From: a bacterium
GTDB lineage: Bacteria; Planctomycetota; Planctomycetia; Planctomycetales; Planctomycetaceae
Reading direction: 5' to 3'
DNA length: 34,196 nucleotides
NCBI GenBank assembly: GCA_016124895.1
Contig: WGMU01000048.1
Coordinates: forward strand, 1 to 34,196
Of the stretch, positions 1 to 34,196 are shown one piece after another; position 1 is the first letter of the stretch, and the number at the start of each line of letters is the position of its first letter. The notes under the pieces were generated by a model, which saw only the letters and a program-made list of their open reading frames with translations, ran no database searches and was not told the DNA's origin. The position numbers and the translations under genes are program-made.

Positions 1-117
1 ACACTGGGCCTGCTCAAACAGCATCCCGGCAGAAAGCACAGCCTCGTGATGAAACGCCGCATGGCCGGATGGAACTCCGCCTTCCTCGCCGAAATCCTCT
101 TCGGACAAACAACTTAG
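1..117 (+). CDS. C-terminal end of a probable ISAs1-family transposase (partial)
   Basis: The frame is open from the window edge to a TAG at 115-117 and gives 38 residues containing LLKQHPGR, MKRRMAGW and FLAEILFG. A leucine pair, then a basic KRR..AGW stretch, then a FL.E.L end resembles the C-terminus of ISAs1/H-repeat transposases as I remember them. The DDE catalytic core lies outside the window, so activity cannot be judged. Its stop overlaps the stop of the convergent TPR gene by two bases. Shortly downstream, GCCCTG at 127-132 is the reverse complement of CAGGGC, the kind of start I associate with ISAs1-family ends, so the element may stop near 132. The family call rests on motif memory; a plain chromosomal gene end is the alternative. 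Confidence 0.5.
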   Translation, partial: TLGLLKQHPGRKHSLVMKRRMAGWNSAFLAEILFGQTT

Positions 118-1457
118 TGTGCGCTGGCCCTGGGCTCCATTCCGGCTTCCGACGAAATACCGCCCGGCGAATCAATCAATGTCAGATAAGTCGGATACGT
201 GGATAAGTCGAGACCGACGGCGGGATTATGATCCGGCGCTGTTCGTACTGCTGTATCGGCCGCCAGTTGAGTGATCCGCTTGAAAGAAAGTTGTGCCCAG
301 TTTGAGTATGAATAGCGAGTTCCAGCTCGACGACACCACGCCCAGGCTTCCCAGTATCGTCCGTTCTTTTCGAGCAACGAGACGATGTGCTGAACCGCTG
401 GTTCATTGCGGCCTTCAGACCGCAGGACGGCGTCGAGAAGACCGGTCAGCTCAAACAGATCAGCAGCCCGATCCGAGAACGCGGCCGATGCCGGGTGGCC
501 CAATGCGTGCAGCGTCAGTCCCATCTGATAATTCGCGCGTCGATGCTCGGGCTGCCGTACGAGGGCCTCTTGAAAGCAGCGAGCGGCAACCGGCAACGTT
601 CCCAGCTTTCGTGCCCAGAGGCCCCGCACAAGCCAGATGTGTGGGTTCTCGTCGGCTCCCTGTGGCAACCGACTCGACCAGTCAGAAAACGACGCGTTCG
701 GCGAATCAACCAGCATCTCGCCCAGCAAAGCATGCGCGCTGACGATCGACGGATTCAGTGAGAGCGCCTTGTCGAGATACTCGCGTGCGAGGACCGGTTC
801 TCCTTCCGAGTAGGCCACGGCGCCGAGTCCCGTCAGTATTAATGGATCGTCTGGTACCTTTTCCTGGCAGCCTTCCAGAAAGTCTCGATACTCCAGCGGT
901 CGCTCGGTATCACCAAGAATCGCCAGTTCCTGCAGGCTACAGGTACCAGACCGCGCGAGGCGTAATAACGCAGGCAGCGACTCCCAGCGCTGTCCGGTCA
1001 CGCCATAGAGAAATGCCAGCCTCTCCTGCACAGCGGCATTGTCCGGGCTGTGTGACGCGGCGTACTGGCAGGCTTCCAGAGCGTCCGTCAGCCGGCCACT
1101 GTCGCGAAACAATTCCGCCTGTGTAAATGCAGCCAGCACGCTTTCCGACGAGTCGTCTCGCGGCACATGCGAAAGAATCGTCAATGCGGTCTTTTGATCC
1201 TCTGAGCGGATCGCCGCTTCTGCAGCCACCAGACGACTCTGCTTCCAGTCCACCGACTCACGCGGAATACTCGTAGCGATTTTCAAGGCTCGCTGAAAGT
1301 CGCGCTGCTTCAGGGCACGTCGTGCAGCGTCCAGCAAATCTCCGGACGTCGGAGGCGGGTTCTTCAGAAACCACCAGGCTGCAAAACAGAAGACGACCGA
1401 GGTGGCAAGTAACGCCACAACGGTCGTCCGCAGCTGATGTCGTTGTGTCACTCTCAC
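114..1457 (-). CDS. Membrane-anchored TPR protein, possibly 3'-altered
   Basis: 447 residues with a GTG start. A short basic N-terminus is followed by one membrane segment (about residues 10-31), so most of the protein should face outwards. The rest is helical TPR-like repeats; the clearest are around residues 35-65 (AARRALKQRDFQRALKIA), 125-150 (ALEACQYAASHSPDNAAV), 215-245 (AREYLDKALSLNPSIVSA) and 290-320 (AARCFQEALVRQPEHRRA). TPRs normally bind partner proteins; no catalytic motif is seen. It is the last gene of the minus-strand cluster, 50 bases after the small lipoprotein gene. No good ribosome site precedes the GTG, so coupling to the upstream gene is plausible. The last residues overlap the putative insertion-sequence end, so the natural C-terminus may have been lost. 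It resembles the TPR protein at 5237-6472 in layout. Confidence 0.8.
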   Translation of the reverse strand: MRVTQRHQLRTTVVALLATSVVFCFAAWWFLKNPPPTSGDLLDAARRALKQRDFQRALKIATSIPRESVDWKQSRLVAAEAAIRSEDQKTALTILSHVPRDDSSESVLAAFTQAELFRDSGRLTDALEACQYAASHSPDNAAVQERLAFLYGVTGQRWESLPALLRLARSGTCSLQELAILGDTERPLEYRDFLEGCQEKVPDDPLILTGLGAVAYSEGEPVLAREYLDKALSLNPSIVSAHALLGEMLVDSPNASFSDWSSRLPQGADENPHIWLVRGLWARKLGTLPVAARCFQEALVRQPEHRRANYQMGLTLHALGHPASAAFSDRAADLFELTGLLDAVLRSEGRNEPAVQHIVSLLEKNGRYWEAWAWCRRAGTRYSYSNWAQLSFKRITQLAADTAVRTAPDHNPAVGLDLSTYPTYLTLIDSPGGISSEAGMEPRASAH

Positions 1458-1507
1458 GTGCCGCGTTCGCGCTCGATGCCTCAGATTTCAGAGTCCGGTC
1501 AGGCGAA

Positions 1508-1990
1508 CTACGGTTCAAGAGGAAGATCGAAGTGGTTCTCACCGCCTGCTGTCACGTCCGCCTGAAAGCCCGACTCATCCGGGTTCTGATACCTCTCCGG
1601 CAACGCCGAAGGCTCTGCTTCAACTTCTCCCTTGTGCATCTTCGACATGTCTACCTGGCCACTGGCATAGGCTTCGTGCGTATTCGACGTGCCTGGCTTT
1701 TTGGGGATCGCTTTCCGAATCGTGATCTTGTATTTCCCTGGCATCGCGCCATCGCCGTACTCATAGGTCGTCAGTACGTACTGACCTTCGCCGTCGGTCA
1801 ATCCCATTGCTGAACGCTGTCCCTCTGACGGAAAAAAACTGACAGTCGCCCCTTCCAGTGGAGCGCCGGCCAGTGTCACTTTTCCAGAGACTTCATAAGT
1901 AGTTTCCCGCCCTGCTTTACTGCCTCCGCATCCAGCAATGGCTGTGATGCTGAGCGTCATCAGCACACCCGCAAGCGATTTACAGTGCAT
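1508..1990 (-). CDS. Small lipoprotein with carboxypeptidase-regulatory-like (transthyretin-fold) domain
   Basis: 160 residues. The N-terminus is a lipoprotein signal with lipobox IAGC near residues 18-21, so the mature protein should start at that cysteine and be lipid-anchored. Next comes YEVSGKVTLAGAPLEGATVSFFP, the usual opening of carboxypeptidase-regulatory-like beta-sandwich domains in planctomycete lipoproteins, followed by DGEGQYVL and GKYKITI, the later strands of that fold. The C-terminal third (PERYQNPDESGF) is the common tail of these proteins. A GGAATGAG stretch sits a few bases before the ATG. In planctomycetes these small proteins are very often encoded beside DUF1559 genes, as here (DUF1559 lies 100 bases upstream). 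Specific function unknown. Confidence 0.85.
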   Translation of the reverse strand: MHCKSLAGVLMTLSITAIAGCGGSKAGRETTYEVSGKVTLAGAPLEGATVSFFPSEGQRSAMGLTDGEGQYVLTTYEYGDGAMPGKYKITIRKAIPKKPGTSNTHEAYASGQVDMSKMHKGEVEAEPSALPERYQNPDESGFQADVTAGGENHFDLPLEP

Positions 1991-2090
1991 GACTCATTCC
2001 ATGATAAGAGTGGAAACAGATACAGAAAAACCAACAGAGGACAGCTTTCGGTCCCCTGTTGGTCCTGAGCGATCAGTACCGTTACGCGGT

Positions 2091-3185
2091 TCAGTATTCT
2101 GCAGCGTCACCACCATTGACAGAACCCAGTGCCCCCCACACGCCGAACGGACTTGGGCCGCCTTTCGGTGGGCAGCCAGCCAGCGGGTAGTCCGACATGG
2201 CGCCGGGACAGTTCAGGTTGCCGGTGTCGATGCTGTCATTGATAAATCGAACCGTACCGTCTCCGATCAATACATGGACACCGCCTGGATGACGGCTCGA
2301 TGGCGGATAGATTCCATCCTCGCCGTCCCAGCCACCCTGGGTATAGCTTCCCTGATTCGGGCCGAGCAGCGTGTTGCACCCGGTAAATGCCGGTGCCCCA
2401 TCCGGCCAGCGATGTCCGTGCCAGCCAGCGGCGGAACCGGTGTACTGATCACCCTGCGGATTCGCCACGCCATTCTGCTGACGGAATGTCAGTACCTGGT
2501 TTGTGTTGTATCTGAATCCATCTGTCGAATTCAGATGTGTGCGACCGTTGATGATGTAGTCGTTGTTGATGGTGTTCGTATCAAAGGCAATGATGCGCTC
2601 TCCGACAAAGATGGTATTTGACAGGCCGTCTGTTACTTCAGAGAACAGGCGACAGTGTCCATTCCCCATGAACGCTCCCCGCATTCCACGACCACCGTTC
2701 GGCATCCACTCATTGATGTCCCAGCTTCCGTCACCGCGCGAAAACGCGTAGCTGCTACCCTGAACCGTGTTGCCCGGAATGCTCGCGGCGCCGGGATCCG
2801 AAGGACACAGAATTGACGGGATCTTCGTCTGCCAGGGGGCATAGCCACCGTTCCACGGTTCGACCACGAATTTATCCTGGGCGCACCGATTATAGGCGGC
2901 ATCCTGATCAAGATATGGCAGCAGGCTGACGTAGGGGCTCTGACGTCGACCACCTACGCCACCTACGTATCCTTCTCCGGAAGGCATCATGCCGTAGGTC
3001 TGCTCATAGTTGTGGAGCGCCAAGCCCAACTGCTTCAGATTGTTTTTGCACTGAGTTCGCCGTGCGGCTTCGCGCGCCGATTGAACGGCGGGCAGAAGCA
3101 GAGCCACCAGAATCGCGATAATTGCGATCACGACCAGAAGTTCGATCAGCGTAAACGCCGACCTTCTGCGGGTTCGCCGAGCCAT
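2091..3185 (-). CDS. DUF1559 pseudopilin-like protein
   Basis: 364 residues from the chosen ATG. The N-terminus [21 protein letters not shown] is a type IV pilin/pseudopilin-like prepilin motif followed by a hydrophobic helix and the family hallmark [21 protein letters not shown]. The large C-terminal domain ends with [17 protein letters not shown], the H-x-G-G...DG segment typical of DUF1559. This family is expanded to dozens of copies in planctomycetes; the helix should anchor it in the inner membrane, perhaps after prepilin-peptidase processing. The residue just before F is Ala rather than the usual Gly, so processing may be weak or different. An upstream in-frame ATG would add 29 atypical residues; the strong GGGAGGAT site fixes the start at 3185. 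It lies between the CRTAC1-like gene and the small lipoprotein gene. Molecular role unknown. Confidence 0.95.
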
Positions 3186-3191
3186 GAATTG

Positions 3192-3199
3192 ATCCTCCC
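3192..3199 (-). promoter_or_regulatory. Ribosome binding site deciding the DUF1559 start
   Basis: GGGAGGAT on the minus strand, six bases before the ATG at 3185-3183. It places the start directly before the prepilin-like N-terminus and rejects the 29-residue longer version. Confidence 0.8.
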
Positions 3200-3369
3200 G
3201 AAGACAGACAAGAGAAAATGGCGGCCACTGTCGAACGACGGACCGAAGAGACACGAGTGATGAAGGTACCATTTACAAACGAGAATGTTTAGCCCATTAG
3301 ACGATTTTCTTTAAGACATTGCGTAATTATGGCCTGGCCGGGTTCTGGCCTGTCACGCCCGTGGACCTG

Positions 3370-5244
3370 TCAATCACCTTCTGCGGCTGGCATCTCCAGG
3401 CCGGATTCCTGATCGATACTCTGCCTTCGGCCGCCTGGCCAAATGACTTGAATCGAGATATCAGAATCCTCGGGAAACGCCGCCAGACACTCGCGCGAGC
3501 TGGCTGACTGGAAGCTCCCCCCTGCCGAAATCGTGCGACGCTGAACAAGCCCGCCTGCGGAGAACTCGACCGCCGCTCCGATTGCGCTCCGGTTGGAGAC
3601 AGTACCGATCAGTCTGACTCTAACCGTCCGCGCGTGAGACGCGGTGACATTCCGCAAAACCACGGAGGGGGCGAGCTGATGAGAGACGACAAGGTCGGTG
3701 CGACCATCAGAATCGAGATCACCTGCAGCGACGCCGCGGCCGATCCGCGGCTGATTGAAGTAGTTTCCCGCCCACGCGGAAGCTTCCTGAAAAGTCCCGT
3801 CGAGACGGTTCACCATCAGTTGCGGCGGCATGTGGTACGGCTGAGGCTGCGGCATCCAGGTACGGTCATCGACGTGCCCGTTCGCAATGAACAGATCGAG
3901 CCAGCCGTCCTGATCGGCATCCAGGAAGACGGTCCCGAAACCGAGCGTCTGGCGGCTCAGCGGACCCAGCCGGCTTGACCTTGTCGCGTCGCGGAAGACG
4001 AGTTGTCCCGAGTTCTCATAGAGCGTATTCGTGTCGCCGTAGAAGTGTGTCAGGAACAGGTCGGTCGTCCCGTTCCCGTCATAGTCACCAGCCGCAATGC
4101 CCATACTGGCCTGAGCGAATCCAGATTCGTTGAGCGCCGTAGCGCTCGCCAGCGCCAGGTTCGTCAAATGGAAATCCTCAGCAGGGCTCGCGCGGGACAG
4201 TGACCTGAGCAAGGCTGATTCTGCATCTTTAGATGTGGCGTTCACGACGTTCGACTTAAACAGGAAGTTGGCTTCACCGTCGTTGGCGACATAAACCTCG
4301 GGCACGAGATCATCATCGAGGTCCGTGATGACAACCCCCAGACCTTTGCCTCGAAGCCCCGCCAGTCCGCAGTTCGCCGAGACGTCGACCATCCTGCCTG
4401 TGCCGTCCGACAGAAACAGCACATCGTCAACTCCATCAAAAATCGCGGGAGAACAGCCCTCATAGCCAGTCGGGCTCGCCGGGTTCGGACAGAGCCGAGG
4501 AGTCTCGTCGGACTCATCGAGATAGTTCACGACGTACAGGTCGAGATGGCCGTCGAGATTGAGGTCGGCAAACGCCGCGCTGGAACTCCAGACAGGAACG
4601 CTGGTCCCGCTTTCGATCGTTGCGTCCGAGAACGTGCCATCTCCGTTGTTGCGCCACAGCGAATTCGGCCCGAACGCCGTGACGTACAGATCGTCGAAAC
4701 CGTCTGAGTCGAGATCGCCGACCGAACAGCCATGTGCGTATCCGAACTGCTGAAGGAACGCGTTGTCGGAACACCGCTCAAACTGCCAGTGTCCCAGATT
4801 GCGGAACAGGACTGAAGGCGTTGAGTGGTCATTCAGTGAAAGCGGCAGACGGCAGCCGTTGGTCATGAAAATGTCGAGTCGGTGATCGCCGTCAATATCG
4901 AGCAGCCCGACGCCTCCGCCATTCGTTTCGATAATCCGCCGCTGACCGTGCATATCGTCGTAGCGCTGGAAGTCAAAGCCAGACTCAGCCGCCACGATGT
5001 CGAACTTCGGCATCAGGCGATTCAGAGGCTCCGGCTTGAGTCCCGCCTCAGACGATTCAGGATCCTGTCCGGCCGAACTGGATTCTGAAAGCTCGACCGT
5101 TTTCGGTTTCGAGACGTCGTCGCGCAGCGTCGATTCGTCTTTGCCGCAACCAGCGAGCAGCGCCGCGAGGACAAGCACTCCCAGCCCGTAGTGCCATCGA
5201 TCGCGTGTGCCGTTCATCTGGTTCATAGGCGACAGGTCAGTCAT
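3370..5244 (-). CDS. CRTAC1-like lipoprotein: FG-GAP/VCBS beta-propeller plus ASPIC/UnbV domain
   Basis: 624 residues from ATG 5244-5242. The signal peptide carries lipobox LLAGC (about residues 30-34), so this is a lipoprotein. The body holds FG-GAP/VCBS-type repeats with calcium-loop-like motifs: DIDGDHRLDIFM, DLDSDGFDDLYV, DLNLDGHLDLYV, DYDGNGTTDLFL, DADQDGWLDLFI and DLDSDGRTDLVV. These form an extracellular beta-propeller. The C-terminus (RVRLIGTVSNRSAIGAAVE ... VIWPGGRRQSI) is the ASPIC/UnbV domain. In planctomycetes and other bacteria such proteins often neighbour TPR proteins. The start overlaps the TPR gene upstream by 8 bases (ATGACTGA), indicating translational coupling; 12 further upstream codons are open but would bring a larger overlap. 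Likely a surface binding or scaffold protein; ligand unknown. Confidence 0.92.
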   Translation of the reverse strand: MTDLSPMNQMNGTRDRWHYGLGVLVLAALLAGCGKDESTLRDDVSKPKTVELSESSSAGQDPESSEAGLKPEPLNRLMPKFDIVAAESGFDFQRYDDMHGQRRIIETNGGGVGLLDIDGDHRLDIFMTNGCRLPLSLNDHSTPSVLFRNLGHWQFERCSDNAFLQQFGYAHGCSVGDLDSDGFDDLYVTAFGPNSLWRNNGDGTFSDATIESGTSVPVWSSSAAFADLNLDGHLDLYVVNYLDESDETPRLCPNPASPTGYEGCSPAIFDGVDDVLFLSDGTGRMVDVSANCGLAGLRGKGLGVVITDLDDDLVPEVYVANDGEANFLFKSNVVNATSKDAESALLRSLSRASPAEDFHLTNLALASATALNESGFAQASMGIAAGDYDGNGTTDLFLTHFYGDTNTLYENSGQLVFRDATRSSRLGPLSRQTLGFGTVFLDADQDGWLDLFIANGHVDDRTWMPQPQPYHMPPQLMVNRLDGTFQEASAWAGNYFNQPRIGRGVAAGDLDSDGRTDLVVSHQLAPSVVLRNVTASHARTVRVRLIGTVSNRSAIGAAVEFSAGGLVQRRTISAGGSFQSASSRECLAAFPEDSDISIQVIWPGGRRQSIDQESGLEMPAAEGD

Positions 5245-6472
5245 CAGCTTGCAGTTCCGCACGTCCGGGAGACTCGGCATTCTGTCGGGCGTAGCTGCGG
5301 AATACGGCAGCCGCGTCTGTCAGACCGATCTGATCACACTGTTCAGCGAACTTGAGAATCTCGGCAGGATGACCGATCTTCACTCGCGGCAGGTTGACGC
5401 GTATCCGCGCGAGAGCCAATGACTTTTCCTCGGCTTCATGGAGGGCCGTTTCATCGTCGAGATGCCTCAGCGCCGTCACCAGCCCCATCTGGCACGCAGA
5501 ATGTGTCGGCACGACAGCCAGAAGTCGCTGGAACTCCCTCCGTGCGTCGTCCCAGCGTTGTTCCTGCAGAGCAAACTGGCCGCGCATTTCCGTCAGCAGC
5601 CACGGTTCGGAGCTGTCAAAATCCGGGACGTCGGCAATGACGGGAGAAAACTCTGACCAGTCATCCTGCTCATACAGACATTCGAGCAGCGCGGCGATAC
5701 ACCGAAGATTGCCAGGCAACCTTGTGCATAGATCGCGCAACAACCGCTCAGCCAGGTCGGGCCGCCCTTCGCCGGTCAGATAGCGTCCCAGCGCAATCTG
5801 CAACTGAGGATTGTCAGGATCAACCCACAGAAACTCACGCAGTTGGCTGGCGCCTCGCGTCGTACGATAGAGCAGCAGATACGGAAAGAAGTACTGTTTT
5901 GAATCGTTGAGATCGGCCAGCCCTTCAATGTGCGACGCTGCATGAATCGCCTGTCGCTCCTCGAACCGCAGCTCCACCGACAGCAGATACGTCAACCATT
6001 CGCGAGCAGTAACCCGGCCCTCGGCTACTCCGTCACGACGGCCAGCCGTCAAATCCAGGTACTCACGAAAGGCGTTTTCGGCGGCTGCCGCTCGATTCAG
6101 TCTGCCCAGCGAAACGCCGGCCTGAAGCCGTGCGGCCAGACCGAAGCGAGGATGCGTAACGGGAATCGCCTCGTAGCACGACACGGCAATCTGTAATCGA
6201 TCGTCTTTGTCGAGCAGTTTGCCGAGCATTGCCAGCGTGTCTGCATAGTCAGGATCAATGCCGAATGTTTCGCGGAACTGCCTTTGCGCCTGCGCAATGT
6301 CGGCTTCTGAAATCCCTGCCGGAAATGCGTTGCCACGTCCGCGTGTCAGAACCACTCCAGCCAGTCCGACCACCATGACAGCCAGAAGTAGCAATGCCAC
6401 GCTGCGGACGTTGAACGCACCTGTCGCAGACTTCGCTGAAGTGGCGTGTTCCTGCTGAGCAGACTTGGTCAT
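5237..6472 (-). CDS. Membrane-anchored TPR protein
   Basis: 411 residues from ATG 6472-6470. About 23 polar residues precede one membrane helix (SVALLLLAVMVVGLAGVVL), then a helical TPR-rich domain: YADTLAMLGKLLDKDDRLQIAVSCYE-type pairs early, LQIALGRYLTGEGRPDLAERLL near the middle, and WDDARREFQRLLAVVPTHSACQ later. No catalytic motif is seen. An upstream ATG at 6514 would add 14 residues (MAVKLSLFFCGRSA) that do not resemble a signal or TPR; neither start has a strong ribosome site, so the choice is uncertain. The gene lies between the multiheme cytochrome gene (72-base gap) and the CRTAC1-like gene (8-base overlap), so the three products are probably made together. Inferred role: scaffold linking the heme protein and the beta-propeller protein. 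Confidence 0.85.
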   Translation of the reverse strand: MTKSAQQEHATSAKSATGAFNVRSVALLLLAVMVVGLAGVVLTRGRGNAFPAGISEADIAQAQRQFRETFGIDPDYADTLAMLGKLLDKDDRLQIAVSCYEAIPVTHPRFGLAARLQAGVSLGRLNRAAAAENAFREYLDLTAGRRDGVAEGRVTAREWLTYLLSVELRFEERQAIHAASHIEGLADLNDSKQYFFPYLLLYRTTRGASQLREFLWVDPDNPQLQIALGRYLTGEGRPDLAERLLRDLCTRLPGNLRCIAALLECLYEQDDWSEFSPVIADVPDFDSSEPWLLTEMRGQFALQEQRWDDARREFQRLLAVVPTHSACQMGLVTALRHLDDETALHEAEEKSLALARIRVNLPRVKIGHPAEILKFAEQCDQIGLTDAAAVFRSYARQNAESPGRAELQADD

Positions 6473-6544
6473 GGCGCTTCTGCCACAGAAGAAGAGACTC
6501 AATTTGACGGCCATCGAAGCGGATGTGCCGGCACGCGACCACGG

Positions 6545-8407
6545 TCAGTCTTTCGGCGGTCGTGCTGTCTGGATTCGCTGCAGGAGACGTTCCTGGCGTC
6601 GAGCTGCTTCAGGCTGCCCGGTCCGGCTCAGCTTGTCAATTAACCATTCATGAACCTGAATCAGCAGCGGATTCAAAGTAACAGCCTGTCGAGCGGCCTC
6701 AACCGCTTCGTCCGAACGCCCAAGATTCCACAACGCGTCGGCACGCATCGCATGAGTGCCCGCCGAACTGGCCTCAATGGCAAGCAGTTCGTCGGCAAAC
6801 TGAAGTGCCTGATTCCACTTCGCTTGCCTGTAACAGCTTCGCAGGCAACCTTCGAGTGCGGCCTCCTTCACCCCCGGCAGATCAATCGCTGATTGATAAA
6901 ACTCGAAGGCCTGCGCCGGCGTGCTGTGTTCGAGCTGTAGAGCTGCAAATGTTGTCAGCACGTCGGCATCGTCAGGCCAGGCGGCCAGCGACTGCTGAAA
7001 CCACTTGGTGAGTGATGCAGGTGGAGTTTGTCCTCTCTTCAGAAAGTACGTCCATGACCCCAGTGCCAGCACGCGGGCCTGTTCCCACTCCGGTAATCTC
7101 TGATGCGACGCGTCAAAGAACTGCAGTGACGCACCGGTCTCCTCTGGCTTGTGCTCTGAATGACCTGACTGCCCTGCAAAGCGTACGATTCGATGGTCTG
7201 TCTGGCTGACGTGCGAAACATTGCTGGCATTGAGCGCTGGCATGTGGCAGTCGATGCACGAATTCTGTCGCCCGTGACGTTGTTCCGGCGTGAGTCGACA
7301 CGACTCGTCCGTATGACACTTCAGGCACCGGGACCGATAGAACTCGACTCGCTCTGTCGCAGTCGGGAGACGATGCGGATCGTGACACGAAATGCAGCCG
7401 AGCGTCCCTTCGCCTTTCTTGAAACAAAGACTGTCGCGCATCTGCGTCACATGGCTGATCGTATGCGTGCGCCCGTCTGCACCGACTCCCGTATCCGCAA
7501 CCATGACCGTCCAGATGTCCTCGTAACTCTGACCGGGCCGGAAATCAAACTCGGATCGCTGAGGTCGGCGAACACGCGCGACTCCCTGAAGATGGCACTG
7601 GTAACAGACACTATCCCGGAGATTCGTCGACAGCTTTGCTGGATTGATGATCGGATCAGACTCGTCGCCCGCCGGTTTTCCTGCAGTTTGAAACGCGATG
7701 TGCTCAGCCCCTGGCCCATGGCACTTCTCGCACCCAATCTGCATCTCGACGAACGCGCCCGCAGAGTACGCGTTCGCTCGCCGCGACTGTGGTTCAATTC
7801 GTCCTGCATGACAGGCGAGACACTGGTCGACGACGCGTCGATCAAAACGCCGAGGATCGTTCGCACGATAGCTCGGCGCGAGTCCCCACGATTGCGACCG
7901 GGCGTACCAGTTAACGGGCGACATGAACAGCGCGTCGCCTCGCCGCTGGAGAAAGGCGAGTGCCCTCTGGCCGGAGCCGATCACGTACGACATCGGATAA
8001 CCGGTATCACAGATCTGATCGCCTGCCTGGTCAAACAGCAGTTCGTGGTGCGAAACATGTCCGTCTTCGCAGCGGACTTCGAGAACGCTTGATCCACCGT
8101 TCACGCGGTGAGCTGCCCCTGCCGGATACGCTGACCAGTCGAACTGCTCGATCGACCGGAACGACTGAGCCATCGGATGCGTCGCGTAGGACTCGGCGAT
8201 TTCGGCATGACACTCGACACACGCGTCACTGCCAGCGAATCCTTCCGTTGGCGGCGTCGAATACTCGACAACAGAGGAAGCATCTCTGGAGCCCGATGCC
8301 GCAGTCCCCGCTTGTTCGCCGCTTTCCCGGACCAGCAGCACAGCCGCGCTGAGAATCGTGGCGGCGATCAAACAGCAGGCGAGAGCAACGGTCCGGCTCC
8401 GCGTCAC
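6545..8407 (-). CDS. Seven-heme c-type cytochrome with C-terminal TPR domain
   Basis: 620 residues, GTG start with ACGAGGA a few bases upstream. The N-terminal hydrophobic segment (about residues 8-26) exports or anchors the protein. Seven CxxCH heme-binding motifs are visible: CVECH (from residue 63), CLACH, CEKCH, CYQCH, CISCH, CLKCH and CIDCH, spread over the first two thirds. This pattern, with GPGAEH after the third motif and SCHDPH at the fifth, resembles cytochrome c554-like multiheme proteins. From about residue 450 the sequence changes to TPR helices (PDDADVLTTFAALQLEHS, DEAVEAARQAVTLNPLL). The product should work outside the inner membrane in electron transfer, with the TPR part binding partners. 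It is the first gene of the cluster that continues with TPR and CRTAC1-like genes. Electron donor and acceptor cannot be read from sequence. Confidence 0.92.
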   Translation of the reverse strand: MTRSRTVALACCLIAATILSAAVLLVRESGEQAGTAASGSRDASSVVEYSTPPTEGFAGSDACVECHAEIAESYATHPMAQSFRSIEQFDWSAYPAGAAHRVNGGSSVLEVRCEDGHVSHHELLFDQAGDQICDTGYPMSYVIGSGQRALAFLQRRGDALFMSPVNWYARSQSWGLAPSYRANDPRRFDRRVVDQCLACHAGRIEPQSRRANAYSAGAFVEMQIGCEKCHGPGAEHIAFQTAGKPAGDESDPIINPAKLSTNLRDSVCYQCHLQGVARVRRPQRSEFDFRPGQSYEDIWTVMVADTGVGADGRTHTISHVTQMRDSLCFKKGEGTLGCISCHDPHRLPTATERVEFYRSRCLKCHTDESCRLTPEQRHGRQNSCIDCHMPALNASNVSHVSQTDHRIVRFAGQSGHSEHKPEETGASLQFFDASHQRLPEWEQARVLALGSWTYFLKRGQTPPASLTKWFQQSLAAWPDDADVLTTFAALQLEHSTPAQAFEFYQSAIDLPGVKEAALEGCLRSCYRQAKWNQALQFADELLAIEASSAGTHAMRADALWNLGRSDEAVEAARQAVTLNPLLIQVHEWLIDKLSRTGQPEAARRQERLLQRIQTARPPKD

Positions 8408-8443
8408 GCACTTGTCCTCGTGATGTCGTCAGAGGCAGGCGAA

Positions 8444-8848
8444 TCAGACTTCTGAATAAGTCGCGAAGGCTTTTGGCGTTTCCCACAGCGAGACTTCTCT
8501 GACGGGAAAGCCCTGCGACTTTGTGTATTCGTAAATCAGCTTCGCGATGTTTTCGGCCGTCGGGTTGTCCGGGATCAGCTTGAGCGGCTCACCCTGGGAT
8601 TTCAGAAAATCAACGACTGGATCTGACTCGCACAGAATCATTCGGTGATCGAGTTCGTCGTCGATCCAGGTGCGAACGGACGACTTGATGTCGGAAAAGT
8701 CGACAAGCATCCCGCGATCATCGAGCACTTCATTCTGCAGAACGATCACTGCACGCCCATTGTGACCATGCAGATGCCGGCACTTTCCCGCATAGTTGAG
8801 GAGCCGGTGCCCGTAACAGAACTCGATATTCTGAGTGACTTGAAACAT
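8444..8848 (-). CDS. queD: 6-carboxytetrahydropterin synthase QueD / 6-pyruvoyltetrahydropterin synthase family
   Basis: 134 residues, the normal family length. Zinc ligands appear as His14 (CYGHRL) and His27/His29 in CRHLHGHN; Cys23 fits the catalytic cysteine in the family pattern C-x3-H-x-H. ELDHRMI supplies the catalytic-dyad region, PTAENIAK is the conserved helix, and WETPKAFATY carries the C-terminal Glu that binds the pterin. QueD converts dihydroneopterin triphosphate to 6-carboxytetrahydropterin in queuosine/7-deazaguanine synthesis; PTPS paralogues make pyruvoyltetrahydropterin. No queC, queE or queF is adjacent, so sequence alone does not separate these options. It lies 26 bases after yidC and 36 bases before the cytochrome gene. 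Cytoplasmic. Confidence 0.88.
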   Translation of the reverse strand: MFQVTQNIEFCYGHRLLNYAGKCRHLHGHNGRAVIVLQNEVLDDRGMLVDFSDIKSSVRTWIDDELDHRMILCESDPVVDFLKSQGEPLKLIPDNPTAENIAKLIYEYTKSQGFPVREVSLWETPKAFATYSEV

Positions 8849-8874
8849 CGTCGTTTCTCAAATCTGCCAGCGGA

Positions 8875-11061
8875 TTACCTGCGACGGCCGCCACCTCGAC
8901 CGGGACGCTTCTTCTTCGTCTCGTCACGTTCGGCGGTGATTGGGTGAGGTGACTGCTCGTGCGGATGAGGCTGCCGGTCTTTCTGGCGTTGCTGAAGCTG
9001 CTGCTGCATCTCCGCGACTTCCTGCAGCTCTTTCAGCTTGCGGGCCAGCCAGCCTTCCTTACGCGGCTTCACATTCTCAGGCTGCTTTTTTTCGGGCAGA
9101 TACTCCAGCAGCTTGCGCTCCGTCATTCCCCAGCCGCTCGATGCAATGAAGTAAACACACAACCCCGCCGGCACATGATAAAACAGAAAACCGAAGAAGA
9201 TCATCATGTAGCTCATCATCTTCTGCTGCATCTCCATTTCTGGATTCTGCGCAGGCGGCATGAACATCTTCTGCTGGAACCAGAACAGCCCCATCGTGAT
9301 CAGCGGCAGCAGATTGAACGAGTTACCGATAAACGGCAGCGAGAACGACATCGTGAACAGGTTGTCCGGCGCGGCCAGATTGTCGAACCACAGGAACGGA
9401 GCCATCCGCAGATCGACGGAGTTGCTGAGTGCCCTGTACAGGCCGATGAAAATCGGAAGCTGCAGAAACACGGGCAGACAGCCAGCGAGCGGATTGAAGT
9501 TCGCCTTGCGGTACAGCTCCATTTGAGCCTGTGCGAGTGCCTGACGGTCGTCCTTGTACTTTTCCCGCAGTTCGGTCAGTTGCGGCTGCAGTTCCTTCAT
9601 GCGTTTGGCGCTGAGGGCCTGTTTCTTCGAGATTGGGAACATGCAGCCGCGAACGATCACCGTCAGCATGATGATCGCGATTCCGTACGGCGCGCCCCAG
9701 CCGTGAAACGTCTTGACCAGGTACTCCATGACGTTGGCGATGGCCGCGAACCAGCCGTGATCGATGATTCCTTCTGCGCCGTAAGGCAGCAGCAGTTCGG
9801 TGCGTTTCGGACCGAGGTACAGCGTCAGATCGTGCGTCACGTTGCCTTTCGGCGGCAACGTGAGTTCCGTTGAGACCATTTCAAAGCTGATGTCGCTGCG
9901 TTCCTTTTTCTCCGCTTCGTCGACAACTTCGGGAACAACACGCGAGAAGTACGCCGACTGGACCTGATCGCCGCCGGGAATCACCAGAGCAGCAAAATAC
10001 TGGACATCGATGCCGATGTAACGAACCGGTCGCGTCCACTCTTCAATCGTGTCGTTGTCTGCAGCCTTGACGAGCTTCGCTGCCGTCAGCGAGGCCGTTG
10101 TCAATCCACCACCTTCAGCAAAGAAACCTGCTTTCAAATCGCGAAACTTGCGGGCGTGCTCAGCGTTTTCGAGCGCCAGGCCAACCGGCCCCTGCAGCGC
10201 GTACTGCAGCGTTTTCTCCTCGTCGGCCAGGTTGCGAATCTCGATTGTCGCCGCCAGTTCGTACGGGGTGGACCGCAGATCGACGGCGTCTTCCTGAGTG
10301 GATTCTTCTTGACTCAGACGATGCAGCGTAAACGTCTTCCGCACTTCGATGCCGCCAGCTTTGCAGGCAAACGTTACCGACGAAGTGATTCCGGGTTCCT
10401 CGGGATCGGGAGTCGTCGCAACCACCTCCCAGTTCACTGAACGCAACGATGCTTTGGGGTCGAGCGATTTGAGTGCCTCGTCAACAGCTTCGAGATCCAG
10501 ATCAAGCGTCAGCTTCCTGCGGTCTGGATCAAAGGCGCGAACATCCGCCGCATCGGAAACATTGTTTCCGACGACCGAAAGCTGAGCCCGAGGCTGACCG
10601 GCTGGCGGCGCAGTCTCGACGATGTACCGCGCGTCGTTGAGCGAGGCTTTGACGACCGAAGCGCCAACAGACGTCAGATCAACCCACAGTGAGTACCCGG
10701 ATTTCGGATCTTGCGAGCCAAGCGTTACCACCTGCGTTTTGAACTTCTCAAGTTCGGCAGGCTCAGTGACGCCTGCAGCCTTTGCCGGTGACTCGCCGCT
10801 GGCCGCACTCGGCGGCTCATTCGCAGGCGCGTCCCCTTCGGCTGAGGAAACTGCGGGCAAATCAGTGTCTGTACCTGAATTGTCCGCCTCGCCGACTTTG
10901 TCGTTCGCTGCGCGCTCGTTGCCTGCTTTCTGAGCCAGTTGATCCTTCGGCTTTGGTTCGGGAAACATCCCCGGAAACAGAAAGGGGCCTACAACACCCC
11001 AGCCGACCAGAATCAGAAAGCAGGACAGGCCGAACAGCAGCAGCCGTCGCTGATGGTCCAT
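8875..11061 (-). CDS. yidC: Membrane protein insertase YidC
   Basis: 728 residues, longer than E. coli YidC (548) mainly through a long acidic linker after the first helix (residues about 35-95) and an extended C-tail. TM1 is at residues 6-30, then the periplasmic P1-type domain to about residue 430. The conserved insertase core begins near YGIAIIMLTVIVRGCMFPIS, containing the Arg of the hydrophilic groove, followed by MKELQPQLTELREKYK (the cytoplasmic coiled hairpin) and NPLAGCLPVFLQLPIFIGLY. Later helices include LLPLITMGLFWFQQKMFMPP and MMIFFGFLFYHVPAGLCVYF. The C-terminus is strongly basic (KKKRPGRGGGRRR), suited to ribosome contact. YidC inserts and folds inner-membrane proteins with or without SecYEG. 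The gene starts 8 bases after the metallophosphoesterase gene, without a clear ribosome site, so translation may be coupled. Confidence 0.97.
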   Translation of the reverse strand: MDHQRRLLLFGLSCFLILVGWGVVGPFLFPGMFPEPKPKDQLAQKAGNERAANDKVGEADNSGTDTDLPAVSSAEGDAPANEPPSAASGESPAKAAGVTEPAELEKFKTQVVTLGSQDPKSGYSLWVDLTSVGASVVKASLNDARYIVETAPPAGQPRAQLSVVGNNVSDAADVRAFDPDRRKLTLDLDLEAVDEALKSLDPKASLRSVNWEVVATTPDPEEPGITSSVTFACKAGGIEVRKTFTLHRLSQEESTQEDAVDLRSTPYELAATIEIRNLADEEKTLQYALQGPVGLALENAEHARKFRDLKAGFFAEGGGLTTASLTAAKLVKAADNDTIEEWTRPVRYIGIDVQYFAALVIPGGDQVQSAYFSRVVPEVVDEAEKKERSDISFEMVSTELTLPPKGNVTHDLTLYLGPKRTELLLPYGAEGIIDHGWFAAIANVMEYLVKTFHGWGAPYGIAIIMLTVIVRGCMFPISKKQALSAKRMKELQPQLTELREKYKDDRQALAQAQMELYRKANFNPLAGCLPVFLQLPIFIGLYRALSNSVDLRMAPFLWFDNLAAPDNLFTMSFSLPFIGNSFNLLPLITMGLFWFQQKMFMPPAQNPEMEMQQKMMSYMMIFFGFLFYHVPAGLCVYFIASSGWGMTERKLLEYLPEKKQPENVKPRKEGWLARKLKELQEVAEMQQQLQQRQKDRQPHPHEQSPHPITAERDETKKKRPGRGGGRRR

Positions 11062-11069
11062 TGCAGAAA

Positions 11070-11807
11070 TTACCGACCGTCGCGAAGACGGTCTCCCAGG
11101 AAGTTGTCTAGATCGGGGATCGCGTAAATCTTGTTGGCGGTTACTTCCACATCGTACGGCACGCGACGAAACGTGATGTGTTCGCCGTCGAGGATCACAT
11201 ACGAGGAATCCGGCACACCATTACGCGGCTGTCCCACCGAACCAACATTGACCAGACATTTCTGATCGCCGAGGTCGTATTCGAAATTCACTTCCTCAGG
11301 CGGAAGGAAGTTCATGTCTTCGGTGAAAACTCCGGGAATGTGCGTGTGCCCCTGGAAGCAGTGCTTTTCAACAAGGGAAAAAATCCGCTCCATCTTCCGC
11401 TGGTTGTAAATGTCCTCAGGGAAGACGTACTCGTTGAGAGGATTTCTCGCCGAACCATGCACGAACAATCGGTTCGGCTCTTTAATGATGCGGGGCAACT
11501 CGCCGAGGAACTCCCAGCGCTCTTCGCTGCCGGCTCCGGTTTCCAGCACGGAGCGGGTCCAGAAAATCGCACGTTCGGCACCGGCGTTGAAGCCTTCCGG
11601 ATCGAACAGTGCCCCCTGGTCATGATTGCCAAGGATGACCTGAGCACAGGACTGCCTGACCAGATCAACGCACTCCCGCGGATTCGGACCGTATCCGACG
11701 ATATCGCCGAGACAGTAAATCTCAGTGACGCCGCGGTCTTTGATGTCGGCAAGCACGGACTCGAGCGCTTCGAGGTTACCGTGAATGTCGCTGATGATCG
11801 CTCGCAA
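11070..11807 (-). CDS. Calcineurin-like metallophosphoesterase (YfcE/MJ0936-like)
   Basis: 245 residues from a TTG start. All metal-binding blocks of the calcineurin-like fold are present: SDIHGN near the N-terminus, [18 protein letters not shown] and GHTH. The order D-x-H / GD / GNHD / H / GHTH is the signature of binuclear-metal phosphoesterases. GYGPNP after the GD block is typical of the small YfcE/MJ0936-like group with phosphodiesterase activity; the physiological substrate is unknown. Starting at TTG makes the protein begin (M)[10 protein letters not shown] as close relatives do; GGAG lies 7 bases upstream. An ATG at 11834 would add nine residues without a good site. It is the first gene of an apparent operon with yidC and the queD-like gene. 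No signal peptide, so cytoplasmic. Confidence 0.92.
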
Positions 11808-11814
11808 GGGAGAA

Positions 11815-11818
11815 CTCC
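11815..11818 (-). promoter_or_regulatory. Ribosome binding site supporting a TTG start
   Basis: GGAG on the minus strand, seven bases before TTG 11807-11805 of the metallophosphoesterase gene. It supports the TTG over the ATG at 11834-11832. Confidence 0.55.
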
Positions 11819-11900
11819 GTCGGATCAGCAGCATGTCCGATGGCAGAAAGATCTGCCTGTGGAGAGCGTTTGTCCGTTCTCAGGTTCTGTCTCAATTCGG

Positions 11901-11940
11901 CCGCGGTAAGATTCATTTCTTGACCGGTGACTTACCGCGG
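11901..11940. repeat. Perfect 10-bp inverted repeat, 20-base loop
   Basis: CCGCGGTAAG (11901-11910) and CTTACCGCGG (11931-11940) are exact reverse complements around a 20-base spacer. On the minus strand it lies about 95 bases before the metallophosphoesterase TTG, so it could be a 5'-leader hairpin or a protein-binding site. No T run follows on either strand. Confidence 0.8.
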
Positions 11941-12141
11941 GGTCTGCCATCAGTCCGGACATCCGCGCGGGAGACCCGACATTATTCTGGTCTTCGGCGC
12001 TGAAAACCTGCATCAACGGGAATTCGCAGGTCGCTCGCATAAGAAGAAAAACCCGCTCGCCAAAAGCGTCCGGCATCTTAGTTCCAGCCGGAAGAACCGG
12101 TCAAGCAGCGGAATCGGGCGTCGCCTTCAGTCTCAATACGA

Positions 12142-12165
12142 TTGCATCTGTCGAAATCGATGCAA
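12142..12165. repeat. Perfect 7-bp inverted repeat
   Basis: TTGCATC (12142-12148) and GATGCAA (12159-12165) flank a 10-base spacer. The arrangement fits either a small hairpin or a dimeric-regulator operator. Confidence 0.6.
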
Positions 12166-12167
12166 AT

Positions 12168-12231
12168 TCAGGACGGTCTGAAAAGTTCGCCTGACGTGGC
12201 TGGCCTGCGTCCTGTTTCCTGACCGTCCTGA
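12168..12231. repeat. Perfect 11-bp inverted repeat with 42-base loop
   Basis: TCAGGACGGTC (12168-12178) and GACCGTCCTGA (12221-12231) are exact reverse complements. The long loop makes a simple terminator unlikely; it could be the base of a structured leader RNA or two operator half-sites. Confidence 0.75.
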
Positions 12232-12551
12232 TGCGTCAACCCGGCTGGATTTCGTTGCTCGGATGCAACCGTGACCTATGGTTGCGAACCAGTTCCGCAA
12301 CATCGCGCGACCAGGCAACATCTGGGAGCATTGATTGTCAGTTGAACTGGCAGGCGACTAACCGGCGTAACCGTTATCAGCGTCAATTTGTAACCGCAGA
12401 GCCTGCCCAAACGTCGCGCCCCTGCACACCGAAGGTCGGTTGCGAACTACGTTGCTGCTGGCGGTTGCCGGAAATCAACAAGTCAGGTTCTGCCTGTCTG
12501 CGTCGCAACTCTCTTCAGGAATGCCAGCGACCTTCAGGACGCGAGAAAAAC

Positions 12552-13949
12552 ATGAAGACCACCCAGGGATCACTTCTGGTCGTCGACGACGATCGTCACA
12601 TCCTCGAAGCCATGGCCGATTATCTGCGGAGCCTGGGGCATCGTACTGAGACCGCTCAGTCGTGCCAGCAGGCGATGGATCGGATGGCCGAGTACCCGTT
12701 TCAGGTCGTCATCTGCGACGTGAATCTGCCGGACAAGGACGGCTTCCATCTGCTGGAATGGGCCGTCGAAAACACACCGGACACGGCAGTCATCATGCTG
12801 ACCGGTTACGGAACCATCGAAAGCGCCGTCGAAGCGATTCGCGTCGGGGCGTTCGACTATCTGACGAAGCCGGTCATCGATGACGAATTGAATCTCGCCA
12901 TTCAGCGTGCTCTCGGTCAGCGCGCCATTGTTGAGGAAAACAAGACGCTGCGCAAGCAACTCGACGAACGATTCGGCCTCGCGAAGATCGTCGGTCGCGA
13001 TTACCGCATGCAGAAGATGTTCGACCTGATCGAAAGCGTTTCCGACACGCGTGCCAACGTGCTGATTCTCGGAGAGAGCGGCACCGGCAAGACGATGACC
13101 GCCCGCGCCGTGCATCAGCTCAGTTCACGCCGCGACAAACCGTTTGTCGAAGTTGCCTGTGGGGCACTTCCGGACACACTGCTCGAAAGCGAACTCTTCG
13201 GGCACGTCGCCGGAGCATTTACCGGAGCAAATCACGACAAGATCGGGAAATTCCTGCAGGCCGATGGAGGCACGATCTTTCTCGACGAAATCGCAACAGC
13301 CTCGCCGAGTCTGCAGGTCAAGCTGCTGCGTGTGCTGCAGGATCGGGAATTTGAACCAGTCGGCGGAAACACAACTTACCACGTTGACACGCGACTGATT
13401 CTGGCAACCAATGAGGACCTTGAAGAACTCGTTCGCCAGGGCCGGTTCCGCCAGGACCTTTATTACCGCATCAATGTAATCACGATTACGCAACCGCCCC
13501 TGCGCGACCGGATCGGCGATATTCCGCTGCTGGTCGAGCACTACCTCGGCGAGATGAACGACCGCAACGGCAAGCACGTTCGCCGTTTCGATGACTCCGC
13601 AATTCAGGCCATGCAGCGATATTCGTGGCCGGGCAACGTGCGGGAACTCGTCAACGTCGTTGAGCGAGCCGTCGTGCTGGCAAAAGGAGAAGTCGTCAGC
13701 CTCGACGACCTGCCGGACAATATCAAACGCGAAGAACAGAATCGCCATCTGGTTTCTGTTGGTGCCGGAAGCGGGTCACTGCGAGTGGCCCTTGTCGAGC
13801 CAGAGAAGCAGATCATTCTCAACGCGCTGGAGCAGCACGGCTGGAACCGCCAGAACACCGCCGCCGCACTCGGTATCAATCGCACGACGCTCTATAAGAA
13901 GATGAAGCGGTACGACATCAGTTTTGAGAACCAGCTCGTCGGGACGTGA
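12552..13949 (+). CDS. NtrC-family sigma-54-dependent response regulator
   Basis: 465 residues. The receiver domain (1-120) has the acidic pocket DDD at 12-14, phospho-acceptor Asp56 in [11 protein letters not shown], then LTGYG and LTKPV. The AAA+ domain has Walker A GESGTGK, the sigma-54 contact loop GAFTGA (intact), the Walker B region GGTIFLDE, arginine-finger region FRQDLYYR and WPGNVREL. The C-terminal Fis-type helix-turn-helix is [20 protein letters not shown]. So it should be a phosphorylation-controlled activator of sigma-54 promoters in the cytoplasm. ATG 12552 places the receiver at the very start, with AGGACGCGAGA before it. No histidine kinase lies in the window, so partner and targets are unknown. 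Transcribed alone; a strong hairpin follows 10 bases after the stop. Confidence 0.95.
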
Positions 13950-13958
13950 TGTCACGCA

Positions 13959-13989
13959 CCGGACGAAGTGCAGTCTGCATTTCGTCCGG
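13959..13989. terminator. Strong hairpin between convergent genes
   Basis: CCGGACGAA (13959-13967) pairs with TTCGTCCGG (13981-13989). The pairing continues inwards through one G-U pair and TGCA/TGCA, giving a stem of about 14 bp with a 3-base loop. It lies between the stops of the activator and the nitrilase-like gene. No T run follows on either strand, so it may act as a pause site, an mRNA 3' stabiliser or a Rho-assisted terminator. Confidence 0.65.
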
Positions 13990-14047
13990 CGTCCATTGAA
14001 CCTGAACGACAATTCGCACTCGAAGATCGATCAGATGTTGCTCGATG

Positions 14048-15007
14048 TCAGGCTGGCTTCTCGTGCTGCATCGTCCAGCCAGGGAGCGTGATGGACTCCT
14101 GTGGCTCAACGAGCTTGCCGTACAACTCGGGGCGACGGGCTTTGATGTAGCGGTGCCCCGATGACTGTTCGAGCTTCTCCGGAGTGAGCAGGCCGACAAC
14201 GACGTCGTCTTCCAGGGAGTGACTCTCCGTCAGCACTTCGCCGAACGGGTCGAGGATCATGGCGAGTCCCGGCTTGACGGTGTCGTAGTCCCAGCCAATC
14301 GGATTACTGAAGACGCCATAAACGCCGTTTTCCCAGCAGCGGGCTGGCAGCCAGCGCATCAGCCAGCCGCGGCCTTTCGGGCCGAGGAATTCCTGCCGCA
14401 GGCGGACAGGATCACGCTGCCGGTTCTCCCACAGTGAACGGTCAATCGTGCCGCGCCCTGGCATCGTCGACGGCAGACCGCAAGTGACGTGCGGCATGAA
14501 GATGACCTCGGCACCCAGCATCGCCGTAACGCGGACATTCTCCGGCAGGTTATTGTCGTAACAGATCAGAAAGCCGACCCGGCAACCGAGCAGGTCGATC
14601 ACGTTGTAACCGTCACCCGGTGACAGGTGCGGATTCACAAACGGATGCAGCTTCCGGTATTTCGCCAGATAGCCGTCCGGACTAACGGTGACGTAGCAGT
14701 TGTAAACGCGGCCTGTTTCGTCCTTCTCAAACAGCCCGGCCATGACCACGGTCGAGAACTCGCGAGCAATCGCGATCAGCTTCCGGACGGAAGGCCCATC
14801 GGGCACCGGCTCGGCCACATCGCGAAGCTGCTCCAGCGAGAGCGGTTGAATCCACGTGTAGCCAGGGATGCAGCCTTCGTGAAAGCTGACGATCTCCGCG
14901 CCCTGCTCGACGGCCCGCCGCGTCAGTTCGCGGACCCGTGACAGGTTGTAGTCCGGGTCGTTGTCCCGATTCTCGAACTGCGCCGTCGCGACGCGAATGT
15001 CTCGCAT
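14048..15007 (-). CDS. Nitrilase-superfamily carbon-nitrogen hydrolase
   Basis: 319 residues from ATG 15007. The superfamily catalytic triad is visible as Glu44 (FHEGCIPGY), Lys119 (KYRKLHPF) and Cys149 (ICYDNNLPEN). The beginning RVATAQFENRDND and the LLTPEKLEQ.. C-terminal region fit the alpha-beta-beta-alpha fold. The enzyme should hydrolyse a non-peptide C-N bond (nitrile, amide or N-carbamoyl) through a thioester intermediate; the substrate class cannot be set from sequence. Compared with small family members there is a longer segment after the Cys (about residues 165-215, with MPHVTCGLPSTMPGRG), which may shape the pocket. No signal peptide, so cytoplasmic. A perfect AGGAGGT site fixes the start, and an intrinsic terminator of the upstream gene lies just before it, so it is probably transcribed from its own promoter. 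Confidence 0.9.
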   Translation of the reverse strand: MRDIRVATAQFENRDNDPDYNLSRVRELTRRAVEQGAEIVSFHEGCIPGYTWIQPLSLEQLRDVAEPVPDGPSVRKLIAIAREFSTVVMAGLFEKDETGRVYNCYVTVSPDGYLAKYRKLHPFVNPHLSPGDGYNVIDLLGCRVGFLICYDNNLPENVRVTAMLGAEVIFMPHVTCGLPSTMPGRGTIDRSLWENRQRDPVRLRQEFLGPKGRGWLMRWLPARCWENGVYGVFSNPIGWDYDTVKPGLAMILDPFGEVLTESHSLEDDVVVGLLTPEKLEQSSGHRYIKARRPELYGKLVEPQESITLPGWTMQHEKPA

Positions 15008-15013
15008 GACCGG

Positions 15014-15020
15014 ACCTCCT
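15014..15020 (-). promoter_or_regulatory. Ribosome binding site deciding the nitrilase-like start
   Basis: AGGAGGT on the minus strand, six bases before ATG 15007-15005. A longer reading from 15076 would cross the upstream gene's terminator and is rejected. Confidence 0.85.
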
Positions 15021-15057
15021 GACGCATCAGAACGAGACGAGAGTTGTTCGGCTCCAG

Positions 15058-15094
15058 AAACAAAAGCAGCCACCACGGTATTCGTGATGGCTGC
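15058..15094 (-). terminator. Intrinsic terminator of the cytochrome/WD40 gene
   Basis: On the minus strand, GCAGCCATCAC and GTGGTGGCTGC (arms at 15084-15094 and 15066-15076, one mismatch) form an 11-bp stem with a 7-base loop, followed by TTTTGTTTC. It lies about 20 bases after the stop of the gene ending at 15116. This is a classical Rho-independent terminator and separates that gene from the nitrilase-like gene. Confidence 0.88.
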
Positions 15095-15115
15095 CAGGGC
15101 AGGGGTTGCCTTCGA

Positions 15116-18109
15116 TCAGTTACTCGCCTGAGCGGTCTGTGGCGGAGCGGGCGGCTCGAAGTTGCGGATCGTCTGGCCGTTCGTGCCGTTCCAGATGCGG
15201 ATCACGCCGTCCTCGCCTGCGGCAGCAACGACCGATTGAACGCGCGACGCATCGGCCGCATACATGAAGTCGGTCCCGCCACCGAAGTTGCGGAAGTTAC
15301 TGCCGTTTTCAGCCGTGTGATACCGCACCGTCTGATCGCCGCCCGAGCTGATCGTGTTGCCGCTGACGCCGACAAACGCGATCGACGTCACCTGCTTCGC
15401 GTAGTTCGCGATCGTGCGGACCTGCTCACCGGTTTCGACATTCCAGACCTTGATCGCGTTGTCCGCTCCAGCACTGACGATGCGACTGCCGTCAGCTTTC
15501 CAGGACACGTCCATCACGTGATGCGTGTGACCTTCAAACGAGCGGACGTGCGAGCCATCGGCGACGTTGTGAACCTTGACGAACTTGTCGGCGGCTCCCG
15601 AAACGATCTGCGTGCCGTCGTGGGAGAACTCGATGCCGAACACCGTGTCGCTGTGCGCGTCGGTGATTTCCCGCACGAATTCCCGCTTTGCGACATCCCA
15701 CAGCAGCAGTTCACCGCTGCGCGATGGTTCGCCGCCACCGGTCGCCAGCAGTTTTCCGTCGGGGCTGAAGGCCAGCGCCAGAACGCGAAAGACAAACCGC
15801 GACTTACTGGTATTCAACGGATCGTCTTTCGCCGGTCCGAGTTCACCTGCGAGGTGCCAGCCCGGATTAGCGTCCCACACGGTGGCCTTCTGATCGTCGC
15901 CAGCCGAGATCAGTTGACTGCCTGCGGCAAACGTCAGGCAGCGAATCGGACTGCCTGTTCCACTCAGGAAATCGAGTGGCCGGCCGGCGGCAGCGTCCCA
16001 GACGGTGATCGTGCCATTTTGCGCCGCTGTTGCGACGCGCAACCCATCGGCGGAGAAAGCGACCGCTGTCAGCGGAGCCTCAGCCGCCTTTGCTGCTTCG
16101 GTCGATTTTGCGGCTGCTTCGTCGCGAGCCTTCTGTTCTTCCTGCGACTTCGTGTGCGCCGCCTTGGAAGTTTCGACATCCTGCTTTGCCTTTTCATCCG
16201 CCTTCGTGGCGAGTTCCAGACTGCGGATGGCGGACTTCAGCGCTTCTTCACGCTTCTTCAGTTCGTCCGACTGCTTTTTGAGTTCATCCGTCGGCGCCTT
16301 CAACGCATCGGTTGCCTTCTTGAGCGCTTCGTCAGCAACCTTCAAGGCGTTTGCTGCTTCGTCGGCTGCCTTCTTGAGTTCCTGATCGTCGGCCTTGTCG
16401 GCAGCCGCTTTCGCGGCGGCCTCTGACTTTGCTTTTGCTTCATCGACCGCTTTCTGGGCGGCATTAACGGCGGCTTGAGCTTCGTCGGCCTTCTTCTGAG
16501 CTTCGTCGGCTTTCGGCTTCTGCTCCTCAACGGCTTTCGTCTGCTTGTCCTTTTCCTCGCCGGCTTTCTTCAACGCGTCGGCTCGTTCCGTCGCATTTTT
16601 TTCGGCGGCCTTCTGCGCGGCATCAGCAAGAGCGACGAGCTGCTTCGCAACTTCGGCTTCGTCCTTTTCATGGGCTTCCTGGTGCAGCGCAGTCAGGTTG
16701 CCACGCATCTCAGCGATCTGCTGGCCATTTGCTGCATTCCAGAGTTTCGCCGTGTTGTTCGAACTGGCTGACGCGAACGCCTGCCCGTCGGGTCGCGAGG
16801 CCACTGAGACAACCGGTCCACCATGATTCATCGAGCGAACGTTCTGCCCGTTCGAGAGCTGCCACACGCGCAGCGTGCTGTCGGCCGAGCCGGAAATGAC
16901 CTGATCGGCGTTGCCACCGACACGAGCGAGCGATGTGACCGGGCCGCCGTGACCATTGAGTTCACGCACTGGCTTTTCGGCTTCCTTCTGCTCGCCTTCC
17001 GGAGCGGCCAGGTTCCAGATGCGAATGACCTTGTCCTCGTGAGCAGTCACGATCAGCTTGCCGTCCGTGGACAGGCAGAGGTCGTGAATCGGCGACGGCG
17101 TCTGAATCTGCCGCGTCTGCGATCCACTCTCCAGCGACCAGATCCGGACCGTCTGATCGGCTGATCCCGAGACAACGGACGCACCGTCAGCAGTCAGAGC
17201 GACTCCGTTGACCGAGCCGGTGTGGCCGTCGAGTTTCCTGATCTCGGCACCGTCTTTCAGCGATCGGACAAGTACGGAATTCTGTTGCGTCCCGAAGACC
17301 GCCAGGTCCTTTTCGAGATTGACGTCAACATCGACCGCCACCGCGCCGAGCGCGATGCTCAGTGTCTGAACGTTTTCCGGGCGTTCCCACAGTTTGACGA
17401 CGCGGTAGCCGCCCGATGCGATCAAACGTCCGTTCGGGTGGAAGGCGACTGAATGAACAAAGTCGCGATGAGCGGCCCCGTTCGGATACATCGGCTGTTC
17501 ATTGAACTTCAGGCTGCTCAGCGCAGGATCAATCAGATGTGACTCTTCTCCGGTTGCGAGATTGAAGACGCTGAGCTGATTCGCCCGGCTCGCCGCCACC
17601 TGATCAGCCCACGGTGACAGTGCCAGTGCGTAGGTTGCTTTCATTCCCGCCGGGATCGGCTGCCAGTTCACGGTCTCAGTCGAGTCCTCGGAGTCGCTGA
17701 CGGCGCCTTCGATAATCCACTGGCGGAACAGGCCGAGCTCGCGCGGCGTCAGGGCGGCGGCTTCGACCTTGTTCGGCAGCGGTGGCATGTGCGGCTGCTT
17801 CTTCCGGGCGGCGACCAGGTAGACAAGGCTCTCGTCCGGCTTTCCGGGAACAATGCCGGCACCGCGTTTACCGCCTTTGATCATGCCTGCGGCGTCTTCC
17901 AGTACGAGGCGGCTTTCCGCGCCGCCTTCGTAATGGCACGCCACGCAGTTCAGCTCGATGATATCGAGGATGTCCTTTTCGTAGCTGACCTTGCGGTCGA
18001 GCTTCACTGCTTCCGCTTCGATTGGCTTGCTTTCCGCTTTCTCATCAGCGGCCAGACTGACTGCGGACAGCGACAGGACGATGGAAAACGCAACGAATGA
18101 CCTGATCAT
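15116..18109 (-). CDS. Planctomycete-type cytochrome c fused to WD40 repeats, split by a long coiled coil
   Basis: 997 residues. Signal peptide residues 1-20 (cut near SLA/AD). A single heme motif CVACH at residues 55-59 with a following Met in QPHMPPLP as likely axial ligand gives the planctomycete cytochrome c domain (about 45-135). WD40 repeats follow at about 150-470 (GHTGSVNGVALTADGASVVSG and GHGGPVTSLARVGG are clear), and again at about 677-990 (GHTHHVMDVSWKADGSRIVSAG). Between them, residues about 470-676 are an Ala/Lys/Glu/Asp-rich coiled coil. The mature protein should be extracytoplasmic. GAGG six bases before ATG 18109 sets the start; the upstream ATG at 18166 would put 19 residues before the signal peptide. 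It lies 93 bases after the PPC-type gene, probably one transcript. Role of the heme in a propeller protein is unknown. Confidence 0.9.
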   Translation of the reverse strand: MIRSFVAFSIVLSLSAVSLAADEKAESKPIEAEAVKLDRKVSYEKDILDIIELNCVACHYEGGAESRLVLEDAAGMIKGGKRGAGIVPGKPDESLVYLVAARKKQPHMPPLPNKVEAAALTPRELGLFRQWIIEGAVSDSEDSTETVNWQPIPAGMKATYALALSPWADQVAASRANQLSVFNLATGEESHLIDPALSSLKFNEQPMYPNGAAHRDFVHSVAFHPNGRLIASGGYRVVKLWERPENVQTLSIALGAVAVDVDVNLEKDLAVFGTQQNSVLVRSLKDGAEIRKLDGHTGSVNGVALTADGASVVSGSADQTVRIWSLESGSQTRQIQTPSPIHDLCLSTDGKLIVTAHEDKVIRIWNLAAPEGEQKEAEKPVRELNGHGGPVTSLARVGGNADQVISGSADSTLRVWQLSNGQNVRSMNHGGPVVSVASRPDGQAFASASSNNTAKLWNAANGQQIAEMRGNLTALHQEAHEKDEAEVAKQLVALADAAQKAAEKNATERADALKKAGEEKDKQTKAVEEQKPKADEAQKKADEAQAAVNAAQKAVDEAKAKSEAAAKAAADKADDQELKKAADEAANALKVADEALKKATDALKAPTDELKKQSDELKKREEALKSAIRSLELATKADEKAKQDVETSKAAHTKSQEEQKARDEAAAKSTEAAKAAEAPLTAVAFSADGLRVATAAQNGTITVWDAAAGRPLDFLSGTGSPIRCLTFAAGSQLISAGDDQKATVWDANPGWHLAGELGPAKDDPLNTSKSRFVFRVLALAFSPDGKLLATGGGEPSRSGELLLWDVAKREFVREITDAHSDTVFGIEFSHDGTQIVSGAADKFVKVHNVADGSHVRSFEGHTHHVMDVSWKADGSRIVSAGADNAIKVWNVETGEQVRTIANYAKQVTSIAFVGVSGNTISSGGDQTVRYHTAENGSNFRNFGGGTDFMYAADASRVQSVVAAAGEDGVIRIWNGTNGQTIRNFEPPAPPQTAQASN

Positions 18110-18202
18110 CGCTCGCCTCAATACTTCAAAAGGATTTCGTCTGCTGACCGGAAGCAATTGAAACATGCAGAACCGGATGCGGCAGAACGTGGTGCTGTGG
18201 AG

Positions 18203-21200
18203 TTACTTCTGAACCTTGACAGTGATGGCCGCGTCGGCCGACGTCGGCCCGTTCCAGTCGCTGGTACCGCGAATAAACAGGTTCGCGATCTGACCTTCCG
18301 GAGCGTCTCCTGCGGCCACGATCTTCAGCGTTGCCTCGGTCTGATCCGCGGGGATCGTGACCGCGTCGGCTGACAGACCGGACGAACCCGGCGGCATTGC
18401 CAGACTGACGGTGATCGGCCCTGTGAATCCATTGATCCGTTTGGCCGTGACCTTGATCTCAAGAGACTGCCCCTGCTTGAGGGCTCCGCCGTTGGGAACA
18501 TTTGCCGCGAGAGTAAACGCGCCCTTCGTAATCGTCACAACAATCGGAGTTGTTGGAGCATACACGTTGACGTCTTTTGCGGCGGCGTACTTTTTTGCGT
18601 CGTCGAGTTCCTTGTCAGCGGCTTTCTTCTTCGCGTCTTCCGCCTTGACAGCGTCATCGGCCGTCTTCTTTGCGGCATCGGCCTGCTGCTTGGCGGTCGT
18701 CTTCTGAGTCACCGCCGCCTGTGCGTCGGCCACCTGCTTTTCTGCGGCCGCAACTGTCTCAGTTGCTGTCTTCGTCGCGGTCTGTGCATCAGTGAGAGCC
18801 TTTGCCGCAGCCTGCTGTGCTTCCTGTGCCTTTTTGACTCCCTCATCCGCAGCAGTCTTTGCAGCCGCGGCCGCTTCCTGCTTCTTCTTGAGGTCCTCGT
18901 TGGCGGCATCGGCATTTGCAGCAGCCGTCGCTTCATCAAGTGCTTTCGCAGCGGTTGCGGCCTTTGCAGCAGCGTCAGTCACGACGGCATCGGCTTTCGT
19001 TTTCGCATCGGTTGCTGGTTTCTCTGCGGCCTGAGCCTTCGTCAGATTCGCCTGTTCCGTTTTGACTTTATTCTGCGCGTCAGTCAGTACCTTTGTCGCT
19101 TCGGTCAGCTCGTTCTGAGCCGTGGTGGCCGTGTCGGTCGCTTTCTTCGCCGCTTCCTGAGCAGCCTTGAACGCGTCATCGGCCGCCTTCTGTGACGCCG
19201 TCGCCCGCTCGAGACGTACAGGATTCATCGAATACTTCACTTTGCCCTGAGCCTGCAGGTACAGCGTGTAAGTTCCTTCGGCTGCGTTGTTCGCAATGTC
19301 CAGTCGAGCGATGGCCGTATCTGACCCTTTTTCAATCGCGACGTTGGTCGCGTTGACGTTCTTCGGGACGTTCTGGAATGTGAGCTGAACCTTGTCGTCG
19401 AAGCCTTCGCGTTTGGCGAGCTTGACCGGAACAAGCAACGACCGGTTCTGAGCGACAGTCTCGTGCCCGACGGGTGTCGTTGCCTGATAAGGCGAGAGTT
19501 CGTCCATGACGGACAGCGTCAGTTCGTGGGAGAGTCGCGTATGCGCGGGCTCAACGTTTGATCCATTCCAGACGACTGTCGCCGTCCGTGCGGCGTGTGA
19601 CACGTTGCGGACCGCGGCGTCACGTGCCTGCTGTTTTGCCAGCAGTTCCTTTTCTGCTGCGGAGACGGCCGCAACGCCGGCATTCTTCGCGTCAGTGGCT
19701 GCTTTATTCTTCACGACTTCGGCATCCTGAGCTTTCGTCGCGGCCTGCAGTGCCGCATCCGACTGCTTCGCCTTCGCTTCTGCCTGAGCGAACGCCTGCG
19801 TCTTCTTCTGAGCATCGACCGTCGTGTCCTGAACGACTTTTGCGGCGTCCTGTTGTTTCTTCTTCAGTTCCGCAAGCGTCTGTTCGGCAGTCTTTGCGGC
19901 GGCTTCAGCATCCGTCTTTACCTTTGTCGCCGCTGCCAGAGCGTCCTTCAGCCCCTGGTTCTCCTTGTCCTTATCAAGTGCCTGCTGCGCCGCTTGTTCG
20001 GCAGCGACTGCGTCGGCCAGAGCCTTCTTTGCCTCTGCGACTTTTGTGTCGGCCGCTTTGACTGTTTCGTCGGCCTGCTGAGCGGCTGTCTTTGCATCCG
20101 CGAGAGCTTTCTCGGCAGCGGTCTTCTCAGCAGCCGTCTTGTCGCGTGCCGCAGCGTCGGCCTTCGCAGCTTCAGCAGCTTTGTTTTTTGCATCGGCTGC
20201 TTTGTTAAGAGGATCGACTGTCGCCGCAAGTACCTTGTCGAGATTCGGAATCGCGTCCTGTTTCGATTTGAGGGCCGCTTCAGCCGCAGCAACAGCAGCC
20301 ACAGCGTCTGGTGAATCGATCTTTGCTTCACCAGCGATGCTCAACGGCCACGTCCCGGCCGTTGCATTTTCAGCCGCTGAAAAGACAAGCGTGGCGCTAC
20401 TGGCCTCGCTGCCGATTACAACAGGAGCAGCCGTGACGCCAGGCGGTAACTGAATTGGCTTAACCGTGATGTCGCCCTTGAATCCATGTCGCCGCAGTGC
20501 CGCGACTTCGACCTGCAGATTCTCGCCCTTACGCAGACCAATCGCCCACGTCTGGTAGCCGTTGGCGTTGTTCTGCAAGGGAGCCGGCGGAATGACGGCA
20601 AGTCGGAAGTCAGGTTGCTCTTCTCGAATCGCCAGGTGGTACTGCAGATCCGGTGCGCCACGGGACTCGAAAAACCGATCCCTCAGCGAGATTCGATACA
20701 GCGAGTCAGCAGGAGCGACAAACCGGTAGGAGACGTCGTCGCTGTCGAGGTCAAACAGATTGGCGATACCGGTATTTGCGATGTCATCCTGTGAGGCAAG
20801 TCGTTTGACGGTCTCTGTGCCGTCATCCTTTTTCGTGATCTGGTCAATCGTCAGATAGGGATCGGCTGAACCGCCAAGCCGGCGTGCAAAAACGTCAATC
20901 CAGAAAGCCTGCTGCGCCTTCGCGTCAAACTCGAAGTAGTCAATGTCAGCTCGCTGCTGGAACTGGCCACAGATTTCAGCCGGCACCGTAATCTTTTGAG
21001 CCTTTGTCGCTTCATCATTCGGCTCGACTTCAAGTACGGCCGGCCGCGGTGAGAACGAAATCAGCACGCTGTTCGACGATCCGTTCGCTCCGGTGAACGA
21101 CCACGACGTTCCATCAATGTCGCTTTCACGTGAAAACGGTGCGGCGGCAAACTGCAGTTGATCCGCCGCCTGCGGCAGCGTGATGTCAACATCAAGCTTT

Positions 21201-22048
21201 TCAAGCTGCCGGCCATCTGACCCGATCCCGGCGGGCTGTGACCCCGGCAGATTACGGCCAAAGACCGTGTACTTCGCTTTGCTGCCCGGCACGCCGGTCG
21301 GCGGCACGAGGTAGTCAATGTGCGGACCGGTGTGAACTTTCAAGCGATAGAAATAGTCGTTGTTTCCAGCGTAAACGAAGTCGGTCACGCGCAGGAAATA
21401 TTCGCCGTCTTCGGGAATGGTGACATCAAGCAGCGGGTCGCTGCGGCGCAGTTCGGCAACCGCCCGGCCCAGTCGCCGGCCAGCGTTTGAGTACAGCCGC
21501 AGTTCTCCGTGAAACCGCGAGTCGATACTGAGCGCGGCACATTCAGCGAGAATCCTCTGGCCCTTTTTCGCGCTGAACTTATAGAAGTCGACGTCTGCGC
21601 CGCCGTCGGCCCGGCCGTTGATCACCGAGCCGATCTGAATTTCCTGAGCCTGTTCGGTCGTGGCATTGGCGTTGTTCTCAATGATCTCAGGCAGTCGCCC
21701 GATGACGAATGACCGTGGGTTACTGGTACCGTAAAGAGCGGTCACACGGCATTCGTAAACTCCAGGCTCGACGCTCGGTGCGACCTCGACCGAAAACGTA
21801 TTCCCGCTTTTATGAGTCGCCGTGATTCCGGGATGGTTAAAGCGCATCGCGGAGATTTCGTCGAGATCAGCACCGTTAGTCACGGTCACGTCGACGGTCT
21901 GTCCGGCCTGAGCACCCGGCGGAAATACGGCATACAGACGCGTCTGCGGCAGTTGGGCCTGAGCGGCCCGGCTGAGCGCCGTGACGGCAGCAATGGTGGT
22001 CCAGAACAAAACAACGGACGTTCGCACGAGCACACGGCAGGTCAGCAT
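18203..22048 (-). CDS. Giant exported PPC/Ig-like protein with two coiled-coil inserts
   Basis: 1281 residues. Signal peptide about 1-32 (cut near AQA/QLP). The N-terminal half has Ig/TIG-like strands (TVDVTVTNGADLDEIS) and at least two pre-peptidase C-terminal-like (PPC) domains: ADVDFYKFSAKKGQRI near residue 155 and ADIDYFEFDAKAQQAF near 370. Two long coiled coils rich in Ala, Lys, Asp, Glu, Gln and Thr occupy about residues 578-816 and 946-1161, each bounded by beta-type sequence (VVWNGSNVEPAHTR; KDVNVYAPTTPIVVTI). The C-terminus is a further beta-domain. A GGAG lies 9 bases before the ATG. It sits between the DUF1549/DUF1553 gene and the cytochrome/WD40 gene. No catalytic motif is seen; an envelope structural or docking protein is the best inference. 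The coil regions are low-complexity and may vary in length between strains. Confidence 0.88.
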   Translation of the reverse strand: MLTCRVLVRTSVVLFWTTIAAVTALSRAAQAQLPQTRLYAVFPPGAQAGQTVDVTVTNGADLDEISAMRFNHPGITATHKSGNTFSVEVAPSVEPGVYECRVTALYGTSNPRSFVIGRLPEIIENNANATTEQAQEIQIGSVINGRADGGADVDFYKFSAKKGQRILAECAALSIDSRFHGELRLYSNAGRRLGRAVAELRRSDPLLDVTIPEDGEYFLRVTDFVYAGNNDYFYRLKVHTGPHIDYLVPPTGVPGSKAKYTVFGRNLPGSQPAGIGSDGRQLEKLDVDITLPQAADQLQFAAAPFSRESDIDGTSWSFTGANGSSNSVLISFSPRPAVLEVEPNDEATKAQKITVPAEICGQFQQRADIDYFEFDAKAQQAFWIDVFARRLGGSADPYLTIDQITKKDDGTETVKRLASQDDIANTGIANLFDLDSDDVSYRFVAPADSLYRISLRDRFFESRGAPDLQYHLAIREEQPDFRLAVIPPAPLQNNANGYQTWAIGLRKGENLQVEVAALRRHGFKGDITVKPIQLPPGVTAAPVVIGSEASSATLVFSAAENATAGTWPLSIAGEAKIDSPDAVAAVAAAEAALKSKQDAIPNLDKVLAATVDPLNKAADAKNKAAEAAKADAAARDKTAAEKTAAEKALADAKTAAQQADETVKAADTKVAEAKKALADAVAAEQAAQQALDKDKENQGLKDALAAATKVKTDAEAAAKTAEQTLAELKKKQQDAAKVVQDTTVDAQKKTQAFAQAEAKAKQSDAALQAATKAQDAEVVKNKAATDAKNAGVAAVSAAEKELLAKQQARDAAVRNVSHAARTATVVWNGSNVEPAHTRLSHELTLSVMDELSPYQATTPVGHETVAQNRSLLVPVKLAKREGFDDKVQLTFQNVPKNVNATNVAIEKGSDTAIARLDIANNAAEGTYTLYLQAQGKVKYSMNPVRLERATASQKAADDAFKAAQEAAKKATDTATTAQNELTEATKVLTDAQNKVKTEQANLTKAQAAEKPATDAKTKADAVVTDAAAKAATAAKALDEATAAANADAANEDLKKKQEAAAAAKTAADEGVKKAQEAQQAAAKALTDAQTATKTATETVAAAEKQVADAQAAVTQKTTAKQQADAAKKTADDAVKAEDAKKKAADKELDDAKKYAAAKDVNVYAPTTPIVVTITKGAFTLAANVPNGGALKQGQSLEIKVTAKRINGFTGPITVSLAMPPGSSGLSADAVTIPADQTEATLKIVAAGDAPEGQIANLFIRGTSDWNGPTSADAAITVKVQK

Positions 22049-22315
22049 GAAACTGCTCCGTGAATGACTGGCAGCCCGAGTCTGACTTCGCGGAAAGACT
22101 GTTGCGCGATCATTACGACGAACAGACGGAAGTCAGTGGCAGGCGGCAGCGATCACAATCAGGAGAAACGATAGTCCGTTCAATTCGGCAAACGAACTGT
22201 CGCATACGGTGAAAACAGACTACGGCGAACGATCAGTGGTCCGAGGCTCGACGCAGATAACGGAGTGAGTCAGCAGGTGGGAATCGTCGGAGGGAAGCCA
22301 GCCGTCAGAGTAGGT

Positions 22316-22347
22316 CGGCAATCGAGTCGGAACAACTCCGATTGCCG
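22316..22347 (-). terminator. Second hairpin of a tandem terminator-like pair
   Basis: CGGCAATCG and CGATTGCCG form a perfect 9-bp stem, extended by AGT/ACT across a one-base bulge, with a 7-base loop. It follows the other hairpin in the minus direction. No T run follows, so termination is likely only partial or Rho-assisted. Confidence 0.55.
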
Positions 22348-22350
22348 AGC

Positions 22351-22379
22351 GACCGGCCCGCAGTGATTGCGGACCGGTC
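22351..22379 (-). terminator. Hairpin just after the DUF1549/DUF1553 stop codon
   Basis: GACCGG-c-CCGCA and TGCGG-a-CCGGTC form an 11-bp GC-rich stem with one mismatch and a GTGAT loop, 12 bases beyond the stop at 22391. It lacks a T run. Confidence 0.6.
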
Positions 22380-22390
22380 TCGGGATTCGA

Positions 22391-24904
22391 TCAATGGTTG
22401 AACAGGAACTCTTTCGTATTGATCAGAGCCCAGATGATGTCTTCGTAAGCGGTTTTGGGGTCAGCATCGTGCTTCTGGATATGGGCCAGCGCGATCTGCA
22501 GTTCATCGCTGCTGGCTTCGCGCGAATACGCCCAGCGATACAGTTCCTGAATCCGCTCCTCGTGCGAGCGATCCTTGTCATTCGCCAGAAGCTGAGCCCG
22601 GCCCGAACCGCTGGCGATCTTCGTCTGCACTTCCGAGCTATTCAGCAGATGCAGACTCTGAGCGAGGTTCGCTTCCTGAGAGCGTTCGCACTCACAGGCG
22701 GTGTCGCCCTGGGGTTGTCCGAAGACCTTCAGGAAGTACGGGCCGACTGACGCGTCAGGGAGCTGAACCGCTTTGGTGCCACCCGGCAGGCCGCTATAAC
22801 CCTGCGACGAATTCGTGACCTGATGGAAGGCGTCGTACAGCACTTCGGCGGTCAGACGTTTTGGATAGTACCGCGAGAAATTCTGCTTGTCCTTCAGGTT
22901 GTAGTCGTTCGGCAGCGCACTGAGCTGATACGTCCGCGATGTGCAGATCGTCCGGACCAGCCACTTCAGATCGAAGCCGCTCTTGATGAAGTGCTCGGCC
23001 AGGCCGTTGAGCAGTTCCGGATTCGACGGCGGGTTTGTTGCCCGCATGTCGTCTTCCGGTTCGACGATGCCGCGATCAAAGAAATGCTTCCAGTAACGGT
23101 TGACCAGAGCCTTCGCAAAGAACGGGTTATCGTCACGACGGAGCCAGTCAGCGAGATACTGCCGCGGATCCCGGTCCGCAGGAATATCGAGTTGCTCGCC
23201 GCCGAGTCCTGCTGGTTTCAGATTCTGCTTTGTCCGCGGGTTCTGGGCTGTGGCTGCCTTTTCCGTGTGAAAGACGCTCTTGTCGCGGAAGTTACGATTG
23301 CGGGCGCCAACCTCATGCAGGTTTTTCTTGCCGACCGTGCTGAAGAAGGCCGCTAGGCTGTAATAGTCGTTCTGACTCCATTTCTCGAAGGGATGGTGGT
23401 GGCAACGGGCACACTGAATTCGAGTACCGAGGAAAAGCTGAGCGGTGTCTTCCACCTGCTCGTTGACTTCGTCGACTTCGCGATACCAGACGACCGCCGG
23501 ATTTGTTGACGCTTCTCCGGAAGCCGTGACGATTTCCCGTACAAACTGGTCGTAAGGTTTGTTGTTGTAGACCGACTCCCAGATCCAGCGGTACATGGCA
23601 TAGGTGCCATGCAGGTCGTCGTTGGCCCGCTTCTTGTTCCGCAGGACCAGGTTCCACTTGTTGGCAAAGTAGTCCGCGTAAGCTTCGGAATCGAGCAGCC
23701 TGTCGACGAGCTTTTCGCGTTTGTCTGTCGACTTGTCCGCGAGGAATGTGCGGACTTCTTCTTCGGTCGGCAGCGTTCCGGTAATGTCGATATGAACGCG
23801 GCGAAGGTAGGTGGCGTCGTCGCAGACTTCTGATGGCGGGATGCCCAGCAGCTTCAGTTTCGCGAAGACTGCGTTATCGATGAAGTTAATCGGAGCCGGA
23901 ATGTTCGATGTGTCGGCTCCCAGCGGGATGCTGGCGCGGAACGTCGAGACCTGTCCCTGATAGCGGGCCATGATCGCAACCTCACCAGCCAGATCGAGCG
24001 TTTTGATCATGCCGGTTTCCGTCGATTCCGCCATCTCCGGATCGTTGGCTTCAAACAGAGCCATCCGGGTCACGTCTTCGGTCGAACCATCGCTGTACCT
24101 GGCGACGACCGTAATCTGCTGGTCTGACCCTCGGCCCATAATCCGCTGAGCCGGCTGGCATTCGATGCCGACAACGTGCGGATCATCCGGATTGCCGTAC
24201 GGCATTCCCTGTTCGATCCAGCGATACAGCAGACGATACTCGTACGAGCCCTCTTCCATGCGCTTACCGCCACCGTGCGGAGACTTGCCTGTCGCCTTCA
24301 ACAGCAGCAGCGACTCGCTCGGTGACGACGGAAACAGACGGCGGCCACGGGCTTCCTTAACCAGGTACTCGTGATCCTCGTCCGGGTAGAAACCCAGCAG
24401 CGAAAGCTTGAAACCGTTCTGGCCGCTGGCCTTGCCGTGACATCCCCCCGAGTTGCAGCCCAGCTTGGTAAAGACCGGAATGACCTGATTTGTGAAGTTG
24501 ATCGGAATCTGGTGAGCCACGCCTTCGACCCGGACTTTGACGGCGACATCACGACCGTCGACCGACGCTGTGACTTGCGCTTCGCCATCGGCCACGGGAG
24601 TGATCAGGCCGTCGGCAGCGATCTGCACAATGCCTTCCGGGCTGACCGAATACCTGGCCGCCGTCGTACGGTCACGGAACTGACCGGACGAAAACACGCC
24701 GGTGATCACCAGTTGCTGGCGAGCGTCGCGGCCGCGAATGACAATCGCACCATCGGCGGTTTCGATGTCGACACGCAGCGAGTCGAGCACGCCGGGGTCG
24801 CCGAGACCAGCCGGCTCCGCGGGCTTATTCGCCAGCACAGAGGGCGTCGGGAGAACCACTGCCAGGGCAGCCAGCAGACACAGCGAAACCGACGTTCGAA
24901 TCAT
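22391..24904 (-). CDS. Exported BIG2-like / DUF1549 / DUF1553 protein with heme-like motifs
   Basis: 837 residues. Signal peptide 1-25 (PSVLA/NK). Residues about 55-128 are a bacterial Ig-like (BIG2-like) domain (VSPEGIVQIAADGLITPVADGEAQV). A cytochrome-like stretch follows with CNSGGCHG at 150-157: a CX4CH spacing instead of CX2CH. DUF1549 starts near FIDNAVFAKLKLLGI and includes RRVHIDITGTLPTEEEVRTF and CARCHHHPFEKW (a normal CxxCH near residue 500). DUF1553 spans DPRQYLADWL to the C-terminus, with NRYWKHFFDRGIVEP, HLLNSSEVQ and ALINTKEFLFNH. This architecture is very common in planctomycetes; the biochemical function is not established. GAGGA lies 8 bases before the ATG. It is the first gene of the minus-strand block 24904-15116. 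Confidence 0.93.
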   Translation of the reverse strand: MIRTSVSLCLLAALAVVLPTPSVLANKPAEPAGLGDPGVLDSLRVDIETADGAIVIRGRDARQQLVITGVFSSGQFRDRTTAARYSVSPEGIVQIAADGLITPVADGEAQVTASVDGRDVAVKVRVEGVAHQIPINFTNQVIPVFTKLGCNSGGCHGKASGQNGFKLSLLGFYPDEDHEYLVKEARGRRLFPSSPSESLLLLKATGKSPHGGGKRMEEGSYEYRLLYRWIEQGMPYGNPDDPHVVGIECQPAQRIMGRGSDQQITVVARYSDGSTEDVTRMALFEANDPEMAESTETGMIKTLDLAGEVAIMARYQGQVSTFRASIPLGADTSNIPAPINFIDNAVFAKLKLLGIPPSEVCDDATYLRRVHIDITGTLPTEEEVRTFLADKSTDKREKLVDRLLDSEAYADYFANKWNLVLRNKKRANDDLHGTYAMYRWIWESVYNNKPYDQFVREIVTASGEASTNPAVVWYREVDEVNEQVEDTAQLFLGTRIQCARCHHHPFEKWSQNDYYSLAAFFSTVGKKNLHEVGARNRNFRDKSVFHTEKAATAQNPRTKQNLKPAGLGGEQLDIPADRDPRQYLADWLRRDDNPFFAKALVNRYWKHFFDRGIVEPEDDMRATNPPSNPELLNGLAEHFIKSGFDLKWLVRTICTSRTYQLSALPNDYNLKDKQNFSRYYPKRLTAEVLYDAFHQVTNSSQGYSGLPGGTKAVQLPDASVGPYFLKVFGQPQGDTACECERSQEANLAQSLHLLNSSEVQTKIASGSGRAQLLANDKDRSHEERIQELYRWAYSREASSDELQIALAHIQKHDADPKTAYEDIIWALINTKEFLFNH

Positions 24905-25294
24905 GGAATTGTCCTCACGGGCGATTACTCGGTGGGTGCCATCAGCCGCGAGACGATCCGTGAAGATCGATTTCGGAAGAAGACAGCATCCAGTGCGGGG
25001 CGAATGATTCGAGTTGACTGTCCTGCAGTCTCGAAATCATCCAGTGCCGGAACGGGCGGGAACAGTTGGAGGGTTGGTTGCATGGCGGGAAGGAACGATC
25101 AGACGGGATGCCTGACGATTAACCATCTCCGCGAATCACGCAGGACAGGCAACATATCAGTGGCACCTTGTTTGTCAAGATGCCCGCTCGCTGCCCGCTC
25201 GGAACGCGGCCACGAGACCAGCCTGATCGGTATGATCTGACCTCGCTGACCAGCGTCCGGTATCGTGCGATCGAATTTCCCGGAAGGACGTGAG
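24905..25294. other. Divergent intergenic region with imperfect inverted repeat and short direct repeats
   Basis: 390 bases between the divergent DUF1549/DUF1553 gene and the gamma-glutamylcyclotransferase-like gene. An imperfect palindrome spans 25004-25040 (ATGATTCGAG...GACTG / CAGTC...TCGAAATCAT). The 10-mer CATCCAGTGC occurs twice as a direct repeat, at 24987-24996 and 25038-25047. An 11-mer tandem duplication (TGCCCGCTCGC/G) lies at 25181-25202. No gene is supported; promoters for both sides must be here. Confidence 0.5.
25283..25288 (+). promoter_or_regulatory. Ribosome binding site deciding the cyclotransferase-like start
   Basis: GAAGGA six bases before ATG 25295. It rejects the ten-residue-longer reading from 25265, in whose coding sequence it would otherwise lie. 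Confidence 0.7.
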
Positions 25295-25642
25295 ATGCTC
25301 GTTTTTGTTTACGGCACACTGAAGACTGGACGGCGGCTGCATGAGCACATGGCGGGTTCCCGGTTGGTCGGAGACGCGGTTACGCAGCCGCTTTACCGGC
25401 TGTTCCGGATTGACTGGTTTCCCGGTCTGATCGAACACGACAACGGAATCGGCATTCGCGGTGAGCTGTGGGATGTTGGCCCGGAAACGCTGCAGGTGCT
25501 CGATCAGGTCGAGGAAGTCGACGTCGGGCTGTTCGAGCGGCGGCCGATCCGGCTGGCCGTTCCCTTCGATCAGTCGGCTGTCGAGTCGTATTTCTTTCTG
25601 GGTGACGTCAGCAAAGCAGAAGACAGTGGCGACTGCTGGTAG
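25295..25642 (+). CDS. Gamma-glutamylcyclotransferase-like (GGCT/AIG2 fold) protein
   Basis: 115 residues, the size of small bacterial members. The start MLVFVYGTLKTG carries the YGTLK motif of the cyclotransferase fold, which forms the substrate-binding loop. LIEHDNGIGIRGELWDV gives the next strands, and LDQVEEVDVGLFERRPIRL holds the acidic helix region where the family's catalytic Glu normally sits. Characterised relatives release 5-oxoproline from gamma-glutamyl dipeptides or gamma-glutamylamines; many bacterial proteins of this fold have no known substrate. No signal peptide, so cytoplasmic. The SGNH-type gene begins 33 bases downstream on the same strand, so the two may be co-transcribed, although no shared pathway is obvious. 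Confidence 0.9.
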   Translation: MLVFVYGTLKTGRRLHEHMAGSRLVGDAVTQPLYRLFRIDWFPGLIEHDNGIGIRGELWDVGPETLQVLDQVEEVDVGLFERRPIRLAVPFDQSAVESYFFLGDVSKAEDSGDCW

Positions 25643-25675
25643 ACTCATCCCGCTTCTGGCCGAAGCGATTCCGAA

Positions 25676-26905
25676 ATGTCCGGCGGTGCGGTGATTGCGA
25701 CTGCCGGGCTCGCTCAACTGTTTCCTGCTGCGAACCGCACCCGCATGTGGCAATTGTTTCTGCATCTGCCTGATGGCTACCTGGCCTGCATGGGAACCTG
25801 GCTCGTGCTGCTGGGTGCGTGCCCGTGGCTGTTGCTGAAGCTGCGCCGGCGGCTGAATCGGGAATCGAAGCTGAGGAAGCTGATGCCCCCGGCCCTGTCG
25901 CTGTGGATGGTGCTCACCCTGCTGACCGCAATTGAACTCGGGTACGCCCTGTGTTACGACACGACCGACGCGCTCGACGTCACCAACGTTTCGCATCGCT
26001 GGTTCACGGTGCATGTCGGCGACGATCTGAAGCTGCTGCAGTTTGGTGAGAACGACGGCCTCTATTACCGCGACGATGTCGAGTTCCCGACCGTTCCCGA
26101 CGAGCGAACTCACATCTGCTTCGTCGGTGACAGTTTTACCTTCGGGCACGGCATCCCGAACGTCGCCGACCGGTTCACAAATCAACTACGGACGAAGCTC
26201 GAAGCAGATGACTCAACGCGCGGCCACTACGTGATCTCCAACCTGTCCGAACCGGGAACCGACCTTTACTGGGCCGACACGATCATCCGGGAAGTCGCTG
26301 AGAAGAACTGGGGCGTCGACGAGTTTGTGTACGTGTTCTGTCTCAACGATATCGACGCATGCGATCCAGGCTTCGCGCAGCGCAGTTCGGAACTCGCCGA
26401 TCTGCGACACACCCCGGACTTCTTTCTTATCCGCGACACGTATTTCTTCAACTGGCTCTACTTCCGCACGCAGCTCCTGGCGACTCCGGCCGTCAAGGAC
26501 TACTACGGTTACGTCCGTGAGTTTTACAACGGTCCCGCCTGGCCGACGTTTCTGCAGCTTCTGGCGAAAGTGCGTAACACCTGTCGCGAACACAACGTGC
26601 GTTTTACGGTGGTCGTCTTCCCGTTCCTGCACAATCTGGGACCGGACTATCCCTTCCGGGAGATCCACCAGCAGATTCAGGACGGCTGTGCCGAACTGCA
26701 GATTCCCAGTCTCGACCTCGAACCGGCTCTAGATCAGCACTCGAATCAGACTCTGACCGTCAACCCGTTCGACGCACACCCGAACGAACTGGCCGATTCG
26801 ATCGTCGCGGACGAACTGTTCGAGAAGCTCGTTTCGCCACCCGCTTCGACGGAGATACTGCCGTCGGCCAGCTTGCGTCTGTCGACTCCAGTTGTCGCCG
26901 AATGA
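25676..26905 (+). CDS. Membrane-anchored SGNH/GDSL-hydrolase-like protein
   Basis: 409 residues. Two probable membrane segments lie at about 40-58 (WLVLLGACPWLLLKL) and 72-96 (LSLWMVLTLLTAIELGYAL). The SGNH domain begins with block I GDSFTFGHG (Ser near residue 152) and ends with block V DAHPNELA (Asp/His near residue 366). A Gly and an Asn for blocks II and III are plausible at EPGTD and LNDID, but I am less sure of them. Characterised family members remove acyl or acetyl groups from lipids or glycans; in membrane-anchored versions a role in envelope polysaccharide modification is common, but the substrate here is unknown. The start is uncertain: no good ribosome site precedes 25676, and ATG 25745 is possible. 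The gene converges on the MFS transporter with 24 bases between stops. Confidence 0.85.
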   Translation: MSGGAVIATAGLAQLFPAANRTRMWQLFLHLPDGYLACMGTWLVLLGACPWLLLKLRRRLNRESKLRKLMPPALSLWMVLTLLTAIELGYALCYDTTDALDVTNVSHRWFTVHVGDDLKLLQFGENDGLYYRDDVEFPTVPDERTHICFVGDSFTFGHGIPNVADRFTNQLRTKLEADDSTRGHYVISNLSEPGTDLYWADTIIREVAEKNWGVDEFVYVFCLNDIDACDPGFAQRSSELADLRHTPDFFLIRDTYFFNWLYFRTQLLATPAVKDYYGYVREFYNGPAWPTFLQLLAKVRNTCREHNVRFTVVVFPFLHNLGPDYPFREIHQQIQDGCAELQIPSLDLEPALDQHSNQTLTVNPFDAHPNELADSIVADELFEKLVSPPASTEILPSASLRLSTPVVAE

Positions 26906-26956
26906 GTTCCAGCAGGCGACTGCAGGGATCTACTCTGCCTCAACTTCGGCAACTGG
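26888..26956. terminator. Inverted repeat formed by the 3' ends of two convergent genes
   Basis: CCAGTTGTCGCCGAA (26888-26902, end of the SGNH-type gene) and TTCGGCAACTGG (26945-26956, end of the transporter gene) pair over 12 bp with a short bulge. Both arms are coding, for PVVAE and PVAE. It could work as a bidirectional terminator or mRNA end-stabiliser; no T run is present. Confidence 0.4.
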
Positions 26957-28366
26957 TTCCGGCAGCCACCGACTGGCGATCGCTGCCGACAGATAGACGA
27001 ACGTAGCCACAATCGCCGCAGCCATTGCCAGTTGCGTCTCCGGCGTATCTCCAGGGGCGATTGGCTGTATGACGATGGTGGTGACCGCCGCGAACGACGT
27101 CCCGATCAGTCGGCCACCGATGTTCGCCGCAAAGCTCTCACCAGTGCCACGTAGATGGACCGGGTACACGTGCGGCAGGTAGTTCCCCCAGAAGCTGAAC
27201 TGAGCGACCGTTAACAACCCAGCGAGGAAGAGTCCGCAGTGCAGTAACGTCAATTGGAAACTGCCGACTGAGATCAGTACCGGATTGTTCTCCATCGACG
27301 CAAATCCATAGAAGACCAGCGGCATCAGAATCACGCCGGGAAGCACAAACGTACGGATCAGCCTGCGCCAGCTTGCCAGCCGAACGACAAGCAGTGCCAG
27401 GCAGAACCGACCGAACAGACCACCAGCTTCTTGGACTTTGGTGTAGTTCGCTGCTGCTGCCTGTTCGATCTTCTTCTGTTCGGGAACCGGCTTGCCGGCG
27501 GTCGATTCTTTTACATCCGACAATCGCGGAATAATTCGCGGAACATGCTGAATTGCCCCGAACGCTGCGCCGTAGCTGCAGGCAAACATCACAGTGGTCA
27601 CGACCGTCGTGCGACGCAGTTCCGGGGAGAACAGTGCGGCAAGACTTGGCCGCTTCAGCGTTCCGGCATCCTTCTGTTCCTGCCACTTAGGCGACTCCGG
27701 CAGGAAGGGACGAATAAAGATCAGTGGAATCGCCGGGATCAAGCCGGACATCAGAGTGTAGCGCCACGGCGCGTGGCCGTTGCCGACTTCGCCTCCGAAG
27801 AAGTTCAGCCATTCCGGCAATGCGATCGCAGGCAGACTGTCTGCGTAGGAAATCGTCAGCCCGTTTGCGATCGCGACCAGCAGCCCGCCAATCGACGAAA
27901 ACGCCTGGGTGTATCCAATCACCTTTTCCCGCTGCTGTGGATCGTCAAACAGTTCGGCCAGCCACGCGACGGCCGCCACAAACTCGACACAGACGCCGAC
28001 AAACGTGGTCGACCGGAAGAAGAGCAGCATCCAGAAGTTCGTCGAGTAGCCGGCAGCAAAGGCGGAAACGGCATAACAAAGGATGCTCCAGGTCAGCACG
28101 CGTCGCCGGCCAAGACGGTCTGTCATGTATCCGCCGAGAAGGCCAAAAATCCCGCCAACAAGTGCCGGCACATAAAACAGCATCGCGACACAGTTGCGGA
28201 ATTCTTCGCTGCCGGGCGCGGCACCCGCGAGTTCCTGCAGTGCCGGACGAACGATCAACGGCAGCATTAGCAGTTCATAGATGTCGAACGCGAATCCAAT
28301 CGACGCGATCGTACAGATCAGCCATTGCACGGAAGTCAGACGCGGGCGGGTCGACGCTGTGGACAT
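26930..28366 (-). CDS. Major facilitator superfamily transporter
   Basis: 478 residues with about 12 hydrophobic helices. The loop between helices 2 and 3 carries MFS motif A as GGYMTDRLGRRRVL. A second signature FLPESPKWQEQ follows helix 6, as in sugar/aromatic-acid-type MFS porters (P-E-S-P). The central cytoplasmic loop (about residues 235-320) is long, with an extra Lys/Glu/Ala-rich part (KKIEQAAAANYTKVQEAGG) before helix 7. Substrate cannot be set from sequence; organic acids, sugars or a nitrogen compound are possible. AGGA lies 7 bases before the ATG. It is divergent from a creatininase-family hydrolase gene (284-base gap), so the transporter may import that enzyme's substrate; this is inference from position only. 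Confidence 0.92.
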   Translation of the reverse strand: MSTASTRPRLTSVQWLICTIASIGFAFDIYELLMLPLIVRPALQELAGAAPGSEEFRNCVAMLFYVPALVGGIFGLLGGYMTDRLGRRRVLTWSILCYAVSAFAAGYSTNFWMLLFFRSTTFVGVCVEFVAAVAWLAELFDDPQQREKVIGYTQAFSSIGGLLVAIANGLTISYADSLPAIALPEWLNFFGGEVGNGHAPWRYTLMSGLIPAIPLIFIRPFLPESPKWQEQKDAGTLKRPSLAALFSPELRRTTVVTTVMFACSYGAAFGAIQHVPRIIPRLSDVKESTAGKPVPEQKKIEQAAAANYTKVQEAGGLFGRFCLALLVVRLASWRRLIRTFVLPGVILMPLVFYGFASMENNPVLISVGSFQLTLLHCGLFLAGLLTVAQFSFWGNYLPHVYPVHLRGTGESFAANIGGRLIGTSFAAVTTIVIQPIAPGDTPETQLAMAAAIVATFVYLSAAIASRWLPEPVAEVEAE

Positions 28367-28650
28367 TGCAAATCCTGGAGGGTGTTCGGGTAGGTGAATC
28401 GCAGGGGGGACTCTGGAGAACAGTCAACCGGATCATCAGCAGACCAGACGAGGCAGAAACAGCCCGTCATACTGCCGGGCCGTTGCAGGCTGGAATGGCG
28501 GGCGACTATATCTGCGGGTGATAAGAGGTTCAAACCGCAGCGGTGACTTCAGTCTCCCTACGAAACGTTGACAGAATCTGTTCTGAGCACTTTCTCAAAA
28601 CGACCGGTCGCTGGCTCAGCAGCACAGGCCTGGAAGGTTGAGGCACAACC
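28367..28650. promoter_or_regulatory. Divergent promoter region, transporter / creatininase-family gene
   Basis: 284 bases between two divergent starts, so it should hold both promoters. A perfect TTGACA lies at 28568-28573 on the plus strand with TTTCTC 17 bases later (weak -10), about 55 bases before the hydrolase ATG. It is a candidate only. No clear operator palindrome was seen. Confidence 0.35.
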
Positions 28651-29373
28651 ATGTCGATCTCCAGCAGCCCGCTCATCCACCTGCACAAGCACACGCGGCG
28701 GGAATTTCGCGAGAGGATGCAGAGTGGCGAATTGAAGGCGTGCATCATTCCGGTTGCCGCAACCGAGCAGCATCTCGAGCACCTGGCGATGGAGCACGAC
28801 TGGCGGAGCGTGAATCTCATCGCCGACCGAGTCGCCGCAAAGCTCGCCCCCCAGGCGATCGTTGCGCCGTCGATGAATATCGGCATCAGCGAGCATCACA
28901 TGCGGCATATTGGTACGCTCAGTGCGCTGCCGGGGAGCTGGCTCGGCGTTCTGTTCGACACGATCCGCAGCATGAATCACGCGGGCTTTACGAACATCAT
29001 GGTACTCAACGGGCATGGCGGAAACATCGCTCCCTGCAACGGCATCTGGGGCCAGTTTCAGCAGCGGCTGGAGGTCAACCTGCAGTTCTGCAACTACTGG
29101 GATTTCCTGCCGGCCGAGATCGCCGAAGCCAACCTCAAGACGAAACGCTGGCCCGGCCACGCTCAGGAGTTTGAAACGGCGTTCGCGCTGGCTGCCTTTC
29201 CGGAAAACGTCCGCCGGGACGCGATGCAGGACCAGCCGGACAGGGAACCGCTCGAAGCAACCGCCGAAGCCGGTGCCGCGATGATCGACGCCATCGTTGA
29301 ACACGTCACCGCCCACCTGCAGGCGATGATCGACGGAACGAGTGTCGCTGAGATTCCGGCCTTTCATCCATAA
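28651..29373 (+). CDS. Creatininase-family metal-dependent amidohydrolase
   Basis: 240 residues, near the usual 240-260. The metal ligands are visible: Glu39 and His41 in TEQHLEH, Asp50 in MEHDW, with the same spacing as Glu34/His36/Asp45 of Pseudomonas creatininase, and His122 in NGHGGN. EFETAF (about residues 175-180) supplies the later conserved Glu. The family binds two metal ions and opens cyclic amides (creatinine) or hydrolyses formamides in riboflavin/F420, mycofactocin or pterin-like pathways. The GHGGN form, rather than the GHYEN of true creatininase, means the substrate is probably not creatinine. GAGG lies 8 bases before the ATG. No signal peptide. The divergent MFS transporter may supply the substrate. 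Confidence 0.9.
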   Translation: MSISSSPLIHLHKHTRREFRERMQSGELKACIIPVAATEQHLEHLAMEHDWRSVNLIADRVAAKLAPQAIVAPSMNIGISEHHMRHIGTLSALPGSWLGVLFDTIRSMNHAGFTNIMVLNGHGGNIAPCNGIWGQFQQRLEVNLQFCNYWDFLPAEIAEANLKTKRWPGHAQEFETAFALAAFPENVRRDAMQDQPDREPLEATAEAGAAMIDAIVEHVTAHLQAMIDGTSVAEIPAFHP

Positions 29374-29759
29374 GTGACTTACACGGCCAGTGAGAGATCA
29401 GAGGTGAGCCTTGTGCTGGCCTGCGCCACTGACTCTGGCTTCCCGTGTGCCAGTGACTTTGCCGGTCCAGTCCCGTGGAGTTCAGCTCGCAGGCACAGCT
29501 TACCTCAGCACCAACGTCCCCGAATGCACTGGCAGAGCCTGCGGCACTCAGCGAACGACGCTGGAGCTGAACCAGAATGCCCTCAAGGTTCCTGCGAGTT
29601 ACGTCGGAAGTGCGTCGAGCTTGTTCCAGCCTGCCGGGTATGACTGCTTACCGTTTCCTTTGCCGAGCGAAAACGACGATCAAAAAAGCTGGGGCCGGCT
29701 TCCGGCTGCAGTTGCAGGCGGAAACCGACCCCATGCGGAATCAGTCGTTGTGTGATCAA
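29374..29759. other. Gene-free gap with possible decayed repeat element and a terminator
   Basis: 386 bases between the creatininase-family gene (plus) and the end of the DUF1549/DUF1553 gene (minus). The first 200 bases repeat the words GCCAGTG and CACTGGC several times: GCCAGTG at 29386-29392, TGCCAGTG at 29448-29455, and CACTGGCA at 29527-29534, where it reads on as CACTGGCAGAGCC. The last two are an exact inverted pair. An open frame covering the first part directly after the stop gives no recognisable protein. The far end holds an intrinsic terminator. Confidence 0.55.
29682..29732 (-). terminator. Intrinsic terminator of the second DUF1549/DUF1553 gene
   Basis: On the minus strand a long GC-rich hairpin (GGGG-t-CGG-t-TTCCG ... 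CGGAA-g-CCG-g-CCCC, inner CTGC/GCAG) at 29691-29732 is followed by AGCTTTTTTG, a run of six T. It lies about 28 bases after the stop at 29760. Two internal mismatches are tolerated in an otherwise very long stem. Confidence 0.88.
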
Positions 29760-31442
29760 TCAATGCACGAAGATGAACTCGTTTGAGTTCAACAGAGCCC
29801 AGAAGAGATCCTGATAGGCCGCCAGCTTGTCACGGTTGCCACGGACCAGCCGTGTCGCCATCGAGTTCTCCCGAGTGGTCGGATAACGGCTCAGAGTGTC
29901 GAGATACAGCTTGCGGATCTTGGTTGCGTCTGGCTCGCTGTTTTCCAGAGCATCCCGCAGTGAGCTGCCCTTTTCAGCGCTGACGGCGTTCTGAACGAGT
30001 TCACCATTCATCATCATCAGTGCCTGCGGGATTGTTCCGTTGAATGTAGTGGCTTCGTCGCCTTCGTCGGTGCCGAACGCGATAACGAACTGGCCGAGCC
30101 ACTGCTGTCGCTGCCGCTCCGCCTGTTCCCAGTTCGAGCGGCCCGACTTGTGAGCGCTGGTTGCAACAATCAGAGAATCGTAAAGCTGTTCAGCCTCCAT
30201 TGACTTCACGTACATGTGGCTGAACAGCGGCATTTCACCAGCAGCAGGATTGTCGATTTCGTTATCGCGGCCAACCTGACTGGTCAGGTTGTAAGCCTCG
30301 CTGTTGCAGATCCAGCGAACGAGCTGCTTGAGGTCATAGTTGCTTTTGACGAATTCGGCGGCGAGCCGGTCGTGCAGTTCGGGATGCGACGCGGGATTGT
30401 GCGGCCCCATGTCGTCGATGGGCTTGGTGAAGCCATATCCAAAGAACTGCCCCCACATGCGATTGACCATCGCCATCGCGATCCAGGGTTTGTCTCCTTC
30501 GATGGCCAGCTTTGCCAGCTCTTCCCGCAGGTTCTTTTCGTTGGGGTCGAATTCGTTGAGCTTAAAGGCTTTCAGCTCGAAGTTCGCGTTCATGAACGTG
30601 GGGTCTGCCATCTGCATCAGGCCGTTACGACGTTCGTAGAACACGGGATAGCTGTATTCCTGGAAGACGATCTCGGAGTAATCGTCGACCAGCCGACCGG
30701 TTTCGGGATCCGGTTTGCGGTGATCAATTTTTCGAGCCTGCCGCAGGAAGCTGTTGAACTGCCAGAACCGTTCCTGCTGCCAGTCATTGAATGGATGATT
30801 GTGGCACTGCGTGCATTGAATCTGCAGGCCGAGAAACAATCGGGCAGTCTTTGCCGTTGCCTGAACCATGTCGTCGTTCATGGTCATCTGCGCGAGCATG
30901 TAGTTGACGGCGCCGTTCTCATCGAATCGCCCTTCTGCGGAAATCAGGTCATAAACAACCTGGTCCCACGGGCGATTGCGGGCGAAAGCTTCGCGGAAGA
31001 ACTTCTGCATCCCGTCGCGGCTGACGCGCCGTGGTGTCTGGCGTCCGATGCACAGATTGGTCCAGATCGTCGTAAAGTTACGGACGTAGCCCTCATCGTC
31101 GAGCAGCGTGTCGATCAGCTTAGCACGTTTGGCCGGGTCTTTGTCTTTCAGGAATCTGTCGACGACATCGCCTTCTGGAATGTGGCCGACAATGTCGAGA
31201 TGCACGCGACGAATCCATTCGGAATCGTCAGCGAGGCCAGACGGCTTGATCTCGTTGTCTTCCCAGCCCTGCCGAATCCGACCATTGATGAAATCGATGA
31301 GTTCGCCTGACGAACCGGTCGTGAACGGGGCGTCGCCGGCAGATCGCCGCGACCGGGACTGAGCATCGGCGGTCGAAACCAGCAGGGACGAGGCGACGAC
31401 ACCGAACGCGATCAGACGCAGAGCCAAACTCAGCATTCTCAT
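29760..31442 (-). CDS. Exported DUF1549/DUF1553 protein
   Basis: 560 residues. Signal peptide about 1-27 (cut near ADA/QS). DUF1549 covers about residues 45-255, with [21 protein letters not shown] and the heme-like [14 protein letters not shown] (CxxCH near residue 211). DUF1553 follows: [46 protein letters not shown] and the characteristic end [12 protein letters not shown]. It is shorter than the paralogue at 22391-24904 and lacks the Ig-like and CX4CH parts. In planctomycetes these genes are usually next to a DUF1501 gene; none is found here. AGGAG eight bases before the ATG supports the start. The frameshifted sulfatase gene ends 149 bases upstream, so both could belong to one transcript. 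Function of the family unknown. Confidence 0.93.
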
Positions 31443-31591
31443 GGGTCTTTCTCCTGAAACACGTGTGAACGTGTGATGTTCTCAATGGCGGCCATTCTAA
31501 CGGCCGGGATCCGGATCGATCTACTGTGGGATTTCACCGCAGGGGACTTCGCAGGGTTCGCCGGAATCTGACTGGACGCTCCTGAAATCCG

Positions 31592-33039
31592 TCATTTCTC
31601 CGGAAACTGCCATTTGACACCCTCGTCGCGCACTTCGCGATGCCGGGCGACCAGTGTTTTCCGCATTTCCTGCAGTCGCTGAGGTTCAGATGCCGCCAGA
31701 TCGTGCTGCTGGGGCGGGTCGTCCTTCAGGTTGAAAAGTTCAAACTCCGTCAGCTCTTCTGCAGCGATGACGGCCATTGATGCTGCGTCGACGTTCCGGC
31801 CCGGCGTGTTCGGGCCGGCTGATCGGTGACCCAGGATCATCCAGTCGCCGATCCGCATCGCGGCTTTGGGAACTCCCAGAGCCCGGTAGTAATGCCAGTA
31901 AAGCGGCCGATCTCGCCGCACCGGTTTTCCCGCGAGCAGTGAGACGGCGCTCGCTCCGTCGTACCTGCGATCTCCAGGGACATCGACATTTGCCAGCTCA
32001 CACAGCGTCGGCAGGACGTCGAGTCCGCAAAACGGCTCGGCGGTCTCCTGTCCCGGTTTGATACGTCCGGTCCAGCGCAGAATACCGGGTACGCGGATTC
32101 CACCTTCGTACATCCACAGCTTCATCCCACGCAGTGGTCCGGGCGAGCCGTACGAGCGATTCGCCGTGCGATAGCGGTTCAGCGTTTCCGGACCGTTGTC
32201 CGATGTGAAGAGGATCAGTGTCTCGTCGCCGAGCTTCAGATCGTCGATTGTGCGGACAATTCGACCGGCCGCGGCGTCCATGTTGGTCACGTTCGCAAAG
32301 AACTGAGCCTGATCCTCAGTCACAGCGACATCCTTGTACGAGTTGACCAGATCGCGCGGCGAAGCGACTGGCTCATGCGGCTCGTGAAAGCACACAAACA
32401 GAAAGAACGGTCGCTCGGCATCACGTTTCGTTTTCAGCCAGTCGATCGCTTCATTGGCGACGAGCTGACACGAGTAGCCTTCCTGCGGGCCAACCGCCCG
32501 ATGATTCCGCACGAAGTTCCGCGGATTCTCGTGCGACGGCGCTGCGTTGTTCTGCGTCGAGAACCAGTGAGCAAACCCGTGATCGTCAGGCGTGGCTGCT
32601 CGTCACTGTTGAACCTGCCGTTGCAGTGCCACTTGCCGACGTGAGCCGTATCGTAGCCATTACCCTTCAGCAGTGTCGCGATGGTGATCTCATTTTTTGT
32701 CAGATGAACGAGATGGTCTTCTGGAATCCAGTCGTACACGCCAACGCGGCTTGGCGTTCGACCAGTCAGCAGTCCGGCTCGCGAGGATGAGCAGACCGGC
32801 GCGGACGAGTAGCACGACGTCAGGCGGATTCCCTGAGCGGCCAGCCGGTCGAGATTGGGTGTCCGAATATGAGGATGCCCGAAGCATCCGAGGTCTCCGT
32901 AGCCGAGATCGTCGCACAGGATGACAACGAAGTTCGGCCGCCTGGTCGAATCAGCAGCGTTCCCGGCGGACACGGTTTCAACCCGCGACACGAAGAGGCT
33001 GAGGGCGGCGGCTGTCAGCAGCAGAAAACGGTTCAGCAC
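31592..33039 (-). pseudogene. Arylsulfatase-family gene broken by a single-base frameshift
   Basis: Two reading frames join into one sulfatase. The N-part starts at GTG 33039 (AAAGGA 8 bases upstream) with a signal peptide (to about residue 25), then metal ligands in LCDDLGYGDLG, the formylglycine site CSSSRAGLLTG (Cys83; Ser instead of the usual Pro at +2) and HVGKWHCNG. After SDEQP (residue 149) the frame degenerates and stops at 32434. One extra base near 32593-32596 would continue as TPDDHGFAHWFSTQNNAAPS and on through FHEPHEP, FTSDNGPE and GGIRVPGILRW to the stop at 31592. The span is 1448 bases, one short of 483 codons, as expected for a one-base loss. Everything else is intact, so this is a very recent mutation or a sequencing error. 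The intact enzyme would cleave sulfate esters, probably of polysaccharides, outside the cytoplasm. Confidence 0.9.
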
Positions 33040-33398
33040 GTCGTTGGTCCTTTCACGAGGCGTTGGGCAGCAATCGAAAGTCGGTCTGATTAACAACGGC
33101 GATTCTGGCGACGACGTGTGAGCGTTTCCACCGCGGAGCCGACTGCACCGGCACGCCGGTCCCTGCTGTTCCGGTCGCTTCAACTGTTGCAATTGTCATC
33201 GCCAGTGCGAAGAGTCGATCCGTTGTGTTGTTCCTGGTTTGACGGACGGCTGAGTCAACGTAGCTTTGCGTCCTGCTCGCAGGGGACGCGGGTCGTCATC
33301 GGGAGCAGGGATGCGCGAACGACGATGGAACAGCGATTCGTCTGCGGTGGTGTTGTGACTCGGCGTGACGCTGCGAGATTCGAAAAAGGTCTACGGGA
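33040..33398. other. Divergent intergenic region with one small hairpin
   Basis: 359 bases between the sulfatase start (minus) and the pseudopilin start (plus). A small hairpin is formed by GCGTCC-TGC / GCA-gg-GGACGC at 33268-33289. I see no gene, no clear promoter and no longer repeat. Confidence 0.5.
33048..33053 (-). promoter_or_regulatory. Ribosome binding site supporting a GTG start of the sulfatase
   Basis: AAAGGA on the minus strand, eight bases before GTG 33039-33037, which places the signal peptide at the very N-terminus. An in-frame ATG at 33192 would add 51 unrelated residues. Confidence 0.65.
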
Positions 33399-33941
33399 AT
33401 GGGCGACCCGGCCATTGACGACGAAGTCTGCGAGTCGTGCGGCTGCGAAATCAAAGACGCGCCGCTCGACGGCAGTCGCTGCGTGCCGGTCTGCAGCATC
33501 TCACTGATCGAACTGCTGATGCTCGGCACGCTGCTGGGCCTCCTGGCCGCAACAACGATCCCGCAATTGCTGCACGCTCGAGAGACGGCTCAGCAGAAGT
33601 CGCTGCATGAGACACTGGCCGCGGTACGCTGTCAGATCGAGCATTTTCAAGAGCACCACCAGGGGCGACTGCCGGCTCAGGGGACAGACTCCGAAGATGA
33701 GTTCGTCGCTCAGCTTTGCGGCCGAACAATGATCAGTGGTCATGTCGAAACGAACGCCCGCTTCGGTCCGTACCTGCTTGGCGAATTTCCGCCGAATCCC
33801 TGCTCGGGGAACTCCGGGGTTCTGGTCGTCGCCGGACCGCTGCAGACTGCACAACTGCAAACAGACAGAAATCTCGGCTGGGCGTACAGTTCAACGACCG
33901 GGGACTTTCGGGCGATACTCGGGGCATCAACTGTCGACTGA
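33399..33941 (+). CDS. Atypical type II secretion/type IV pseudopilin-like protein with Cys-rich leader
   Basis: 180 residues. The core ISLIELLMLGTLLGLLAATTIPQL (about 34-57) is the prepilin helix with the conserved Glu (Glu38), followed by an amphipathic helix (AQQKSLHETLAAVRCQIEHF) and a short C-terminal beta region with PNPCSGNSGVLVV and GWAYSSTTGDFRAI, as in GspG-like major pseudopilins. Two things are odd. The leader is long (33 residues) and holds five cysteines (C11, C14, C16, C28, C32) that could bind a metal on the cytoplasmic side, and the residue before the cleavage point is Ser rather than Gly. The protein may therefore stay uncleaved. AAAGG lies about ten bases before the ATG. 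No other secretion genes are near. It converges on the transposase-like fragment at the right edge. Confidence 0.75.
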   Translation: MGDPAIDDEVCESCGCEIKDAPLDGSRCVPVCSISLIELLMLGTLLGLLAATTIPQLLHARETAQQKSLHETLAAVRCQIEHFQEHHQGRLPAQGTDSEDEFVAQLCGRTMISGHVETNARFGPYLLGEFPPNPCSGNSGVLVVAGPLQTAQLQTDRNLGWAYSSTTGDFRAILGASTVD

Positions 33942-34004
33942 ATGCAGACTCCGGATTGAATACGGAGTTCCGTCGTAAACCGGCTCTTAGGACCGTCCTG
34001 GGAA

Positions 34005-34196
34005 TTACTGTCCATTTTGAGGGACGAGAGTGTAGTTCCACCTGGGGAGCAGGTCTTCGTAGCGGACGGTTTCGGCGAGGAACTGTTTGATTTCTTCAGT
34101 GGCGTTGCGGCCCGTTTCATAGAGGCGGCGGATCACATGCACCGTGGTCCGCGGACCGGTTTGTGTCGAGGCTTGCCGCATTAACGTCACAACGCG
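34005..34196 (-). CDS. C-terminal part of a transposase-like protein (partial at window edge)
   Basis: The frame is open from the right edge to TAA 34007-34005 and gives 63 residues. The visible parts, ASTQTGPRTTVHVI, YETGRNATEEIKQF and LLPRWNYTLVPQ, resemble the C-terminus of ISAzo13-type (Rhodopirellula-type) transposases, whose ends I remember as a TG..-type strand, a Y..G...T segment and a final WNYT..P. The catalytic part is outside the window. A GTG at 34190 is in frame, but the frame continues upstream of it, so it is probably internal. No inverted-repeat end could be recognised after the stop. The family call is from motif memory and is moderate; an unrelated conserved protein is possible. 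Confidence 0.5.
   Translation of the reverse strand, partial: RVVTLMRQASTQTGPRTTVHVIRRLYETGRNATEEIKQFLAETVRYEDLLPRWNYTLVPQNGQ

Follow-up and report, generated by a model that had tools for sequence, protein, structure and literature searches.

Two neighbouring exported proteins at this locus carry long Ala/Lys/Asp/Glu-rich segments between their beta domains, and the question is what such segments are for. The window, i.e., the whole stretch of planctomycete DNA analysed (34,196 nucleotides, contig WGMU01000048.1), harbors three genes considered here, all on the reverse strand. The WD gene (15116..18166) encodes an exported PSCyt1 cytochrome c/WD40 protein of 1016 amino acids counted from the first ATG, Met20 appearing by eye to be the likelier start. 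Its PSCyt1 heme domain (PF07635; residues 74-129, 17780..17947) scores 40.5 bits against a cut-off of 22 (E 4.3e-10), the sequence contains a CVACH motif of the CxxCH type as a putative site of covalent heme attachment, and WD40 repeats (PF00400) reach 252 bits against a cut-off of 27 over 10 stretches. The PP gene (18203..22048) encodes an exported PPC-type protein of 1281 amino acids, with a PPC domain at residues 152-222 (21383..21595; PF04151, 46.5 bits against 25.9); a Pfam search of PP up to E 0.1 returned just this domain and a sub-threshold MG2 match, and a divergent lipoyl or adaptor beta-barrel domain could escape such a search. Upstream lies the third member of the triad, the coil-less PS gene (22391..24904), whose 837-residue product is a DUF1549/DUF1553 (PSCyt2-PSD1) protein by Pfam (PF07583, 183.5 bits against 29.8; PF07587, 159.4 bits against 28.5). 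The connection with heme proteins that the original prediction had drawn is thus borne out by both WD and its DUF1549/DUF1553 neighbour. PSCyt1-like places number 61 in this genome. A composition scan also flagged stretches of 48-92 residues in 11 PS proteins, but on reading these were the ordinary DUF1553 end, mostly with a Lys-rich tail, and were dropped as coils.

AlphaFold2 models of the two proteins have mean pLDDT values of 89.4 and 90.2, with the relative orientation of the PP domains uncertain at a pTM of 0.56, and DSSP assigns two long helices joined by a 4-residue turn to all three coils. As modelled, the coils are therefore long helix-turn-helix hairpins, one in WD and two in PP. 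The WD coil, delimited by model, composition, alignment and heptads, covers residues 491-694 (16085..16696), with helices 491-590 and 595-694 and the turn at 591-594. In PP, model, alignment and heptads place coil A at residues 580-812 (19613..20311; helices 580-693 and 698-812) and coil B at residues 943-1155 (18584..19222; helices 943-1046 and 1051-1155). The Ala/Lys/Asp/Glu-rich heptad-like segments predicted at 207, 239 and 216 residues are accordingly real features, of 204, 233 and 213 residues, and the alternative of disordered linkers is unsupported by these models. The WD coil does lie between WD40 parts, yet it does not split one propeller: 28 strands (7 blades) are modelled on either side, at residues 181-487 (16706..17626) and 699-1003 (15158..16072), so that the coil joins two propellers. 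The best hydrophobic period is 3.49-3.50 residues in all six window arms, and the heptad signal exceeds that of composition-preserving shuffles (1000 per arm) at p <0.001 in four arms and at p 0.016 and 0.025 in the other two. Among homologues, identity autocorrelation peaks at lags of 7, 14 and 21 residues, and also at 42 in PP coil B. The two helices of each hairpin would presumably pack side by side and antiparallel along the full arm length.

PP, WD and PS are found again, in conserved gene order and with coils in PP as well as WD, in other planctomycetes and in Verrucomicrobia. We compared coil presence in 69 non-duplicate pairs drawn from 141 loci (L203-L222 having been added), in which the two complete genes lie side by side and WD scores >150 bits, a threshold by which more distant WD neighbours are omitted. 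Coils occur in both proteins in 54 pairs, in neither in 11, in WD alone in three and in PP alone in one (Fisher p 2.3e-9, with the kinship of the loci uncorrected), and the 11 coil-less pairs fall into two clades. Presence and absence are thus associated between the genes. Since coil-less pairs exist, the family can do without the arms. The WD orthologues of L079 and L080 can be aligned in front of the coil and behind it, the coil region itself being absent, which indicates that the coil is a discrete module. The one-sided cases comprise L121, L122 and L147, where the WD coil is kept and no PP coil reaches the threshold (a short remnant by eye in L147), and L075, where only PP has a coil.

Length comparisons within and between proteins were based on 53 non-duplicate loci out of 121 (the window and L041-L160) that have PS, a PP not running off the contig, WD, and coils in both; two WD genes running off the contig downstream of the coil were retained. 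For the PP coil sets (63 of coil B, 25 of coil A) the presence of WD was not required. With turns placed by alignment, the N- and C-arm lengths are closely correlated in WD (r 0.979, n=53), coil A (r 0.985, n=25) and coil B (r 0.950, n=63). The arms differ by exactly 7 residues in 28 of 53 WD coils (by 5-8 in 38), by 2 in 18 of 25 coils A and by 5 in 22 of 63 coils B, and among coils with these modal differences the N-arm lengths follow 21-residue (three-heptad) steps in 26/28, 18/18 and 21/22 cases, respectively, although equal-length counts are not independent because the loci are related. Beyond the modal classes the differences scatter, from -37 to 23 in WD, -22 to 10 in coil A and -31 to 16 in coil B. 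A unique turn motif is absent from 26 of the 53 WD coils, 48 of the 63 coils B and 10 of the 25 coils A; of the 57 others, with turns located by motif, 43 show the modal difference again (WD 18/27, coil A 15/15, coil B 10/15). The spread of differences is then 49, 0 and 47 residues in WD, coil A and coil B, versus 123, 99 and 122 for turns at random positions. The plain arm correlation falls to 0.41 in WD and 0.02 in coil B with these turns, owing to a few far outliers that are probably wrong motif hits. A test of 42-residue steps on distinct total lengths gave p 0.0014 for coil A, 0.078 for WD and 0.154 for coil B; exact length steps are clear in the modal classes, and the distinct-length test is weak for two of the three coils.

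Between the proteins, length behaves differently from presence, and this part of the expected co-variation did not hold up robustly. Total lengths were compared with a PS tree and contrasts. No positive co-variation was found between WD and coil B (Spearman -0.23, contrast r -0.04, n=53; once the four tip-copy loci described below are set aside, Spearman -0.31, p 0.03, contrast r -0.04). For WD and coil A it is unproven: a Spearman coefficient of 0.62 (p 0.0014) stands beside a contrast r of only 0.34 (p 0.08, n=24), and without those four loci Spearman 0.41 (p 0.07) and contrast r 0.61 (p 0.15). Between the sister loci L042 and L082, only the hairpin of WD changed: it grew by 140 residues, whereas the two in PP stayed constant in length.

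The hairpin tips tell of exchange between the two genes. In 4 of the 53 loci (L042, L043, L057 and L085), PP and WD tips share 71-82% DNA identity across 161-476 bp, which supports the earlier suggestion that one repeat source spread within a locus for these four, while at the window's own locus no PP-WD tip copy was found. Two of the four genomes were searched whole with their own tip, and no other substantial copy was found. The copied tip is central in the WD coil of L042 (flanks 70/74) and L057 (82/82) and less evenly flanked in L043 (48/37, against coil B) and L085 (70/52). Many further loci show shorter stretches of PP-WD DNA identity (19-113 bp), and we claim only the four long cases at the DNA level; matches of 100% over 74-964 bp were rejected as overlapping readings of the same ORFs. 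L144 (z 11) and L086 (25 of 41 tip residues alike) are suggestive at the protein level only. With the four copy loci excluded, WD and PP tip 41-mers resemble each other more within a locus than across loci (coil A, p 0.0055, n=20; coil B, 0 of 2000 permutations, n=49), and root 41-mers show no such excess (p 0.86 and 0.50). The tip result survives restriction to canonical turns and thinned relatives (p 0.021, n=12, for coil A; p 0.0002, n=15, for coil B). In this thinned set, however, the match to a locus's own partner is not consistently above that to the nearest relative's partner (positive in 6/12 and 8/15). Identical codons at matched tip residues outside the four loci are also near expectation (coil A, 113/249 versus 105.1; coil B, 198/486 versus 206.7), and the likeness there is therefore at the protein rather than the DNA level. 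For both reasons, the idea of ongoing tip matching in most loci was dropped.

If the coils were simple-sequence expansions, produced by slippage and local recombination and with little function, their low-complexity A/K/D/E sequence and large length variation would be expected, as would the 21-residue internal similarity (strongest in the PP coils), a 63-bp-spaced DNA repeat in L051 and the copying between adjacent genes. Slippage in one arm would nevertheless desynchronise the arms, yet in many coils the offset between them is identical down to the single residue; the heptads are kept, and the tip likeness outside the four loci is of protein and not of DNA. Lock-step arms together with tips copied between genes make selected structural arms likelier than random repeats, and we regard the expansion explanation as very improbable. 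It was originally proposed that the two proteins interact through their coils, which would bind each other via tips or sides and form the interface. The associated presence of coils, their joint absence in two clades, the tips held in common at the DNA level in four loci and the tip-specific likeness beyond these all speak for it. Against it stand the lack of robust length co-variation, the change of WD length alone between L042 and L082, the four pairs with a coil in one protein only (these and the L042/L082 case being of the kind named beforehand as refuting), the inconsistent advantage over the nearest relative's partner and the little or no excess of identical codons. Partly supported as it is, such mutual binding is a possible though doubtful reading.

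Homotypic hairpin bundles are common among Ala-rich antiparallel coils. Each protein might accordingly di- or polymerise via its own hairpins, the likeness between neighbours reflecting nothing but ancestry and local gene conversion; the independent lengths of WD and PP coil B fit separate assembly, but the joint absence of coils in two clades is unexplained if they act separately, and we hold self-association to be rather unlikely. It can also be speculated that the hairpins of PP touch those of WD at their tips as a homotypic coiled-coil key, whose length is free to drift but whose tip must match, with selection and gene conversion copying tips while roots evolve apart. We consider this unlikely; if true, two exported members of a heme-protein complex would recognise each other through an interface that updates itself.

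The explanation that we favour, and think probable, is that the coils are rigid antiparallel hairpins serving as fixed-length spacer or docking arms of an exported heme-protein assembly. At 0.15 nm per residue, arms of 100-115 residues would give each hairpin a length of about 15-17 nm, with its root held by the adjoining beta modules, i.e., the two propellers of WD or the beta sandwiches of PP. From there its polar tip would point outward and may either set a distance or offer a docking surface. WD, PP and PS would together make one complex, presumably in the periplasm or at the cell surface. With arms of fixed length in two of the three linked proteins, a physical complex whose spacing is defined can be proposed and put to the test. 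The natural tip copies are ready-made variants, and the lock-step arms could serve as natural data for studying length change in antiparallel coiled coils. Planctomycetes and related bacteria harbor numerous copies of PSCyt, DUF1549 and DUF1553 genes.

A hairpin set in beta domains is known from the HlyD/MacA-type periplasmic adaptors. The closest known counterparts of the triad are the PSCyt1-3/PSD1-5 proteins of freshwater Verrucomicrobia (PMC5615132) and Rhodopirellula baltica (PMC2754498), which have the same PSCyt1, PSCyt2/DUF1549, PSD1/DUF1553 and WD40 domains, the same phyla and conserved gene neighbourhoods. DUF1549 and DUF1553 are each reported 41 times in R. baltica (PMC2754498), and the 2017 paper noted that the neighbourhoods are conserved and that nothing was known of the functions of these genes or neighbourhoods (PMC5615132). 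The words "coil" and "PPC" are absent from its main text, and hairpins, lock-step lengths and tip copying were not found in the passages on PSCyt proteins in either paper; nor did titles and abstract beginnings among the open-licence papers listed for the triad describe these hairpins.

SMC proteins likewise have a long intramolecular coiled coil with natural arm lengths confined to classes, but they combine ATPase heads and a hinge with steps of about 100 residues (PMC5344682), whereas the present proteins are exported beta/heme proteins with a 4-residue turn and 21-residue steps. PP coil A matches Smc arm segments (5xg2, Z 13.2, rmsd 4.6, 235 aligned; 5nnv, Z 12.8, rmsd 4.7, 239 aligned), a Z of about 13 being typical for long helices that possibly share only a common arrangement. 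There is no SMC domain among the Pfam matches listed (for WD, the best 25 of 53), and NCBIfam SMC_prok_B scores 22.5 bits on WD against a cut-off of 567.35, covering residues 403-696 only. Coil B matches the SteB-RipA coiled coil (9hmx, Z 13.1, rmsd 3.5, 182 aligned) and SH3BP5 (6ixf, Z 12.3, 217 aligned but rmsd 28.6), both with different partner domains, and this likeness may be only the common long-helix arrangement. As many long helical pairs match, we claim no fold relationship for the hairpins. The WD40 propellers resemble those of the Aip1 homologue 1nr0, which has two per chain, Pwp2 (5i2t) and a highly repetitive propeller protein (2ymu), with Foldseek E-values of 5.7e-27, 1.2e-28 and 4.5e-40 and whole-model TM-scores of 0.23-0.24. 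Unlike these, WD begins with a PSCyt1 domain at its N-terminal end, and its propellers are separated by a hairpin of 204 residues.

In the window, three consecutive minus-strand genes encode a DUF1549/DUF1553 protein (PS, 22391-24904), a PPC-domain protein (PP, 18203-22048) and a PSCyt1 cytochrome with WD40 repeats (WD, 15116-18166), and a putative Sec signal peptide was read by eye in all three. When Ala/Lys/Asp/Glu/Thr-rich stretches were sought in these proteins, two were found in PP (coils A and B, residues 580-812 and 943-1155), one in WD (residues 491-694) and none in PS. AlphaFold2 models, based on alignments of 34 (PP) and 31 (WD) sequences from the window and the named-contig loci, reached a mean pLDDT of 89.4 for PP 479-1281 and 90.2 for WD 40-1016, and predict that each stretch folds into two helices of nearly the same length, the first of 100-115 residues, joined by a 4-residue turn; at 0.15 nm per residue the arms would be 15-17 nm long. 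The heptad-like character ascribed to the stretches in the original prediction was borne out by a period of 3.49-3.50 in all six window arms. The WD coil had also been placed between two halves of a WD40 array; it does lie between WD40 parts, and the 28 strands modeled ahead of the hairpin and 28 behind it indicate that it joins two seven-blade propellers. In the related loci L057 and L085, an extra coil-like stretch of 84-86 residues upstream of the main coil (WD residues 317-402 and 345-428) falls in the first-propeller region. Elsewhere on the minus strand of the window lie another, shorter DUF1549/DUF1553 gene (29760-31442) and, close to it, a sulfatase-like ORF (31592-32512) whose match to the Pfam sulfatase profile is confined to the latter half (positions 136-301); together with an ORF that overlaps its upstream end (32434-33192, minus), this ORF may represent a frameshift or split gene.

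For each arm we counted the residues that separate the beta-domain root from the turn, on the way out and on the way back, and alignment served to place the turn; the coils come from related, hence non-independent, loci. The two arms are correlated at r = 0.979 in WD (53 coils), 0.985 in coil A and 0.950 in coil B. Their difference is exactly 7 in 28/53 WD coils (5 to 8 in 38/53), 2 in 18/25 A coils and 5 in 22/63 B coils. Within these modal sets the N-terminal arms measure 87, 108, 129 or 150 residues in 26 of 28 WD coils (the remaining two 154 and 178), 61, 103, 124 or 166 in all 18 A coils and 93, 114, 135 or 156 in 21 of 22 B coils (the remaining one 58), so that each arm changes by 21 residues, three heptads, or multiples thereof. 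With turns placed by a short motif, the modal difference recurred in 18/27 WD, 15/15 A and 10/15 B single-motif coils, while the plain arm correlation dropped to 0.41 (WD) and 0.02 (coil B) because of a few far outliers. Among distinct total lengths, an excess of 42-residue steps was significant in coil A (p 0.0014) and not in WD (p 0.078) or coil B (0.154). Internal similarity was strongest at lag 21 in both PP coils; in WD, 21 was second to 7. A hairpin accounts for the matched extension of both arms, which a loose linker fails to do. In L051 (5236-8427) the 21-residue unit can be seen directly in the DNA of the PP coil, where 93 bp are repeated, at 85% identity, with an offset of exactly 63 bp (21 codons).

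Of 59 related genomes searched, 46 had a match at E 1e-60; a search of named genome contigs contributed 80 loci, retained from 550 relatives among the matches listed. Together these gave 120 neighborhoods. The named contigs bear the labels Planctomycetaceae, other planctomycetes and Verrucomicrobia, and two of them Acidobacteria; in these two Acidobacteria contigs PP or WD is cut off and coils are not visible. Where PS, PP and WD follow in succession, coils usually occur in both PP and WD. A further coil-bearing set, whose WD is longer (1329-1663 aa), is present in several genomes. The window's own genome has one too, apparently divided between two contig ends (L183 on C1, L064 on C157): its WD of 1642 aa has a coil of 264 residues, and the C-terminal PP part one of 173. 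In the same genome, coils at other positions occur in further PSCyt1 proteins (L186, 2810-4777; L189, 1137-3923; L185, 3059-6313; L190, 3112-6549), for instance one of 433 residues at the C terminus of L189 and one of 191 residues at the N terminus of L186; these may be unrelated in sequence to the triad hairpins. The PS of L061 (3157-5688) and the PPs of L081 (12649-16128) and L102 (11992-15221) lie in two or more ORFs each, through damage or assembly error.

Among 69 complete pairs, coils were present in both proteins in 54, in neither in 11, in WD only in three and in PP only in one; the PP of L147 was counted as coil-less, although inspection by eye shows a short remnant. On the midpoint-rooted PP tree, the coil-less pairs form clades of five and six loci (support 1.0 each), whose separateness depends on weaker branches, and parsimony requires four coil changes for PP and three for WD. 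In L079 and L080 the WD protein lacks the coil region and aligns on both of its flanks; the WDs of the six-locus clade (481-507 aa) are too short for two propellers.

In 4/53 loci, the central WD coil matches a same-locus PP coil over a long DNA stretch: L042 (coil B, 476 bp, 77%), L043 (coil A, 464 bp, 77%; coil B, 461 bp, 71%), L057 (coil A, 287 bp, 76%; coil B, 161 bp, 82%) and L085 (coil B, 240 bp, 78%; coil A, 301 bp, 74%), the last also with a 416-bp, 86% match between coils A and B. L057 and L085 are sisters, and L042 and L043 are parted on the tree by the copy-free L082, so the tip copy has two or three origins. Matched tip codons of the four loci are identical at 55/88 positions for WD-coil B (38.4 expected) and 39/77 for WD-coil A (32.6 expected); the other loci have no excess for coil B (198/486, 206.7 expected) and hardly any for coil A (113/249, 105.1 expected). 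Whole-genome searches for two of the four tips found that of L042 at two in-locus places plus one 31-bp match in G032 (best 40 of 41 candidates scored), and that of L043 at three in-locus places only in G007 (best 40 of 51). The suggestion that a repeat source spread within the locus thus holds for these four loci and not for the window's own, where the same comparison gave no such match.

The strongest reading, which we consider fairly probable, is that the coils serve as stiff arms of controlled length in a pair of linked exported proteins. That the PP and WD hairpins touch each other, as originally suggested, agrees with their joint presence or absence in all but four pairs; co-variation in length, which had been proposed as a test of it, was absent with coil B and not robust with coil A, and we regard such contact as doubtful. 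L042 and L082 share 92% identity in PS, 68% in PP (coil A 55%, coil B 59%) and 78% in WD, and coils A and B have 246 and 223 residues in both, against total WD coils of 349 (L042) and 209 (L082); the WD hairpin can therefore gain 140 residues and a PP-type tip with both PP hairpins unchanged in length. Self-association of the coils seems unlikely and their being idle expansion, set beside the lock-step arms, improbable; these two readings, PP-WD contact and length-controlled arms are not mutually exclusive. Bolder, and quite unlikely in our estimate, is homotypic tip-to-tip recognition between PP and WD, renewed by copying between the neighboring genes. Tip copying fits it, as does the within-locus excess of PP-WD similarity in tips and its absence in roots; under a stricter control, the tip excess was still significant by permutation and inconsistent against nearest relatives.

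The PSCyt1, WD40, PPC and DUF1549/DUF1553 families are known, and PSCyt domain proteins are described, with unknown function, in PMC5615132 and PMC2754498. No description of the hairpins within the PS-PP-WD triad was found in the literature searched, and as far as that goes they seem to be a variant not described before. Domain profile searches, with the best 25 of 53 Pfam matches considered for WD, indicate that WD and PP are not SMC proteins. According to PMC5344682, natural SMC arms fall into length classes about 100 residues apart, and SMC proteins with resized arms work solely within certain length ranges; SMC is the closest analog for length-restricted arms, with steps of about 100 residues as against 21 here.
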